Assembly: GCF_900104065.1 (NCBI RefSeq)
Contig: NZ_FNLC01000002.1
Location: 540,995-604,994 of the forward strand
Origin: Natronobacterium texcoconense
GTDB lineage: Archaea > Halobacteriota > Halobacteria > Halobacteriales > Natrialbaceae
DNA: 64,000 nucleotides
Reading direction: 5' to 3'
The notes below the pieces were generated by a model that was not told the DNA's origin, did no database searches, and saw only the letters and a program-made list of their open reading frames with translations. Position numbers and translations under genes: made by a program. Positions within the stretch are counted from its first letter, which is position 1; each line of letters begins with the position of its first letter. Positions 1 to 64,000 of this stretch are shown in pieces.

Positions 1-240
1 CGACGTCCCTGTCTCCTCGAGTTCAGCGAGAACCGCCGCTGCGTTCTCGGGGAACGATCCCTCCTCGTACAGTTCCTCGGAGCTAAAGTCTCCGCCTTCG
101 TCGATCACGTCGACCTCTTTGACGACCTCGAGGGCGATTACCTCGAGGTCCGTGGGATCGCCGGGTAGCGATGCGACGACCTCCGCCGCTCGTTCAGTTC
201 GCTGTTCGTCGAAGCCGACCGGGAGCAACACGCGAGTCAT
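1..240 (-). CDS. Universal stress protein, N-terminal part (cut by window edge)
   Basis: The reading frame starts at the ATG whose complement is at 238-240 and runs off the left edge, giving 80 codons. The start MTRVLLPVGFDEQRTERA has the first beta strand and loop of the UspA fold and closely resembles the start of the protein at 5792 (MYRVLLPVDTSEDRALAQAE). The C-terminal ATP-binding motif lies outside the window, so ATP binding cannot be judged. UspA-like proteins are small cytoplasmic nucleotide-binding proteins linked to stress. The gene is divergent from the threonine synthase gene at 345. Confidence 0.8.
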   Translation of the reverse strand, partial: MTRVLLPVGFDEQRTERAAEVVASLPGDPTDLEVIALEVVKEVDVIDEGGDFSSEELYEEGSFPENAAAVLAELEETGTS

Positions 241-314
241 GCTAGCCGCCACCACGACCTCGAACTTAAGCGTCGGTCCCGCCGCTCGACTCGAGCGTTC
301 GAACCAGCAAAGCG

Positions 315-320
315 TTTTAG
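315..320 (+). promoter_or_regulatory. TATA-like element of the threonine synthase gene
   Basis: TTTTAG lies about 27 bases before the ATG at 345. With so short a distance the transcript would start at or near the start codon, a leaderless arrangement common in haloarchaea. Confidence 0.45.
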
Positions 321-344
321 CGTTCCGTCGAGACCACACGGTAA

Positions 345-1541
345 ATGAACCGACGGCTACGATGTTACGACTGCGGGGAGACGTTCGAGGTCGACGAGCG
401 GAAACGCTGTGTCTGTGGCGAGCCGCTGTGGTTCGACGTCGATACAGCGGGGTTCGAGTGGCCCGACGAGGACTGGACAGCCGGAATGTGGCGGTACGTC
501 GACGTTCTTCCGGTCTCCGAACCGATCGGTCCGACGCCCGGAACGACGCCGCTCGTCCGCGCCGAGGAACTCGAGGAGTACGCCGGCTGTCGACTCTCAC
601 TCAAGCCCGAGGGACAGAACCCCACGGGCAGTTTCAAGGACCGGGGCACCGCCGTCGGCGTCAGCTACGCCGCGGCGACTGGCTACGACTGGATCGGTAC
701 CGTCTCGCACGGCAACATGGCACTGAGCACGAGCGCCTACGCCGCGAGCGCGGGCCTCGAGGCGGCCGTCTTCGTCCCCGCCGACACCCCACCGGAGCGA
801 CTCGAGTTGATCGCCCGCCACGACCCCCGTATCTTCCGGGTCGAGGGCGACTACGGGCAACTGTACGCGGACACGCTCGCGCTCGAGCACGGCAGCGATC
901 TCGACGTCACCTTCGTCAACTCCGATACACCGTTGCGAGTGGCCGGCCAGAAGACGGTCGGCTACGAGATTCTCGAGGAGTTCGAGCCCGACGTACCGGA
1001 CGCGATCGTCCTGCCAGTCAGTAGCGGCGGCCACGCCAGCGGCATCTGGAAGGCGGTCCGGGAACTCGAGGATGCGGGCCTGCTCGAGGAGACGCCGCGA
1101 CTCTACTTCGTCCAGGCGGGGCCGTGCGATCCGATCGCGACGGCCTACCGTGAGGGTCGCGACGAGGTGACGCCGATCGATCCGGGAGAGACGATCGCCG
1201 TCTCGATCGCGAACAGCGATCCGCCGAGCGGCACCCGGACGCTGCGAGCGGCCCGCGAGACCGGCGGGGCGGTCGTTTCCGTCCCGGACGAGGCGACCCG
1301 TGAAGCGATGGATCGGCTGGCGACGACCGCTGGCCTCTCAGTCGAGCCCTCGAGCGCCGTCGCGCTCGCCGGCGTCCGGCAACTCTCCGAGTCCAGCAAA
1401 CTGGCACCCGATGACGACGTCGTCACGGTCCTCACGGGCTCGGGGTACAAGGAACGATACGACGTGGACGTCGACTCTCGGGCGCGGACGATCGATCTCG
1501 CAGATCTCGAGGACGAACTCGCCGCTGCAGTCGACGGCTGA
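345..1541 (+). CDS. thrC: Threonine synthase
   Basis: This 398-residue fold-type II PLP enzyme probably converts O-phosphohomoserine to threonine in the cytoplasm. The N-terminus has a zinc-ribbon-like cluster of cysteines (C7, C10, C22, C24), usual in archaeal threonine synthases. The PLP lysine is K98 in the motif NPTGSFKDRG. The phosphate-binding loop is PVSSGGHASG, and a TGSGYKE segment near residue 375 matches the family C-terminal motif. The related cysteate synthase and other family members share this fold, so the substrate rests on overall similarity. The gene converges on the class III aminotransferase gene; the two stops are 35 bases apart. Confidence 0.85.
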   Translation: MNRRLRCYDCGETFEVDERKRCVCGEPLWFDVDTAGFEWPDEDWTAGMWRYVDVLPVSEPIGPTPGTTPLVRAEELEEYAGCRLSLKPEGQNPTGSFKDRGTAVGVSYAAATGYDWIGTVSHGNMALSTSAYAASAGLEAAVFVPADTPPERLELIARHDPRIFRVEGDYGQLYADTLALEHGSDLDVTFVNSDTPLRVAGQKTVGYEILEEFEPDVPDAIVLPVSSGGHASGIWKAVRELEDAGLLEETPRLYFVQAGPCDPIATAYREGRDEVTPIDPGETIAVSIANSDPPSGTRTLRAARETGGAVVSVPDEATREAMDRLATTAGLSVEPSSAVALAGVRQLSESSKLAPDDDVVTVLTGSGYKERYDVDVDSRARTIDLADLEDELAAAVDG

Positions 1542-1576
1542 ACGGCGTCTCGACTTCGCCATCTAACGACGGCCGA

Positions 1577-2941
1577 CTACATCTCGAGTTCGCCCATCGC
1601 CGCGAGGTCGTCGGCCACCGCGTTCACGGCGTCGACGACGACCTCGCCGACGGTCTCGACGGTCTCCTCGCCGATCGTCAGCGGCGGCGAGAGCATGAGG
1701 TGGTCGCCCGCGACGCCGTCGACCGATCCCGATCCGGGGTAGGTGTAGACGTCGCGGTCCATCGCTTCCTCGTACACTCGCTCGTAGACGTTCAGGTCGG
1801 GATCGAACGGCTCTTTCGTCTCTCGGTCGGCGACGAACTCGAGGCCGATCATCGCGCCGGCGCGTCGAATCTCCCCGACCATCGGGTGGTCCCGCAGTGG
1901 TTCGAGCGTTTCCTCGAGTTGTGCCCCGCGTTCTCGGCCGGTCGCCAGTACGTCGTCGGTGTACCGCTCGAGGACGTGGTTCGCGATCGCCGCCGACAGT
2001 GGGTTGCCCGAGAAAGTGTGGCCGTGTGAGAACGAGCCGCCGTCGTCGGCGTCGAACGCTGCGGCGACCTCCTCGCGGACTAGCGCCGCGCTGATGGGCG
2101 TGTAGCCGCTCGAGAGCCCCTTGCCGACCGTCAGGACGTCCGGCACTACGTCGAATCGTTCTGTCGCAAACATCGGGCCGGTGCGACCGAAGCCAGTCAT
2201 GATCTCGTCGGCGATAAAGAGAACGTCGTACTCGTCGCAGATCCGTCGGACCTCCTGGTAGTAGACCGGATGGGGGTGTGCTGCGGGGATACTCGAGCCC
2301 GATATCGGTTCGGCGACGAACGCCGCGACTGTTTCGGGTCCTTCACGGCGGATGGTCCGCTCGAGTTCGCCGGCGGCGGCAATCGCCTGCTCCTCGGGCG
2401 TCCCCTCGTACTCCCAGCGGTAGGGGTAGGCAGGCGAGACGTGGGGCCACCCCTTCAGCTGTGACTCGTAGGTCGTCCGGCGACTCGTGTTACCCGAGGC
2501 CGACAGCGCACCCAGCGTCGCGCCGTGGTAGGACTGCCAGCGGCCGATAATCGTACTCTTGTGGGGATTCCCCCGTTCGCGGTGGTACGCCCTGGCGAGC
2601 TTGAACGCCGACTCGTTCGCCTCGCTACCCGAGTTCGTAAAGAAGACGGCGTTCAGGTCACCCGGTGCTCGTTCGGCGAGAGTCTCCGCGAGTCGCTCCG
2701 GTGTCTCGTTCGAGAAGTGTGAGAGACTCAGGTAGGAGACGTCCGCTAGCTGGTCGGAGAAGACGTCCTCGAGGCCAGGCAGGGAGTGGCCGAGGTTGAC
2801 GACCGCTGCACCCGCCGCGGCGTCGACGATCTCCCGACCGTCGGCCGTCACGAGGAACTCGTCGTACGCCTCGACGATCTCGGGGAAGTCGGGCTCGAGC
2901 CCGCCACCCCACTTGTAGAAGACGTTGTTCTCGAGAGTCAT
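1577..2941 (-). CDS. Class III pyridoxal-phosphate aminotransferase
   Basis: A full-length 454-residue fold-type I aminotransferase of the omega/ornithine type. Visible landmarks are the substrate and cofactor loop FFTNSGSEANE (about 100-110), the PLP aspartate D245 in IADEIMTGFGRTG, and the Schiff-base lysine K274 in VGKGLSSGY. Family members transfer amino groups from omega-amino acids, beta-amino acids or diamines to 2-oxo acids; the exact donor cannot be read from sequence. It is encoded alone on the minus strand with its promoter in the gap after 2941. Confidence 0.85.
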   Translation of the reverse strand: MTLENNVFYKWGGGLEPDFPEIVEAYDEFLVTADGREIVDAAAGAAVVNLGHSLPGLEDVFSDQLADVSYLSLSHFSNETPERLAETLAERAPGDLNAVFFTNSGSEANESAFKLARAYHRERGNPHKSTIIGRWQSYHGATLGALSASGNTSRRTTYESQLKGWPHVSPAYPYRWEYEGTPEEQAIAAAGELERTIRREGPETVAAFVAEPISGSSIPAAHPHPVYYQEVRRICDEYDVLFIADEIMTGFGRTGPMFATERFDVVPDVLTVGKGLSSGYTPISAALVREEVAAAFDADDGGSFSHGHTFSGNPLSAAIANHVLERYTDDVLATGRERGAQLEETLEPLRDHPMVGEIRRAGAMIGLEFVADRETKEPFDPDLNVYERVYEEAMDRDVYTYPGSGSVDGVAGDHLMLSPPLTIGEETVETVGEVVVDAVNAVADDLAAMGELEM

Positions 2942-3413
2942 GCCAGGTGAACCGACGACTGGCCAATTAATCTTTCCGGACGTCGTTCGCCGCCCGGCTC
3001 GACGGCGGACGACTCGGTAGTCATATATTTACAACTTCCCACAAATAAGTTGATATTCGAAACACCGATTTCGTTCACAGACGGTCTACCAAAACCACTG
3101 AAGTCATAGTAATAGATTGTGACGTCAAATACTGTGTATCTGCTCAAATTAGCAGCTAAACCGATTTCGGAAGTTAGATTCCGGCGACGAGATCAGCGGT
3201 GGTGTCGGTAGATGATCTCGGACAGAATCAAAAGTGTCATATTTGTATCTATGCTTCTAATCTGTTCTTTCTCTCGAATGCCGACGGCAGAGACGACTCG
3301 AGGTGACGATAGTCGGCCGTGCTTACGAATTCCGGGCAAGCGACGAAGTGTCGAGGTGTCCAACGAGAGGACCACGCTCGGAGACGCCCCGCGTGGGCGA
3401 GAGCGAGACCACT
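2942..3413. other. Intergenic gap of 472 bases, no gene seen
   Basis: This gap lies between two divergent genes and is clearly AT-richer than its surroundings (for example 3021-3170). It must hold the promoters of both neighbours. Short open frames on both strands show no family resemblance. I see no RNA gene or clear operator. Confidence 0.5.
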
Positions 3414-4379
3414 ATGAGTGACATCGGATATCACGCGTCTCACGAACAGTTTGCACCCTCGGAATTACTCGAGTACGTCGAGCTCGCGGGTGAGTACGGC
3501 TTTACCGACGTGCTCGCCTCGGATCACTTCCACCCCTGGAGCGAACGTCAGGGGGAGTCGGGGTTCGTCTGGTCGTGGCTCGGCTCCGCGATGGAACGAA
3601 CCGAGATGGCGTTCGGGACGGTCAACGCACCCGGCTACCGCTACCATCCCGCGATCATCGCACAGGCGGCGGCGACCCTCCGGGAGAGCTACCCCGAACG
3701 ATTCTGGCTGTCCGTCGGGAGCGGCCAGTTGCTCAACGAGGGAATCACCGGAACGAACTGGCCAGTAAAGGGCGATCGAAACGACAGACTCGAGGAGTCA
3801 GCCGAGATCATGCGACGGCTCTGGGACGGCGAGGAGGTCACTCACGAGGGACAGATCACCGTCGAACGGGCACGACTCTACACCCGATCGGAGACGCCAC
3901 CACCCCTCGTCGGAGCAGCACTCTCCGAGAAGACCGCTCGCTGGCTCGGCGAGTGCGAGTGGACCGACGGCATGATCACTATCGGGACGCCGGATCAGGA
4001 GGGACTCGAGGGGCGCATCTCGGCGTTCCGGGAGGGCTCGCCCGACGGCGACGTCTACTGCAAGGTCCAGCTCTCCTACGACAGCGACGAGGACGCCGCG
4101 CTCGAGGGTGCCTACGATCAGTGGCGGACGAACTGTGTCCCCGGGCCCGTAACGCAGGAACTGCGAACGCCCGAGGAGTTCGACGAACTCGGCGACGAGA
4201 TCAGTCGAGAGCAGGTCGCGGAGAACGTCCGAATCTCGGCTGACCTCGACGAACACCGCGAGTGGCTCGCGGCGGATCTGGACCTCGGCGTCGACAAACT
4301 GATCCTCCACAACGTCAACCGGGAACAGGAGAGGTTTATCGAGGCCTTCGGCGAGTCGGTGATACCGGAACTCGAGTGA
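3414..4379 (+). CDS. Luciferase-like (LLM class) flavin-dependent oxidoreductase
   Basis: The frame is open from 3303, but the homologous N-terminus (MSDIGYHASHEQF) starts at the ATG at 3414, giving 321 residues. It is a bacterial-luciferase-fold TIM barrel, similar to the non-F420 and F420-dependent oxidoreductases of this superfamily. Typical segments are GFTDVLASDHFHPW, the FGTVNAPGYRYHP strand and the phosphate-binding region SVGSGQLLNEGITG. The flavin or F420 cofactor and the substrate cannot be told from sequence. A paralogue with the same layout (GVGTGEALNE) is encoded at 52906-53898. Confidence 0.8.
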   Translation: MSDIGYHASHEQFAPSELLEYVELAGEYGFTDVLASDHFHPWSERQGESGFVWSWLGSAMERTEMAFGTVNAPGYRYHPAIIAQAAATLRESYPERFWLSVGSGQLLNEGITGTNWPVKGDRNDRLEESAEIMRRLWDGEEVTHEGQITVERARLYTRSETPPPLVGAALSEKTARWLGECEWTDGMITIGTPDQEGLEGRISAFREGSPDGDVYCKVQLSYDSDEDAALEGAYDQWRTNCVPGPVTQELRTPEEFDELGDEISREQVAENVRISADLDEHREWLAADLDLGVDKLILHNVNREQERFIEAFGESVIPELE

Positions 4380-4498
4380 GACGGACTGCTGTACCGATTT
4401 CCCGGTGTGACCACAAGGTGGGTGGCGGCCGTTCCGGACCAACTTCCAGCAGTCCGAATGGGGCCGAGGCTTATTAGACAGATCGTGGTCCGTTCCGT

Positions 4499-5020
4499 AT
4501 GGTCGACAGCAGAACCTACGCGTTCGAGGGAACGGAACCCGACGTCCACGAGGCTGCGGCAGTGAGCCGGGAGGCGACCGTCGTCGGCGACGTCGAAATC
4601 GGAGCCGACGCGAGCGTCTGGCCGGGTGTCGTCCTCCGTGGTGACGTCGGGCCGGTTCGCGTCGGCAGAGAGACCCACGTCGGCGACAACGCGACGCTGC
4701 ACGCCGCCACGCTCGAGGATCGCGTGATGGTCGGTCACGGCGCAGTGCTCAACGAGGCGACCGTCGAAGAAGGAGCGCTGGTCGGATTCAACGCGACGAT
4801 CAATACGGGTGCGACGATCGGTGCCGGAAGCATCGTCGCCGCCGGGACCGTGGTTCCGGACGGCTACGACATCCCGGCCGAGTCGTTCGTCCGCGGCGTC
4901 CCGGCCGAGACCACGCCGCTCGAGGAGACGGGAATCGACGCCGAGGCGGTCTTCGAGGAGTTCTCCTCGGGGGAGTATACGAACCTGGCCCAGCGTCACG
5001 AGGAACTGTTCGACGAGTAA
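4499..5020 (+). CDS. Gamma-carbonic-anhydrase-like hexapeptide-repeat protein
   Basis: A 173-residue left-handed beta-helix protein with repeated [V/I]G-type hexapeptides from about residue 22 to 120 and a C-terminal helix. It resembles the gamma carbonic anhydrase family, which forms trimers with a metal held by three histidines. Aligned with archaeal Cam, two ligands are present (H68 in TLHAAT, H80 in VGHGAVLNE), but the third is asparagine (N85). It may bind metal weakly, have another activity, or be structural. It has no signal peptide, so it is cytoplasmic. A T-tract follows the stop. Confidence 0.75.
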   Translation: MVDSRTYAFEGTEPDVHEAAAVSREATVVGDVEIGADASVWPGVVLRGDVGPVRVGRETHVGDNATLHAATLEDRVMVGHGAVLNEATVEEGALVGFNATINTGATIGAGSIVAAGTVVPDGYDIPAESFVRGVPAETTPLEETGIDAEAVFEEFSSGEYTNLAQRHEELFDE

Positions 5021-5036
5021 CCTCCACTACGAGCGG

Positions 5037-5042
5037 TTTTTT
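5037..5042 (+). terminator. T-tract terminator after the gamma-CA-like gene
   Basis: Six consecutive T residues lie 17 bases after the stop codon. Archaeal RNA polymerase terminates at such T-tracts without needing a hairpin. Confidence 0.4.
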
Positions 5043-5108
5043 AGCTGGCTGGCAACTCGGCGTCCTCGGGCGGTAACGCTCCGCGTCAGTCGCTGAATTC
5101 GACGTCGG

Positions 5109-5615
5109 CTATTTCGGTGGTCCTGACGACGCGCCGATCTCGAAAATCTCCTCGTACAGCGTTTCGGCGAGTCGGTCCAGGTTCTCCTCGGCTTCGCTCG
5201 CGTCCATCGTATCGCCGACGCCCTGCCACTCGACCGATAGCTGGGTTATCGGCGCGACCGGAACGCCCCCAACTGTGACGTCGCCGTCGGGGGTGTGGAC
5301 GATCCACTCCGTTCTCGAGCCCGCGGTCGTACAGGTGACGTCTTCGATGGTTCCGCCGGCCTCGTCCCACCGGGAGACGAGTTCGTCGGTAATGCGGCGG
5401 AGTTTTCGTTCGCCGAGGAGGTGGACGGCGAATCCGGTTCCCAATAGTACGAGGAAGGCGACGGCTGCCACCGGGAGCCCTCCATACGGGACGTTGACCG
5501 ACGCTGCGAGTGTTGCGACCACGACGATCAGGCCGACGACCCGGAGGTCGAACGCGGTCGGGACCGTTCCGCCCCAGTTGCTTGCCGTCTCCCCTGCGGA
5601 CTGCTCGAGTTGCAT
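5109..5615 (-). CDS. Hypothetical two-helix membrane protein
   Basis: A 168-residue protein I do not recognise. It has a short N-terminal cytoplasmic-like stretch, two hydrophobic segments (about residues 25-42 and 47-66) separated by a tight turn, and then a soluble C-terminal domain of about 100 residues. That domain starts with a basic-acidic helix (ERKLRRITDELVSRWDEAG) and continues with a beta-rich part (WIVHTPDGDVTVGGVPV). The layout suggests a hairpin anchor in the membrane with a cytoplasmic domain. It lies between the gamma-CA-like gene and a divergent universal stress gene. Confidence 0.65.
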   Translation of the reverse strand: MQLEQSAGETASNWGGTVPTAFDLRVVGLIVVVATLAASVNVPYGGLPVAAVAFLVLLGTGFAVHLLGERKLRRITDELVSRWDEAGGTIEDVTCTTAGSRTEWIVHTPDGDVTVGGVPVAPITQLSVEWQGVGDTMDASEAEENLDRLAETLYEEIFEIGASSGPPK

Positions 5616-5760
5616 CTTGTTCGAGTCTGGTGGGGTCGTACGGGTAGTCGTTCGCCTGTCCCACTGCTGTCTTTATACGTGTCTCACAGCTGTTACTCGA
5701 TTCTGAGTAGTCGCTAAAACAGGACTGTCCCGACTGCTCGAACGTGGGATTTCGAGTCGG

Positions 5761-5766
5761 TTTTAT
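5761..5766 (+). promoter_or_regulatory. TATA-like element of universal stress gene
   Basis: TTTTAT is centred about 28 bases before the ATG at 5792, the spacing expected for a leaderless archaeal transcript. It decides the start codon, because the open frame extends upstream through this element. Confidence 0.45.
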
Positions 5767-5791
5767 TACCTGTCCGTCCGAACGGTCGACC

Positions 5792-6214
5792 ATGTATCGC
5801 GTACTGCTGCCCGTCGACACCAGCGAAGACCGCGCACTCGCACAGGCTGAATACGTTTCGTCGTTGCCCGAGGCGAGCGAAGACGTCGAGGCGTACATCT
5901 TGTTCGTCTTCCAGGGCGACGACGAGGACCTGCCCGACGAACTCGAGCAGTTCAAGTCCGCCTCGCGGGTCGGCTCCGTCCGCCGTGCGCGCGAACGACT
6001 CGAGGAGGCCGGCATCGAGACGACAGTCCTCGAGGACAGCGGTGACGCTGCAGCGGACATCCTCGACGTCGCCGAGGAGTACGACGTCGACTCGATCGTC
6101 CTCGGTGGCCGGAAACGTTCGCCAGTCGGCAAAGCCATGTTCGGGAGCGTGACCCAGTCGGTCATTCTCAACACCGACCGACCCGTGGCCGTAACGGGAA
6201 GCAGTGGCGAGTGA
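5792..6214 (+). CDS. Universal stress protein (UspA family)
   Basis: A 140-residue single-domain UspA protein starting MYRVLLPVDTSEDR. The C-terminus has the family nucleotide loop in the form GGRKRSPVGKAMFGSVTQSV, close to G-x2-G-x9-G-S. The central part is very acidic. It lies just upstream of a second Usp gene on the same strand (92 bases apart), so the two may be co-expressed. It resembles the truncated protein at the left window edge more than its neighbour, so these are two subtypes. Confidence 0.8.
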   Translation: MYRVLLPVDTSEDRALAQAEYVSSLPEASEDVEAYILFVFQGDDEDLPDELEQFKSASRVGSVRRARERLEEAGIETTVLEDSGDAAADILDVAEEYDVDSIVLGGRKRSPVGKAMFGSVTQSVILNTDRPVAVTGSSGE

Positions 6215-6306
6215 GTGGTTCCCGAACGGCCGATGAAACGTCGTGGTAGACGCCTGCAACGGGGAAATCTATTTCTCCGGTCGTGTCGACGTGATGGTTG
6301 TTACCG

Positions 6307-6753
6307 ATGTACGACCGAATTCTCGTTCCGACCGATGGGAGCGAAGCGGCGACGACTGCGACCGAAGAGGCAGTCGACCTGGCCGATCTGAACGATGCGG
6401 AGGTTCACGCTCTGTACGTCGTGGAACCAATCCCACTCGGTGGGTTCACTGCCGGCGCTGAACCGGCGTCGGCCGGCTGGGACGACGTCGTCGAAGAACA
6501 ACGGGCAGAAGGAGCGACCGCAACTGCGTCGGTCGCCGACCTCGCAGCCGACCGCAGCGTCGACGTCGTCGAGGCCATAGAACACGGCAAACCGAACGAA
6601 CAGATCCTCGGGTACGTCGACGAACACGCGATCGACGCGATCGTGATGGGGACACACGGCAGGTCGGGCGCGGATCGACTCGTCGTCGGCAGCGTCACGG
6701 AGAAAGTCGTTCGCAAGAGCGACGTGCCAGTCCTCACAGTCCGAAAGGGGTGA
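6307..6753 (+). CDS. Universal stress protein (UspA family, ATP-binding type)
   Basis: A 148-residue UspA protein. The ATG at 6307 (MYDRILVPTDGSEAA) is chosen over a TTG three codons upstream, because homologues start here. The ATP-binding motif is intact: GTHGRSGADRLVVGSVTEKV fits G-x2-G-x9-G-S. The alternating beta-alpha pattern covers the whole length. It follows another Usp gene on the same strand. Known relatives bind ATP and form dimers; the stress signal here is unknown. Confidence 0.85.
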   Translation: MYDRILVPTDGSEAATTATEEAVDLADLNDAEVHALYVVEPIPLGGFTAGAEPASAGWDDVVEEQRAEGATATASVADLAADRSVDVVEAIEHGKPNEQILGYVDEHAIDAIVMGTHGRSGADRLVVGSVTEKVVRKSDVPVLTVRKG

Positions 6754-6856
6754 GCTGTCCGCTATCGCTCGAGCAGGAAACCGACGCGGCTCTCTTAAGC
6801 GAGCCACTGGTGAAGTCCAATCCCCTTCCGGCTCGAGTTCGAACCACGCCACCAGC

Positions 6857-7072
6857 ATGGCTCGACGATACGCCGGCGACGTTCGATGGGGGTGGACCTG
6901 TCCGCGCTGTGACTCGGAGGCACCCGTTAGGAAGGATCCGTCGTCGGAGACGTTCCGGTGGGAGTGTTCTCGAGACGACTGTCCGGCGGTCGGATTCGGG
7001 TTCCGATCGCGACGCCGCGCACGGATCGCGCTCCGGAAGTACTGCGACCGGTACGAGAGTATTTATCGATAA
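6857..7072 (+). CDS. Small zinc-ribbon protein, 71 residues
   Basis: A short basic protein with two paired-cysteine knuckles: C15-x2-C18 (TCPRCDS) and C37-x4-C42 (ECSRDDCP). It ends in an arginine-rich helix (RSRRRARIALRKYC). This is the layout of a single four-cysteine zinc ribbon. Small zinc-finger proteins are common in haloarchaea and some act as regulators of gene expression; whether this one binds DNA, RNA or protein is unknown. It follows the two universal stress genes on the same strand after about 100 bases. Unlike most of its neighbours it is rich in arginine. Confidence 0.65.
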   Translation: MARRYAGDVRWGWTCPRCDSEAPVRKDPSSETFRWECSRDDCPAVGFGFRSRRRARIALRKYCDRYESIYR

Positions 7073-7622
7073 CCGCTCCAACCGATTGCGACACCGATCG
7101 GTTTCCGGGCAGACAGTGTCTTGTTCCAGCCGAAGGGGGACTCTCCAAACATATTTGTTGTTCGTCATAATCCAAATACTACCCTATTACATATATTTAT
7201 CGAGACGGTGTTTCGATATAGCGTACTCTTGTTCGAATTCGTACCGATAGAGACGTACAAGAGCTACATTAGAGGTCTTACGGGCGCTGACTTCTCGGTC
7301 GATCGTCCGGAATGTCGGAGACGAACTGTACTCCAATAAATCGTCGAACGGGGTTCGAAAACGGCTTTATTATACGACAGGTGAAATAGACGTCTGGTTG
7401 TTCGACTGTATTATATGTCTCTAAAAATATGTGCTATTTTATCCGACTGCTTCGGCAGTCAGCGGTTGCAACTCGAGTCAGTTCAGTAACTCGTCCTACA
7501 ACTTTGGCGTCGGCATGTGTCTCGAGTCCTCGACGCTGACTTTCGTGATTCTGTGGTTCCGGATCCGGGAATTTCGAGTGCGAGAGGATCTCGAGGGCCG
7601 CTGTGAGTGAGACGATCGCATC
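7073..7622. other. Intergenic gap of 550 bases, no gene seen
   Basis: The gap is markedly AT-rich between about 7150 and 7460. A 72-codon open frame at 7121-7339 on the plus strand has unusual composition for this genome (many F, I, N) and no recognisable features, so I do not call it. It lies downstream of both flanking genes and needs no promoter for them. Confidence 0.5.
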
Positions 7623-8780
7623 TCAACCGACGTTGGTCGCATCGGCCTGCTGGAGGTCCTCGTACTCGACGATCCGGGATGCCTTCGTCTCGATGGCCTC
7701 GCCGGTCTCCGGTTCGAACAGGTAGAGGTCGTCGGGAGCGAAGTCGATCCGGACCCGATCGCCACGCGAAAACCGGACGTGAGAGTCGATGCGACCAGTC
7801 AGTTCGACGCCGCCGGTCTCGAGGTAGACGACGTTCTCGTCGCCCATCGCCTCGACCACGGTCACCTCGACCGGGACCCCACCGCTCTCGACGATCGAAA
7901 CGTCTTCCGGCCGGATACCGACGGTCACCCGATCGTAGCCCTCGAGGGTTGCGGAGAGCGAGTCGATCGACCGCTCGTACGTGAACTCCCCTGGCCCGTC
8001 GAATCTGGCCGTTCCGTCGACCGATTCGACCGACGTCTCGAGGAAGTTCATGCTCGGACTCCCCAGGAACCCGGCGACGAACTCGTTTGCGGGATCGAGG
8101 TACACCTCCTCTGGCGGCCCGACCTGCTGGAGTTCGCCTTCGTTCATGACGGCGATTCGGTCGCCCATCGCCATCGCCTCGGTCTGGTCGTGGGTGACGT
8201 AGACGGACGTCACGTCGAGTTCCCGCTGGAGGCGGAGGATCTCCTTTCGCATGTCGTCTCTGAGCTTCGCGTCGAGGTTGCTGAGCGGTTCGTCGAGCAG
8301 GAAGACGGTCGGATCGCGGACGATCGCGCGTCCGAGCGCCACGCGCTGTTGCTGGCCGCCCGAGAGTTCGCCGGGCCGATCGCCGAGCAAGTCTTCGATG
8401 CCGAGCATCTCGGCGGTCTCCTCGACCCGGCGTTCGATCTCCTGCTCCGAGTAGTCCGACGACAGTCGGAGCCCGAATCCGATGTTCTTCCGAACGGTCA
8501 TGTGCGGATACAGCGCGTAGTCCTGGAAGACCATTGCCACGCCGCGTTCCCGGGGCCGTACGTCGGTGACGTCCTCGTCACCGAAGACGATCGATCCCGA
8601 CGTGACGCTCTCGAGGCCCGCGATCATCCGTAGCGTCGTCGTCTTCCCACAGCCACTCGGTCCGACGAAGACGAGGAATTCGCCGTCCTGGATCGAGATG
8701 TTCATATCGTCGACCGCCTGTACCGCTTGCCCGCTCGGGTCGTATATCTTGTCAACGCTCTCTAGTTCGATCGACGTCAT
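7623..8780 (-). CDS. Sugar ABC transporter ATP-binding protein (MalK/UgpC type)
   Basis: A 385-residue ATPase of the carbohydrate-uptake CUT1 class. Walker A is GPSGCGKTTT, the ABC signature is LSGGQQQRVALGRA, and Walker B is VFLLDEPLSNLDAKLR. After residue 240 there is a TOBE/MalK regulatory domain (VTVGIRPEDVSIV). The ATG at 8780 (MTSIELESV) is preferred over an upstream in-frame start at 8798. It is the last gene of the minus-strand sugar operon, 95 bases after the second permease gene, and energises import through the two permeases encoded at 8876-10701. Confidence 0.9.
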   Translation of the reverse strand: MTSIELESVDKIYDPSGQAVQAVDDMNISIQDGEFLVFVGPSGCGKTTTLRMIAGLESVTSGSIVFGDEDVTDVRPRERGVAMVFQDYALYPHMTVRKNIGFGLRLSSDYSEQEIERRVEETAEMLGIEDLLGDRPGELSGGQQQRVALGRAIVRDPTVFLLDEPLSNLDAKLRDDMRKEILRLQRELDVTSVYVTHDQTEAMAMGDRIAVMNEGELQQVGPPEEVYLDPANEFVAGFLGSPSMNFLETSVESVDGTARFDGPGEFTYERSIDSLSATLEGYDRVTVGIRPEDVSIVESGGVPVEVTVVEAMGDENVVYLETGGVELTGRIDSHVRFSRGDRVRIDFAPDDLYLFEPETGEAIETKASRIVEYEDLQQADATNVG

Positions 8781-8875
8781 TCGCGTATATGCTATCACTC
8801 CATCAGTATTAATGTGTAGGGTTATTCACCGGTGCACTCGAGGCGAGAGAGGGGAGAACGAGGAAGTCGAGGCGA

Positions 8876-9706
8876 TCACATCGAGTTCGTGAACCCGCGG
8901 ACGAAGTGTTCCTGCAGCCACAGGAACAGCACGATCATCGGGACGATCGCGATCGTCGCTGCCGCCATGATCTGGTCGAAGTAGATCCGGTGGTGGCCCG
9001 TTAGCCGTTCGATGGCCAGCGGGATCGTGAACAGTTCCTCGCTCTCCAAGATCACCAGCGGGTAGAGGAACATGTTCCACTGAGTGATAAAGAGAATGAT
9101 CGCGAGCGCCGCCAGCATCGGCTTCATCGCCGGCAACACGACGCGGTAGAAGATCTGGAACTCCGATGCGCCGTCGATCCGTGCGGCGTCGAGCCACGAG
9201 TCAGGAATCGACAGCATGCTCTGGCGCATCAGGAAGATCCCGATGGGATTGGCGAGAAACGGCAGGATCAACGCGATGTGTGTGTCCAACAGACCGAACT
9301 GCGCCATCAGCAGGTACATCGGGATGATCATGATCTGGACCGGCAACACCAGTGTCGCCAGGATGAAGTAAAACAGCGGCTCCCGGTACTTGAACTCGTA
9401 CTTCGCGAACGCGAAGCCGGCGAGCGCACACAGGAACAGCGAGATCACGGTGTAGACGGTCGCGACGAACACGCTGTTCCAGACGCTTCGCAGGTAGGGA
9501 AACCGCGCCTCGAGCGCCTGGACGTTCTCTATGAAGTGCGTCCCGGGCAAGAGTCGCGGCGGGAGCGTGAAGAACTCCTCCTGTGGCAGCGACGCCGCGA
9601 CGATCATCCAGTACAGCGGGACGAACGTGATCACGACGACTACGAGTAGCGAGATGTACACCGCGAATCGAACGGGAAGCGATTCCTTGGAGTTCGTTGT
9701 CGACAT
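8876..9706 (-). CDS. Sugar ABC transporter permease (MalG type)
   Basis: A 276-residue inner permease subunit with six predicted membrane helices. The ATPase-coupling EAA loop reads DAARIDGASEFQIFYRVVLP. It pairs with the MalF-type subunit encoded just upstream, whose stop is only two bases before this start, indicating translational coupling. The last residues (HFVRGFTNSM) match the typical C-terminus (FVxGLTxGAxKG-like) of CUT1 permeases. Confidence 0.9.
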   Translation of the reverse strand: MSTTNSKESLPVRFAVYISLLVVVVITFVPLYWMIVAASLPQEEFFTLPPRLLPGTHFIENVQALEARFPYLRSVWNSVFVATVYTVISLFLCALAGFAFAKYEFKYREPLFYFILATLVLPVQIMIIPMYLLMAQFGLLDTHIALILPFLANPIGIFLMRQSMLSIPDSWLDAARIDGASEFQIFYRVVLPAMKPMLAALAIILFITQWNMFLYPLVILESEELFTIPLAIERLTGHHRIYFDQIMAAATIAIVPMIVLFLWLQEHFVRGFTNSM

Positions 9707-9708
9707 AC

Positions 9709-10701
9709 TTACTCACCTCCGACCTTCAGCTGGACGTACGCCAGGATGGTGACGAACACGACGAGCGCGTAGGTGATCGCGCTCGCGTATCCGAGGTTGA
9801 ATCGGCTGAACGCTTCCTCGTACATGTACATCACGACCGTTATCGTCTGGTTCGCTGGTCCGCCGTCGGTGATGATCATCGGTTCCGCGAACAGCTGTAA
9901 CGAACCGATCGTCGAGAGCACGATCACGAACAGCAGGATCGGTCTGAGCTGGGGAAGGGTGACGTACCGGAACTTCTCCCAGCGGTTCGCGCCGTCGATC
10001 TCTGCAGCCTCGTAGAGTCGCCTGTCGATGCCCTGGAGCCCGGCAAAGAGGATGAGCATGTTGTAGCCCATCCACCGCCAGTCCAGTGCCATCGCCAGGG
10101 AGACTCTCGACCAGAAGCCGTCGGTTCGCCACGGGATCGTCGGCAGTCCTGCGGCCGTGAGCACGTAGTTGATGAACCCGAAGTTCTCGGCGAACATCAC
10201 CAGGAAGATCGCCGAGTACGCGACGTAGTTCGCGGTGACCGGAATCGCGATAGCTGTCCGGAAGTACCCCGAGTACTGCATGAACTTCGCGTTCAACATC
10301 AGCGCGACCAGCAGCGACACAAGTACCATCAGCGGCATCTGCAACAGCGTGATGACGAGCGTGTTCTCCACCGACTGGATGAACAGGGCGTCGCCGAACA
10401 GCCGCTGGTAGTTCGCCAGCCCGACGAACTCGAGGTTGGAGATCCGGGGCACGCCGAACTCGAACACGAACAGGTCGAACTCGAGGATGTAGCCGGAGCC
10501 TCGGCCGTGGTACCTGAAAAACGACAGGTAGAACGTGTAGGCGACCGGAAACGCCAGGAACAGACCGAACAGTACGTAGAACGGAAGGATGTACAGGTAC
10601 GGAACGCCCGGGAAGCTCGGTAACGCGTCACGGACGGCGTTGCGTTTGGTCCGGACGCTGGTTCTTACCGACTGCACTCGCCGTTTGTCCCGCAGCGACA
10701 T
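9709..10701 (-). CDS. Sugar ABC transporter permease (MalF type)
   Basis: A 330-residue permease with an N-terminal arginine-rich cytoplasmic tail and about six membrane helices. The EAA coupling loop is EAAEIDGANRWEKFRYVTLP. It lies directly after the binding-protein gene (3-base gap) and before the MalG-type gene (2-base gap), so all three are in one transcript. Together with the MalG-type subunit it forms the membrane channel of a CUT1 sugar importer. Confidence 0.9.
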   Translation of the reverse strand: MSLRDKRRVQSVRTSVRTKRNAVRDALPSFPGVPYLYILPFYVLFGLFLAFPVAYTFYLSFFRYHGRGSGYILEFDLFVFEFGVPRISNLEFVGLANYQRLFGDALFIQSVENTLVITLLQMPLMVLVSLLVALMLNAKFMQYSGYFRTAIAIPVTANYVAYSAIFLVMFAENFGFINYVLTAAGLPTIPWRTDGFWSRVSLAMALDWRWMGYNMLILFAGLQGIDRRLYEAAEIDGANRWEKFRYVTLPQLRPILLFVIVLSTIGSLQLFAEPMIITDGGPANQTITVVMYMYEEAFSRFNLGYASAITYALVVFVTILAYVQLKVGGE

Positions 10702-10704
10702 GTG

Positions 10705-12054
10705 TTAGGCGATCTCCCTGTTGAGGTCGCTGGCGAGCGTTTCTTCGGCGTCTTCGGCCATCTCCTCGGCCGAATCGTACTCGTCGACGACGTAGTCCGC
10801 GATGAAATCACCCATCCGTTCGTACACTTCGCGGTGGTCGGCAGTCATCCGCATCGTCGGAACGTCCGCAGCGATGTCGACGATCGGTTCGTAGGTGTCT
10901 CCACCGAAGAACTCCTGTTCTTGCTCCCACCACTCGTCGTCGTAGACTGTCTCGAGCGGCGGGAAGATCCCTGCTTCCTCGGCGATCGTCATGACTTGCT
11001 CTTCGTTCGTCAGCGCGAACTCGAGGAAGTCCCAGGCGCGAGCGATGGTCTCGTCGTCCTTGTGGTTGGGGATGACCAGATTGGAGCCGCCGTGGTTCGT
11101 CGCCCGGCCACCACCCTCGGTGACCGCCGGCGGGAGGTGGATCCCCCACTGACCCTCCATGTCCGGCACCGTGTCGATGAGTGCGCCGGCCATCCACGCA
11201 CCGCTCGTAACCGTCGCGATCTGATTGCCGGCGAGCCCGGTGGTCCACGGTTCGGTGAACTCCTCCTCGTCGACTGCGGTATCCGTCTCGTACAGTTCCT
11301 TGATGATCTCGGCCGCCCGACGGGTCTCCTCGGTGTTTATCATCAGTCTCCCCTCCTCGTCGTAGACCTCGCCCCCCTGCTGGCGCACCAGCATTTCCCA
11401 GCGCCACTCGAGGACGCCACTGCCCATCCCCATCCAGTAGGTGTCGTCGGGGAGTTCGTCGGCGTACTCGATGACGTCGTCGTAGGTCTCGATGTCGTCG
11501 GGCGAGATGCCGAGGTCGTCGTAGATCTCCCGGTTGTAGAACGTGACGACCGGCGCGATGTCGATCGGGATACCGTACCGGCCGTCACCGGTATCGTCCG
11601 AGAGCCTGTCCCACGTCCAGTCGACCATCGCGTCTTCGGTCTCCGCGTCGATTTCGTCCTCGAGGTCGACGAGCCCTCCTGTTCCGACGAGTTGGTTCGT
11701 CCAGCGACCCTCGTACGCGCCGATGTCCGGCCCGCCGTCACCCGCAGCGACCGCCGCTTGCTGGGAGTCGTGGAGTTCGTCGTGGCCGAGTTCGTCGATC
11801 TGGATGTCGACGTCGTCGCCGGTCTCCTCGACGTACTGTTGGGCAACCACCTCGAGACCGTCGGGCTGGGTTCCGAGGCTCCAGACCTGGAGGCTGTCGG
11901 ACAGGTCCGCGTCGTCCGGGACGCCGACGACTTCCCCGTCGCCCGGGTCGTCCCCGAGGCCGACACACCCTGCGAGCGCCGCTCCTAACGTGCCTGCTCC
12001 CATCGCACTCACGACTTTACGTCGCGAGATGCTGGAGTCACATCTGTGTGACAT
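10705..12054 (-). CDS. Sugar ABC transporter solute-binding lipoprotein
   Basis: A 449-residue extracellular binding protein of SBP family 1. The N-terminus has a twin-arginine motif (SISRRKVVSAMG) followed by a hydrophobic stretch and a lipobox, ALAGCVG. It should therefore be exported folded by Tat and anchored by a lipid on the cysteine. The mature part is very acidic. It is the first gene of the operon and has its own TATA element. The divergent beta-glucosidase gene points to a glucose-containing oligosaccharide as ligand; this is inference from context. Confidence 0.88.
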   Translation of the reverse strand: MSHRCDSSISRRKVVSAMGAGTLGAALAGCVGLGDDPGDGEVVGVPDDADLSDSLQVWSLGTQPDGLEVVAQQYVEETGDDVDIQIDELGHDELHDSQQAAVAAGDGGPDIGAYEGRWTNQLVGTGGLVDLEDEIDAETEDAMVDWTWDRLSDDTGDGRYGIPIDIAPVVTFYNREIYDDLGISPDDIETYDDVIEYADELPDDTYWMGMGSGVLEWRWEMLVRQQGGEVYDEEGRLMINTEETRRAAEIIKELYETDTAVDEEEFTEPWTTGLAGNQIATVTSGAWMAGALIDTVPDMEGQWGIHLPPAVTEGGGRATNHGGSNLVIPNHKDDETIARAWDFLEFALTNEEQVMTIAEEAGIFPPLETVYDDEWWEQEQEFFGGDTYEPIVDIAADVPTMRMTADHREVYERMGDFIADYVVDEYDSAEEMAEDAEETLASDLNREIA

Positions 12055-12077
12055 ACACTACCTCGATCAGAGGCCTC

Positions 12078-12087
12078 AAATATAAAA
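12078..12087 (-). promoter_or_regulatory. TATA element of the sugar ABC operon
   Basis: Read on the minus strand the sequence is TTTTATATTT, centred about 28 bases before the ATG at 12054. This is a strong archaeal TATA box and predicts an almost leaderless transcript for the whole sugar operon. Confidence 0.6.
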
Positions 12088-12237
12088 GTTACTAATATAA
12101 TGATTGATACCTGGGGACGGTGGATGCGGTGTTTTCGACGGTAGAACCCCCGAAGTAGGACAGTTCGGCGATATCGATGGTAGTTCACCGTGGGGGATGC
12201 CGCCTGTGAATCGGTAACCATTCGGGGGACCACAGTC

Positions 12238-12244
12238 TTTATTT
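12238..12244 (+). promoter_or_regulatory. TATA-like element of the beta-glucosidase gene
   Basis: TTTATTT is centred 26 bases before the ATG at 12267. The gene and the divergent sugar operon share a 212-base control region, so one regulator could act on both. Confidence 0.5.
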
Positions 12245-12266
12245 CCTACGTGGGTATGTATCCGGT

Positions 12267-14480
12267 ATGGTTCAGCACCGAGCCGGTAGCTCGGAGCCTG
12301 TAGTCCGGGATCCGGACGCGATCCTGGACGGGCTCTCGCTTTCGGAAAAAGTCGGCCAGCTCGTCGGCACGTGGATCGGATCGATGGGTGAAGACGTCTC
12401 GCTCGAGGACGCGAAGACGATGGTCCGAGAGGGCAATCTCGGGACCGTCGCTGCGTTCGGCATCGGCGTCTCGTGGTTCCACGATCCGGAGCGCGTCGCC
12501 GAAGTAGCAAACGAGATGCAACGAACCGCCGTCGAAGAAACCGATCACGGAATCCCGCTGTTGCTCCCGGTCGACGGCGTCCACGGTCACGGGTACGTCG
12601 ACCACGCGGCAGTCTTCCCGCACGGACTGGGCGTCGCGGCGACCCGCCGCCCCGATCTCGCGCGAACAGCGGGGCAGGTCACCGCGACCGAGATGCGCGC
12701 CACCGGCGCCAACGTCAACTACGCGCCTACCGGAGACGTCGTCCGCGATCCGCGGTGGGGTCGCACCTTCGAGACCTACGGAGAGAGTCCGCTGCTCTGT
12801 AGCGAGTTCGCCGCCGCCACGGTCCGCGGTCTCGAGTCCGAAGCCGACGGCGAACGCGTGGCAGCGACGATCAAGCACTTCCCGGCGTACGGCGATCCGA
12901 CCGGCGGCGAGGACACGGGTGCCGTCGAGTGCGACCTCGCGACGCTCTACCGGGACTACCTGCCGCCGTTCGAAGCCGCGATCGACGCCGGTGTCTCGCT
13001 CGTGATGCCGTGTTACAACGCCGTCAACGGCGAACCAGCCCACGGCTCGGAGTTCATCCTCACCGAACTGCTCCGGGAGCGACTGGGATTCGACGGGGCC
13101 GTCGTCTCCGACTGGGGTGGCGTCGATCACCTCCACGAGGACCACCGCGTCACCCGCGACCAGCGCGACTCCGCACGGCGAGCGATCGACGCGGGACTCG
13201 ACTCCATCTCGATCGGCCGCGACGAACACGCCGCGCACCTGCACGATCTCGTCGAGAGCGGCGAACTTCCGGAGGAACGTATCGACGAGGCCGTTCGTCG
13301 CATCCTCGAGCTCAAAATCGATCTCGGGCTGTTCGAGGACCCCTACGTCGACCCCGGGGCAGCATCGAAAATCGTCGGCGCACCCGACCACCGCGACGCG
13401 GTACTCGAGGCCGCTCGCGAGTCCCAGACCCTGCTGAAAAACGACGACCTCCTCCCGCTCGACTCCGACCTCGAGGAGGTCCTCGTAACCGGACCGAATG
13501 CCGACTCGCTGCGCAACCAGCTAGGTGGCTGGAGCGTCCAGCAGCCCAAACCGGACGCAGGGACGACCCTCCTCGAGGGGGTCGAAGCCGCGACCAGCGA
13601 TCGGACGACCGTCCGGTACGAACGCGGTGCGGGCATCGACGAACCGGACGACGTCGACGCCGCGGTCGACGCGGCCGCCGACGCTGACGTCGCCGTCGTC
13701 GCACTCGGCGAGAACTGGTACTACCACGAGTTCGGCCCCCAGGAGGTCGCGGGCGAGACCGGTTCTTTCCCCACCAGGACCGAACTCGGGCTCCCCGACG
13801 CCCAGCGCGAACTGCTCGAGCGCGTTCACGAGACGGGGACGCCGACGGTGCTCGTCCTGATCACCGGTCGACCGCTGGCGATCGAGTGGGCGGCCGAGGA
13901 GATTCCCGCGATCCTCATGTCCTACTATCCCGGCAGCGAGGGTGGCACTGCGATCGCGGAGACGCTGTTCGGCACCAACAACCCATCCGGACGGCTCCCG
14001 ATCACGGTGCCGCGGTCTGTAGGGCACTTGCCTTCCCACTTCGATCAACTCGCTCACCCGACGCCCATCGGCGACGACGAGCATCCCGACTCGTACGATC
14101 CTCTCTTCGAGTTCGGCCACGGGCTGAGCTACACCGAGTTCGACGTGTCGGATCTCGAGACGACGAACGCTACGATTGGGCCCGGAGAACCGGTCGACGT
14201 CACGGTGACGGTCGAGAACGTCGGCGACCGTGCCGGCGCACGTGCGCTGGACGTGTTCCTGCGCGACGACGTCTCCTCTCGCGTCCGTCCCGTCCGCGAA
14301 CACGTCGCCTTCGCGACGGTCGACCTCGAGGCCGGCGAGTCGACCACTGTCGAACTGACGATCCCCAACGACGCGCTCGCGGTCACCGGTCCGAACGGCC
14401 GGCGAACGGTCGAACCGGGGACGTTTACTCTCTTCTGTGACGGTTGCTCGACGACGGTCGAGGTCGACTCGGAGTACTGA
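12267..14480 (+). CDS. GH3 beta-glucosidase, cytoplasmic
   Basis: A 737-residue glycoside hydrolase of family 3. The N-terminal TIM-like domain holds the substrate-binding KH pair (K203-H204 in TIKHFPAYGDP) and the nucleophile D282 in GFDGAVVSDWGG. A GH3 C-terminal alpha/beta domain spans about 370-600, and a fibronectin-III-like domain about 635-730 (VTVENVGDRAG). There is no signal peptide, so the enzyme works inside the cell on imported sugars, which fits the divergent ABC importer. Beta-glucosidase or beta-xylosidase activity is likely; the linkage cannot be fixed from sequence. Confidence 0.88.
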   Translation: MVQHRAGSSEPVVRDPDAILDGLSLSEKVGQLVGTWIGSMGEDVSLEDAKTMVREGNLGTVAAFGIGVSWFHDPERVAEVANEMQRTAVEETDHGIPLLLPVDGVHGHGYVDHAAVFPHGLGVAATRRPDLARTAGQVTATEMRATGANVNYAPTGDVVRDPRWGRTFETYGESPLLCSEFAAATVRGLESEADGERVAATIKHFPAYGDPTGGEDTGAVECDLATLYRDYLPPFEAAIDAGVSLVMPCYNAVNGEPAHGSEFILTELLRERLGFDGAVVSDWGGVDHLHEDHRVTRDQRDSARRAIDAGLDSISIGRDEHAAHLHDLVESGELPEERIDEAVRRILELKIDLGLFEDPYVDPGAASKIVGAPDHRDAVLEAARESQTLLKNDDLLPLDSDLEEVLVTGPNADSLRNQLGGWSVQQPKPDAGTTLLEGVEAATSDRTTVRYERGAGIDEPDDVDAAVDAAADADVAVVALGENWYYHEFGPQEVAGETGSFPTRTELGLPDAQRELLERVHETGTPTVLVLITGRPLAIEWAAEEIPAILMSYYPGSEGGTAIAETLFGTNNPSGRLPITVPRSVGHLPSHFDQLAHPTPIGDDEHPDSYDPLFEFGHGLSYTEFDVSDLETTNATIGPGEPVDVTVTVENVGDRAGARALDVFLRDDVSSRVRPVREHVAFATVDLEAGESTTVELTIPNDALAVTGPNGRRTVEPGTFTLFCDGCSTTVEVDSEY

Positions 14481-14579
14481 CTCCCAGCCGCCCCGTTCTC
14501 GTTTTCGCGAGCGTGTACGGATCACCGCATCGGCCTTCGACTGACGCCGGATTTCGGCGACTCGTTTCTGTCACTCGTC

Positions 14580-14585
14580 TTTTTT
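14580..14585 (+). terminator. Possible T-tract terminator after the beta-glucosidase gene
   Basis: A run of six T residues lies 100 bases after the beta-glucosidase stop, within a T-rich stretch. It separates this gene from the TrmB-type regulator gene, which has its own TATA-like element. Confidence 0.3.
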
Positions 14586-14723
14586 GTAGCTCTATTATTA
14601 CTTGCTGGCTGGTTTCTCGTCCCGTCCCAGTCTGGCGATTTCTGACTTTCGTTATGGATAACCAATGTGTCGGAGAAGTTATTAGTACGCCAGTGAGTGG
14701 GACCCACAGCCGGAATGGGAAGG

Positions 14724-14729
14724 TTTTAC
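14724..14729 (+). promoter_or_regulatory. TATA-like element of the TrmB-type regulator gene
   Basis: TTTTAC lies 25-30 bases before the ATG at 14754, the usual spacing for a leaderless haloarchaeal transcript. Confidence 0.4.
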
Positions 14730-14753
14730 CGGAACTATCGTTAGATATTTGCC

Positions 14754-15815
14754 ATGGACACCGACACGCTCCGGCGGGCGCTCGAGGAAAGCGGGCTCAC
14801 CGAGTACGAGGTCGATGCCTACCTGACGCTTCTCGAGGTAGGGTCGTCTTCGGTCGTCGGGATCGCCGAACGGTCGTCGGTTCCGGCACCACAGATCTAC
14901 GACACCGTCCGAGCCCTGGAGGAGCGCGGGTTCGTCGAGACGATCGAGCGGGACAAGCTTCACGCTCGAGCGAGAGAGCCGGTCGAGATTATCGACGAGC
15001 TACGCGAGAAGAGCCAGATGCTGGCCGACGCCGCCGACGAGGTCGAAGAGCGGTGGGAACGACCGGACGAACAGGATTTCCGGGTGAACGTCCTCAAACG
15101 CCGCGAGAGCCTCGTCAACAACGCGCGGGAGGCGATCGAAAACGCGAACGTGTCGGTGGAGGTGGCCGCGACGCCGGCACAACTCGAGCAACTCCAGCCG
15201 GCGCTACGGGACGCGACCGATCGGGGCGTCAAAACGTGGGTCACGCTCTGTGGCGACGGGGAGTCGGTCGACGCGGGCGACGTCGGCGTGTTGCAGGTTC
15301 GCTGGCGCAAGCTACCCGGTCCGTTCATCGCGATCGTCGATCGTCGACGCGCGTTCTTCGCGCCGGCCACCCACCACGGCGAGCCCTACGGCATCGTCAT
15401 CAACGACGACATCCTCACGCTGGTGCTTCACTGGTTCTACCTGACGCTCATCTGGCTCCCCAGCGAGCGACGCTACGTGGACGCCGATCGGCTGCCGACG
15501 TACGTCTCGATCGAGGGGTTCATCCTCGACGTCGCGCCGCTGTGGTACGACGGGGCGACGATCGACGTCCGGGTGCTCGGGCAGGATCCGGAGACGGGCG
15601 AGTACACCGAGGTGCAGGGCGAACTCACGTACATCGCAGCCGAGGGTGGAACGGTGCCGTCGCGAAACCCCACCGTCACCGAACTCTCCGGCTACGCGAC
15701 GCTCGTCGTCGACGACGACGGGCGTCAGTACTCGATCGGCGGCTGGGGCGCGGTCTTCGAGGACGTCGAAGCCGAGATCATCGCTATCGAGGGGATCGAG
15801 TTCCCGACGCCATGA
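14754..15815 (+). CDS. TrmB-family sugar-responsive transcriptional regulator
   Basis: A 353-residue regulator. Residues 1-75 form a winged helix-turn-helix of the TrmB type (LTEYEVDAYLTLLEVG, then SVPAPQIYDTVRALEERGFV). A charged coiled region covers about 80-100. The rest is the TrmB sugar-binding domain, with an Asp/Glu-rich beta C-terminus. Family members bind maltose, trehalose or glucose and repress or activate transport and glycolytic genes. The position next to the sugar ABC operon and beta-glucosidase gene suggests that these are its targets. I could not see a convincing operator. Confidence 0.85.
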   Translation: MDTDTLRRALEESGLTEYEVDAYLTLLEVGSSSVVGIAERSSVPAPQIYDTVRALEERGFVETIERDKLHARAREPVEIIDELREKSQMLADAADEVEERWERPDEQDFRVNVLKRRESLVNNAREAIENANVSVEVAATPAQLEQLQPALRDATDRGVKTWVTLCGDGESVDAGDVGVLQVRWRKLPGPFIAIVDRRRAFFAPATHHGEPYGIVINDDILTLVLHWFYLTLIWLPSERRYVDADRLPTYVSIEGFILDVAPLWYDGATIDVRVLGQDPETGEYTEVQGELTYIAAEGGTVPSRNPTVTELSGYATLVVDDDGRQYSIGGWGAVFEDVEAEIIAIEGIEFPTP

Positions 15816-16363
15816 ATTACACTCGTACGCCTGTAATCCACTTGTTTACAATCATACTCTCGTAATCGGTGCTGCATCGGTCGTGCATCGAACGCACTCG
15901 CCACATCCTGACTCCTTACGAGCCGGTGAACGATCCGTTCCACGGCGAGATCACGGAGGAAGTGTTCTATACCGTTCATAGAACTATTTCTGATATATTC
16001 TGGGTGAACTTCTGTGCTGATCTCTGGCGAAGACGATTCCCCCGAATAGGACAATCCGCCGCTACACTCCCCGTGTTTGGTATAGCGGACTTTTCCGACA
16101 GGATGTCGATATGCGACGCGTCCGATCCATTATCGGTCGCAATACCCTTTTCGGCACGTATTAGGCAATTGTGGGCCATCTATCCCTGTTAGGTGGCTCC
16201 GATCTCTGTAGCCGAACGAACGACCTCCGGAACCGTCGAATAATGTATTACAGAAGACTGTTTACCGATCCCACCATATAAATTATATTTAGGAGTTCGG
16301 CCACTCGGCCAAAAATCGTGTCGTCGATTACGCGACGATCGGGTGTCACAGAGATAGCGACGA
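15816..16363. other. Convergent intergenic gap of 548 bases, no gene seen
   Basis: Both flanking genes end here, so no promoter is required. The sequence is AT-rich around 15960-16010 and 16220-16300. Open frames are short and lack haloarchaeal protein composition. I see no RNA gene that I can support. Confidence 0.45.
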
Positions 16364-17983
16364 TTACGACGGGGACTGCGACTCGAGCGCTGGTTCTCCA
16401 TCTATCGTTGCCGGCGACTCTGTCGAGTCGTTCTCGGCTGCCACGTCGTCGGTTTCTTCGATGACGTATCGCTGTCCGAACATCGGATCGAGCAGGCTGT
16501 CGACTTCGCCTCGATCGTCCGTGAGTACGGGGACGTCCTCCGAGTCTGGGTCGTCCAACCAGTTGTCGACCGCGTCCTCGAGGTCGACGCCAGTATCACG
16601 CGCGTCGTTTCGCTCGGCGAGGTCGGCCTGTGAGAAGTCGGTTTCGTCGTTCGTCGCCACGACCTGAATGTTCTGGACGGCGTTCTGGTCGCTGGTGCGG
16701 AAGCTGTAGACGTCGGGGAAGACCTCGTCCATCGTCTCGTACTGGGCGTGATAGAACTCGGCGGCCGAGCCAGAGGGGGCGGCGATCACGTTCGCGTGGA
16801 CGACGCCGTCCTCCGTCAGTCGATCCGAGAGCAACTCCATGAACTCGACAGTGGTCAGATGAAACGGAACCTGATCTTTCTTGTAGGCGTCGAGGACGAT
16901 CACGTCGTAGGTCTCGTCGGTTCCCTGGAGGAACTGCCGACCGTCTTCGGTGTGGATGTTCACTGCCCCTCTGTCGAGTCCGAAGTAGGTCTCCGCGGCG
17001 TCGGTCACTTCGGGATCTATCTCGACCACGTCGACGGTCGCGTCGTACTGCTCCGCGAAATCCTGCGGGCCAGTGTAGCCGCCGCCACCGACGAATAATA
17101 CCCGATCGACGTCGTCTGGATCGTCGACCATCAACATCGGCAGGTGAAAGTATCGCGTATAGGTGAAGACGTGGCGGTCGGGGTTCTCGAGATCGGTCGC
17201 GCTGTGGCGAGCGCCGTCGAGGTACATCGTGCGGACGTCGCCGTCGTCGACGATCTCGAGTTGCTGGTGTGGCGTCCCGGTCTCGTGGACGACGTCGCCA
17301 CGGTAGTCGAACGCGAGCGGACCGCCGCCGACGGCTGCGACGAGCAAGAGCGTGACGAGTCCGCTTGCGAGTATCGATCTGCGAGAGGGTCGGGGAAGCC
17401 CGAGGGCGATCGCCGTTCCGACGAGCGCGAGACCGAAGAACAGTCCGATCTGGTCGACGGTCAACGCGGGGATGAGGACGAACGTCGTCGCCGCGGAGCC
17501 GACGATGCTGCCGATCGTTCCGAGCGCGTAGACGTGACCCGACGCTTCGCCGGTGCTGACCTTCGCCGATAGCTCGGCGGCGTACGGGCTGATAAAGCCC
17601 AGCAAGTACGTCGGCGGTCCGAAGAGGATAACAACCGCTGGCAGGGACGCATAGCGTGGCGGCAGCGCGAGCGTCGACGTCTGCACGAGCAAGAGATCGC
17701 TCGCGTAGACGACGACGGCGACGTAGACTGCAGTTCCGAGCATGATCCAGGACATCTGGCGGGTCGACGCCGTCGACGCGAGTTTCCCGCCCTGCCAGTA
17801 GCCGAGACTCAACGCGACGAGAAAGACCGTCAGGATACCGCCGACCGTGTAGATGTGGCTCCCGAACTGCGGGGCGACGACCCTGACTGCCAGGATCTCG
17901 AGTCCCATGCTGACGACGCCGGAGACGAACACGGCCAGTTCGGGTTTGCTCGGTCGGTACGACGTGACCTCCTGCACTTCCAT
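16364..17983 (-). CDS. Membrane-fused spermidine-synthase-like protein
   Basis: A 539-residue protein from the ATG at 17983; an upstream in-frame start lacks homologous character. The N-terminal half (about 15-220) is hydrophobic with roughly seven membrane helices, resembling the transporter-like part of fused MFS/spermidine synthase proteins. The C-terminal half is a Rossmann aminopropyltransferase-type domain: VLFVGGGGYTGPQDF (cofactor loop), VDVVEIDPEVTDAA and VIVLDAYKKDQVPFHLTT. The last 60 residues are acidic. The family's reaction is often unproven; it may not make spermidine. Confidence 0.8.
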   Translation of the reverse strand: MEVQEVTSYRPSKPELAVFVSGVVSMGLEILAVRVVAPQFGSHIYTVGGILTVFLVALSLGYWQGGKLASTASTRQMSWIMLGTAVYVAVVVYASDLLLVQTSTLALPPRYASLPAVVILFGPPTYLLGFISPYAAELSAKVSTGEASGHVYALGTIGSIVGSAATTFVLIPALTVDQIGLFFGLALVGTAIALGLPRPSRRSILASGLVTLLLVAAVGGGPLAFDYRGDVVHETGTPHQQLEIVDDGDVRTMYLDGARHSATDLENPDRHVFTYTRYFHLPMLMVDDPDDVDRVLFVGGGGYTGPQDFAEQYDATVDVVEIDPEVTDAAETYFGLDRGAVNIHTEDGRQFLQGTDETYDVIVLDAYKKDQVPFHLTTVEFMELLSDRLTEDGVVHANVIAAPSGSAAEFYHAQYETMDEVFPDVYSFRTSDQNAVQNIQVVATNDETDFSQADLAERNDARDTGVDLEDAVDNWLDDPDSEDVPVLTDDRGEVDSLLDPMFGQRYVIEETDDVAAENDSTESPATIDGEPALESQSPS

Positions 17984-18138
17984 CAGAAGACCGGACGGTA
18001 TCCGGCGGTGAGTACCTGTCGCATCGGTTCGACTCTCGAGCCGACGTCTGTACGGCTTCGGCACGGCCTTGCCGACGTTCTTCTACGTTGGAAAGTCGTG
18101 AAAAACTACTTGTAGCCCGAACATCACGTTTCGAGCGT

Positions 18139-20085
18139 ATGCAACAGTGTCCCCGCCGCACCCTCCTCGGAGGCATCGGTACGACGATTACGGTCGCGCT
18201 CGCGGGCACGAGCGTGTCTGCAACGTCTACCGACGGTCGAGTCGAAACTCCGTCCGAATCCGACTTCGAATCCCTCTTCGAGTACCTCCCCGCGTCGCTG
18301 GCTGGCGAACCGATGCAACTGGCTGCGACGGACGTCGACAGTCGGCTCGAGGCCGACGAACCTCACAGTCACCCGGTACCGATCCCGGCCGGCCATCGGT
18401 TCGACGTCGAAGCCGAAGACGTCTCGAAGACCGTCCGGGTCACGTCCCACGACGACGGCTACACCCAACCGCTCGTCGTCCTCACCGGCGACGTCGACCT
18501 CGAGGGTGAAAGCGAGTCCCGAGACGCCCACGGAGTCGAGTACGATTACTACGAACGCGACGACCTGGCCGTTGCGGTCACCGACGACGTCGCCCTCTTC
18601 GCCGACGAAGCCGAAACGCTCGAGACAGCGTTTGCAGCTAGCACAGGCGAGACCGAACAGCTGCTCGAGGCCGAGTCCACGCTATCGGCGGCCTTCGAGG
18701 ACCGTGGCGGTGCCGACAGTTACAGCGTTCACCTCGTCGGCGACGAGTTCCACCTGCCGGCCGCCGACGCCGAGGACGTCGAGTACGTGGTTCACGCCGA
18801 GACCGTCCTCGATCCGGATACGATCGAGACACAGTACGGCCTCGCCTTCGTCGACGAATCGGCGATCACCGACGAACTCGTCGAGACCCTCGAGGGTGAG
18901 TTCGCGTACATGGGCACGAACGGCGACCCGACGGCGACGGTCGACGGCTCCGTCGTCACCGTCACCGCCGAGCGCGACCTCGTGGCCGAACGAGCTATCC
19001 GGGAACACGACAGCCCCGGCCGCCTCCGGGTCGACCGGGAGTTCGACCTCGAGGACGACGAACTCGAGATAGAGATCGGGCGTGGCGATCCGACGCCGAT
19101 CGAGGACCTCTCGCTGGAACTCGACGACGAGGAGTACGACGCCGATATTTGGGCGGACGGCCACGGCAAACTCGAGGAAGGCGATACGATCGTGATCGAC
19201 ATGGACGACGTCGAACCGAACCTGTCGATCAGGCTCCGCCACGACCACGAACTCGGTTCGAGTTCCAGTGGGACGTCGATCCTCAGCCACTTCCGGTTCG
19301 AGTTCGACTACGACCTCGAATCCGAGAGCCTCTCGATCACGTACGCCGACGACTTCCCGCTCGACGGCGACGAGGTCCATCTCGCAGCCTACGAGGAACG
19401 ACCGCGGTACCGTCCCGACGAGGACGACCCCGAACCACGAACCTCCGTACAGCCCTGGGAGGGCGAGACGCTGGACGAGGGCGCCGAAGCCACGCTCGAG
19501 GACGTCCGCCCTGGCGACGAAATCATCGTCGGCTGGAAAGACGTCTCCCCACGTGACAACATCGGCCGCCACCGGATTCGGCCGCCAGGCACCGTCCGGT
19601 TCGACTACGACTACGCGAGCGAAACGCTATCCGCGACGCTCGAACTCGAGGACGAGGAACAGCCGGCCGAGAAGTACGAACTCCTCGTCGACGACGAGCC
19701 GGCAGCCACCCAGTGGGCCAGCGAGACCGACACCGTCTCGTCCGAGGCAACGATCGAGGTTGCTGACGTGGCCGTCGGGACCGACGTCACCGTCGTCTGG
19801 GGCGACAGCGATGCCCGCGTCGGCGGCACGCGGCCCAGCCCGTCGATCGAACTCACATACGACGACGGAACGGTCGAACACGTCGGTGGCGACGAACCGC
19901 CGGCGGCGAAACTCGAGGTTCAGGCCTGGGGCGAAGACGGTCACGAGGAAATGGGCCTCGACGAGGTGATCGACGGCAACTTCACCGAGGGCGATTCGTT
20001 CGAGATCGATCTCGAGGACGTCCACAACGTGTCGCTTCGGTACGACGGTCACCACGGCGTCGGATTCGCTCGCCCCGACCAGTAG
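18139..20085 (+). CDS. Large acidic secreted protein, function unknown
   Basis: A 648-residue protein from the ATG at 18139; the open frame extends upstream but the signal peptide starts here. The N-terminus (PRRTLLGGIGTTITVALAG) has paired arginines and a hydrophobic core, so Tat export is likely. No lipobox or C-terminal anchor is visible. The mature part is extremely rich in D and E and looks beta-rich. From about residue 310 there are repeated modules of the form 'RFDYDYESETLSxTxxDD', suggesting several related beta domains. I do not recognise a family or catalytic motif. Confidence 0.75.
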   Translation: MQQCPRRTLLGGIGTTITVALAGTSVSATSTDGRVETPSESDFESLFEYLPASLAGEPMQLAATDVDSRLEADEPHSHPVPIPAGHRFDVEAEDVSKTVRVTSHDDGYTQPLVVLTGDVDLEGESESRDAHGVEYDYYERDDLAVAVTDDVALFADEAETLETAFAASTGETEQLLEAESTLSAAFEDRGGADSYSVHLVGDEFHLPAADAEDVEYVVHAETVLDPDTIETQYGLAFVDESAITDELVETLEGEFAYMGTNGDPTATVDGSVVTVTAERDLVAERAIREHDSPGRLRVDREFDLEDDELEIEIGRGDPTPIEDLSLELDDEEYDADIWADGHGKLEEGDTIVIDMDDVEPNLSIRLRHDHELGSSSSGTSILSHFRFEFDYDLESESLSITYADDFPLDGDEVHLAAYEERPRYRPDEDDPEPRTSVQPWEGETLDEGAEATLEDVRPGDEIIVGWKDVSPRDNIGRHRIRPPGTVRFDYDYASETLSATLELEDEEQPAEKYELLVDDEPAATQWASETDTVSSEATIEVADVAVGTDVTVVWGDSDARVGGTRPSPSIELTYDDGTVEHVGGDEPPAAKLEVQAWGEDGHEEMGLDEVIDGNFTEGDSFEIDLEDVHNVSLRYDGHHGVGFARPDQ

Positions 20086-20101
20086 TCGAGCGGAGACGGG
20101 G

Positions 20102-20863
20102 TCAGTCCGCTGTGTCGGCGGTCGTCTCCGCCCCGCTCGTGGCCGTCTCACCGGTGTCGTCGCCATCGAAAAACGGAAGGAGAACCGTCGTGGCGGCAGT
20201 CTGCTCGAGTGCGGTCGTGTTCCGGAGTACGAGTCCGCCGAACCCGACGAGCAAGACGAGATCGACGTAGCTCGCCGCGATCTGTCCGACGAAGCTGCCG
20301 GTGAGCCCGAGGTTCTGCTCCGAAAGGAGTCCTAGCATGATAAGCCCCGCCCAGGAGAGTAGTATCAGGTACTCGAGCTTGCTGTACAGCAGTTCCCGGT
20401 GTTCGCTCGTCGCTGCGGCCGTCCGCGAAACCGGCCCGACGAGCAGGTAGACGAGTCCGACGAATCCCAGCACGATACCGAGCGAGACGACTGTTCCGGC
20501 CAGTCCGCTCACTAACCAGCTCGCAAACGTCCCCCAGAGAGTGACCAGGCTACAGCCGAAGACGGCCGCGGTCTTTCGCTGTCCTGCATCGGCGACTGCA
20601 CCGAGGACGTAGCTGATCCCGGCCCAGACGACCGTGTAGCCGATAAATCGGACCACGGACTCGTCGGTGCCGCTCGTACTGACCGTCAGCACCTCGGCCG
20701 ACATCAGCAAGTACGTCACGCTCATAGCACCGGACGCGAGTACAGCCACGTACCCGTACCGGCGTATCTCCGGCGACAACAGCCGGCTACCGGCCAGAAA
20801 GACGACTGCCAGTAGGCCAAGCACGCCACTCGAGATGGCGAGGATCGTCGTGTTCGGAATCAT
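20102..20863 (-). CDS. Opsin-fold seven-helix protein lacking the retinal lysine
   Basis: A 253-residue protein with seven membrane helices. The region from helix F to G aligns with bacteriorhodopsin: LSEQNLGL matches IGSEGAGI, and the motif VDLVLLVGFGGLVLRN matches LDVSAKVGFGLILLRS. In that match the retinal-binding lysine (K216) is leucine, L205, codon at 20249-20251. The helix G aspartate (D212) is kept as D201. In helix C the residue matching the D85 counter-ion is glycine (G75, three residues after R72). It therefore cannot bind retinal by the usual Schiff base. The C-terminus is a D/E/T-rich tail. The ATG at 20863 is preferred over GTG at 20872. Confidence 0.75.
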   Translation of the reverse strand: MIPNTTILAISSGVLGLLAVVFLAGSRLLSPEIRRYGYVAVLASGAMSVTYLLMSAEVLTVSTSGTDESVVRFIGYTVVWAGISYVLGAVADAGQRKTAAVFGCSLVTLWGTFASWLVSGLAGTVVSLGIVLGFVGLVYLLVGPVSRTAAATSEHRELLYSKLEYLILLSWAGLIMLGLLSEQNLGLTGSFVGQIAASYVDLVLLVGFGGLVLRNTTALEQTAATTVLLPFFDGDDTGETATSGAETTADTAD

Positions 20864-21007
20864 CACTGCCACCCCCGTGTGACGTCGACTATCGTCGCCC
20901 TCGAGTTCGATAGTACTGTTCGTCCGTACGATCGTCGCTTCCAGTCGAGTGTCGGTATCCCGGTCATGTTCGAAGCCCCCATCTGCTGTTTCGCTCCCGC
21001 CCGAGTG

Positions 21008-21024
21008 ATGCCAACATTTGGCAT
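21008..21024. repeat. Perfect inverted repeat upstream of the opsin-like gene
   Basis: ATGCCAA-CAT-TTGGCAT has perfect 7-base arms around a 3-base spacer. It lies about 145 bases upstream of the opsin-like start. The short spacing suits a dimeric DNA-binding protein better than an RNA hairpin. Confidence 0.5.
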
Positions 21025-21030
21025 CGTGGA

Positions 21031-21051
21031 ATCCGGACGTTCCATCCGGAT
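21031..21051. repeat. Second inverted repeat upstream of the opsin-like gene
   Basis: ATCCGGA-7 bases-TCCGGAT has perfect 7-base arms. It begins seven bases after the dyad at 21008-21024, roughly two helical turns away centre to centre. Confidence 0.45.
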
Positions 21052-21190
21052 ATGGGACGATTTACTGCTCGTCCACACGCGACACCTCCCGACCGGGTGT
21101 ACAAAATAATTATTGCCAGCTGATTGTCTCGTTCGTCGCCAGACTGTATTCACGACCCATCCGACTGGTTTACAGAACCGGCCCGTGATA

Positions 21191-21412
21191 TCACTTTTTA
21201 GTGATAAAGTGTGTGAGGACGAACAGTCCGACGGCGACCGCGAGTACGGTCGGTCGACTGTACTGGATCGTTCCGAGGATGGCGAGTCCCCAGACGATCC
21301 ACCAGGCAAAGAGTACCGACAGCACCGCGTTCAGTGCGGCCAGGACGCGCGGATCCCCCTTCGAAGACTCGAGTCCGTCCGTGAGTCCGTCGGAATCGGA
21401 ATCGGTGGTCAT
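21191..21412 (-). CDS. Small two-helix membrane protein, 73 residues
   Basis: The protein has an acidic N-terminal tail of about 20 residues, then two hydrophobic helices (about 25-47 and 53-69), ending in HFITKK. There are no motifs. Such short acidic-tail, two-helix proteins are frequent in haloarchaeal genomes and of unknown role. It precedes the opsin-like gene on the same strand, but the 327-base gap argues against one transcript. Confidence 0.55.
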   Translation of the reverse strand: MTTDSDSDGLTDGLESSKGDPRVLAALNAVLSVLFAWWIVWGLAILGTIQYSRPTVLAVAVGLFVLTHFITKK

Positions 21413-21513
21413 AGCTTCACAAGGGTGCGTTCGTCACTTAGCCGTTTTCGTCTTTCCACAGCGTCCCGTAGCGAGCCACCGGAATTTATAGTTCCACCCG
21501 CGAAGGTGTCGGT

Positions 21514-21921
21514 ATGCGGGAGGTAACAGTATCTCGAGTGGTCGACGCCAGCCCCGACGACGTCTGGGCGCGGTTCGACCCACCGATGATCGTCGAGGCC
21601 GAGGGAAGCTTCACGGTCGAGAATATCGAAGACGAGGGGGAGGCGACGATCGTCGTCGCTAGCGGACCGGGGATCCGACTACCGTTGCGATTCGAGTATC
21701 GCGACGAGACGATCTACTACACACAGGAGGGCGAACAGGGGCCGTTTTCGCACATGGAGACGTGGCTCGAGTGCGAACCGGCCGACGGCGGCACGCGGGT
21801 CACGCTTCGCTCGTCGGTGTCGCTGTCCGCACCGTTGCCGTTCGGCGACCGGATCGCCGCCTGGAAACGGAAAGGCGAGTTGAAACGCGCACTCGAGGAG
21901 ATCGAATCCGCGTTCGCGTAG
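21514..21921 (+). CDS. SRPBCC-family (START-like) protein
   Basis: A 135-residue protein with the helix-grip fold pattern. It starts VSRVVDASPDDVWARF, the usual first strand and helix of polyketide cyclase/START-like proteins, and ends with the long helix typical of the fold (ELKRALEEIESAF). The fold makes a hydrophobic cavity for small lipophilic ligands. The ligand is unknown and no catalytic residues can be named. The gene converges on the CobW-type GTPase gene. Confidence 0.75.
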   Translation: MREVTVSRVVDASPDDVWARFDPPMIVEAEGSFTVENIEDEGEATIVVASGPGIRLPLRFEYRDETIYYTQEGEQGPFSHMETWLECEPADGGTRVTLRSSVSLSAPLPFGDRIAAWKRKGELKRALEEIESAFA

Positions 21922-21946
21922 CGGCGGTCGTCGATCGTGAGCCAGA

Positions 21947-23218
21947 TCATGGCTCCCGGACGACCAGCGTCTCGTCGCCATCGGCCGGAAACCGGTTCTC
22001 GAGGTCGGCAGCCTGCTCCCACTCGTCGTCGGTCACCAGCGCGTCGTCCAGTCGTGAGCGTAGCGCGCCCTCGTCGTACTCGGTGCCGATGAACACCAGT
22101 TCGGTTCGGCGGTCGCCGTGCTCGTCGTGCCACTCGAGGCTGGGGCGGTTCGACCGGTAGAGGTCGCGTTCGACCTCGGGGAGCGCGGCGATCCACGGGC
22201 CTCTGACGGTCGCTCGAACCGACGGGCCGGCCTGTGCGACGTCGATTTTTATATCACGATCCGCGATCCACGCAACTCCTTTCGAGCGGACGATACCGTC
22301 AGGAAGCTCCCGGAGGACGATTTCGAACCGTTCGGGGTGGAAGGGACGACGGGCGCGAAAGACGAACGAGTCGACGCCGTAGACTTCGTCGGGGTGGCGA
22401 TGTTCGTGGTCGTCGTGGCTATGATCGCCTTCACGGTCGTGATCGGCGTGCTCGTCCTCGTGGTCGTGACTCGCGTGCTCGTGTCCGCTCTCGTCGTCGT
22501 CCGTCTCCTCGAGCGCGCGTTGCCACCCCGCCGACTCGCCCATCGTCCTCGGATCGAACAGGTCGACGCCGAGCAGTCGGGTCGGATCGACCGCGGAGAA
22601 CTCCGTTCTGACGAGTTCGGCGTCGGGCTGGAGTGCCGAAACGAGCGCCTCGGCTTCCTCGAGTTCGCCCTCACTACAGAGGTCGGTCTTGTTCAGCAAG
22701 ACGACGTTGGCGACCTCGAGTTGCTCGATCAACAGATCCGAGAGTGGTCGGTCGCTCTCGTCGTCCGTCCCGCGTCGTTCGGGCACGTCCTCTCCGGCGA
22801 AGGCGTCTACGAACAGTCGCGTGTCAAGTACCGTCACGAGTGCGTCGATCTCGTAGTTGGCCGCGACCCGCGAGGCGGTGGTAAACAGCCGGGCGACGGG
22901 TTCCGGCTCGGAGATGCCCGACGATTCGACGATCAGGTGGTCGAACTCGCGGTTGCGGGCCAGTCGGACGACTGCCGTCTCGAGGTCGTCCTGGAGTTCA
23001 CAGCAGATACAGCCGTTCGAGAGTTCGGCGACGCCGTCCTCGACGTCGAGGTCCGAACCGTCGGCGACGAGGTCCGCGTCGACGTTGACCGAGCCCATGT
23101 CGTTGACCAGCACCGCGAGGTCGCGGTCGCCGGCGTTGTGAAGCAGGTGGTTGAGCAACGTCGTCTTCCCCGCGCCGAGACTCCCCGAGAGAACGGTGAC
23201 GGGAATCGTCGCTTGCAT
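21947..23218 (-). CDS. CobW/COG0523-family GTPase with histidine-rich metal stretch
   Basis: A 423-residue G3E-family GTPase, start ATG at 23218. It has Walker A GSLGAGKTTLLNHLL, the metal motif CICCEL (CxCC), the switch segment ESSGISEPEP and the guanine motif NKTD. Between the G domain and the CobW C-terminal domain, around residues 240-275, is a stretch very rich in H, D and E (for example HDHEDEHADHDREGDHSHDD). Family members move Zn, Co or other metals into client proteins. The His stretch suggests zinc or nickel binding; the client is unknown. Confidence 0.88.
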   Translation of the reverse strand: MQATIPVTVLSGSLGAGKTTLLNHLLHNAGDRDLAVLVNDMGSVNVDADLVADGSDLDVEDGVAELSNGCICCELQDDLETAVVRLARNREFDHLIVESSGISEPEPVARLFTTASRVAANYEIDALVTVLDTRLFVDAFAGEDVPERRGTDDESDRPLSDLLIEQLEVANVVLLNKTDLCSEGELEEAEALVSALQPDAELVRTEFSAVDPTRLLGVDLFDPRTMGESAGWQRALEETDDDESGHEHASHDHEDEHADHDREGDHSHDDHEHRHPDEVYGVDSFVFRARRPFHPERFEIVLRELPDGIVRSKGVAWIADRDIKIDVAQAGPSVRATVRGPWIAALPEVERDLYRSNRPSLEWHDEHGDRRTELVFIGTEYDEGALRSRLDDALVTDDEWEQAADLENRFPADGDETLVVREP

Positions 23219-23354
23219 ACCGGGCCCCTTGGTACTCGAGCACAAAGAGTCGTCGTTTCGAGAGTCACACTCGCGAATCCGGTTCGAGACGGTCGAACGG
23301 TCGATCCGGGCGTGGACGACATATTTTTGTCTCCATAGCCGAGCATGACTGTTG

Positions 23355-23651
23355 ATGACAGTTGCCGACCGGATCGATGCCTATCGAACGGTACTCGAGG
23401 AGTGGCTGCGCGGGCTCTTCCACGGAATGATAACCCATCCGGCCTACGAGAAAATCGAGCAGGAGGCCGAGGACCTCGAGGACGCGTTCATGCTGGCGTG
23501 TTTCCCCGATGCCTTCGGCATTCCGAGTCCGGTATCGTACTATACGGCCGAACTCCTGCCGTTCCTGGAAGACGAGTACGAGGGGTGGGAACGGCGAATG
23601 TGGGATCGCCAGTCGGTGATCGAACGCAAGGGCCACCAGTACCACTTCTGA
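23355..23651 (+). CDS. Conserved 98-residue protein coupled to an ArsA-type ATPase
   Basis: A soluble, acidic, helix-rich protein I do not recognise, with aromatic-rich segments (EEWLRGLFHGMITHPAYEK, EDEYEGWERRMWDRQ). The ATG at 23355 is chosen; a TTG lies one codon upstream. Its stop codon overlaps the ATPase start by one base (TGATG), so the two proteins are translationally coupled and probably work together. It has no signal peptide or membrane helix. Confidence 0.7.
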   Translation: MTVADRIDAYRTVLEEWLRGLFHGMITHPAYEKIEQEAEDLEDAFMLACFPDAFGIPSPVSYYTAELLPFLEDEYEGWERRMWDRQSVIERKGHQYHF

Positions 23652-24619
23652 TGACCGAGTTCGTCTTCTTCGGCGGCAAGGGCGGCGTCGGCAAGACGAC
23701 CGTCTCGAGTGCACACGCCGTGCAGTGTGCCGAGGCCGGCCTCGAGACGCTCGTCGTCTCGACCGACCCAGCCCACAGTACGGCCGACGTCTTCGATCAG
23801 GAGTTCAGCGACGATCCGCAATCGGTCGAGGGGTACGACGGACTCTCCGCGATGGAGATCGACCCCGAGCAGGAGGTCCAGGACCACCTGATGGATCTCA
23901 AGCGTCAACTGAACGCCCAGTTGAGCGCGACGATGGTCAACGAAGTCGACCTGCAACTCGAGATGGCCCACCAGACGCCGGGCGCGTACGAGGCCGCGCT
24001 GTTCGACCGGTTCGTCGACGTGATGCGAAACGCCGACCCCTACGACCGGGTGGTGTTCGACACTTCGCCGACGGGGTCGACGCTCCGGTTGCTGGCGCTG
24101 CCCGAGTTACTCGAGGGGTGGATCGATCGGCTGATGTCCAAACGCGAGCGGAGCATCGATCTCTACGAGAAGGCCGCGATCGGAAACCGGGAGCCACGCC
24201 GCGTCATGGAGGGCGACCCCGTCCTCGCGAGACTTCAGGAGCGAAAGGAACGGTTCGAGTTCGCAGGCGAGGTCCTCCGCGAGGACTCGTCGTTTTACCT
24301 CGTGTTGAACCCGGACGAACTCTCGATTCGGGAGACCGAACGGTCGATCGAGACGCTGTCCGAGGCCGACCTCCCCGTCCGCGGCCTCGTCGTCAATCGG
24401 CTGACGCCCGAACCGGATCCCGACGAGGAAGGCCGTGGCGCACGGTATCTCCGCGACCGAGTCGCAACCGAGCGCGACCGACTCGAGCACATCGAACGCG
24501 AGTTCGACGTGCCGGTCGTCGCGACGATCGAGACGCGCATCGAGGAAGTCCGTGGCAATCTTCTCGAGGACGTCGCTGCCGACCTCGAGATCACACTCGA
24601 GCGCGACGAACCGACGTAG
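23651..24619 (+). CDS. ArsA/GET3-family ATPase
   Basis: A 322-residue P-loop ATPase of the ArsA/Get3 type. It has the deviant Walker A FGGKGGVGKTTVS, the A-loop STDPAHSTADVF and the switch II-like FDTSPTGSTLRLL. The zinc-binding CxxC of Get3 and the arsenite-binding cysteines of ArsA are absent; only one cysteine is present. Membrane-protein targeting like Get3 is possible, but the missing CxxC makes a different client likely. It is co-translated with the 98-residue protein just upstream. Confidence 0.8.
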   Translation: MTEFVFFGGKGGVGKTTVSSAHAVQCAEAGLETLVVSTDPAHSTADVFDQEFSDDPQSVEGYDGLSAMEIDPEQEVQDHLMDLKRQLNAQLSATMVNEVDLQLEMAHQTPGAYEAALFDRFVDVMRNADPYDRVVFDTSPTGSTLRLLALPELLEGWIDRLMSKRERSIDLYEKAAIGNREPRRVMEGDPVLARLQERKERFEFAGEVLREDSSFYLVLNPDELSIRETERSIETLSEADLPVRGLVVNRLTPEPDPDEEGRGARYLRDRVATERDRLEHIEREFDVPVVATIETRIEEVRGNLLEDVAADLEITLERDEPT

Positions 24620-24733
24620 ATGAACTCTGTCCGATTGACAGGTGCTTGCGCCTTCACTCCTACATCTACAAAGATTCCGTTCGAGAAAGCGTGAAAGTTT
24701 AGTGGAACAGCCAGTTCGACCTACTCGGATGAA

Positions 24734-24745
24734 TTATATTTATAA
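24734..24745 (+). promoter_or_regulatory. TATA element of the cstA gene
   Basis: TTATATTTATAA lies about 42 bases before the ATG at 24782. Transcription should start near 24766, leaving a leader of about 15 bases, unlike the leaderless genes nearby. Confidence 0.5.
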
Positions 24746-24769
24746 TGGTCCCGTCCCATCGTGGGTACG

Positions 24770-24774
24770 GGAGG
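24770..24774 (+). promoter_or_regulatory. Shine-Dalgarno site of the cstA gene
   Basis: GGAGG lies seven bases before the ATG at 24782. It supports this start over the in-frame ATG at 24761, which lacks such a site, and fits the short leader predicted from the TATA element. Confidence 0.5.
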
Positions 24775-24781
24775 CAATACC

Positions 24782-26665
24782 ATGGTAGGAGTAATCTGGA
24801 TCGTTGCACTGGTGTTGGTGACGTTTACCGCGGCGTACGTCGCCTACGGCCGATATCTCTCGCAGTTCGTCAATCTGGACGACAGCCGAGAGACGCCGGC
24901 ACACAAGTATCAAGACGGTCAAGAGTACGTACCGGCGAAAAAACCGGTACTGTTGGGGCACCACTATTCGAGCATCGCCGGCGGCGCACCCGTCGTCGGC
25001 CCGATCACCGCAGCACTGATCTGGGGATGGGTTCCAGCCGTGCTGTGGGTCGCGATCGGGAACCCGCTCATCGGGGCGGTCCACGACTTCATCTCGCTGT
25101 CGGGCAGCCTCCGACACGAAGGGAAGTCGATCGGCTACATCATCGGCGAGTACGTCGGCGAACGGGGGAAGAACATGCTGCTGTGGTTCGCGTTCCTGTT
25201 GACGATCCTCGTCGTGGCAGTGTTCGCGCTGGTCATCGGGGTCGTCTTCGATGCGTTCCCAGAGGCTGCGACCGCGAGTATCATTTACATCGCGCTCGCG
25301 TTCATCTTCGGGTTCTGGCTGTACCAGCTGGGACTGCCGTTCTCGGTCGGGACGGTCGTCTTCGTCGCTGGCGTGTTCGCGTCGGTCTGGGTCGGCATCC
25401 AGTTCCCGATCGCCATCACGCCTCCGGCCGAGGCCGGCGCGTACCCGGAGGGGACGTTCGTCCTACTCGATGCGGCACCGGCACTGTTACCGGAGTTCCT
25501 CGGAAGCGCGAACATCGCCGCGTGGGTGCTCGTCGTCCTCGTCTACGGGGCTGCGGCGAGTATCCTCCCGGTGTGGATGCTGTTGCAGCCGCGTGACTAC
25601 CTCTCCTCGTTCCTCCTGTACACGGGGGTCGGTGGGGGGCTGCTCGCGATCATCGTCGGTACGTTCATCACCGGGATGGGCGACGACGCAGTTCACGAGG
25701 GCCAGCAGCTAAGTTTCGACATTACGACGGGGGCCTGGTACGGCTTCCTCGGACAGGAGGGGCCACTCGCGGTCGAAGGCCTCATTCCGCTGATGCCGTT
25801 GTTCCCACTGCTGTTCCTGACCATCGCGTGTGGGACGATCAGCGGCTTCCACTCGCTGGTTTCCTCGGGAACGACGTCGAAACAGCTCAACAAGGAGAGC
25901 GACGCACGCCTGATCGGATACGGTGGCATGCTCGGTGAAGGGCTGCTCGCGGCCCTCGCACTCTGTGCCGTGACGATCGTCGCGATCCCGGCAGCCGAAG
26001 GGGGCATCGGTCTGGCGCTGCCGAACTTCGCGACCGGTGGCGGTGCGATCCTGACGGCCTTCGGCATCCCGTTCGAGTACGCAGCACCGTTCATGGCGCT
26101 CGTCCTCGCGAGTTTCCTGTTGACCAGCATGGACACGGCCGTCCGTCTCGGTCGATACATGCTCGAGGAGATCATCGACACGCCCGAAACCCAGGTCCAG
26201 TCCTACGGTGCGAACCCGTACGTCAACACCACGATCATCACCGTCATTGCGTTCTTCCTGCTGGGCAGCGGTCAGTGGGAGGACCTCTGGGTGCTGTTCG
26301 GCGGTGCCAACCAGTTGCTCGCATCGCTGGCGCTGCTGACTGGCACCATCTGGCTTGCTAACTGGAGCAAGTCCAAGCAGTTGATCTCGACCGGCGGTCC
26401 GATGATCCTGATGGCGTTTATCACCACCTTCGGTCTGGCGTGGCTCGCGATCTACCAGATCCTCGGTGGCCGACTGCTCGGCATGACCGGCGGGATGGAT
26501 CCAGCCACGAGCCTGCTCGGACAGGTGTCGGCAGTCGTCCAGATCGTCATCATTGCAGTCCTGCTCGGGCTCGCACTGTCGCTGTTCAAGATCGGTTACG
26601 ACAACATGAAGGCAGGCGAGGAACCCGAACCCGGCGTTGCAACCGGTGCATCGGACGACGACTGA
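24782..26665 (+). CDS. cstA: Carbon starvation protein CstA (peptide/pyruvate transporter family)
   Basis: A 627-residue integral membrane protein with about 16 hydrophobic helices. The start (YGRYLSQFVNLDD) and segments HHYSSIAGGAPVVGPI, GNPLIGAVHDFISL and SGFHSLVSSGTTSKQ are hallmarks of the CstA family. CstA homologues import peptides or pyruvate when preferred carbon is scarce. The C-terminal tail is short and acidic. It is a single gene with its own promoter and a hairpin plus T-tract after the stop. Confidence 0.9.
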   Translation: MVGVIWIVALVLVTFTAAYVAYGRYLSQFVNLDDSRETPAHKYQDGQEYVPAKKPVLLGHHYSSIAGGAPVVGPITAALIWGWVPAVLWVAIGNPLIGAVHDFISLSGSLRHEGKSIGYIIGEYVGERGKNMLLWFAFLLTILVVAVFALVIGVVFDAFPEAATASIIYIALAFIFGFWLYQLGLPFSVGTVVFVAGVFASVWVGIQFPIAITPPAEAGAYPEGTFVLLDAAPALLPEFLGSANIAAWVLVVLVYGAAASILPVWMLLQPRDYLSSFLLYTGVGGGLLAIIVGTFITGMGDDAVHEGQQLSFDITTGAWYGFLGQEGPLAVEGLIPLMPLFPLLFLTIACGTISGFHSLVSSGTTSKQLNKESDARLIGYGGMLGEGLLAALALCAVTIVAIPAAEGGIGLALPNFATGGGAILTAFGIPFEYAAPFMALVLASFLLTSMDTAVRLGRYMLEEIIDTPETQVQSYGANPYVNTTIITVIAFFLLGSGQWEDLWVLFGGANQLLASLALLTGTIWLANWSKSKQLISTGGPMILMAFITTFGLAWLAIYQILGGRLLGMTGGMDPATSLLGQVSAVVQIVIIAVLLGLALSLFKIGYDNMKAGEEPEPGVATGASDDD

Positions 26666-26671
26666 CGCGAG

Positions 26672-26698
26672 CGAAACGCAATCGCAGTTTCGTTTTTT
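26672..26698 (+). terminator. Hairpin and T-tract terminator after cstA
   Basis: CGAAAC (26672-26677) pairs with GTTTCG (26687-26692) across a 9-base loop and is followed at once by six T residues. It begins seven bases after the cstA stop. Confidence 0.6.
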
Positions 26699-26735
26699 CG
26701 GCGGACCCGCGAGAGGATAGCAGTACTGCTGTCAG

Positions 26736-27389
26736 TTACAACTGGAACCGACGCGCGATCAGATCCAGGAGTCCGGGCTCTTCGGTCTCGATCGGATCCC
26801 AGAGCCGGAACGCCGTCGCGACGTCGGCGTTGTCACAGGCGACGAGTTCCTCGTCGTCGGGATCGACGACGACGAGATTGATCTCGTAGTGACCGTGGAA
26901 CCCGTACTTCAACAGGTTCCGACCGTCGAAGCTCTCGACTCGATCGCGAACGTCGTCGGGGATCGACGGTGCGATCGCGACGAACGTAAACTCCGTACAG
27001 AAGTGCTGTTCGTCGGGATCGATCCACTCGTCGGCGAGTTCGTGGCCCATCTCGACGTACCGATCGAGCGTCCGATCGTCCACGCGGTCGACTCGCGTCG
27101 CGAACAGGTGTTCGGTCGACTCGTGTTCGGCGAACGAGATCGCCGGATGGAGGAAGTGTTTCTTGCTTCGCAGCTCCATCTTCCCGTACAGCGTGAACCG
27201 TTCCCCGTCGAACGAACACTCCTTCTCGAGGTCGTAGTTGTGAAAGAGCCGATCGCTGACGCGATCGACGTACTCGTCGTCCCAGTCGGGGACCTCCTCG
27301 AGTGCGTCCTCCGGCTCCGAAGCAGCGTCGTTGTCCGGCCCGGGGCCGGCGTCGATCCGTTCTTCGGTCGGTCGTTCGCTGTCACTCAT
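26736..27389 (-). CDS. Conserved haloarchaeal protein of unknown function
   Basis: A 217-residue soluble acidic protein. The first 40 residues are a low-complexity D/E/P tail; the rest (from EVPDWDDEYVDRVSDRLFHNY) looks like one folded alpha/beta domain with several aromatic and histidine residues (KKHFLHPAISFAEHEST, HFCTEFTFVAIA). I recognise no family motif and there is no membrane segment. It is divergent from the short gene at 27565 and converges on cstA. Confidence 0.65.
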   Translation of the reverse strand: MSDSERPTEERIDAGPGPDNDAASEPEDALEEVPDWDDEYVDRVSDRLFHNYDLEKECSFDGERFTLYGKMELRSKKHFLHPAISFAEHESTEHLFATRVDRVDDRTLDRYVEMGHELADEWIDPDEQHFCTEFTFVAIAPSIPDDVRDRVESFDGRNLLKYGFHGHYEINLVVVDPDDEELVACDNADVATAFRLWDPIETEEPGLLDLIARRFQL

Positions 27390-27564
27390 TCGTGTTTCCC
27401 CCGCGATTGCTGGCGGTCGTCACACGGCTCGTCGGACTCCGTTCTCGTCCCGCCGAATCGTCCATGTCGATCGATACCACGGTGCGACCAAAAATCCGTC
27501 GCCCCGGATCGGGCGGTTATCGACGCGAGTTTTTAAGCATCTTCGGGACCGAGCTAGAGATAGT

Positions 27565-27792
27565 ATGCCAAAGGACCGCGAAGCGTGTGGTCGCTGTTCG
27601 ATGTCGGTGGCAGTCGACGTCGCCAACCTCGAGCACGACGATGACGACGGACGTGTCGAACGCGACCCCTACGGCGACGACCGGATCGAGGTCGAGGAGA
27701 CCCAGCTACGGACGCTGTCGCCGGACGGCTGGATCGCTGGGGTCTCGAGTCGCATCGACGACGCCGTCTCTCGGCTCACCTGGGGCCGTTAA
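27565..27792 (+). CDS. Small acidic protein with one CxxC, 75 residues
   Basis: The frame begins MPKDREACGRCSMSVAVDV, with a single C8-x2-C11 pair, followed by an acidic middle and a helix ending RIDDAVSRLTWGR. A TATA-like TTTTTAAG lies about 30 bases upstream. It is too short to assign. Its stop codon overlaps the stop codon of the convergent GTPase gene, so the two genes share four bases. Confidence 0.6.
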   Translation: MPKDREACGRCSMSVAVDVANLEHDDDDGRVERDPYGDDRIEVEETQLRTLSPDGWIAGVSSRIDDAVSRLTWGR

Positions 27793-28988
27793 TTCGTCGT
27801 CACGACCTCGATTACGTCACGGGATTCGACCTCGTACCCCTTTCCTAGCTGGCGGTTCGTCCGGCAGTCGATTGCGTGCAGGAAGCCGTCGCCGATGTCC
27901 GAGTGGAGGCTGTACGCGAAGTCCTCCGCCGTCGAGTTCGGCGGAATCAGGTAACAGTCGGGCAGCACCTCGCCGCGCTCGTTGCCCAGGCCGTTCGCAC
28001 CGCCGGGGAAGACGGGAATGACACCGAGCACGTCGAACAGCGCCGTCTCGAGGGCAGCCTGGACGCCCGTCGCGCCGTATTCGGAGAGGAAGTCCCGAAT
28101 CTGCTCGAGGCCCGCTTCCTGGTCGCCCGAGACGTCGCCCGTAATTTCGAAATCATTGTCGCCGGGACGGTAGTCGACGACGCCGGACTTGTCCGCCGAC
28201 TTCAGTGCCTTCTCGGCGTGTGCGCTGCAGGGAACGATCGTCAGGTGCTCGTAGTCGGGATCGCTGGTGATCTCCTCGTAGTTTTCCTGGGCTTCGGGCG
28301 TGTCCATCTTGTTCGCCGCGATCACCATCGGCTTGGTCTCCTTGCGGATCTCGCGGGCCAACTCGAGTTTATCGTCGTCGTCCCACTCCTCGGGTTCGAA
28401 GCCGACGTCGACGCGGCGGATGAGACGCTTGATCTCGTCTTCGTTCGTCTTGAACGCGCTCATCTGCTCGGCGAGTTCCTCCTCGATGGCGTCGTCTTCC
28501 GTCGTGTAGCCCGATTCGTATCGTTCGATTCCCTTCTCGAGGACGTCGAGGTACCACTGGTCGAGTTCCTCCTCGAGGAACGCGATGTCCTCGCGAGGGT
28601 CGTGATCCTCGGTGGGTTCGCCCTCGAGGTCCGTCTTGCCGGAGAAGTCGACGACGTGGACGAGCACGTCCGTCTCGTTCAGATCGGTCAGGAACTGGTT
28701 TCCGAGCCCGTTGCCCTCGTGTGCGCCAGGGATGAGACCGGCGACGTCGACGAGTTTCGTCGGGACGAAGCGAGTGCCGTGATCGCAGTAGCCGACGTTG
28801 GGCGTACACTCCTCGTCGAACTCGGGGGCCGCGCAGTCGACGCGGACGTAGGCCTCGCCGACGCTGGGGTCGATGGTCGTGAACGGGTAGGCCCCTTCGG
28901 GCACGTCGTTCATCGTCGCTGCGTTGAAGAAAGAGGACTTGCCGACGGAGGGTTTGCCGACCAGTCCGATCCGGTAACTCGTACTCAT
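27789..28988 (-). CDS. ychF: Redox-regulated/ribosome-associated GTPase, YchF/OLA1 family
   Basis: A 399-residue Obg-like GTPase; the ATG at 28988 (MSTSYRIGLVGKPSVGKSS) matches family N-termini and the longer open frame does not. Motifs are G1 GKPSVGKS, G3 DVAGLIPGAHEGNGLG, and NKMD as G4. The middle carries the coiled segment usual in the family, and the C-terminus a TGS domain (about 320-399). Relatives bind ribosomes and hydrolyse ATP or GTP. The archaeal version has a longer coiled region than bacterial YchF. Confidence 0.88.
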   Translation of the reverse strand: MSTSYRIGLVGKPSVGKSSFFNAATMNDVPEGAYPFTTIDPSVGEAYVRVDCAAPEFDEECTPNVGYCDHGTRFVPTKLVDVAGLIPGAHEGNGLGNQFLTDLNETDVLVHVVDFSGKTDLEGEPTEDHDPREDIAFLEEELDQWYLDVLEKGIERYESGYTTEDDAIEEELAEQMSAFKTNEDEIKRLIRRVDVGFEPEEWDDDDKLELAREIRKETKPMVIAANKMDTPEAQENYEEITSDPDYEHLTIVPCSAHAEKALKSADKSGVVDYRPGDNDFEITGDVSGDQEAGLEQIRDFLSEYGATGVQAALETALFDVLGVIPVFPGGANGLGNERGEVLPDCYLIPPNSTAEDFAYSLHSDIGDGFLHAIDCRTNRQLGKGYEVESRDVIEVVTTN

Positions 28989-29239
28989 TATCCGTCCGTG
29001 GAGCGGCCCGACTAAACGGGTTTCCTTCCGATTCCGGCTTGCTATGAAATCACGCAACATGGTGGGTGCAGGGTTGATCGTTCGATAGACGAAGTCTGGC
29101 CGTAAGCGGATAGGAGCCTCCGAAACCGCGCTCACGCCTCCGTCTCGCCTCTCGCAATAATTGTCGATTATCGTAGGCCGCGGCTAATATTACTGGTGCA
29201 TGAAAAGTTATTAGTCAACGTCTTTCGTCCGATTTCGCC

Positions 29240-30475
29240 ATGAGCCCGACCGATCGGACACTCGAGACGCTCGCGGTCACCGCTGGCGAGGAACCGTTCC
29301 GCACGGGAAGCGAAGCAGGGGACGTCACCTCGCCGCTGCATCTCTCCTCTACGTTCGCGCTACCGGGGCTCGACACCGACATGAGCCTCGAGGACGTCGA
29401 TCCCGATGCTGGAGAGTTCGTTTACTCACGGCTGTCGAACCCGACACGGCACGCACTCGAGAAGCGTCTCGCCGCGCTCGAGGGTGGCGAACACGCGATG
29501 GCCTTTTCTTCGGGGACAGCGGCGATTTTCACGACGGTTCTCGCGGCCGTCGAACCGGGAGACCACCTCGTCGCGTTCGACGACCTCTACGCCGGAACGC
29601 GACGACTGCTCGAGGAAGTCTTTGCGGACCGACTGAACGTCGACGTGTCGTTCGTGGATGCGACTGAGACGGCCGCTGTCGAGTCGGCTGTCACCGAGGA
29701 GACGGCCTTCGTGTGGATGGAGACGCCGACGAACCCCCGGCTCGAACTCTGTGATATCGCGGCGATCGCCGAGATCGCCGACCGTGCGGACGCGACGTTC
29801 GGCGTGGACAACACCTTCGCGAGTTCGTACTTCCAGCAGCCACTCGACCTCGGTGCCGACGTCGTCGCTCACAGCACGACGAAATACCTCAACGGGCACT
29901 CCGACTCGATCGGTGGGGCGGTCGTCACCGACGACGACGCGCTCGCGGAGCGACTGGAATTCCTCCAGCAGGTCGGGATCGGCGACGCGCTCGCCCCCTT
30001 CGACAGCTACCTCGTCCTCCGTGGATTGAAGACGCTCCCGCTTCGGATGCGCCAGCACGAACGCAACGCGATGGCGATCGCGGAGTTTCTCGACGACCAC
30101 GACCGGGTCTCGGACGTCTACTACCCCGGCCTCGAGAGCCACCCCCAGCACGACCTCGCCCGGGAACAGATGGACGGCTTCGGCGGCATCCTCTCGTTCG
30201 AACTCGAGGGCGATATCGACGACGCGGCCGCGTTCCTGGAGTCACTCGAGGAGTTCACGCTCGCGGTCTCGGTCGGCGGCGTCGAGAGCCTGATCGAACT
30301 GCCGGCGGGAATGACCCACGAACCGCTCTCGGCGGACGAACGCGAGGAATTAGGGATTACCGAGACGTTGATTCGCGTCTCGGTCGGCGTCGAAGGAACC
30401 GACGACCTGATCGCGGACCTCGAGCGTGGGTTCGACGCGGTTCAGCGTGAGTCGGCGGTCGCCGACGACGACTGA
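29240..30475 (+). CDS. Trans-sulfuration enzyme (cystathionine gamma-synthase/lyase family)
   Basis: A 411-residue Cys/Met-metabolism PLP enzyme. The cofactor lysine is K215 in VVAHSTTKYLNGHSDS. Other family marks are YSRLSNPTRHALEKRLAALEGG (about 62-83) and FSSGTAAIFTTVLA. The family includes cystathionine gamma-synthase, cystathionine lyases and methionine gamma-lyase, which cannot be separated safely from sequence. The gene is monocistronic with a TATA-like element near 29205. Its cytoplasmic role is in sulfur amino acid interconversion. Confidence 0.85.
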   Translation: MSPTDRTLETLAVTAGEEPFRTGSEAGDVTSPLHLSSTFALPGLDTDMSLEDVDPDAGEFVYSRLSNPTRHALEKRLAALEGGEHAMAFSSGTAAIFTTVLAAVEPGDHLVAFDDLYAGTRRLLEEVFADRLNVDVSFVDATETAAVESAVTEETAFVWMETPTNPRLELCDIAAIAEIADRADATFGVDNTFASSYFQQPLDLGADVVAHSTTKYLNGHSDSIGGAVVTDDDALAERLEFLQQVGIGDALAPFDSYLVLRGLKTLPLRMRQHERNAMAIAEFLDDHDRVSDVYYPGLESHPQHDLAREQMDGFGGILSFELEGDIDDAAAFLESLEEFTLAVSVGGVESLIELPAGMTHEPLSADEREELGITETLIRVSVGVEGTDDLIADLERGFDAVQRESAVADDD

Positions 30476-30531
30476 TCGACGAATCGGTTTCGACAGCCGA
30501 GAGAATCGATCCGCACTCCGTTACGACGCGA

Positions 30532-30825
30532 TCATCCGTCCCAGTTCGACTTCGTGATCCCGCGCCAGCTCCAGCCGGCGAGTCCGATCCAGATCAATAC
30601 GAGCACGCCGAACGCGGCCCACTGCTGGGTCTGTGTCTCGGCGATGGGAGCGAACACGTCGACCAGTCCGCCCGCCTGCAACATCCCGAGTGCGAGCAAC
30701 AACAGCCCGAGGATCGAGACGGCGGCGATTCCGAGCCAGTTACGGCCCATCCACTTGCCCTCGTGTTCGGCCTCGTTTCGATCTGTCGTGGCCTTCTCCG
30801 TGGGTTCCTCGTCGGGACTGGACAT
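30532..30825 (-). CDS. Small two-helix membrane protein, 97 residues
   Basis: The N-terminal third is hydrophilic and charged (EKATTDRNEAEHEGKWMGRN). Two hydrophobic helices follow (about 30-52 and 66-86). The end is basic-aromatic (WSWRGITKSNWDG). No known family. It lies 69 bases after the aminotransferase gene on the same strand and could be the tail gene of that transcript. Confidence 0.6.
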   Translation of the reverse strand: MSSPDEEPTEKATTDRNEAEHEGKWMGRNWLGIAAVSILGLLLLALGMLQAGGLVDVFAPIAETQTQQWAAFGVLVLIWIGLAGWSWRGITKSNWDG

Positions 30826-30894
30826 ACAGCCAGGTTGGGCCGACGCGCGGGAAACGATTCCACCTGCAGGTTCCGGCCGACTCGAGCGGGACGG

Positions 30895-32028
30895 TCACTC
30901 GAGGACGTCCGCGAGTGCGTCCATCGTCCGCTCGACACGGTCGACCCGTGCGTTGTGACCCATGTGGCCGATGCGGAGAACGTCGTCCTCGAGGTCGCCC
31001 AGACCCGTCGCGAGGACGATATCGTGTTCTGCGAGCATCGCGTCCTGTAACTCGCCCGCGCGACCGTCGATCTCGAGTGCGGTGACGGTCGGCGAACAGT
31101 CCTCCGTGGCGTCGGGATAAGTCTCGAGTCCGAGTTCCGCCGCCCACTCGCAACAGACCCGTGCGGCTTCCTCGTGGCGCTCGAAGACCGAGTCCATCCC
31201 TTCCTCGAGCAGCAGGTCGAGCGCAGCGTCGAGACCGTAGAGGTTCGCCGTCGAGTGCGAGTAGGGGAACCACTCCTCGTCGGCGGCCATTCGCCAGGGC
31301 TCCAAGTCGAGGTAGAACTCGGGCGTCTCGACGGCCTCTATGCGGTCCCACGCCCGATCGCTGATCGCACACGTCGTCAGCCCCGGCGGTGCGCTGAAAC
31401 ACTTCTGGCTCGCACCGAGACAGACGTCGATCCGGTCGGTCGGGACGGCCGTTCCGCCGAGCGAGGAGACGGCGTCGACGACGCTTACGACGTCGTGCTC
31501 GTCCAGCAGGTCGAGGATCGGCTCGAGGTCGTTCAGCGTCCCCGTCGGCGTCTCGCAGTGGACCATCGTCGCGACGTCGAACGGCTGGCCGTCGTCGGCC
31601 GCCCGCTCGAGCGCCGCTTTAACGACTTCGACCTCGAGCGTCTCCCGCCACGGGACGTCACAAGTGACGGCCTCGCCGCCGTAGGACTCGACGAAGTCGG
31701 CGAACCCGTCGCCGTAGCGCCCGTTCGAGAGACAGAGGACGCGGTCTCCCTCCTCGACGAGCGAGGCGATCGCTGCCTCGAGGCCGAGAATTCCCTCACC
31801 GCCGAGGACGACGACGTCGGACGGCGAATCCTGGCCTCCAGGGGCACCGGTTTCGTCGCGGCCCGCGTAGTAGACCTCGGCGAGCTTTCCGGTCAGATCG
31901 CGGTAGAACTCGAAAAACTCCGGTTCGACGTCCGGGTTCGGCAGCGGTTCGGTCATCCGTTCGCCGACGGCGTCGGGTACCTCGGTCGGTCCGGGCGTCA
32001 TCCGGAAGCGGTCCTGAAGATCACTCAT
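30895..32028 (-). CDS. Class V aminotransferase (alanine/serine-glyoxylate type)
   Basis: A 377-residue fold-type I PLP enzyme of the small class V family. Motifs are TPGPTEVPDAV at the N-terminus, GGEGILGLEAAIASL for cofactor phosphate, the aspartate in SVVDAVSSLGG and the PLP lysine K209 in LGASQKCFSAPPG. Family members use alanine, serine or aspartate with glyoxylate or pyruvate. It is the third gene of a probable minus-strand group (NAD(P)HX dehydratase, methyltransferase, aminotransferase) with gaps of 41 and 34 bases. Confidence 0.85.
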   Translation of the reverse strand: MSDLQDRFRMTPGPTEVPDAVGERMTEPLPNPDVEPEFFEFYRDLTGKLAEVYYAGRDETGAPGGQDSPSDVVVLGGEGILGLEAAIASLVEEGDRVLCLSNGRYGDGFADFVESYGGEAVTCDVPWRETLEVEVVKAALERAADDGQPFDVATMVHCETPTGTLNDLEPILDLLDEHDVVSVVDAVSSLGGTAVPTDRIDVCLGASQKCFSAPPGLTTCAISDRAWDRIEAVETPEFYLDLEPWRMAADEEWFPYSHSTANLYGLDAALDLLLEEGMDSVFERHEEAARVCCEWAAELGLETYPDATEDCSPTVTALEIDGRAGELQDAMLAEHDIVLATGLGDLEDDVLRIGHMGHNARVDRVERTMDALADVLE

Positions 32029-32062
32029 AGGAGAGTCCGAGAGATCCGACGGGATAAATCCC

Positions 32063-32734
32063 CTAGACTGGCGGCTCCCGGCGCCGGCACAGCGTTCCGC
32101 GGACGAACGGCGTCACCGGAAAGATTCCGAACTCGAGGCGTCGGATCTCTGCGACGGCGAACTCGTCGCGGTCCGCGAACCGGTCGACAGTGTCCCGATT
32201 CAGCTGACAGCCACCCGCGGCCTGCTCCCAGACGGGATTCAGGAGGTCCTGTCCCGACCGTCGCCAGCCGTCGGTGCCGACGTGCTCGAGGAACCGAAAC
32301 TCTCCGCCGGGTTTCAGAACGCGTGCGACCTCCGCGAGCGCAGCGTCGGGATCCTGGACGGTACAGAAGACCATCCCGGAGAGAACGACGTCGAACGTGT
32401 CGTCGCGGTAGGGCAGCGATTCCGCGCGGGCGTCCTGTAGGTCGACCGAGAGGCCGCTCTCCCTGGCCCGCCGGTTCGCCCGCGAGCGCATGTTCGGGTC
32501 GGGTTCGATAGCGTGGTACTCGAGGTCGTCGCTCGCACCCTCGACGACGTACGGGAACATCGCACCGTTGCCAACGCCGATCTCGAGGACACGTCCGGAG
32601 AGGTCCCGCGCGAGGTACTCGCGATGAGTACGGAGAAAAAGCGACTGCGGAATCAGATCGTAGAGGGCGGCGAAGACGGGATGGTCGATCTCGCCGTCGT
32701 GGTCGCGTCCGGTCGTCTCGGACTCCTCGGCCAT
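32063..32734 (-). CDS. Class I SAM-dependent methyltransferase
   Basis: A 223-residue enzyme from ATG 32734; a GTG four codons upstream is possible. The SAM-binding motif I is VLEIGVGNGAMFPYV, the acidic loop follows as IEPDPNMRSRA, and the post-motif strand is FDVVLSGMVFCTVQDP. The C-terminal part (FLEHVGTDGWRRSGQDLLNPVWEQAAGGC) is typical of the UbiE/AS3MT-like small-molecule group. The substrate is unknown. It lies between the NAD(P)HX dehydratase and aminotransferase genes. Confidence 0.8.
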   Translation of the reverse strand: MAEESETTGRDHDGEIDHPVFAALYDLIPQSLFLRTHREYLARDLSGRVLEIGVGNGAMFPYVVEGASDDLEYHAIEPDPNMRSRANRRARESGLSVDLQDARAESLPYRDDTFDVVLSGMVFCTVQDPDAALAEVARVLKPGGEFRFLEHVGTDGWRRSGQDLLNPVWEQAAGGCQLNRDTVDRFADRDEFAVAEIRRLEFGIFPVTPFVRGTLCRRREPPV

Positions 32735-32775
32735 ACGCTTCGTCACGGGCGGCTACGGGGAATCGTTTTCCCTGC

Positions 32776-33552
32776 TCACCGGATCGTGTCAGGGATGCGG
32801 TCGACGACGTCGGTCGCGAGGACACCCGGACCGTACTCGGCGGTCGCCAGTTCGCCGCTCTTGCCGAGGATCCAGGCACCCAGTTCCGCGGCGTCCTCGC
32901 GGTCCATCCCCTGTCCCAGCAGGGAGGCGGTGATTCCCGCCAGTGTGTCGCCGGTGCCGGCGACGGTTAGCGCGGAGGTTCCGGTCTCGTTGTGCTCGCG
33001 GGTCCCGTCCGCGATGATCTCGTCGACGTCGCCAGTCAGGGTGATGACTGCGCCCGTCTCCTCGGTGACGGCCTCGAGCGAGCCGTAGTTCTCGTAGATC
33101 GGATCGTCTTCGGAGGCGCTGGGCGTCAGCACCGCGTTCGAGAGGTCGGCCTCGAGCGCGGGTTCGATCGCGAGCGCGTCGACGACCACCGGGATGGAGA
33201 CGGCGTCGATCGTCTCGCAGACGGCGTCCGGTTCCGCGTCGACCAGACCCGGCCCGATCACGAGCGCGTCGGCCCACTCGCTGACGTTGACCGTCCGTTC
33301 GCGGGCGTCCTCGTCGAACCGTTCGCCGGGGTAGTAACTCGCGAGCAGGTCGAGCGAGTGACCCGCGACGACCTCGTAGATCGGTTCGGCGACGAGCGCG
33401 CGGACGTGATCCGAGCCGGTGCGAAGCGCCGCCTGCCCGACGATCGCGGGCTGGTTCGGGTAGTCGATACTCCCGCCGACGACGGCGACGCGGCCGTTGT
33501 CGGCCCCCGTCTCGTCGCTGACGTTCGACAGCGTTCGCTGGAGTCGTCCCAT
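32776..33552 (-). CDS. ADP-dependent NAD(P)H-hydrate dehydratase, stand-alone domain
   Basis: A 258-residue ribokinase-fold protein matching the C-terminal half of Nnr/YjeF. It has VAVVGGSIDYPNQPAIVGQAALRTGSDHV-type strands near the start (ALRTGSDHVRAL) and the anion-hole motif VAGTGDTLAGI near residue 215. It repairs hydrated NAD(P)H. In most haloarchaea the epimerase domain is fused at the N-terminus; here it is missing and no separate epimerase gene is in the window. It starts the minus-strand group with the methyltransferase and aminotransferase. Confidence 0.8.
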   Translation of the reverse strand: MGRLQRTLSNVSDETGADNGRVAVVGGSIDYPNQPAIVGQAALRTGSDHVRALVAEPIYEVVAGHSLDLLASYYPGERFDEDARERTVNVSEWADALVIGPGLVDAEPDAVCETIDAVSIPVVVDALAIEPALEADLSNAVLTPSASEDDPIYENYGSLEAVTEETGAVITLTGDVDEIIADGTREHNETGTSALTVAGTGDTLAGITASLLGQGMDREDAAELGAWILGKSGELATAEYGPGVLATDVVDRIPDTIR

Positions 33553-33646
33553 ACCGACCGTTCGCGGCGCGACGGGTAGCCGTTGGGCCAGCGTGTTCCA
33601 GTTTCACCCCCACAAGCCATAGTACGTGGCCGTGGTAGCGATCGAC

Positions 33647-34276
33647 ATGTTCGACGACAGAACCGACGCCGGAGAACGGCTCGCGGCCGAACTCGAGCAG
33701 CGAGGACTCGAGGCCGACGTCGTCCTCGGCATTCCCCGTGGCGCGTTACCCGTCGCACGACCGGTCGCGGACGCACTCGAGGCCGACCTGGACGTCGTCG
33801 TCGCCAGAAAGATGGGCGCGCCGAACAACCCGGAACTCGCGATCGGTGCCGTCGCGAGCGACGGCAGCGCCTGGTACAACGACGACCTGATCGATCGGCT
33901 TGGCGTCTCCGAGGCGTACCTCGAGGAGATTCGCGACGAGGAAGCCGAGAACGCACGGACGAAGGCCGATCGCTACCGCGCCGGCAGTGGCGAATTACCG
34001 AACCTCGAGGGCCAGCGCGTGATCGTCGTCGACGACGGGGTCGCGACGGGGGCGACGGCGATCGCCTGCCTCCGGCAGGTCGTCGAAACCGACGCCGACT
34101 ACGTCGCGCTCGCGGTGCCAGTCGGCTCGCCGAGAACGGTCTCGGACCTCGAGGGCGAGGCCGACGACGTGATCGCCCTCGAGACGCCGGAGAGCTTCCG
34201 TGCTGTCGGGCAGTTCTATCGGGAGTTTGGCCAGGTCACCGACGACGAAGCGATCGACTATCTCGAAGACGAGTAA
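33647..34276 (+). CDS. Phosphoribosyltransferase-like protein
   Basis: A 209-residue type I PRTase-fold protein starting at ATG 33647 (MFDDRTDAGERLAAEL); the frame is also open to GTG 33626. The PRPP-binding motif is VIVVDDGVATGATA, and ADVVLGIPRGALPVARPVADAL and VVARKMGAPNNPELAIGAV are typical of the subgroup often annotated as predicted phosphoribosyltransferase. That subgroup's acceptor base is unknown and some members may be regulatory or hydrolytic. Its stop is immediately adjacent to the stop of the convergent universal stress gene. Confidence 0.82.
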   Translation: MFDDRTDAGERLAAELEQRGLEADVVLGIPRGALPVARPVADALEADLDVVVARKMGAPNNPELAIGAVASDGSAWYNDDLIDRLGVSEAYLEEIRDEEAENARTKADRYRAGSGELPNLEGQRVIVVDDGVATGATAIACLRQVVETDADYVALAVPVGSPRTVSDLEGEADDVIALETPESFRAVGQFYREFGQVTDDEAIDYLEDE

Positions 34277-34798
34277 TCAGTCTGGCTGGGCTCGATCCGC
34301 CGAGTCCACACCGGTAACGGGCTGTTCCGTCGAATCGGCTGGGACCGCGTCGGGCCGGTCGTCCTCCTGTGGATCGACGTGAACCGTCAATACGGGCACC
34401 GGCGCACGCCGGACGACCCGTTCCGTGACGCTGCCGAGCAGCAACCTGTCGATGCCGCCACGACCGTGTGTCCCCATCACGATCAGGTCGCAGTCTTCCG
34501 TTTTCGACTCCTCGACGATGACGCGGTTCGGCGAGCCCTCGCGAACCCTGGTCTCGACGTCGACGTCCTCGGGTGCGAGCTGTCGCGCTCGCTCGACCGC
34601 ATCCCGTCCCTCGTCCCGGAGCGCATCACTGATCCCCTCCCATGCGGTCTCCATCGGAAGCCCGCCGTAGCTCGCGGCGTTGACGACGTAGAGAACACGG
34701 ACCGTCGCCTCGTGGGAACGAGCGAGGTCGAACCCGTACTCGAGTGCACGTTCGACCTCGGGCGAGCCGTCCGTCGGGACGAGGATACAGTCGTACAT
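34277..34798 (-). CDS. Universal stress protein with C-terminal acidic tail
   Basis: A 173-residue UspA protein; the ATG at 34798 (MYDCILVPTDGSPE) is chosen because upstream codons lack family character. The ATP loop is GTHGRGGIDRLLLGSVTERV. After the UspA domain (about residue 145) there is an extra low-complexity acidic tail. It abuts the phosphoribosyltransferase gene end to end. It is closest in type to the Usp at 6307. Confidence 0.85.
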   Translation of the reverse strand: MYDCILVPTDGSPEVERALEYGFDLARSHEATVRVLYVVNAASYGGLPMETAWEGISDALRDEGRDAVERARQLAPEDVDVETRVREGSPNRVIVEESKTEDCDLIVMGTHGRGGIDRLLLGSVTERVVRRAPVPVLTVHVDPQEDDRPDAVPADSTEQPVTGVDSADRAQPD

Positions 34799-34891
34799 CG
34801 TGTCGTATGGTACCGTATAACGCCCAGATATAATAACGTTGTCATGGGATCGTGGGAACGTCACGCGAGGAGATACGTACTGACGCGACAG

Positions 34892-35914
34892 TCAGTCTTC
34901 GACGATCACGTCACGAACGTCGTCGACGCCGGCACGACGAACGACTGCGCGGACCGGATCGCGCGCGCCGACGAGGTTGTCCGTCTCGCCGTCGAGGACG
35001 AGCAATCGCGCTTTCCGGCCTGATTCGACGAGCCCGTACTCCAGCCCTGCGATCTCCGCGCCGTTGATCGTCGCCATGCGGAGGATTTCCCCGGCCGAGA
35101 GCGACGAGAACTTGGCGAGAAACTCCATCTCCCGGAACATCGACGGCGAGTTGAGCATCACGTTGTCCGTCCCGAGCGCGAGGGTGGTCCGCTCGTGCAG
35201 TTCGTCGACCGGGGGGAGACCCACGTCGGTCACGAGATTCGAGCGCGGACAGACGACGATAGGGATCTCGCTATCCTCGAGACGATCCAGATGGACCGGC
35301 TCGGGGTGGACCATGTGAACCAGAAAGTCCGGCTCGAGGTCCATCGCCGGATTGATGTCGCTTTCGTCGACCTCGCCGGCGTGGATTCCGAACGGTTTGT
35401 CGGCCTTCCGAGTCGCCGTCCGTTCTCGATCGAAATCGGCGTCGTTCGCGCCGCTGGCACCGAACCCGTCACCCTCCTCCATCGCGGCGACCGAGCCGCG
35501 AGCGAACGAGAGTGCGTCGACGTTTCCGTCCGCAGCAGCCTCCTCGAGCGCACGAACGCCCTCGACACCACCCTCCCGGAAATCCAGACAGGCCGCGGTA
35601 CCGCTTTGGTGCATGAACCGGAGGGATCGTCGCATAGCCTCGATCTTTTCCGCCTGTGACGCCTCCCGGAGCAGCCGGTGTTTCAACCCATCCGGCGGCG
35701 CGACCAGTTCCTCGAGCGAGAGGCCGCCGCCGGCCTCTTTCGCGATCGAGTCACCGATGTGTGTGTGAGCGTTGACGAACGCCGGGAGAACGATGTCGGT
35801 ACTCTCGACCGACGTCTCCTCGACCGCCTCGATGCGTCCGTCGTCGCCGATCACCACGCGCCCCTCGACGGGCTCGAACTCCCGTCCCCGAAGGATAGTT
35901 CCCGTGAGTTCCAT
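34892..35914 (-). CDS. Amidohydrolase-family metal-dependent hydrolase
   Basis: A 340-residue TIM-barrel hydrolase related to cytosine/S-adenosylhomocysteine deaminases. Metal ligands visible are H-x-H in FVNAHTHIGD (about 49-54), the histidine in GIHAGEVDE, the histidine in HMVHPE, and the aspartate in LALGTDNVML. A small beta sandwich is formed by both termini. The substrate is unknown. It follows the HD-domain gene by 38 bases and both may be one transcript. Confidence 0.82.
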   Translation of the reverse strand: MELTGTILRGREFEPVEGRVVIGDDGRIEAVEETSVESTDIVLPAFVNAHTHIGDSIAKEAGGGLSLEELVAPPDGLKHRLLREASQAEKIEAMRRSLRFMHQSGTAACLDFREGGVEGVRALEEAAADGNVDALSFARGSVAAMEEGDGFGASGANDADFDRERTATRKADKPFGIHAGEVDESDINPAMDLEPDFLVHMVHPEPVHLDRLEDSEIPIVVCPRSNLVTDVGLPPVDELHERTTLALGTDNVMLNSPSMFREMEFLAKFSSLSAGEILRMATINGAEIAGLEYGLVESGRKARLLVLDGETDNLVGARDPVRAVVRRAGVDDVRDVIVED

Positions 35915-35952
35915 ACCTGACCTTTGCGGGCAGCCTTTTCAACGATTCGGGG

Positions 35953-37188
35953 TCAGTCGACGAACTGATCCAGCGTCGTCTCGAGACCGTCGCCGTTCCG
36001 AACTTCGCTCACCAGCGCACCGTCGATGTCCAGACCGAGCACTTCGACGGCAGCCTGACCGACCCGATCCCGGAGCTCCGCCGGCGTATAGACCCCGAGC
36101 CGCCACTGGGAGTACTGGGCGGCACGGAGCGCCTCGACCAGCGGCGACTGTTGCTCGAGCCGCCGGATTTCGCCGCTGACCATCACCCGAGAACTCGACT
36201 CCGTCATCGACGGGCGACTCGGCACGTCGAGGATAACGGCCTCGTCGTCGACACCTGCGCTATCGGCGATCTCGCGTTCGAACTCGCGGATTTTCTCGTG
36301 GTCGGCCTCGATAACCCCACCAGGGACGGCGTCGATCTCGGCCCAGACAGCCCGCTTGAACAGGTCTCGCTGGTCGAGTCGCCGGGAGAGGTCCGCCGTC
36401 GCCTCGCAGGATCGCAAGGCGACGAGCAAGTCGGCGTCGTCCATCCGCTGGAGGGTGGTGGCGTCGACGTCGTCGTCGGCGTCGAGCAGCCGTTCCGCAG
36501 CCCGACGCAACATCGCCTTGCTGATCCGGGCGACGCTGTGACTGTAGACCGTCGGGTTCATCAGCGCACGCGCGACGAGCAGGCTCTCGGCGGTCTGGAC
36601 GTTCCCCTCCTCGAGGACGAGTTCCCCGTCGACGAACGCCAGTTCCCGGAGGAGACGGCCGGGATCGATCGTCCCGTACGGCACGCCCGTGTGGTGAGCG
36701 TCCCGTACCAGGTAGTCCATCCGGTCGACGTCGAGTTCGCCCGAGACGAGCTGGCCGAACCGACCCTCGCCCGCGACCAGGTCCGCGACCGTGTCGGGCT
36801 CGAGGTCGTGGTCGCGCAACACCTCGCCGACCTCGCCGTCGGCGAGCAGGTCGTGGACGTCGTCGTGGTAGCGCCCGGTCCGGCGGTAGGTCAGCGACTC
36901 GAGGTTGTGGCTGAACGGGCCGTGACCGACGTCGTGGAGCATCGCGGCGGCCTTTACGCGTTTGGCTCGCTTTCCTTCGACCTCGAGGTGCTCTATGGCC
37001 TGGCAAGCGAGATGGTAGACGCCGAGACTGTGTTCGAAGCGAGTGTGGTTGGCGGAGGGATAGACGAACGAGACGGTGCCGAGCTGTTTGATGCGTCGAA
37101 GCCGCTGGAGGGCGGGCGTATCGAGCAGGTCCCGCGCAACGCCGTCCACGTGGATGTGATCGTGGACGCTGTCCTTGATGACCTTCAT
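35953..37188 (-). CDS. HD-domain phosphohydrolase (dNTPase-like)
   Basis: A 411-residue cytoplasmic HD-superfamily protein similar to SAMHD1-like and archaeal HD hydrolases. Motifs: RFEHSLGVYHLACQAIEHL (first metal histidine), the HD pair in AAMLHDVGHGPFSH, and DVDRMDYLVRDAHHTGVPYG (distal aspartate). Relatives hydrolyse dNTPs or other phosphoesters. The C-terminal 130 residues are alpha/beta and acidic. The start MKVIKDSVHDHIHVDG is the standard family N-terminus. Confidence 0.85.
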   Translation of the reverse strand: MKVIKDSVHDHIHVDGVARDLLDTPALQRLRRIKQLGTVSFVYPSANHTRFEHSLGVYHLACQAIEHLEVEGKRAKRVKAAAMLHDVGHGPFSHNLESLTYRRTGRYHDDVHDLLADGEVGEVLRDHDLEPDTVADLVAGEGRFGQLVSGELDVDRMDYLVRDAHHTGVPYGTIDPGRLLRELAFVDGELVLEEGNVQTAESLLVARALMNPTVYSHSVARISKAMLRRAAERLLDADDDVDATTLQRMDDADLLVALRSCEATADLSRRLDQRDLFKRAVWAEIDAVPGGVIEADHEKIREFEREIADSAGVDDEAVILDVPSRPSMTESSSRVMVSGEIRRLEQQSPLVEALRAAQYSQWRLGVYTPAELRDRVGQAAVEVLGLDIDGALVSEVRNGDGLETTLDQFVD

Positions 37189-37400
37189 GGCGGGTCTTTG
37201 GCGGGTTCGTACAAAAAATGTGGTTTTCTCGAGGATCGATTTTCGACAGTTCGGTTGTCTCAGCGGGCTAAGTCCGTCTCTCGGCGACAGGTGTGTCGCC
37301 TACTGGACAGTGTCGTTCGTCCGGGAGAACGCCGGACTCGCCGCGAGTCGACGTCGCCGGCCGTGGTACTACTATTCCCAGCCTCGTAGGGCACCGTCGC

Positions 37401-38111
37401 ATGACTGGCGAGCACGAGCACGAAGACGGCCCGCTCGAGCGAGACGACCAGGAGATTGGCGCCGAAATCGCCGACGATCCCGAGACGCTCCTTTCGGCGC
37501 TTCCACATTATTATCGCGGCGAGGTCAGCCAGGCGACGAGTTCCCAGGATCGAATCGATCAAACGACGAACTGGGCAATCACGGTGCTGGCGGCGGTTCT
37601 CTCTATCGTGTTCTCGAGTCCGGAGATGCCTGCGTACTTGCTTCTGGTCGGCGTCCTCGTGCTCTGTATCTTCCTCTGGTACGAGGTTCGTCGGTACCGG
37701 TTTTACGACATGTACCGGGCGCGAGTCCGCTTTTTCCAGGAGAACGTCTTCGCGAACGCACTGGAGCCGGTGGGGGCGGAACATCCGCGGTGGCGCGAGG
37801 AGTTGAGCGGCGACCTTCGGTATCCGACGTTCAAAGTGAGTACATGGGAAGCGCTATCTCGGCGGATACGCCGCATCTACGCGCTCCTGTTCGGCGTCAT
37901 CGGTGTCGCATGGATCGCGAAGGTGACCATGTTCACGCCGGAAACCCAATGGACGGAGGCAGCCGAGTTACCCGGTGTTCACGGTATAATCGTCGCAGCC
38001 CTGCTCGGGTCGTTTTACCTCGGTCTGTTCGCCATCGCGAAGTGGCCCCACGATCGAAGAGCGAAAGGCGAGGTGTACGGCGAAAAACCGGGGGAGTGGA
38101 AAGACGAGTAG
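37401..38111 (+). CDS. DUF2270-family membrane protein
   Basis: A 236-residue protein from ATG 37401. An acidic N-terminal tail is followed by LLSALPHYYRGEVSQATSSQDRID, characteristic of the DUF2270 family, then two membrane helices (about 56-90). A basic loop (EVRRYRFYDMYRARVRFFQ) and two further helices near the C-terminus complete it (about 158-215). The function of the family is unknown. It is divergent from the HD-domain gene. Confidence 0.75.
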   Translation: MTGEHEHEDGPLERDDQEIGAEIADDPETLLSALPHYYRGEVSQATSSQDRIDQTTNWAITVLAAVLSIVFSSPEMPAYLLLVGVLVLCIFLWYEVRRYRFYDMYRARVRFFQENVFANALEPVGAEHPRWREELSGDLRYPTFKVSTWEALSRRIRRIYALLFGVIGVAWIAKVTMFTPETQWTEAAELPGVHGIIVAALLGSFYLGLFAIAKWPHDRRAKGEVYGEKPGEWKDE

Positions 38112-38139
38112 CACGGAATACGGCACAGTCGTTCGACAG

Positions 38140-38652
38140 TCACGCCGATTCGTCCGTCTCAGTAATCGCTGCACCAGGTGCGTTCCGGAGGACGCTTCGA
38201 ATCCCCTTCTTTGCGTTTCGTTTGGTCGTATACCCCTCTCCACTCGTCGCGATCACGTTCCCGTTCCGATGGACGAGCCGCCACCGCCACTCGTCCGCTC
38301 GATCCTTGAACAGCTGGAATTGGCCGAGACTTTCGATCGGCTCCGACAGATCGACCTCGTCGAACGCGGTTACGGACTCCGTTTCCCGGCCCTCCGATTC
38401 GGCACCGTCTTCGGCTTCGGCCGGCTCCAACCACTCCACCTCGAGTTCCAGTTCGATCTCCTGGTCACCGTTCGACTCCCGTTCGATCTCGAGTTCGAAA
38501 GAGAGTGAGTCCGCGAGTCGGAGCGACTCGTTCCGATCGTCGGCGGAGACCCGGATCGTCTCTCCACTATCGATCTGATCGGCGAGTGCGCGGAGAATAG
38601 CGGCGACGTCCGTTCGTGACTTCTGCGTCTCGACCGCGAGTAGTTCGCTCAT
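38140..38652 (-). CDS. Amphi-Trp domain plus YegP/HVO_2922-type domain protein
   Basis: A 170-residue two-part protein. The first 75 residues resemble the amphi-Trp domain (an amphipathic helix, then ELEIERES...ELELEVEW). After an acidic linker, residues 108-158 form a DUF1508-like unit (FQLFKDRADEWRWRLVHRNG, then TSGEGYTTKRNAKKGIRSV). Both domains are small soluble modules of unknown function; the combination occurs in haloarchaea. It converges on the DUF2270 gene. Confidence 0.75.
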   Translation of the reverse strand: MSELLAVETQKSRTDVAAILRALADQIDSGETIRVSADDRNESLRLADSLSFELEIERESNGDQEIELELEVEWLEPAEAEDGAESEGRETESVTAFDEVDLSEPIESLGQFQLFKDRADEWRWRLVHRNGNVIATSGEGYTTKRNAKKGIRSVLRNAPGAAITETDESA

Positions 38653-39240
38653 AGCAGACGGTCACCGAACACCCCTAAATAGCCAGTTGCACGCGTTACT
38701 GACCTTCTATCTCGCAAGTATGAAGCCAGTCCTCCGTCCGCACAGTACCGGCCGTCGATACGTTGGTTGAATTCGTCCGCATGGCCACTATACAACTATA
38801 CCACAGTTTTCCTCCCGAACCCATTATATTACGTTCAGACGGAACATTCTAGATCATCTCTTAAATATGATATTTATGATTTCCCTTCTCTCAGGCCGTT
38901 CGAATCTAACGGGAACTCCGAAGACGGCATCGTTTCGGACTGTAGTAATGGATAAACCGGCGCGTGTTCCGCTATACGGCCCGAGTGTCCGTTGGGAATG
39001 AACTCCGGTCCGAGATCCCATCAGTATTGAATTATCGGCCACGATCTGAACTGCCGAGAAGATCCGCCAAATATATCGAATAAACAGATTACTATTAAAA
39101 TACATAGTTCTGGCTGCTCACACTCATAAACAGAAGGAGTGTTGTGATCGCCACATTCGAGAGTGATCTGGCTGGTGAATCTCTCGAGATAACACATTCC
39201 GCCGGAAAGACACAGCAAGCGACGCTTCGTGGAAGGTCAG
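38653..39240. other. Intergenic gap of 588 bases, no gene seen
   Basis: Very AT-rich from 38770 to 39110. It holds the promoter of the amphi-Trp gene and follows the end of the enolase-superfamily gene. It marks the left edge of the accessory island. Short frames lack halophilic composition and are not called. Confidence 0.5.
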
Positions 39241-40359
39241 TCAGTCGATACGGTACGTCTCCACTTTCCCTTCGTCAACGTCGATCCCTAGTCCGGAGCC
39301 GTCGGGAACAGCTATTGCTCCGTTGTCGACCACGAGCGGTTCCGACAGGATGTAATCGGCCCAGCCGTAGTAGACTGAATCCGGTGCGAGATTCAGGGCG
39401 GGCGTGCTAGCGTACAGGTGCAACACGGCCGCCTGCTTAATTCCCAGGTCGAACCCGTTATGATGCGTGAGGGAGAGTCCCGCCCGCTCTGCGACCGCGA
39501 TTTGTTCCCGGACAGCGGTCAGTCCTCCTGCGGGGACGAGGTCGACGCAGGCGACGTCGGCCGCTGAGCGCTCACAGAGGTAGTACAGGTTCCGGGGGAA
39601 GTACGTGTCCTCGTTGACGGCAATCGGGTGTCGGAGCCGCTGGCGGAGTCGTTCGTAGGTGCCGTAGCTGTCGATCCGACAGGGTTGCTCCATGTACTGC
39701 AGGTAGATCCCGTCGTCCTCGAGCATCGCGCCGACGCGAACGGCCTCGTCGGTCGACCAGCCCTGGTTCGGGTCGATCCGAAGTTCGAGCTCCCCGTCGG
39801 TCGCCTCGTGTATCGCCCGAATCCGCTCGACGTCGTGTTTCCAGTCCGGTCCGGCTTTCGTCTTGAGGACGTCGAACCCCTCCTCTACTGCACGCCGGGC
39901 GTATCGCCGCGAATCCTCGATCGAGTGCATCCCCAGACAGTAGGCGACGTCGACCGAGTCTCGGACGCCACCACCGAGCATTTCGGAGACGGAGGCGTCG
40001 CGGACCGTCCCGAGTGCGTCCCACAGTGCGGTTTCGACGGCGCCGAGAAACGGCCGGGTCTTCACGTACGGATAGTAAAACGAGTCGAGGAACTCTCCGA
40101 TATCCTCGAGTCGGCGGCCGACGAGATTCGGTTCGATCACGTCTTCGATTACGGCACAGGTCACTCGAGCGGACTGCATCGCGGTCAACATTTCTCCCCA
40201 GCCAGTCACGCCATCGTCGGTTCCGACTCGGACGAGCGTTCGACCGACCGTTTCGACCTCGTCGTGGTTGCTGCTGTAGGGAGCCAGCCCACCTTCCTCG
40301 AGCGGTGCGACCGGCACCTCGACTGGGATGGCTTCGACACTCGTAACTGTCGTTCTCAT
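39241..40359 (-). CDS. Mandelate-racemase-like enolase-superfamily enzyme
   Basis: A 372-residue enolase-superfamily protein. Catalytic landmarks fit the mandelate racemase subgroup: KxK in VLKTKAGPDW, metal ligands in RIDPNQGW, MEQP and AVNEDTYF, then the Asp of CVDLVPAGG and the His of LTHHNGFDLG, which form the Asp-His dyad. The lysine that marks muconate-lactonizing enzymes and dipeptide epimerases at the sixth strand is missing. Sugar-acid dehydration or epimerisation is therefore likelier than Ala-Glu epimerisation. Its ATG overlaps the stop of the fused ATPase gene by four bases (ATGA), so it is co-translated with a peptide-type importer. Confidence 0.82.
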   Translation of the reverse strand: MRTTVTSVEAIPVEVPVAPLEEGGLAPYSSNHDEVETVGRTLVRVGTDDGVTGWGEMLTAMQSARVTCAVIEDVIEPNLVGRRLEDIGEFLDSFYYPYVKTRPFLGAVETALWDALGTVRDASVSEMLGGGVRDSVDVAYCLGMHSIEDSRRYARRAVEEGFDVLKTKAGPDWKHDVERIRAIHEATDGELELRIDPNQGWSTDEAVRVGAMLEDDGIYLQYMEQPCRIDSYGTYERLRQRLRHPIAVNEDTYFPRNLYYLCERSAADVACVDLVPAGGLTAVREQIAVAERAGLSLTHHNGFDLGIKQAAVLHLYASTPALNLAPDSVYYGWADYILSEPLVVDNGAIAVPDGSGLGIDVDEGKVETYRID

Positions 40360-42527
40360 TTGTCACCCTCTCCGGTCTCCTCGAGCGGGTCGCTCTCCCA
40401 GTAGGGGTGGTCGTCCGAGTAGTCTCTGAAGCAGGCCGCGTGGTGGTCGGTGTCGTCGTGAGTCAACAGCGGATCCTCCTGCGTACAGGCCGTTCGCGCC
40501 TTCGGACAGCGGGTGTGGAACGAGCACCCGCTCGGGGGATCGATCGGGTCTGGAATATCGATGTTGCGCAGCGGGGAGCCCTCGACCTCACCGTCCGCGT
40601 CGGCGTCCTCGGTCGACCACTTCAGGATCTTCGTGTACGGGTGTTTCGGGTTCGAGATGACCTCCTCGCCGGGGCCGATCTCGACGATCTCTCCGAGGTA
40701 CATGACTGCGATGCGGCCGCCGACGCTGGCCGACAGGTACCGCGCGTTCGAGAGGTTGTGCGAAGTAAACAGGTACGAGGTGTCGAACACCTCCTGCAGC
40801 TCGAGCATCAGGTCCATCATTTCGACGCGCAACGAGACGTCCAGCGCGGAGACGGCTTCGTCTGCGAAGATCACGCCAGGATTCATCGAGAGCGCGCGAA
40901 TCAGTGCGACCCGCTGTTGTTCGCCACCGCTTAGCTGATGTGGATACCGGTGAGCGTAGTCCTCCGGTGGCGACATACCGACGTGTTCGAGCATCGCGAG
41001 GATCCGTTTCTCGCGGTCGGCGTAATCCATCTCCTCGTTCCACTGTTTGAGCGGGACCTCGAGGTTCGCCATGACCGTCCGGTTGGGGTTGAGCGAACTC
41101 CCCGGATCCTGATGGATGATCTGCAGCGACTTCCTGATCTCCTCGAAGGGGATCGACACCTCTCCCGTGCCGTCTTTGGCGGCCCAGACGTCCTGTCCGT
41201 CGTACTCGAGACGTCCGCCAGTCGGTCGCTGGGCGGCGACGACGGTCTTCCCGAGCGTCGTCTTTCCACAGCCGCTCTCGCCGACGAGTGCGACGACGTC
41301 GTTCTCGTAGAGATCCAGATCGACGCCGTCGACCGCACGAACGGGACTCGGTTCGGAGAACAGCCCCTCGAGGAGACCGACCTGCTGGTCGAAGTGGACT
41401 TCGACGTCGGACAGCGAGAGGATCGGTTCGTCGGACTGTTCTCCCTCGAGTCGGGCCCGTGGCTCTGTCTCTGCGTCGTTTTCACCCTGCGAGAACGGAA
41501 TCTCCTCCGCAGCGTCTTCCCAGTGGAAGCAGGCGGCACGGTGATCGTCCTCGGGCGAGACGTCCTGAAACGCCGGGTCCTCGAGTTCGCACTGCTGGTC
41601 CGCGAGCGGACACCGTGGATGGTACGTACAGCCGTCCGGGAGGGAAACGGGGTCGGGGCTCGACCCCTCGATAGGAGTGACGTCCTCGAGCGGGGTGTCG
41701 AGCGTCGGGATAGCCTTCAGTAACGACCGCGTGTACGGATGCGAGGGGTTCTCGAAGATCGCCCCGGCGTCGCCGACTTCGACGAAGTCGAAGGCGTAGA
41801 GGACGGCCAGTCGATCCGCCAACCCCGTCACCAGCGGGAGGTCGTGCGTGATGAAGACGATGGTGAGGTCGTACTCCTCTTTGACCGTCTCCAGCAGACT
41901 CAGTATCGACCGTTGCATCAGCAGGTCCAGGGCGGCGGTCGGCTCGTCCATCACCAGCACGTCCGGCTCCAGCACGAGACTCAGTGCGATGAGCGTCCGC
42001 TGTGACATCCCGCCGCTCAGTTCGTGCGGATACGAATCGAGGATGCGATCCGGATCGAGGTAGAGTGCTTCCAGGAGCTCTTTGGCGTGTTCTAACCCCT
42101 CGTCGACGGGGTAGTCGTGAGCCGTCAGCGTTTCGACGAAGTGGCCCTGGATATCCATCGTCGGATTGAACGAGTTCATCGCACCCTGGAACACCATCGA
42201 GACGCGTTCCCAGCGGAACCGACGGAGTTCGTCGGGCCCCAGGTTTAGGACGTCGACCGGCTCGTCGTCTTCGGGATAGTAGGTGATCGAACCGCTGACC
42301 TGCCCCGGATCGACGACGGCGTCCAGCAGTGCGTCCGCGAACATCGACTTCCCCGAGCCGGATTCGCCGACGACGCCGAGGATCTCGTTCCGACGGACGT
42401 CCATGCTCACGGAGTCGAGCACGCGAGACTCTCCCCGGTCCATGTCGAACCGTACCGTCACGTCCTCAGCGCTCATCACCACGTCGTCCGCTCGAGCGTC
42501 CGAGCGAGTCTGTTCGCTCGTCGCCAT
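40356..42527 (-). CDS. Fused DppD-DppF ATPase of a peptide-type ABC importer
   Basis: A 723-residue tandem ATPase. The first half has Walker A GVVGESGSGKSMFADAL, signature LSGGMSQR and a cysteine-rich tail (CTYHPRCPLADQQCELEDP). The second half has Walker A ALVGESGCGKTTLGK, signature LSGGEQQR and a second tail (CSFHTRCPKARTACTQEDP). Both tails match the oligopeptide-ABC C-terminal extension. Usually DppD and DppF are separate genes. It energises the DppB-DppC channel encoded upstream. The gap to dppC is 488 bases and holds an opposite-strand gene, so a separate promoter is likely. Confidence 0.88.
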   Translation of the reverse strand: MATSEQTRSDARADDVVMSAEDVTVRFDMDRGESRVLDSVSMDVRRNEILGVVGESGSGKSMFADALLDAVVDPGQVSGSITYYPEDDEPVDVLNLGPDELRRFRWERVSMVFQGAMNSFNPTMDIQGHFVETLTAHDYPVDEGLEHAKELLEALYLDPDRILDSYPHELSGGMSQRTLIALSLVLEPDVLVMDEPTAALDLLMQRSILSLLETVKEEYDLTIVFITHDLPLVTGLADRLAVLYAFDFVEVGDAGAIFENPSHPYTRSLLKAIPTLDTPLEDVTPIEGSSPDPVSLPDGCTYHPRCPLADQQCELEDPAFQDVSPEDDHRAACFHWEDAAEEIPFSQGENDAETEPRARLEGEQSDEPILSLSDVEVHFDQQVGLLEGLFSEPSPVRAVDGVDLDLYENDVVALVGESGCGKTTLGKTVVAAQRPTGGRLEYDGQDVWAAKDGTGEVSIPFEEIRKSLQIIHQDPGSSLNPNRTVMANLEVPLKQWNEEMDYADREKRILAMLEHVGMSPPEDYAHRYPHQLSGGEQQRVALIRALSMNPGVIFADEAVSALDVSLRVEMMDLMLELQEVFDTSYLFTSHNLSNARYLSASVGGRIAVMYLGEIVEIGPGEEVISNPKHPYTKILKWSTEDADADGEVEGSPLRNIDIPDPIDPPSGCSFHTRCPKARTACTQEDPLLTHDDTDHHAACFRDYSDDHPYWESDPLEETGEGDK

Positions 42528-42754
42528 TACACCCACCGCCGGATCCGACCGGCCGCTGCTCGAGACTGTCGTCTTCCGGTGGTACGTCCACGTACCGAGT
42601 ACATGCGACGACGTGGGTTGTGCAGTTACTTGAAATTTGTGTCGTGGGAACAGATGGCAGATATCGCCCTCGGGGTGGAGACGGACGGAGTCAACGTACT
42701 CCTAGAGACGACTCTCCACAATCGTTATAGGTGTTCGTTGGGATACGTGGATTA

Positions 42755-42964
42755 ATGACTGAGACGGTGTGGGATCGGATCTGCGAGTACGAGTTCGCCT
42801 TCCAGATCCTCAGCGTTCTCGTGTTCACGCTTGGGATCTTGACGTTGCTCTCCTTTCCATACGTCGAGCCCGGAACGGCCGAGTACGTCATCGTGCAGTA
42901 CAACCTGCTGGTCGTCTCGGCGTTTCTCGCCGTGATCCTCGCCGTCCGGTTCAAGTGTCGGTGA
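42755..42964 (+). CDS. Small two-helix membrane protein inside the transporter locus
   Basis: A 69-residue protein from ATG 42755 with two hydrophobic helices (about 12-34 and 43-65) and a short basic end (RFKCR). A TATA-like TTATAG lies about 28 bases upstream. It is encoded opposite to the surrounding importer operon, between dppC and the fused ATPase gene. I recognise no family. Confidence 0.55.
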   Translation: MTETVWDRICEYEFAFQILSVLVFTLGILTLLSFPYVEPGTAEYVIVQYNLLVVSAFLAVILAVRFKCR

Positions 42965-43015
42965 GTTCGTGGGTTCGGCAGACGTGCTCCGAGAAGCCGC
43001 TTCCGGCGGACGTGC

Positions 43016-44053
43016 TCAGCGAACTGCGCCCTCCGGCGGCGCACTGGGCTCGTGATCTCCGTCGTCACCCTCGCCCTCGCTGGCCGTCGTCTTCTGGTGG
43101 CGAGCCCGGATGCGCGGATTGAACAGTTTGTCCGCCGCCTGTGCGATCAGGATCAGCCCGAGCGAGAGGAACACGACCGCGAACATGGGAGCCAGAAGCC
43201 AGTGGGCCGCTCCCCAGGAGTACAGCGCGCCGCCGCTCGAGTAGGCCGTGTCCATCGTCACGCCCCAGTTCGGGTCAGTGGTGGGGAGGACGCCGAGGAA
43301 GTACAGCGCGATCGAATCGAAGACGATCCCGCGAGAGGCGCTGACGAAGCTGACCAGGATGTACGGCATCAGGTTCGGAGCGACGTCTTTCAGGATGATC
43401 TTCCACGTCGAGATTCCCATGAGTCGATTGGCCTCGACGTACTCGACGTTTCGCAGCGGGAGCATCTGCGAGCGGATCGAACGGGCGAGTACCGACCACG
43501 CGGGAATCGCGAGGATGATACCGACGACGTACGGGTTCCGGGGTTCGAACAGGAACGCCAGCACGATGACCAGCGGAAGCCCGGGAATCGCCATCAGCGT
43601 GTCGGTCACGACCATGAGTGCCTGGTCAATCCGGCCGCCCTTGTAGCCGGCCACCATTCCGACGATCGAGCCGACGGTGACGGCAAAGACGCCGCCAGCG
43701 AACACCATCTTCAGCATCGGCGGCGTCGCGTGGACGACGTCCGCGAGGAGGCTCCGACCGGAGCTGTCGGTTCCCAGTGGGTACTCCCACGTCTGGAACG
43801 GCCCGACCAGCATGTTCGCGGTGTCCGTCTCGGGTGGTGCGATCAGGTACGGTCCAACGATGCCCATAAGCAGGTAGGCAGTAAGAATCACGACGCCGAC
43901 TTTGCCTCGCCAGTCGCTCAGGATGATCCGCATCGGGGCCAGCACAGTCCGGTCCAGCGTTCGGGACCAGCGTTCCTGTCGCGTCGTTTCACCCGTCGTC
44001 GGCGTCTGGAACGGGAAGTCGTCGGTTCCAGCGGTATCGTCAGAATGACTCAT
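43016..44053 (-). CDS. Peptide-type ABC permease (DppC/OppC type)
   Basis: A 345-residue permease, ATG at 44053. After an N-terminal cytoplasmic region, the protein has about six helices. The family segment is MLVGPFQTWEYPLGTDSSGR, and the EAA loop is VEANRLMGISTWKIILKDVAPN. It overlaps the end of the DppB-type gene by 14 bases. The C-terminal tail is rich in acidic residues. Confidence 0.88.
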   Translation of the reverse strand: MSHSDDTAGTDDFPFQTPTTGETTRQERWSRTLDRTVLAPMRIILSDWRGKVGVVILTAYLLMGIVGPYLIAPPETDTANMLVGPFQTWEYPLGTDSSGRSLLADVVHATPPMLKMVFAGGVFAVTVGSIVGMVAGYKGGRIDQALMVVTDTLMAIPGLPLVIVLAFLFEPRNPYVVGIILAIPAWSVLARSIRSQMLPLRNVEYVEANRLMGISTWKIILKDVAPNLMPYILVSFVSASRGIVFDSIALYFLGVLPTTDPNWGVTMDTAYSSGGALYSWGAAHWLLAPMFAVVFLSLGLILIAQAADKLFNPRIRARHQKTTASEGEGDDGDHEPSAPPEGAVR

Positions 44054-45044
44054 CGGTCCCTCCCTCCTGTGCACGTGGATCGAGCTTTCCGTACGTCAGT
44101 TCGGCCAGGAACAGCGCAGTTACGACCGCGATAGTGATTACGATAAACGCACCCATCATCAGCGGGAAGTCCCGCGCCTCGATGCCCTGGAACAGGTAGT
44201 ACCCGATGCCCCGGTAGACGAAGATCGTCTCGAGGACGACGGCGCCACCGAACGCGTAGCCGATGACGACCATCATGTTGGTGTACAGCGGCAGTACGGC
44301 GTTTCTCGCGACGTATCGAAGCGTCAGGCGGTGTGTCGGCAGTCCCCGGAGACGCCCGACGCGGAGGTAATCCTCGCCGAGGACGCTGATACTGTTTGCC
44401 CGCATCGCCAGCGCCCAGCCGCCGAGTCCCGCGAACGCCCACGAGAGGGCCGGAAGCGTGGCGTGGTAGATGACACTCGACATGAACTGGATATTCACGC
44501 CCGGCGTCGTCCGATCGTCGTAGCGGCCGGTGACCGGAAACAGATCCAGTTGGTGACCGAGGACGTAGACCAGCAGGATTGCGATGATGTAGTATGGAAT
44601 CGAGTTGCTGACGATCGAGAAGATCGTCGCGACGTTGTCGAACCGGCTCCCCTCGAGGTACGCCATCAGTGCACCGAGCGAGATGCCGATCGCGAACGAG
44701 ATCGCGATCGCGTTCAGCATCAGGAACACGGTCCAAGGCATCGCCGTCCCGAGTAGCTCGCTGACTGGTTCGTTGAAGTAGATGGAGGTGCCAAGATCGC
44801 CCCTGAGCAACGACGACATGTAGTCGACGTACTGCTCCTGGAGCGTCGCTTCGGGATGCATGTTCAGATACACCGCAGCCATCGCCTCGATTTCACCCTC
44901 GCTGAGACCCTGCTGACGCGACAGCTGAGCCTGCAGGTAGTCCATCGGACTGCCCGGGAGGAAGTGGATTAGCACGAACGTAAAGTGGATCACGAGAAAG
45001 ACAGTGAACCCTGCTCGTGCTGCCCGTTTCAGTACCCAGTGCAT
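44040..45044 (-). CDS. Peptide-type ABC permease (DppB/OppB type)
   Basis: A 334-residue permease from ATG 45044 (MHWVLKRAARAGFTVF); an in-frame GTG lies nine codons upstream. The N-terminal helix and the LIHFLPGSPMDYL motif are typical of DppB. The EAA loop is DYLRVGRLRGLPTHRLTLRYVARN. It pairs with the DppC-type protein. The gene lies 176 bases after the binding-protein gene. Confidence 0.88.
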   Translation of the reverse strand: MHWVLKRAARAGFTVFLVIHFTFVLIHFLPGSPMDYLQAQLSRQQGLSEGEIEAMAAVYLNMHPEATLQEQYVDYMSSLLRGDLGTSIYFNEPVSELLGTAMPWTVFLMLNAIAISFAIGISLGALMAYLEGSRFDNVATIFSIVSNSIPYYIIAILLVYVLGHQLDLFPVTGRYDDRTTPGVNIQFMSSVIYHATLPALSWAFAGLGGWALAMRANSISVLGEDYLRVGRLRGLPTHRLTLRYVARNAVLPLYTNMMVVIGYAFGGAVVLETIFVYRGIGYYLFQGIEARDFPLMMGAFIVITIAVVTALFLAELTYGKLDPRAQEGGTDESF

Positions 45045-45220
45045 TTCCGGTTGTATGCGATACTTCCACACCCATATAGATACCGATTGTCATACTTGGA
45101 ATTCGAACACGATCGCGACTCGTCGAATCGAAAAGGGCCAGAAGGACTGCCAGCTACTCGAACTGCTGACGTCCCCAGCAGTTGATCTATCGTCCGGTGT
45201 ATCGATGAGGTTCGGACCGA

Positions 45221-47074
45221 TCAGTCATCGGACGCGTGCAGGTGCCCCGTTCGGGCGAGATACATCCACGGCTGTTCCGATCGGATTCGCGGATCGTCCA
45301 TGTCGACGCCCCAGTCCCAGTTGTCGGTCGCGACGTAGTTCAGACGGAACTCCGTACAGGTCTGGACGCCGTGTACCCACTGGTTGTAGATCCACGCCAG
45401 TTCTTCGACTCGCTCCTCGACTTCTTCGTCGGTCTCCGCCTGGTTCATCGCCTCGATCCGTTCGTCGACGTCGACCGTCTCGAGGTCGTTGTCCTCGTCG
45501 CCCGGCGGCCAGGGGACGGTAACCTCAGAGAGCTGGTTGTTCCACCGATCGGTATCCGGCGACGAGACGTCACCCATCGTGTTCCGGTAGGAACTGGCCG
45601 GATGTGGGGATGCAGGGCCGGACGTGTAGATCGCGATTTCGAAGTCGTGTTCCGCCATTATCTGGGTCTCGAGCGTGACGAAGTCTTCGCCGATACCCTC
45701 TGCGGTGATCCCGAACCGATCGAACTGTTCGACGACGTTCTCGTAGGACGGAACGTTCGCGGCGAAGTCCACCGGATAGAGGATCTCGACCTCGAGTTCC
45801 TCTCCCGTGTCGGCGGCGACCCAGCTGTCGCCGTCGCGCTCGTAGCCGGCTTCCTCCATCTTCTCTTCGGCGAGGTCTTCCTGGACCCAGCCCGTGTCGC
45901 TGTTGCCGTAGTTGGTGAAGTCGTCGACGATCCCGTCGAGCCACAGCTCGTCCATCGGCGAGTTCAGTCCGGTGACGTTGTTGGGGTCCGGATAGTCCAT
46001 GATCTCCTCGCCGAAGATATCGACGTACTCGGTCGGGTCGTACATGTAGGCGATCGCCTGTCGGAGGGCGCGACCCTCCTCGCTGTCCTCGCCCCAGGCC
46101 GAATCAGGGCTGAACTGGATCGTCTGGAAGCCTTCCTGAGGGCCGGTCATGATCTCCCAGTGGTCGCCCATCGATTCGCGAACCTCCTCCGGCGTGTCAC
46201 CCGTGAATCCGTGGATGTTGTCGGCGATCGCCGCCTCGTGGAACGCCGACTCGCCTTCCCCGAAGTCGACGATTTCGAAGCCCGCCCAGTTCATGTCGTT
46301 GCCGTCGTCCCAGCCGATCGGGTAGCCGTCGTACGGCTCCATGACGATCCTCGAGTCGGTGACCTCGACCAGTTCGACCGGTCCGTTACCGAGGCCGGCG
46401 TCGATCGCCTCTTCGCCGTCGATCGAGAAGTTCGCGAGGTCCTCGTTGATGTCGGCCAGTTCGTCGTCGGTCGTCGCGTCCTCGGCGCGCTCGATGAACT
46501 CCTCGTGGAGTTCGGGATGGGTGTAGATCCACCGATTGAACATGTCTCCGAGGAACACGTGTTCGATCAGTCCTTCGGCGACGTTCTCGATCTCGAACTC
46601 GAGCGTGTGTTCTCCGGGCGCGTGCACGTCGGTAGCGTAGTCCCAGATCGGGTCGCCCCACACTTCCGCCAGTCGGAAGTGGTCGACGGCGTGATCCGCC
46701 GTCAGCGGCGTCCCGTCGTGCCACTCGAGGCCTTCCCGGAGGTCGAACGTGACCGTGCCACCGTCGGTATCGAACGTCCAGTCCTCGGCGAACTGCGGAT
46801 ACCAGTCGGAGGCGTCGGCCGAGAAGTACGCGAGCTCTTCCCACAGTAACCCGGTCTCGAAGAACAGCTGACTGTCGAGACTCCAGAGGTTGAAGTGAGC
46901 CTGCTCGAGGTTGCCAACCGCCGGAAGGACGAAGTACTCGTCCTCGCCTCCGTCGCCAACACCGAGACACCCTGCGACTGAACCGATTGCGCCACTCGCT
47001 GCGACCGTCTGCAGCCATTTTCGGCGGGACCAGGTTGCACTCTCCCTGACCATGTCATTGTTCGGCATACGCAT
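45221..47074 (-). CDS. Peptide-type ABC solute-binding lipoprotein
   Basis: A 617-residue SBP family 5 protein. The open frame is much longer, but the TATA element fixes the start at ATG 47074 or 47068. The N-terminus has a twin-arginine motif (WSRRKWLQTVAAS) and a lipobox (SVAGCLG), so it is Tat-exported and lipid-anchored. The family signature region reads DGGTVTFDLREGLEWHDG. SBP5 proteins bind peptides, nickel, oligosaccharides or muropeptides; the neighbouring AnmK-NagZ-NamZ genes favour a cell-wall fragment as ligand, which is inference. Confidence 0.88.
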   Translation of the reverse strand: MRMPNNDMVRESATWSRRKWLQTVAASGAIGSVAGCLGVGDGGEDEYFVLPAVGNLEQAHFNLWSLDSQLFFETGLLWEELAYFSADASDWYPQFAEDWTFDTDGGTVTFDLREGLEWHDGTPLTADHAVDHFRLAEVWGDPIWDYATDVHAPGEHTLEFEIENVAEGLIEHVFLGDMFNRWIYTHPELHEEFIERAEDATTDDELADINEDLANFSIDGEEAIDAGLGNGPVELVEVTDSRIVMEPYDGYPIGWDDGNDMNWAGFEIVDFGEGESAFHEAAIADNIHGFTGDTPEEVRESMGDHWEIMTGPQEGFQTIQFSPDSAWGEDSEEGRALRQAIAYMYDPTEYVDIFGEEIMDYPDPNNVTGLNSPMDELWLDGIVDDFTNYGNSDTGWVQEDLAEEKMEEAGYERDGDSWVAADTGEELEVEILYPVDFAANVPSYENVVEQFDRFGITAEGIGEDFVTLETQIMAEHDFEIAIYTSGPASPHPASSYRNTMGDVSSPDTDRWNNQLSEVTVPWPPGDEDNDLETVDVDERIEAMNQAETDEEVEERVEELAWIYNQWVHGVQTCTEFRLNYVATDNWDWGVDMDDPRIRSEQPWMYLARTGHLHASDD

Positions 47075-47092
47075 TGCTATATTAAAACCAAC

Positions 47093-47100
47093 AATATAAA
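47093..47100 (-). promoter_or_regulatory. TATA element of the peptide-type importer operon
   Basis: On the minus strand the sequence is TTTATATT, about 22-24 bases before ATG 47074 and 28 before ATG 47068. It lies inside the longer open frame and so rules out starts upstream of it. Confidence 0.55.
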
Positions 47101-47263
47101 TCTGCCGACGATATCGGTCTCGAATAACTGAACTCGAGCCTTCGCCGCCAAAATGGGTGATTCGTCGACTGAATCGTGAGCGGTGCCGGACTGACGTGGC
47201 CAACCCACGTCCGATACTGACTCGAGCGAAACGTATATCTTCCAGCCGGGAAGGGAATGTAGC

Positions 47264-47479
47264 ATGGCAGAAACACGCACGGCCGAGACGGGAACGTCGA
47301 TCGGCGAAACGGTTCTCGACTCGCTGTCGCTCAAACTCGCCGTCACCGGACTCGCGATGACTGCCGTCGGGTTCGTCGTCCACGACGGCGTGATACCGGC
47401 GTTCATGGTCATCTGGGGTCTCGCACTGCTCGTAATTGGCTCCGTTTCGTACGCGGCGATCGCTTACCGGGCGTCGTAG
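47264..47479 (+). CDS. Small two-helix membrane protein, 71 residues
   Basis: The N-terminal 20 residues are polar and threonine-rich. Two hydrophobic helices follow (about 24-42 and 45-66). A TATA-like element (GTATAT at about 47230) sits about 30 bases before the ATG. Function unknown. It is divergent from the importer operon and resembles in layout the small membrane protein at 42755. Confidence 0.55.
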   Translation: MAETRTAETGTSIGETVLDSLSLKLAVTGLAMTAVGFVVHDGVIPAFMVIWGLALLVIGSVSYAAIAYRAS

Positions 47480-47989
47480 GCCCTGCTCGTCGGAACTCGA
47501 CGAATCGATCGGCGTGGATACACCCCCAGATCCGTCTGTTTCCTGCTCCTGAGCGAGCTTGTTGCCGGTTGGATTCCGTTCCGTATCGTCGAAGTCATCG
47601 CCGACCGCTGTCGGTGTCGACCAGCAGGGACAGTTCTGGTATCGACGGTGCTACCGCATTATCCTACGATCGGTGCGCTGAACGAGTCGGACGAGACAGT
47701 CATCAGAAACTATCAGTTTCATTCATGGAGAATCGCCTCCTTCCGAGACGATTACAGCCGTACTGCTGTAAATAATTTCTCCGCCCGAGATCGGCGTTCT
47801 CGGCGGACGTCGTCGCGGATCGAGCGCCTTTTCCTGCCCCATGTTATCTCCAAACATAGACTGTACCGCTGATACTCCGTTTCACTATCGCTGAAACGGG
47901 ACTGGAATCTCGACATTTCTCGACGAACTGCCGGATGAAATCGACAGCGGTAGACTAATGTTCGTGGCTTCCAATCGAAATGACAACGA
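47480..47989. other. Intergenic gap of 510 bases upstream of the IclR gene
   Basis: No gene is supported here. It contains a clear hairpin-like dyad at 47877-47899 (listed separately), and should hold the IclR promoter. Confidence 0.5.
47877..47899. repeat. Inverted repeat upstream of the IclR regulator gene
   Basis: CCGTTTCA-ctatcgc-TGAAACGG has perfect 8-base arms and a 7-base spacer, about 90 bases before the IclR start. IclR proteins bind short palindromes and often control their own gene, so this is a candidate operator. A role as RNA hairpin cannot be excluded. Confidence 0.5.
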
Positions 47990-48754
47990 ATGACACGCGA
48001 GGCGAAAAATCCGGTGAAAGCGACTCGACGTTCGATCGCCATACTGGAGGCGCTCTTCGAACTCGGAACTGCAAGCCTCACGGACGTCTCCGCCCGACTC
48101 GACCTCCCCGACAGCACCGTTCACAACCACCTCAGTACGCTCGTCGAGGGCGGGTTCGTCACGCGAACTGACGGTGTGTATCGATTGAGTCTCCAGTTTC
48201 TCACCTACGGCGAGTCCGCCCGGGACCAGTACAGGATCACCGATGCCGCCCGCACCGAACTTCGCCACCTCGCGTCCGAAACCGAAGAGTCCGCGAGCGC
48301 ATTCGTCGAAGAGGACGGCCGGGGGTTCCTGCTCGCACACGAGCGCGCCGACAGCGATCTTCCCCTCGATCTCTATCCCGGAAAACGCGTCCCGCTTCAC
48401 GCGACCGCTTTCGGAAAGGTCCTCCTCGCGGATCGGCCCGACGAAGAGATCGAGGCCATCATCGATCGCTGCGGACTCGCGGCGTGTACGTCGGAGACGA
48501 TAACCGACCGGTCGGCGCTTCTGGACGAACTCGCCGACGTCCGGTCGGATGGCCACGCGGTCGCCGACGAGGAACGCTTGCGCGGCGTCAGGTCGGTCGC
48601 AACGGCAGTCCGAAACGAACGTGGCGTCGCGGTCGGTGCCGTGGGCATCACCGGCCCGACGAGCAGACTCACTCCCGAACGACTCCGTGGCCCGGTCCTC
48701 GAGGCGGTGATCGACACCAAAAACGTCATCGAACTCCAGCTCGCGTACTCGTAA
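47990..48754 (+). CDS. IclR-family transcriptional regulator
   Basis: A 254-residue regulator. Residues 8-62 form the winged helix-turn-helix (ATRRSIAILEALFELG, then LPDSTVHNHLSTLVEGGFV). Residues 80-250 form the IclR effector domain, with the marks PLHATAFGKVLLADRP, DEERLRGVRSVATAV and VGAVGITGPTSRL. IclR proteins sense small metabolites, mainly organic acids and sugar acids. Its place between the importer operon and the AnmK-NagZ-NamZ operon suggests that it controls both. It converges on the anmK gene (12-base gap). Confidence 0.88.
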   Translation: MTREAKNPVKATRRSIAILEALFELGTASLTDVSARLDLPDSTVHNHLSTLVEGGFVTRTDGVYRLSLQFLTYGESARDQYRITDAARTELRHLASETEESASAFVEEDGRGFLLAHERADSDLPLDLYPGKRVPLHATAFGKVLLADRPDEEIEAIIDRCGLAACTSETITDRSALLDELADVRSDGHAVADEERLRGVRSVATAVRNERGVAVGAVGITGPTSRLTPERLRGPVLEAVIDTKNVIELQLAYS

Positions 48755-48766
48755 CCGGAGACCGGT

Positions 48767-50029
48767 CTATTCGCCGGCGTTACGGCTCTCTCGAGAACAC
48801 CGATCCGCCGCGTCGTCGGTGCTGTGACGAGAACCAGGTGAATCGACTTTCGCACTACTTTTGGCGAGCGTTCCGAGGACGGCAGCGTCGCTGGCACCGG
48901 TAACGGACGGAACCGACCCGGGACGATCGGCGTCGAACAGGGCCGCGAGCAGGCCGAACAGCACCGCCTCGCGGGAGTCGGGGGCGATCCCCCGCTTTCC
49001 GCTCGTTTCGACGGGAACGGAGAGTCGATCCTCGAGTCGCGAGAGCACGGTCTCGTTGTACGCACCGCCGCCGGAGACGACGACCCGGTCCGGATCGAGG
49101 TCGACGTGGCGCTCGTAGGCGTCCGCGATCGACTCGCTGGTGAGCGCGGTAACCGTCGCGACGACGTTGTCGGCCGCCAGGCCGTCCTTGCGGGCCCGCT
49201 CGAGGACGCGCGTCGCGTAGCCGTCGCCGTACCGCTCCCGCCCCGTCGACTTCGGTGGCGCGCGCTCGAGATACGGGTCGTCGAGGAGATCGGTCAGCAG
49301 GTCGTCGTCGACGGTCCCGGCGGTAGCCATCCGCCCGTCCTCGTCGAACTGGCGCTCGCCGTCGGTGAGTCGCTCGACGACGGCGTCGATTACCATATTC
49401 CCGGGACCGGTGTCGAACGCTGTGACGGTAGACCAGTCCCCGCCTTCCGGGAGGACGGTACAGTTGCCGATACCGCCGATATTCTGGACGATCCGGTCTT
49501 CCGACGCCCGACCAAACTGGATCCAGTCCAGCAGCGGCGAGAGCGGCGCGCCGTGGCCTCCTGCGGCAACGTCGGCCGACCGGAAGTCGGCGACGGTGTC
49601 GATCCCCGTCTCTCGGGCGATCACGCTCGGATCGCCGACCTGTAGCGTCGCTCGCGTTCGTCCGAGGTCAGCGGGAAGCGGTTCGTTCGCCGGCGAGTGC
49701 CAGACGGTCTGGCCGTGGCTCCCGATCAGGTCGACACCTTCGGGTGCGACGTCGGCGGTCTCGAGGAGACCCTCGACGGCGCGGGCGAACCGCCTGCCGA
49801 CGGCGACCCGCGCTCGCGCGAGTTCCTCGACCGTCGTCGCCTCGTCACAGATGGATCGAACGTACTCCCGGAACGACGGCTCGTACTCGTCCGTGACGAA
49901 CGCCTCGCGCTCGACCGTTGCTTCCGTGAGCGGCACGTCCGCGTCCGGGAGGTCGACTCGACAGAGCGCCGCGTCGACGCCGTCGAGCGACGTACCCGAC
50001 ATGAGTCCGATAGTACGGTACGAAGTCAC
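48767..50029 (-). CDS. anmK: Anhydro-N-acetylmuramic acid kinase
   Basis: A 420-residue sugar kinase of the hexokinase-fold AnmK family. The start is GTG 50029, so that the family N-terminus TIGLMSGTSLDGVDAALC is complete. Other motifs are LIGSHGQTVWHSP, NIGGIGNCTVLP and FDTGPGNMVIDAVV, all typical of AnmK. The enzyme opens and phosphorylates 1,6-anhydro-MurNAc to MurNAc-6-phosphate, a bacterial peptidoglycan recycling step. An archaeon has no murein of its own, so the substrate would come from bacterial debris. It is the last gene of a minus-strand operon, 57 bases after nagZ. Confidence 0.88.
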   Translation of the reverse strand: MTSYRTIGLMSGTSLDGVDAALCRVDLPDADVPLTEATVEREAFVTDEYEPSFREYVRSICDEATTVEELARARVAVGRRFARAVEGLLETADVAPEGVDLIGSHGQTVWHSPANEPLPADLGRTRATLQVGDPSVIARETGIDTVADFRSADVAAGGHGAPLSPLLDWIQFGRASEDRIVQNIGGIGNCTVLPEGGDWSTVTAFDTGPGNMVIDAVVERLTDGERQFDEDGRMATAGTVDDDLLTDLLDDPYLERAPPKSTGRERYGDGYATRVLERARKDGLAADNVVATVTALTSESIADAYERHVDLDPDRVVVSGGGAYNETVLSRLEDRLSVPVETSGKRGIAPDSREAVLFGLLAALFDADRPGSVPSVTGASDAAVLGTLAKSSAKVDSPGSRHSTDDAADRCSRESRNAGE

Positions 50030-50086
50030 GTTCGGGTCATTAGCAGGAACTGACTAAACGATACCGACGGAGGAGAACCGAGATCG

Positions 50087-51658
50087 TCACCGAAGACTGG
50101 CAGGCGGCCGACCGCGAGGCCGCTCGTCGCCGACGAGAACGTCGACGAGTGCGCGGAGGTTGCCCGCCGACGGGTCGTACGTCGTCAGGAACGGCTCGAC
50201 GGCCGGCAGGTGGTGGACGTCGTACGGGTTGTTCACGGAGACGACGACGGGCGAGTGACTGGCGTCGAGAAGGCGCTCGAGAGCCGACGCCTGCGCGGGG
50301 TTCCGGGCGACGTTCGCGGCACAACACAGGAGCTGGGATCCAACAGGAATGGACGAGAGGTCGGCGGGTTCTTCGCGGTCTACCTCGAGGACGTGTGTCT
50401 CGAACCCACGGTCCGTAAGCTGGGCCGCCAGTACGTCCAGCGCGGACTGGGTTTCTGCCGCCGGCGAACCGCCGGTCGTTCGGGGCCCAACGATGTACAG
50501 CGGTTCGTCCGGGTCGAACGGCAGCGCTGTGTCGAACTCGCCTCGAACCAGCGTCACTGCGTCACGCGAGAGGTCACGGAGGGCAGCGAGGTCGGAGTCC
50601 GCGGCAGGGTCACTCTCCGCCCCGGACCGTTCGGGACGGAGGTCGCGCCGGGATTTCAGCGTGAGGATGCGCTCGACCGACTCGTCGATACGGTCTTCGG
50701 CGAGTTCGCCGGTCTCGACCGCCTCGAGGACGGCTTCGATCGCCCGGCGCTGTCGGTCCGCCGAGTGCGAGACGAGGACGACGTCGGCACCGGCGGCGAT
50801 CGCCTCGACTGCACCACGTTCGGTGCCGACGGTGTCCGCGATGGCGTTCATCTCCATGCAGTCGGTCGTGAGCAGGCCGTCGAATCCCAGCCGATCGCGC
50901 AGGAGATCGGTCAGGACGGCCCGTGACAGCGTCGCTGGTTTCGTCTCCGAGCCGGTGATCGCCGGGAAGGCGACGTGTGCGGTCATGATGGCGTCGATCC
51001 CTGCGTCGATCGCCCGCTCGAACGGCCGGAATTCGACGTCCTCGAGTCGATCCCCGTCGGCGTCGACGACCGGGAGCTCCGCGTGGGAGTCGGTCGAGGT
51101 GTCACCGTGACCGGGGAAGTGTTTCCCGCAGGCGACGACGTCGGCGGACTGTAACGCCTCGAGGTAGCGCTCGCCGAACGTGGCGACCTCGTCGGGGTCT
51201 TCGCCGTAGGAACGGACGCCGATAACCGGGTTATCCGGGTTGTTGTTCACGTCGAGGACGGGCGCGAGGTTACAGTTGATGCCGACGCTCCGGAGCTGGG
51301 CCGCCGTGACGCGTGCGACGGTCTCCGCGGCGTCCGGGTCGTCGGTCGCGCCGGCGGCCATCGCTCCCGGCGTCTCCGTGTAGTACGGGAGGCGACGAAC
51401 CGTTCCACCCTCCTGATCGACGGAGAGAAACAGCGGGATTTCTGCGCCCTCCTCGAGAGCGGTTCGCTGGAGCGACCGCGAGAGAGTTCGCGTCTGTTCG
51501 GGCGTCTCCAGGTTTCGCGAGAAGTAGATGACCCCGCCGACGTGGTACTCCCGGATCAGCGACCGGATTTCGTCCGTCGGTTCGGTGCCCGGAAAACCCA
51601 CGTGAAATAGCTGTCCGACCTTCTGCTCAAGCGTCAGATCTGCGACGGTGGTCTCCAT
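50087..51658 (-). CDS. nagZ: Beta-N-acetylhexosaminidase NagZ (GH3), two-domain type
   Basis: A 523-residue GH3 enzyme, start ATG 51658. The NagZ signature GKHFPGHGDTSTDSH carries the D190-H192 acid-base dyad that distinguishes NagZ from beta-glucosidases. The nucleophile is D266 in TTDCMEM. A C-terminal GH3 alpha/beta domain (about 355-515) is present, as in Bacillus NagZ and unlike the one-domain proteobacterial enzyme. No signal peptide is seen, so the enzyme should remove GlcNAc from imported GlcNAc-MurNAc or GlcNAc oligomers in the cytoplasm. Its ATG shares one base with the namZ stop. Confidence 0.88.
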   Translation of the reverse strand: METTVADLTLEQKVGQLFHVGFPGTEPTDEIRSLIREYHVGGVIYFSRNLETPEQTRTLSRSLQRTALEEGAEIPLFLSVDQEGGTVRRLPYYTETPGAMAAGATDDPDAAETVARVTAAQLRSVGINCNLAPVLDVNNNPDNPVIGVRSYGEDPDEVATFGERYLEALQSADVVACGKHFPGHGDTSTDSHAELPVVDADGDRLEDVEFRPFERAIDAGIDAIMTAHVAFPAITGSETKPATLSRAVLTDLLRDRLGFDGLLTTDCMEMNAIADTVGTERGAVEAIAAGADVVLVSHSADRQRRAIEAVLEAVETGELAEDRIDESVERILTLKSRRDLRPERSGAESDPAADSDLAALRDLSRDAVTLVRGEFDTALPFDPDEPLYIVGPRTTGGSPAAETQSALDVLAAQLTDRGFETHVLEVDREEPADLSSIPVGSQLLCCAANVARNPAQASALERLLDASHSPVVVSVNNPYDVHHLPAVEPFLTTYDPSAGNLRALVDVLVGDERPRGRPPASLR

Positions 51659-52827
51659 TATTGATACAGGGTGTAGTCGTCGAGGAGGTCTGCGAACGCC
51701 TCCCGTTCTTCGTCCCACCGTCGGTCGAGACGGTCGTACACGTCGTCCGCGCTCTCGTTAGGATCGACGTCCGAAATCGTTTCCCGGAGGGTCCGGCCGC
51801 CGGCCAGCTTGTCGACGAAGTGCTCGCCGTTCGATTGCACCCAGTCGGACTCGGGGTACAGCTGGAACGCCGTGATCAGCATCTTCACGCCGATTTCGAC
51901 CGGCGCGATCTCGTCGCGGTCCATCACGTGAATCTGGACGCCCTCGACGTCCTGGCGCTCGTGTTTCGAGAACATCGGCGTGAAGTACGCCGGGCGGAAG
52001 GCACAGCCGTCGACGTCGAGGTCGTTGAGCGTCGCCGCCCACTCCTCGGCGTCGACCCAGGGCGCGCCGATCAGTTCGAACGGCTTGGTCGTCCCGCGAC
52101 CCTCCGAGAGCGTCGTTCCCTCGAACAGGCAGGTCCCGGGATAGATCGTCGCGGTGTCGAGCGTCGGCATGTTCGGAGACGGCGGCACCCAGGCGAGCTC
52201 GAGTTCGTCGTACCAGGTGTCGTGGGTCCAGCCCTCGAGTTCGACGACCTCCAGGTCGGCCCCCAGGTCGAACTCGCCGTTGAAGTACCGGGCCAGTTCC
52301 CCGACGGTCAGCCCGTGCGTGATCGGGAGCCGGCGCCCGCCGACGAACGACTCGTGGTCGGGCGATACGCGGTTCCCGTCGACCGCGAGCGGCGCGATCG
52401 GGTTCGGCCGATCGAGGACGACGAACGACGTGTCAGTCTCGCTGATCCCTTCCAGAGCGTACGCGAGCGTGTAGATCAGGGTGTAGAACCGGCAGCCGAT
52501 GTCCTGCATGTCGTAGACGACCGTATCGAGATCCTCGACCATATCGGGCTCGAGCCGGCGGTTGTCGCCGTACAGACTCGTGACCGGTAGCCCCGTTCGT
52601 TCGTCGACGCTGTCGTCGACCTTCACGCCGGCCTGCTCGTTTCCACGAATGCCGTGTTCCGGCCCGAACAGCCGGACGAGTTCGACGTCGTCGTGATTGT
52701 ATAGCGTGTCGATCGTCGGAACCAGTTCGGAGTCGACGCCCGACGGATTAGTGATCAGGCCGACGCGGTCGCCCGCGATCGGTTCCATCTGCGTGTCTAC
52801 TAACGTCTCGATGCCCACGCGAACCAT
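51658..52827 (-). CDS. namZ: Exo-beta-N-acetylmuramidase family protein (NamZ, DUF1343)
   Basis: A 389-residue DUF1343 protein, start ATG 52827. Family marks are RVGLITNPSGVD, LVRLFGPEHGIRG, DMQDIGCRFYTLIYTL and VVLDRPNPI. Characterised relatives (NamZ of Bacillus, GH171) release MurNAc from non-reducing ends of muropeptides. In Bacillus the enzyme is secreted; here no signal peptide is visible. It is coupled to nagZ through TAATG, giving the same NagZ-NamZ pairing as in the Bacillus MurNAc cluster. It has its own TATA element. Confidence 0.85.
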   Translation of the reverse strand: MVRVGIETLVDTQMEPIAGDRVGLITNPSGVDSELVPTIDTLYNHDDVELVRLFGPEHGIRGNEQAGVKVDDSVDERTGLPVTSLYGDNRRLEPDMVEDLDTVVYDMQDIGCRFYTLIYTLAYALEGISETDTSFVVLDRPNPIAPLAVDGNRVSPDHESFVGGRRLPITHGLTVGELARYFNGEFDLGADLEVVELEGWTHDTWYDELELAWVPPSPNMPTLDTATIYPGTCLFEGTTLSEGRGTTKPFELIGAPWVDAEEWAATLNDLDVDGCAFRPAYFTPMFSKHERQDVEGVQIHVMDRDEIAPVEIGVKMLITAFQLYPESDWVQSNGEHFVDKLAGGRTLRETISDVDPNESADDVYDRLDRRWDEEREAFADLLDDYTLYQ

Positions 52828-52850
52828 ACTGGCGGTTACCGAGGGCGTGA

Positions 52851-52860
52851 TTATAAATAT
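52851..52860 (-). promoter_or_regulatory. TATA element of the namZ-nagZ-anmK operon
   Basis: On the minus strand the sequence is ATATTTATAA, centred about 28 bases before ATG 52827. It predicts a nearly leaderless transcript beginning at namZ. Confidence 0.55.
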
Positions 52861-52905
52861 GTGGGTGAGTCGCAAATTCAGTCGGCTCCAGGCGCTCGCG
52901 AGGCG

Positions 52906-53898
52906 TCACTCGAAGTGAGGCATCACGTCGTCGGCGAGCGCGTCGATCGTCCGGCGCGGGTCGCCAACTTTCGAGACGACGATGACGCGGTCGATGCCCG
53001 CTTCCTCGAGCCGTTCGACGACGGGGACGAGGTCGCTCGCGTCGTCGGTCACGTTGTTGAGCGTCCGTAACTCTTCGTCGCTGACGTCGGCCAATCGCTC
53101 GTCGGCGAGAGACTGGATCTCTCTCGGATCCGCGGTATCGAGTTCCTCGTGGGGCGTGTACTCTCCTTTGGCCCGGAGTTCGTCGACGAGGTCGTCCGGA
53201 TCGCCGACGTGGGCCGACAGCTGTACCGAGATGGTGCCGCCGCCGGAGTCTTCACGCTCGGATTGCCCGGCCTCGAACGCCGGTGCGAGCGTCTCTTCGA
53301 TCAGGTCGGCGTCGCCGGCCGTGATGAGGTTGCCGGCGTACTTGCCGGCGCACTTCGCGGACTGGGGCCCCCACGCCGCCCAGTGGAGCGGAATCTCCGA
53401 CCGGGGCTTCGTGTAGAGTTTCATCTCGTCGTACTGGTAGTACTCGCCCTCGTGGGAGACGTACTCGTCGCGCTCCCAGAGCGTCTCCATCAGGTCGAGC
53501 GACTCGATGAGCATCCCCGCCAGCGTTCCCCAGTCGGGCCACTCGCCGTCGTAAAACCGAGCTTCGTTGAGCGCCTCGCCAGTTCCGACGCCGAACTCGA
53601 GCCGCCCCGGATACGCGTTGTCGATGGTCGCGAGCGCCTGGGCCAGTACAGGTGGTTCGTACCTGATCGTTGGACAGCTCACGCAGGTACCGACAGTGAC
53701 GTCGGGAACCCGCTCGACGAGCGAGCCGAGCCACGGCAGGACGTGGTGCGTGTACGGTCGATTGTCGAGCCAGGGGACGAAGTGGTCGCCGATCCAGATA
53801 CCGTCGAATCCAGCGTCCGCGGCGTACGCGGCTAGCTCGAGATCGTCACCGGGGGAGCGAAAGCACCCCCCAACGTTGTAGTGCCACTCGATTGGCAT
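52906..53898 (-). CDS. LLM-class flavin/F420-dependent oxidoreductase-like protein
   Basis: A 330-residue luciferase-fold protein, ATG at 53898 (MPIEWHYNVGGCF). Family segments are AGFDGIWIGDHFVPW, VGTCVSCPTIRYEPP and EFGVGTGEALNEARFYDG. It resembles the protein at 3414-4379. Its place between namZ and a probable TIM-barrel hydrolase suggests a role in the island, perhaps oxidation of a released sugar or lactate-derived product; the substrate is unknown. TTTTAA about 27 bases before the start is a possible TATA element. Confidence 0.78.
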   Translation of the reverse strand: MPIEWHYNVGGCFRSPGDDLELAAYAADAGFDGIWIGDHFVPWLDNRPYTHHVLPWLGSLVERVPDVTVGTCVSCPTIRYEPPVLAQALATIDNAYPGRLEFGVGTGEALNEARFYDGEWPDWGTLAGMLIESLDLMETLWERDEYVSHEGEYYQYDEMKLYTKPRSEIPLHWAAWGPQSAKCAGKYAGNLITAGDADLIEETLAPAFEAGQSEREDSGGGTISVQLSAHVGDPDDLVDELRAKGEYTPHEELDTADPREIQSLADERLADVSDEELRTLNNVTDDASDLVPVVERLEEAGIDRVIVVSKVGDPRRTIDALADDVMPHFE

Positions 53899-53964
53899 GT
53901 ACTCACCAGATCGACGAACCGCATTAAAACTTCCCCGCCGAGACCGCATTTCGATGGCGAGCTG

Positions 53965-55143
53965 TCACGTGAGCTTCGTCACGCCGTTCGGTGCGACCCA
54001 GTCGAGTTGCGTCTCCGTGAGGAGCGCGTGATTGTAGACGAACACCTCGCCGTCGATCCGCTCCGTGACGCGATCCAGAAGCCGTTCCCACTGCTCGCGG
54101 TCCTCGACCACCGACGGGTCGAGGGTGAGTCCCGCGTCGATCGGGTGATCCAGCGACTCCTCGCAGTCGGTCAACCGGGCGTCGATCTCGTCTATGTCGT
54201 CGGTGTAACAGAGTGCCGTGACGTCGTCGACGTACTCCCCGAGGAGCCCCGGTGTGACGCCGCTCGGCCAGAGGCTCGACGGGGCGTAGCCGCCGCCGTC
54301 GGCGAGGTAGTACGAGAGACGTGCGTCGTCGCTGGCCGCAGCGAGCGTCGCGAGGAGGTCGCCGATGACCGCCGAGCGGAACTCGAACAGCGCGTCCAGT
54401 TCCGGGTGCTCTGCGACCAGTTCCGACAGGGATGGCGTCGGTTCGGTGGTAGTGAGATACTGCTCGCACAACCGGGATACGACCGCTTCGGCAGCTGAGA
54501 GATCGACGATCCCTCGTTCACGTGCTTCGCGATGGCAGCCGTCGCAGAAACACTGCGAGACGAGGAATTCGTCGGCCCGGTTCGTTATCACGTGGTCCTT
54601 GTGGTGGCCGAAGCGGTCGCCGTGGCCGTGAACGACGCTCGGGAACCCGAGCGACTCGAGGTCGACCCGTTCGACGTCGTAGTGGGCGATATTGCGAACG
54701 ATCCCGGCGTAGTAGCGTCGTACTTCGTCGTGGGAGGGACAGAGCGCGTGATCGTGTGCAGTCCCGAACGCGTCCTCGATTCGGTACTCCGGCCACGCTC
54801 CGGCCAGGCGCGTCCCGTGAGCGCAGACGAGCCACGCGTCGACGTCGATTCCGCAGTCGTTCGCCGTCGCGACGATATCGGCGAACGCGTCGGGGTGCTG
54901 GTAGCTCTCGTTTCGTGGCGGATCGATCGGCGTCCGCTCGAAGTACGTCTCGTCGGGGTCGAACAGACAGCCTCCCGGAAACGTGTCGAATCCGAGGTCG
55001 TCGGCTTTTGGGTCGAACGTCCGAACCGAGTGATAGTGGGCGGCGACTTTCAGGTGATCGATGCCAGCGTCCGCGAGCCCCTCTATCGTCGTCTCGGGGC
55101 AAGGATCCGATAGACTCCACGGATAGGTCCACAGACCGGTCAT
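53965..55143 (-). CDS. Uncharacterised probable TIM-barrel hydrolase with CxCxxC motif
   Basis: A 392-residue soluble protein I cannot place in a named family. The strand-helix pattern suggests a glycosidase-like TIM barrel: GLADAGIDHLKVAAHYHSV near the start, then VDAWLVCAHGTRLAG, and RVDLESLGFPSVVHGHGDRFGHH, rich in His, Asp and Glu and likely the active site. A cysteine motif, CFCDGCHREA, follows after about 30 residues. The protein at 56937 has the same CxCxxC element in a similar place. No signal peptide. It opens the minus-strand series leading to the LLM and namZ genes. Confidence 0.65.
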   Translation of the reverse strand: MTGLWTYPWSLSDPCPETTIEGLADAGIDHLKVAAHYHSVRTFDPKADDLGFDTFPGGCLFDPDETYFERTPIDPPRNESYQHPDAFADIVATANDCGIDVDAWLVCAHGTRLAGAWPEYRIEDAFGTAHDHALCPSHDEVRRYYAGIVRNIAHYDVERVDLESLGFPSVVHGHGDRFGHHKDHVITNRADEFLVSQCFCDGCHREARERGIVDLSAAEAVVSRLCEQYLTTTEPTPSLSELVAEHPELDALFEFRSAVIGDLLATLAAASDDARLSYYLADGGGYAPSSLWPSGVTPGLLGEYVDDVTALCYTDDIDEIDARLTDCEESLDHPIDAGLTLDPSVVEDREQWERLLDRVTERIDGEVFVYNHALLTETQLDWVAPNGVTKLT

Positions 55144-55271
55144 TGGGGATACTTATCTATCAGCAAGTAAAACTCTTTTCCACGACTTACACGTCGTCAG
55201 CTGTGACTCTCGCCTCCACGTTCGACGGGGTCGCCCCCGATTTTATGGTATCCGAGTCGTATACTCGAGCC

Positions 55272-55625
55272 ATGTGCCGGTACGAGACGAAGTTCGACGA
55301 CGGTGATTTCTACCTGGAAACCGACGACGGCTGGCTCGAGGTGGGAGCCGAAGCGACGTTGCTCGAGTTACTCGGCGAGACGTACGCACTCGAGTACGAC
55401 GATCGCCAGCAGGCAGTCTCGTGGCTCGAGACCGACGAGGACGGCGTACTGACTTTCGACGTTCGGGAGACGCTCTCGGAGCAGACGTTTACCGAGGATT
55501 TCGTCGCCCAGATCGCCGACTGTGATCCGGACGCGACGACCGACGAGGGCGTTCCGGTTCGGACGGCAGTCTTCGCCGATATGATGCGTTCGATCTGGGA
55601 CGCCAAAGGCAACCTCGAGGCGTAG
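55272..55625 (+). CDS. Small acidic protein, 117 residues, unknown function
   Basis: The ATG at 55272 (MCRYETKFDDGDFYLE) is chosen because TTTTATGG about 29 bases upstream looks like a TATA element and covers the alternative upstream ATG. The protein is soluble, very acidic, and ends in a helix (FADMMRSIWDAKGNLEA). It shows no known motif. It precedes ridA by 89 bases on the same strand, and ridA has its own TATA-like element. Confidence 0.65.
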   Translation: MCRYETKFDDGDFYLETDDGWLEVGAEATLLELLGETYALEYDDRQQAVSWLETDEDGVLTFDVRETLSEQTFTEDFVAQIADCDPDATTDEGVPVRTAVFADMMRSIWDAKGNLEA

Positions 55626-55714
55626 CTGCCGACCACAGTGCAGGCAGTTCGACGGTTACCCGCCGTTCGACTGCACACCACACTTAATACGTATCCGCCG
55701 GAAGTTCACGCTGG

Positions 55715-56089
55715 ATGAAAGCAATCCAGACTGACGAGGCACCGGAGAGTATCGGTCCCTTCTCGCAGGCGGTCCTGGACGGCGATCGACTCTACGTCTC
55801 CGGCCAGGGACCGGTCGACCCGGACACGGGCGAAATCGTCGACGGCGACATCGCGACCCAGACGGAGCGAACGCTCGAGAACGTGGACGCAGTCCTGCAG
55901 GCGGCCGGCTGTTCGCTCGACGACGTCGTCAAGGCGACCGTCTACGTCCAGGACATGGACGACTACGACGCCATCAACGAAGTGTACGGTCGCTACATGA
56001 GCGAGCCGTATCCGGCACGCAGCGCCGTTCAGGTCGAGGACCTCCCCATCGACATCGGCGTCGAGATCGAAGTCATCGCGTCGGTCTGA
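55715..56089 (+). CDS. ridA: RidA-family enamine/imine deaminase
   Basis: A 124-residue YjgF/YER057c/UK114 protein covering the whole family length. The start is MKAIQTDEAPESIGPFSQAV, and the conserved arginine lies in YPARSAVQVEDLPID. RidA hydrolyses reactive 2-aminoacrylate and related enamines released by PLP-dependent dehydratases. In this cluster the SelA-like lyase (58795) would be a source of such intermediates, though RidA is also a general housekeeping protein. TTAATACG about 27 bases upstream is a likely TATA element. Confidence 0.9.
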   Translation: MKAIQTDEAPESIGPFSQAVLDGDRLYVSGQGPVDPDTGEIVDGDIATQTERTLENVDAVLQAAGCSLDDVVKATVYVQDMDDYDAINEVYGRYMSEPYPARSAVQVEDLPIDIGVEIEVIASV

Positions 56090-56135
56090 TCGGACGACGC
56101 GAAGGTTTTTGTGGACGTACTGAGATTCAATTCGT

Positions 56136-56936
56136 GTGATTCGTGATCAGCTCACGCACTCGAGTTCCTGGGTCGGCCGGACAGCAGGAGAGATCCGCGA
56201 GGTCGGCGAGTCGGACGGCTCGATCCTGATCGTCCCCGTCGGAAGCGTCGAACAGCACGGCGACCACCTCCCGGTCGGGACGGATACGCTGCTGGCCTCG
56301 GCTGTCGCGACCCGCGGTGCCGAACTCGCCTCGGACGTCCCAGTCGCGGTCACGCCGCCGATCTGGAGCGGCTACTCGCCACATCACCTGCAGTTCGGCG
56401 GCACCCTCACGCTCTCGTTCGAGACCGCACTCGCCGTCGTCGAGGACGTCGTCTCGAGCGGCCTCGAGAACGGGTTCGACGCCGTCCTGCTGGTCAACGG
56501 CCACGGCGGGAACGGCCCGCTCGTCGGCGCGGCAGTCAGCGAAATCGGCGTCGATCATCCCGACGCCGAGGTGACCGGCATCACGTACTTCTCCCTGGCG
56601 GAGTCGTTCGCCGACGAGATCCGTGACAGCGAGGACGGCGGGATGGCTCACGGCGGCGAGTTCGAGACCTCACTGCTGTTGCACCTCTATCCCGACCTGG
56701 TTCGCGAGGACGGCGACGCGACACCGCTCGAGGAGCCGTACGACCTCGGCGACGCCGACCTCCTCGCGCCGGGACCGCTCTCGGTCTACCGATCGTTCGA
56801 GGAGTACTCGGAGTCGGGTGCGATCGGCGAACCCGAACTGGCGTCGGCCGAGAAGGGGCGCGAACTCTTCGAGCGACTCGGGGACGAACTCGAGACGCTC
56901 CTCCGGGAGATCCACGAGCGAAACCGGGATACCTGA
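56136..56936 (+). CDS. Creatininase-family amidohydrolase
   Basis: A 266-residue member of the creatininase family. The start is GTG 56136. Metal-binding residues are visible in VGSVEQHGDHLPVGTD (Glu, His, Asp), LLVNGHGGNGPLV (His) and AHGGEFETSLLL (Glu). The family cleaves creatinine, formamides and lactam or amide bonds in diverse pathways. In this cluster an amide of an amino-sugar derivative is a plausible substrate, but this is inference. The gene abuts the convergent TIM-barrel gene with no gap between the stops. Confidence 0.85.
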   Translation: MIRDQLTHSSSWVGRTAGEIREVGESDGSILIVPVGSVEQHGDHLPVGTDTLLASAVATRGAELASDVPVAVTPPIWSGYSPHHLQFGGTLTLSFETALAVVEDVVSSGLENGFDAVLLVNGHGGNGPLVGAAVSEIGVDHPDAEVTGITYFSLAESFADEIRDSEDGGMAHGGEFETSLLLHLYPDLVREDGDATPLEEPYDLGDADLLAPGPLSVYRSFEEYSESGAIGEPELASAEKGRELFERLGDELETLLREIHERNRDT

Positions 56937-57941
56937 TCAGTCCGGAAGCGCGTCGAGGTACGTGTTCCAGACCGCCTCGGGATCGTCGCAGGCGATGCTG
57001 GAAATCGACGCACAGCCGTCGTACCCCCACGTGAAGACGCTGTCGACGCCACCCTCGACGGCCGTTTTCGTCGCCTTCTCGACTGTACGAATGGTCTCGG
57101 GGTCGTCGTCGAGCCGGAACCCCTGGATCCAGATCTGACTCTGCAGGTCGTACTGGTCGGCGAGCGCCACGACCCGATCCGTGTACTCGGCGACGAACGA
57201 CGTCGCGTCGGTCGCGTGCTCGAACGCATCCCAGTAGGGATCGGTCGCGAACACGTCGAGGTGATCGCTCGCCGCGAGAGTGTCCCAGTCGGAGAGCCCG
57301 TGTGCGGCGTCCTGGCGCGGGAGCAGGCAGACGGCGTTGCGCGCGCCCGCATCGCGGACGACGGCCATCGTCTCCTCGAGAAACTCGAGCAGAGACTCCT
57401 CCCTGAACTCGTCGGTTCGGTCGGTCCGCTCGTCTGGAAGCGGTTCGTCGTACCGGCGTTCGTACGCACGTTGACAGTGGTCGCAGTGACAGGCCCACGC
57501 ACCCTCGGGGACGTCGACGTCGGCCCACTCCGAGATGAACCAGTGGGGTTCGTCCCAGAAGACGACATCCGCGCCGATCCCGACCGCCGCCTCGGTCCAC
57601 TCCTGCACGAACCTCCTGAACGTCGGATGGTTGAAACAGGCCGCCGGAACCGCGTCGCCGCTCGAGAGCCGCTGGCGGGCCTCGGGGTGGCGACCGACGA
57701 ACTCCGACAGTGCCTCGCCGCCGAAGACGCGCCCGACACCCCAGGGGTTTACGTAGACGGTGAATCCGCGCTCGTGGCTCGCCTCGATCGTTCGCTCGAG
57801 GGTGCCGCGATAGTACTGCAGGTCGCGCTCGCTGAACGTGTGCAAGACCGCGTTCAGTCCCGCGTCCGCAAATCGATCCAGATCTCGGGTCGCGTGATCG
57901 ACGTTTCTCACGCCGAAGTAACTGGTACCGCGTTCTAGCAT
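56937..57941 (-). CDS. Uncharacterised probable TIM-barrel protein with CxCxxC motif
   Basis: A 334-residue soluble protein with beta-alpha barrel character: FADAGLNAVLHTFSER, then ERGFTVYVNPWGVG, then GADVVFWDEPHWFISEW, where D and E in WDEPH could be catalytic. A cysteine motif ACHCDHCQRAYERRY follows. Later strands contain DVFATDPYWD and SVFTWGYDGC. The fold and acidic barrel ends suggest a glycosidase-like enzyme. It shares the CxCxxC position with the protein at 53965, although overall identity appears low. No signal peptide. Confidence 0.65.
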   Translation of the reverse strand: MLERGTSYFGVRNVDHATRDLDRFADAGLNAVLHTFSERDLQYYRGTLERTIEASHERGFTVYVNPWGVGRVFGGEALSEFVGRHPEARQRLSSGDAVPAACFNHPTFRRFVQEWTEAAVGIGADVVFWDEPHWFISEWADVDVPEGAWACHCDHCQRAYERRYDEPLPDERTDRTDEFREESLLEFLEETMAVVRDAGARNAVCLLPRQDAAHGLSDWDTLAASDHLDVFATDPYWDAFEHATDATSFVAEYTDRVVALADQYDLQSQIWIQGFRLDDDPETIRTVEKATKTAVEGGVDSVFTWGYDGCASISSIACDDPEAVWNTYLDALPD

Positions 57942-57987
57942 TCACGCTATCCGACGAGAGATGGAGTGTTAATTCTTTTCGCGAGAC

Positions 57988-58686
57988 CTACCTGAGCCCG
58001 TCGTCGGCGACCTCGTGGTGCCGGCTGAATCCTTCGGCGAACTCCACGCCCGCCGTCGTTCCCTGCGTTCGCGCTCTGGCCCTGACGTTCTCGATCAGGT
58101 CGTCGAACTCGGCGTCGATCCCCCCGTGTTCCTCGAGGAACTCGACCTGCGACTCGTGGTGGAGGATCGCCTCCTCCTTCCGGTCCTGGTAGTCACTGAC
58201 GTCGACGTACACGTCCGGTTCGAACTCCGCGGTCGGCTTCCCGAAGAAGTAGACGTTCTCCGGGTCGTGGGGTGCGTGTTCGGTCTCGACCATCGGCAGC
58301 GACGCCATGTAGTAGGCGTCCGTAACCAGTTTCGACGTCTCCCGGTGGTCCGGATGCATGTCGTCGTCGTGGTGGGTGACGATCAACTCCGGTTCGTACT
58401 CCCGGATGACGTCGACGATCTCGAGGCGGTTCTCGAGCGTGTTCTGGACGCGTCCGTCCTCGAACTCGAGGAACGTACAGTCACAGCCGAGCGTCTCGGC
58501 CGACCGACGAGCCTCTTCGCGACGCGTCGCCGCGACCTCCGCTTCGGTCGCGTCGAACCCGCCGTACTCGCCGGCAGTCAGGTGTGCGATCGTCACGTCG
58601 TCGCCGCGGTCGGCGTGTCTGGCGAGCGTTCCGCCACAGAAGATGTCCGCGTCGTCCGGATGTGCCACTAACGCAAGGATGCGCAT
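57988..58686 (-). CDS. PIG-L/LmbE-family N-acetyl-sugar deacetylase
   Basis: A 232-residue zinc hydrolase. The N-terminal AHPDD motif (H9-P-D-D12) supplies two ligands and the general base, and HPDH in THHDDDMHPDHRETSK supplies the third ligand region. The family removes N-acetyl groups from GlcNAc derivatives; in Thermococcales a related Dac enzyme acts on chitin products. Here it could deacetylate GlcNAc released by NagZ. It lies 46 bases upstream of the probable TIM-barrel gene on the same strand, so the two are likely co-transcribed. Confidence 0.85.
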   Translation of the reverse strand: MRILALVAHPDDADIFCGGTLARHADRGDDVTIAHLTAGEYGGFDATEAEVAATRREEARRSAETLGCDCTFLEFEDGRVQNTLENRLEIVDVIREYEPELIVTHHDDDMHPDHRETSKLVTDAYYMASLPMVETEHAPHDPENVYFFGKPTAEFEPDVYVDVSDYQDRKEEAILHHESQVEFLEEHGGIDAEFDDLIENVRARARTQGTTAGVEFAEGFSRHHEVADDGLR

Positions 58687-58794
58687 AGCTCTCGATTCAC
58701 ACCGGGGTGAGTTAAATCTGATCGCTCCGGGTACTGAAGGGGACGACTCGAGTGTGCCCTATTCTTATCTGTCAGCTATTCGTACGGGTTCGTG

Positions 58795-59997
58795 ATGGCC
58801 GATTCAGTGTACGAACGGATCGGAGTACCGGACGTGATCAACGCCACGGGAACGAAGACTCGGATCGGTGGAAGTCGAATCAGACCGGCGGCTGCCGAGG
58901 CAATGTGCGAGGCGGCCGACGGCTTCGCGCGGATCTCCGACCTGCAGGCGCGAGCGTCGGAGCTAATCCAGGAGGTTACCGGTGCACAGGCGGGCTACGT
59001 CTGCTCGGGAGCCAGTGCCTGTCTCACGCTCGCGGCGGCGGCGACCATCGCGGGCAACGACCTCGCCGCGATGGCACAGCTGCCGGATACCGAGGGACTC
59101 GCCGACGAGATCGTCGTCCCTCGAACCCACCGCACCGGGTACGACCACGCCTACCGGATCGCGGGCGCGACGATCGTCGACGTCGGGACGAACGACGCCC
59201 ACCTCGGAACGGGTGCCGAGAACACCGAGCTATGGGAGATCGACGCCGCGATCACCGAAGACACCGCGGCGGTCGCCTACATGCAAAAGTCCTACAGCCG
59301 GCCGCCGCTCGAGGACGTCGTCGAGATTGCCCACGAGCGAGACGTCCCGGTGATCGTCGACGCCGCTGCCGAGTTGCCGCCGGTCGAGAACCTGGAACGG
59401 TTCGTCGAGATGGGCGTTGATTTGGTCGCGTTCAGTGGCGGGAAGGCGATCCGTGGGCCGCAGACGACCGGCTTCCTGGCCGGACGCGAGGACCTGATTC
59501 GGTCGGTAGCCGCCCAGCACCTCGACATGCACGCCGCCGAGGACGCCTGGGTTCCGCCGTCGGAGCTTCTCGACGTCGACGCGCTCGGGGGCGTCCCTCG
59601 GCAGGGAATCGGCCGGGGAATGAAAGTCGGGAAAGAGGAACTCGTCGGGCTGATCACGGCGCTCGAACTGTTCCTCGAGGAAGACCAGGACGAACGGCTC
59701 GCCGAGTGGCAGCGTCGTGCGGAGACGATCGCGGAGGGGCTTTCCGATCTCGACGGGGTCGAGACGTCGCTGACGGAAGCCGGAAAGACTGCGGTCACTC
59801 CGGAGGTCGTCGTCAGCCCCGAGACTACCACGGAAACGTCGGCCACGACTGTCGTCCGGGAACTTCGGGAGGAGACGCCGCGAATCTACGTCGGCGCGGA
59901 CGACCTCGATCGGAACCAGTTTACCGTCAATCCAATGTGCTTGACCGACGAGGAGGCTGATTACGTGATTGAACGGCTTAGGGACCACCTGGGGTAA
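58795..59997 (+). CDS. SelA/D-glucosaminate-ammonia-lyase-like PLP enzyme
   Basis: A 400-residue fold-type I PLP protein, ATG 58795 (GTG 58792 just before). It starts with PDVINATGTKTRIGGS, the family N-terminus of SelA-like and DgaE-like enzymes. The PLP aspartate is D189 in VIVDAAAELPP and the lysine K217 in AFSGGKAIRGPQTTG. Haloarchaea do not all have selenocysteine, and such stand-alone homologues often act as sugar amino-acid lyases, for example on D-glucosaminate-6-phosphate. The neighbouring deacetylase and RidA fit a role in amino-sugar acid breakdown. Confidence 0.8.
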   Translation: MADSVYERIGVPDVINATGTKTRIGGSRIRPAAAEAMCEAADGFARISDLQARASELIQEVTGAQAGYVCSGASACLTLAAAATIAGNDLAAMAQLPDTEGLADEIVVPRTHRTGYDHAYRIAGATIVDVGTNDAHLGTGAENTELWEIDAAITEDTAAVAYMQKSYSRPPLEDVVEIAHERDVPVIVDAAAELPPVENLERFVEMGVDLVAFSGGKAIRGPQTTGFLAGREDLIRSVAAQHLDMHAAEDAWVPPSELLDVDALGGVPRQGIGRGMKVGKEELVGLITALELFLEEDQDERLAEWQRRAETIAEGLSDLDGVETSLTEAGKTAVTPEVVVSPETTTETSATTVVRELREETPRIYVGADDLDRNQFTVNPMCLTDEEADYVIERLRDHLG

Positions 59998-60316
59998 CCT
60001 CCTCCCGTCGTTTACGATGGAGAGGGGCCACCCACACGATTCGGCCTGTGACAGTTCGTGCTCGGCGGCGGATTGGGATGCCCGATGGAGGTCGACGTTC
60101 CAGCGATCCATGCTGTACTCGCGTCAACGGGGTGTTCGGAGGATCGGTCTCACTGGCGGCTAATCAGTGGCAATCAACGTTATATTAAATCCACCAACCA
60201 CTAGAATCCCACACATAAAATTAATATACTATCTTCTTGACCCTTCTCGGGAGGGGCTCCGGTAGCTCACTCCGACGCCTGTCGGAGATTCCGGGAGTGA
60301 CCTCTCAACCCAAATC
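59998..60316. other. Intergenic gap of 319 bases
   Basis: The minus strand from 60111 encodes an ATG followed by about 35 codons with protein-like character (MDRWNVDLHRASQSAAEHEL), then runs into the antisense of the lyase gene without a credible end. It may be a gene remnant. The right part (60170-60240) is AT-rich and probably holds the promoter of the secreted glycosidase-like gene. Confidence 0.4.
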
Positions 60317-62428
60317 ATGACGTTCGAACGACGGGACTTCATCAAGGCGACAGGTACAGGACTTGGATTGACTGCTCTCGGTAGTACGGCAACGACGACC
60401 ATCGCAGCAGACACTGGTGGCACAACGGAGTCGTTCCGTGCGTACTGGGCGGATGCGTTCAACGACGGCATCAAAACCGAGGAACAGATCGATGCACTGG
60501 TCGAACGAAGCGTCGAGCAGAACCTGAACGCGATCATCGCGCAGGTAGTACGCCGGGGCGACTTCTACGGTGACGAGGGTCACCCGCCACGCACGGAAGA
60601 TCCGGAGGTGGACGACGATATCGATCCGCTGGCGTTGTTGATAGAGAAGGCAAGCGAGCACGGTCTGGAAGTGCACGCGTGGTTGGTGGTAGGGAAGATG
60701 GCGGACCCAGAGGATTTGCCTGAATCGGAGGATCACCCAGTGAACGCACACGGTCCGGACAGCGAGGACCCGTGGGTGAGCCAGACGCCCGACGGCGACG
60801 TCATCGAGTTGGGCGGGGACTACGCGTTCGACCTCGGTCATCCAGGTGTACACGAGTTCTTCGTCGAGACCGTCGAGAGTATCGTCGAGAACTACGACGT
60901 CGACGGGATCAACCTGGACTACATCCGGTATCCGGACGTTGAGGACCATCAGGAGTTCGGGTACAACGAAACTGCAGTCCAGCGGTTCCTCGAGGCGACC
61001 GAATACGACGACGTACCGGAGCCGCCCGAAGAAGTCCAGTTCCCGCCGATGGATCCTGGCGTCGTCGGTCAGGACTATATCGACTGGACCGCATGGCGCC
61101 GTCGGCAGGTGACGGACTTGGTGCGGCGGATCTACCTAACGGTGAAAGATCACGATCCGTCGCTGCGGGTGAGCATCGACGGCATTGCCTGGGGACCGGC
61201 ACCGATTGCCGGACCGAATGCCGAAGCTTCGTGGCTCGACGCTGACGACGCGTGGCAGCGCAAGGGTAACTGGTTCCAGATCATGCAGGACTGGCGTGGC
61301 TGGATGTACGAGGGCATCATCGACACGAACATCGTGATGAATTACGCTCGGGAGTTCGTTGACAACCAGCGCGATCAGTACCGCGGCTGGGCCGACTACC
61401 TCAAGGATCTGCAAAACGCCACCGAACGTGATGCAGTCATCGGCCAGGCCAACTTCTTCAATTTCCTCGAAGACACCGACGCCCAGATTCGTGTGGCGCA
61501 GGAACCCAGCGAACACCGGTATGCGAACGACCCGTCGTGGATCCACACTGAAGAGGACAGTACAGCAAACGGCTGGGCTGGCTTCTCGTATGCGAACCCG
61601 AAACGGAGCTACCTCCATCGGGACGGCGAAGATCCTGAACTCGACGAAGAGTACCCAGACATGACGCTGGCGGAGGCACACGACACGATCACGGAGATGT
61701 TTACCGAGGACCCACCGGAGCAAGCGGGTGAAGACGCCGAACCGGTGTTCGCCGACGAAACAGCGATTCCAGAGATGCCGTGGGTTCACGAGGAAGGGCA
61801 CATCAGCGTGACTGTCACCGAAGGCGGACAGCCACTCGACCAGGCCGAGGTAACCCTCTCGGGTGAGGGAGAGACCATCGAGCGCACGACCGACGGTTCT
61901 GGCTGGGTTGGGTTCGCGGCACTCGACCCCGGCGAATACACTGTCGAGTCCGGCGACGAATCGACCACTATCACGGTCGAAGCCGGGTCAGTGACGCCGG
62001 CTGCGCTGGATACGGGTGTCGATTTCGAACGGTTCGATGTCTGCTTCCAGGGCTGCGGTCAAGCCCGGATCGTCGTCAGCGAAGACGACGTTGCGACTGC
62101 CGACGACGAAGCCCCGACCGCACACGTTATCGTCGAATCCGACGGCGAGGCGGTGTGTGAAACCGTCGCGATCACCGAGGAGAATACGACCACGATCCCA
62201 GGTCAGTTCGGTGACGCACCGGTAGTCACGTATACCGCCGACGGCAAGATCCTCGGCGTTGCGGCATCGCTCTCCTCGGGCGAGGTCGTCGTCGAAAACG
62301 AGAACAACTGCGCGACGACACCGAACACGCCCGACGTACTGGAGGCCGACTGCCTCCCCGAAGGCGCGGCAGTCGACCCCGACGGGCCGGGCTGTGATGG
62401 CGGTCGGGGAAACGGCAACGGTAACTGA
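60317..62428 (+). CDS. Tat-secreted GHL10-family glycosidase-like protein
   Basis: A 703-residue exported protein. The Tat signal is FERRDFIKATGTGLGLTALG; no lipobox. Residues 35-430 match the GHL10 (DUF187/COG1649) barrel, with DVDGINLDYIRYPD as the core motif and later LRVSIDGIAWGPAP. Residues about 490-555 form a carboxypeptidase-regulatory-like beta domain (GGQPLDQAEVTLSGEGE). The tail has several cysteines and ends GGRGNGNGN. Codon use is less GC-biased than its neighbours, suggesting separate origin. It is the only clearly secreted hydrolase of the island; substrate unknown. Confidence 0.82.
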   Translation: MTFERRDFIKATGTGLGLTALGSTATTTIAADTGGTTESFRAYWADAFNDGIKTEEQIDALVERSVEQNLNAIIAQVVRRGDFYGDEGHPPRTEDPEVDDDIDPLALLIEKASEHGLEVHAWLVVGKMADPEDLPESEDHPVNAHGPDSEDPWVSQTPDGDVIELGGDYAFDLGHPGVHEFFVETVESIVENYDVDGINLDYIRYPDVEDHQEFGYNETAVQRFLEATEYDDVPEPPEEVQFPPMDPGVVGQDYIDWTAWRRRQVTDLVRRIYLTVKDHDPSLRVSIDGIAWGPAPIAGPNAEASWLDADDAWQRKGNWFQIMQDWRGWMYEGIIDTNIVMNYAREFVDNQRDQYRGWADYLKDLQNATERDAVIGQANFFNFLEDTDAQIRVAQEPSEHRYANDPSWIHTEEDSTANGWAGFSYANPKRSYLHRDGEDPELDEEYPDMTLAEAHDTITEMFTEDPPEQAGEDAEPVFADETAIPEMPWVHEEGHISVTVTEGGQPLDQAEVTLSGEGETIERTTDGSGWVGFAALDPGEYTVESGDESTTITVEAGSVTPAALDTGVDFERFDVCFQGCGQARIVVSEDDVATADDEAPTAHVIVESDGEAVCETVAITEENTTTIPGQFGDAPVVTYTADGKILGVAASLSSGEVVVENENNCATTPNTPDVLEADCLPEGAAVDPDGPGCDGGRGNGNGN

Positions 62429-62495
62429 CGGCGGTCTCCATCTCGAGCCCGTTCCATCATACCCATTCAGGTGAAAGTAGCATCTACTGATATGT

Positions 62496-62633
62496 ATGAG
62501 AGGAACCGTTACCGACGGGACTGAAGCCATCAGGAAAGAATCCCGTGAGCACCCCGAACCCGACGACGGGGAAGCCCCTGTTCGGATTCGAGCCATCGGG
62601 ATCTGTGGCATCGATGTCGGACTGAGACACTGA
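62496..62633 (+). pseudogene. Remnant of an alcohol dehydrogenase gene (N-terminal 45 codons)
   Basis: The plus strand encodes MRGTVTDGTEAIRKESREH and continues as PEPDDGEAPVRIRAIGICGI and DVGLRH before a TGA. This matches, almost position by position, the first 45 residues of the intact alcohol dehydrogenase on the other strand at 62765-63784 (MRAIVTDGEDSVWEEQRERP, EALVKIRAVGICGSDIGLIH). The catalytic cysteine is kept, but the serine after it is isoleucine. The rest of the gene is absent. It is a decayed paralogue in inverted orientation to the intact copy. Confidence 0.75.
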
Positions 62634-62764
62634 GAGAGCCCACCATCGACCGTCGCAGGTGACGACGCCTTCCAACTCCATGTGCCCCTCGACGACGAGG
62701 CCGCGTACGTCGCAAGTAAGTCCGTAGTACCTGTAACGGCTCTCGGCAAGTTCCTGCTCGAGAG
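62634..62764. other. Stretch between ADH remnant and intact ADH
   Basis: These 131 bases continue in frame after the remnant's stop (ESPPSTVAGDDAFQLHVPLD) without clear similarity to the dehydrogenase. They probably represent further decayed sequence from the same event. Confidence 0.35.
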
Positions 62765-63784
62765 TCAGGGACGTAACACGGCCTTGATCACGCCGTCCTC
62801 TCGGTTCATTACCGTCTCGAGGGCGGACTCGTACTCCTCGAGATCGAACTCGTGGGTGACGATTCCCTCGACCGACAGCGTGTCGCGCTGGAACAGTTCG
62901 GCGACTTCGTCGACCGCGTGGGCTGCTGTGACGCCGCCGACTACTTTCAGTTCCTTCGCGACGATGTCGTTCGGATCGATCTCGCGCTTTCCGTCGAAGA
63001 CGCCGGTCAACACGACCGAACCGCGTTTTTTCGTCGCTTTCAGACACGTGTTCACCACGTCACCGGCACCGGCCGTCTCGACGCAGAGGTCGACTCCGTC
63101 GCCGTCGGTATACTCCCGGATCGCCTCGACCGGATCCTCCTCGTTGACGTTGATCGTTCGCGTTGCCCCGTACTGCTCGCCGACCTCGAGACGCTCCTGA
63201 CGTGTCCCCGTCAGCACGATATCTTCGACGCCCCGCGCCTTCAGTAACTGGACGCCGAAGAGACCGAGCGAGCCGGGGCCCAGCACGGCCGCCGTGTCGG
63301 TGAACGACGTCTCGACGCGCTGGAGTCCGTGGAGCGTACAGCCGGCCGAATCGATCTGCGTTGCCTCGAGATCGGTAATGTCGTCCTCGAGCGGACGAAG
63401 CGTCTCTTCGGGGAATGCGGCGTACTCGCGGTAGCCACCGTCGATCGTGAAGCCGATCTCTCGGAGGTCGTCACACTGGTAGTATCGGCCCTCGCGACAC
63501 GGCGTACACGTCCCACAGTAGACGAATCCGTGGAGCGAGACGCGGTCGCCGACCGACAGCGAGTCGACGCCGTCTCCCAGTTCGATCACTTCCGCACAGA
63601 TCTCGTGGCCCGGGACGAGCGGATACCGTGTCCACGGCGGCCCTTCGCCGTGAATCAAACCGATGTCGCTTCCGCAGATGCCGACCGCGCGGATCTTCAC
63701 CAGCGCCTCGCCGGAGTCCGGTTCGGGGCGCTCTCGCTGCTCTTCCCAGACGGAGTCCTCACCGTCGGTAACGATCGCTCGCAT
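62765..63784 (-). CDS. Zinc-dependent alcohol/polyol dehydrogenase
   Basis: A 339-residue medium-chain dehydrogenase. Catalytic zinc ligands are C and H in GICGSDIGL and PGHEI; the structural zinc lobe is CGTCTPCREGRYYQC. The Rossmann motif is VLGPGSLGLFGVQLL (GxGxxG). Closest in style to sorbitol/threonine/sugar dehydrogenases. In this island it could oxidise a sugar or polyol from the imported fragments; this is inference. A second, decayed copy of its N-terminus lies inverted at 62496-62633. Confidence 0.88.
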   Translation of the reverse strand: MRAIVTDGEDSVWEEQRERPEPDSGEALVKIRAVGICGSDIGLIHGEGPPWTRYPLVPGHEICAEVIELGDGVDSLSVGDRVSLHGFVYCGTCTPCREGRYYQCDDLREIGFTIDGGYREYAAFPEETLRPLEDDITDLEATQIDSAGCTLHGLQRVETSFTDTAAVLGPGSLGLFGVQLLKARGVEDIVLTGTRQERLEVGEQYGATRTINVNEEDPVEAIREYTDGDGVDLCVETAGAGDVVNTCLKATKKRGSVVLTGVFDGKREIDPNDIVAKELKVVGGVTAAHAVDEVAELFQRDTLSVEGIVTHEFDLEEYESALETVMNREDGVIKAVLRP

Positions 63785-64000
63785 AGGGAGTACTCTACCA
63801 CTGACGGGTTAAAAACCCCGATGCTATCGTTGGTCTTCTTCGTGACCGATTACCCGCCCGGTCGATTTCGGTCGCGGAAGTCGGAGGGAACGAGTCGAGA
63901 GAAGTCGACCGGCGAGTCGAACGTGCTCGAGGTAGCTAGCATCAATATACCAGATCTGAATACTGTTTTATTATTGGATAGTAGGCGTCAAGACAGACCG

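Follow-up and report, generated by a model that had tools for sequence, protein, structure and literature searches.

Two related, previously unannotated protein families with GH42- and GHL10-like features in a putative cell-wall-sugar island of Natronobacterium texcoconense

The window analysed here, a stretch of 64,000 nucleotides from Natronobacterium texcoconense, carries two uncharacterised genes, referred to below as P1 and P2, in an island seemingly built for eating bacterial cell-wall sugar (Table 1). Both reading frames are on the minus strand, stops interrupting the plus-strand frame, and the list of open reading frames agrees with the coordinates proposed in a first-pass annotation of the same DNA. 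That annotation had also placed RidA and creatininase-family genes between the two, within an island, and had suggested an action on cell-wall sugars; the neighbouring genes support this placement and a cell-wall-sugar island. Among them is a gene for AnmK, the kinase whose substrate is anhydro-MurNAc. An obvious signal peptide was not found in P1 or in P2. In Pfam, the two window proteins have zero matches, and in NCBIfam there is a single match (E 0.27), which is at the level of chance; none is significant.

Table 1. Genes of the island and conserved sites of P1 and P2 (positions in the window)
Feature	Position	Strand	Description and basis
AnmK, anhydro-MurNAc kinase	48767..50029	-	PF03702, 1.9e-94
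GH3 NagZ-like beta-N-acetylhexosaminidase	50087..51718	-	PF00933, 3.5e-100; NagZ-like name inferred from context
NamZ exo-beta-N-acetylmuramidase	51658..52875	-	PF07075 and PF20732
F420-dependent-type LLM oxidoreductase	52906..53949	-	PF00296; TIGR03557 below its cut-off
P1	53965..55143	-	392 aa; uncharacterised, GHL10-like, with CxCxxC; ORF list and 30-sequence family
P1 CFCDGC (C198, C200, C203)	54535..54552	-	CxCxxC in 30/30 homologues
P1 L162-E163	54655..54660	-	E163 is the sole invariant acidic residue at the predicted end of strand 4
P1 C135	54739..54741	-	Invariant upstream Cys, 30/30 homologues; candidate fourth zinc ligand
RidA	55715..56089	+	PF01042
Creatininase-family hydrolase	56136..56936	+	PF02633
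P2	56937..57941	-	334 aa; uncharacterised, GH42-like barrel; ORF list, 50-sequence family, AlphaFold2 model
P2 D234 (DPYW)	57240..57242	-	Invariant Asp past strand 6; 50/50 homologues
P2 CHCDHC (C151, C153, C156)	57474..57491	-	CxCxxC in 50/50 homologues
P2 D130-E131	57549..57554	-	C-terminal end of strand 4; 50/50 homologues
P2 C102	57636..57638	-	Invariant upstream Cys, 50/50 homologues
PIG-L (BshB1-like) deacetylase	57988..58686	-	PF02585; TIGR04001 171.5 vs cut-off 182.5
DgaE/SelA-like PLP enzyme (aminosugar-acid ammonia lyase-like)	58792..59997	+	TIGR01437 208.8 bits, below cut-off 385
Tat-type exported GHL10 protein	60317..62428	+	PF02638, 1.3e-27

The CFCDGC and CHCDHC motifs pointed out in the first-pass annotation are present in the translations and are invariant in the respective families. 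With the cysteine frequency of the island, chance alone would yield about 0.0005 CxCxxC motifs per 726 aa; the 16 remaining island proteins (6563 aa, 0.9% Cys) contain none. Each family also has an extra invariant cysteine (C135 in P1, C102 in P2), located 28-29 residues ahead of the acidic residue and absent from the first-pass annotation. The acidic and histidine-containing strand that had been proposed for both proteins fared less uniformly: the acidic residue is invariant, but of the 'HGHGD' of P1 the distant P1 clade keeps only H180.

Direct BLASTP comparison of P1 with P2 reveals no similarity. When the two families are compared as profiles with hhalign, the probability is 96% over 252 columns; C135 falls on C102, the CxCxxC of one family on that of the other, and E163 of P1 on D130 of P2, one column ahead of E131. 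The kinship suggested for the two proteins is therefore upheld by this alignment. Controls (LLM, epimerase, NamZ, NagZ, creatininase, AnmK, DgaE and IclR) gave a profile link of at most 11%, and these low-scoring controls include other barrel-type families (LLM, epimerase and GH3). Judged from the profiles, P1 and P2 can with high confidence be considered distant relatives in a common superfamily.

The P1 profile matches GHL10 at 96.4% over 117 columns, E163 aligning with the Asp of 'NLDYIRYP' in the GHL10 protein of the window. The corresponding values for P2 are 52.9% against three haloarchaeal GH42 proteins and 32.5% against GHL10. Among individual homologues, PF02638 matches 16 of 30 P1 sequences at E<=1 (best 2e-5; none for the window P1), and PF02449, the GH42 model, weakly matches 2 of 18 P2 sequences (best 1.2e-4; none for the window P2). 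One P2 homologue has a weak match to MupG_N (E 0.008). A sequence search of the PDB with P2 gave no significant match, and with P1 only 4s1a (1.7e-5, partial) and, weakly, Cwp19. The earlier statement that no known family can be assigned thus holds for the window proteins, which no library model fits, but not for their wider kinship, since P2 is GH42-like and P1 is GHL10-like. P1 and P2 represent two conserved families that had not been annotated before and whose general type is known.

For P2, a confident AlphaFold2 model (50 sequences, pLDDT 94.6, pTM 0.93) bears out the barrel pattern noticed in both proteins. On re-alignment, the best solved match of the model is 1kwg, the GH42 A4 beta-galactosidase (Z 26.7, rmsd 2.7, 301 residues), followed by the Halorubrum lacusprofundi GH42 enzyme 6lvw (Z 26.1), Cwp19 (Z 24.7) and the PgaB C-domain (Z 24.3). 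In BFVD, the P2 search returned generic glycosidase-type barrels only. We have high confidence that the modelled fold of P2 is a GH42-type (beta/alpha)8 barrel. The exact nearest family of the predicted fold is not certain, because GH35, GH42, mannanase and GH20 lead the plain Foldseek order at similar E-values. For P1, the barrel is suggested by profile-profile similarity only, because structure prediction from two sequences yielded no usable model (pLDDT 42).

GH42 enzymes (PF02449; 1kwg, 6lvw) share with P2 the barrel, the upstream Cys followed by CxCxxC, and a Glu ending strand 4. This Glu, the acid/base of GH42, is preceded by Asn in GH42 and by Asp in P2 (Asp130-Glu131, Glu131 being invariant). 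C102 of P2 aligns with the Cys of GH42 'YCFNS', and CHCDHC aligns with 'RCYCDDC'. Close to the active site, GH42 enzymes have a loop that binds a structural zinc through four Cys and that some members have lost (PMC12842569). Since the P2 cysteines align with those of the zinc loop, the four cysteines of P1 and of P2 probably form a putative zinc site that is structural rather than catalytic. A catalytic role for the cysteines was also considered and was dropped, given that the pattern matches the GH42 structural site. P2 differs from GH42 in being a single domain of 334 aa, with no Pfam match in the window protein, and in the region of the nucleophile. In GH42 the nucleophile is a Glu of strand 7, which has no counterpart in P2: strand 7 ends in W271-I-Q, and therefore the GH42 nucleophile is missing. 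No conserved acid is seen at this strand in the 50 sequences, as judged from sequence and secondary structure rather than from measured geometry. Likewise, P1 has no invariant acidic residue in the part corresponding to the strand-7 nucleophile region.

Loss of the nucleophile might mean that P1 and P2 are non-catalytic barrels, regulatory or binding, derived from glycosidases. We regard this as very unlikely, because the barrel mouth has a set of acidic and aromatic residues that is unchanged across 50 P2 proteins from six phyla, suggesting a working pocket. This set (E38/D40, W67, D130/E131, D234, W271 and W305) lies at the C-terminal ends of the strands. The proposal that acidic residues gather at the barrel mouth accordingly finds support for P2 only, from position in the secondary structure.

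The P1 family resembles GHL10 (PF02638; C. difficile Cwp19) in the profile link and in having an acidic residue in the same place. The GHL10 protein of the window is exported and devoid of the cysteine ligands. P1, by contrast, carries the additional cysteines, and no signal peptide is obvious in it. Lytic transglycosylase activity has been reported for Cwp19, which belongs to GHL10 (PMC6016235).

The distribution of P1 links it to muramic acid. Among 292 haloarchaea, 53 have a P1 family member and 23 a member of the close clade (E below 1e-80). AnmK is present in 13 of the 292, NamZ in the identical 13, and all 13 have a close P1 (8e-17 by chance, with phylogeny ignored). In each of them P1 is in the same island, either adjoining NamZ or one gene away, and the genes that recur in these islands are an epimerase, an ABC transporter, a creatininase and an IclR regulator. 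On the other hand, distant or NamZ-less P1 relatives are found in sugar-acid or sulfated/amino-sugar loci. Haloferax mediterranei has a member of the distant clade in a locus that forms KDG, the Natrinema P1 is beside GH20, sulfatases and a deacetylase, and the Haloprofundus P1 is beside sulfatases. The family also occurs in Rhizobium.

A scan of the collection, in which the query was P1 and P2 concatenated and both patterns used derive from P2, brought up relatives of P2 in haloarchaea, Actinobacteria, Chloroflexi, Fibrobacter, Paenibacillus and Thermotogae. In the phylogenetic tree, haloarchaeal P2 is sister to the actinobacterial clade (99/93). The 16 actinobacterial loci are marked by MurQ, the MurNAc-6-phosphate etherase: it is fused C-terminally to P2 in 10, directly downstream in 3, distant in 1, and absent or not visible in 2. 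Three of the fused domains (L077, L086 and L089) exceed the TIGR00274 cut-off, and AnmK is near P2 in 7 loci. P2 itself is not MurQ, which is a SIS-domain enzyme. The 6-phospho-N-acetylmuramidase MupG is an enzyme feeding MurQ (PMC6262408); it is a separate family with no significant sequence link to P2. In haloarchaea, P2 often adjoins a PLP lyase, a deacetylase, RidA or a dipeptide-type ABC transporter, and in Haladaptatus it is beside OtnK-type (four-carbon-acid-sugar) genes. The neighbourhoods of Fibrobacter P2 contain no informative genes.

These contexts raise the question of how specific the two families are. It is conceivable that P1 and P2 are general amino-sugar or sugar-acid glycosidases employed in several catabolic loci, muramic acid being one context, as the Haloferax, Natrinema, Haloprofundus and Haladaptatus loci would suggest. 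We hold this to be somewhat unlikely, considering that a close P1 accompanies NamZ and AnmK in every one of the 13 haloarchaea and that the fusions of P2 with MurQ indicate MurNAc metabolism in particular. Nevertheless, muramic specificity is not general for the whole P1 or the whole P2 family, because members are also found in sugar-acid, sulfated-sugar, four-carbon-acid-sugar, Fibrobacter and Rhizobium contexts. A role of P1 and P2 in muramic- or amino-sugar catabolism is very likely.

A different question concerns the lactyl ether of MurNAc. MurQ above the TIGR00274 cut-off is found in none of the 292 haloarchaea, yet 13 of them have AnmK, all with a close P1. Partial matches to TIGR00274, far below the cut-off, occur in most haloarchaea and were rejected as MurQ. 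In mycobacteria, a non-MurQ lactyl etherase has been proposed, but not identified (PMC13041923). Together with the linkage of P2 to MurQ in Actinobacteria, these data are compatible with P1, P2 or both helping to remove the D-lactyl ether independently of MurQ, either as an etherase or as an accessory to an oxidative deacetylase/PLP-lyase route. This is distinctly unlikely in our opinion. P2 co-occurs with a MurQ-family domain and could hardly be its replacement there, the fold is of the O-glycosidase type, and the PLP lyase of the island could itself expel lactate. As for the island as a whole, we consider it unlikely that haloarchaea use it to consume bacterial muramic acid by a MurQ-independent pathway in which P1 and P2 are new enzyme families, one a muramyl enzyme of GH42/GHL10 type lacking a nucleophile and the other its MurQ-partnered relative, and in which one of the two directly handles the muramyl or lactyl-ether step.

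Our best guess is that P1 and P2 act in the cytoplasm as glycosidases or transglycosylases that lack a nucleophile and cut fragments containing amino sugars. In such enzymes, the Cys ahead of strand 4 and the CxCxxC past it would, as in GH42, keep a structural zinc in place on the face that bears the active site. The general acid would be at the end of strand 4, E163 alone in P1 or the D130-E131 pair in P2, for which the Asp-Glu pair of GH20 offers a comparison. Substrate-assisted chemistry is most likely, because P2 is without the strand-7 nucleophile and P1 without an invariant acid in the corresponding part. The N-acetyl group of the substrate may replace the nucleophile, leading either to hydrolysis, as in GH20, or to a 1,6-anhydro sugar, as with lytic transglycosylases. 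P1 would then serve the NamZ/NagZ/AnmK step. P2 may supply MurQ in Actinobacteria, and the deacetylase/PLP-lyase branch in haloarchaea, with a product that contains MurNAc or an amino sugar. The full mechanism, with P1 and P2 as cytoplasmic GH42/GHL10-type barrels breaking down imported bacterial muramic and other amino sugars, appears to us evenly poised between right and wrong. We infer the zinc, the cytoplasmic location, the catalytic roles, the substrate and the reaction of the two proteins, and confidence in the reaction is moderate at best.

If these assignments are true, a part in the catabolism of cell-wall sugars could be given to two unnamed families, one of them found in haloarchaea, Actinobacteria, Fibrobacter and further phyla. 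Archaea without peptidoglycan of this kind would possess an island dedicated to its consumption. An island that has an anhydro-MurNAc kinase and an exo-muramidase, and no recognisable MurQ, also makes the question of lactyl-ether removal directly testable.

A scan of viral contigs for P1 detected no relative. Among public records, one has the same order of genes in the island, with gene names, and another has an apparently truncated AnmK.

The gene content of window 39241-63784 points to an apparent muropeptide-catabolism island in a haloarchaeon. AnmK was found in 13 of the 292 haloarchaeal genomes compared, and NamZ is present in exactly those 13. No MurQ scoring above the curated family cut-off (TIGR00274) was found in the genome carrying the window. 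The five enzymes in the last three rows of the table could constitute an oxidative, non-phosphorylating amino-sugar route. Conceivably, lactate could be expelled from a muramic aldonate by PLP-dependent beta-elimination, and MurQ could therefore be replaced.

Features of the apparent island and its candidate oxidative route
Feature	Window position
Apparent island as a whole, including dipeptide-type ABC transporter, epimerase-like MR/MLE enzyme, IclR, AnmK, GH3 and NamZ	39241-63784
NagZ-like GH3 ORF, as listed	50087-51718
NamZ ORF, as listed	51658-52875
F420-type LLM oxidoreductase	52906-53949
RidA and creatininase-family hydrolase	55715-56936
PIG-L deacetylase and DgaE-like PLP enzyme	57988-59997

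Of the 12 further haloarchaeal islands with AnmK, 10 contain HAD-type phosphatase genes, possibly MupP-like, for example at loci L138 (genome G276, 14769) and L154-L155 (genome G160, 18377); in the window's genome, similar HAD genes are located only outside the window. A beta-lactamase-family serine hydrolase (L138:13646 and its relatives) recurs in 8 AnmK islands, and no counterpart was found in the window's genome. The Bacillus muropeptide operon includes an amidase, and by analogy this serine hydrolase may possibly be an amidase as well.

A distant homologue of P1, the GHL10-like CxCxxC protein of the window, is present on Haloferax mediterranei pHME505 (locus L162), where the locus also holds genes for a creatininase, an MR/MLE enzyme, an SDR, a Rid protein, a KDG aldolase and a KDG kinase. 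This locus is a different sugar pathway, built from largely the same gene set as the window island.

Finally, as listed, the GH3 ORF shares about 60 bases with the NamZ ORF, and its GTG start was probably set too early.
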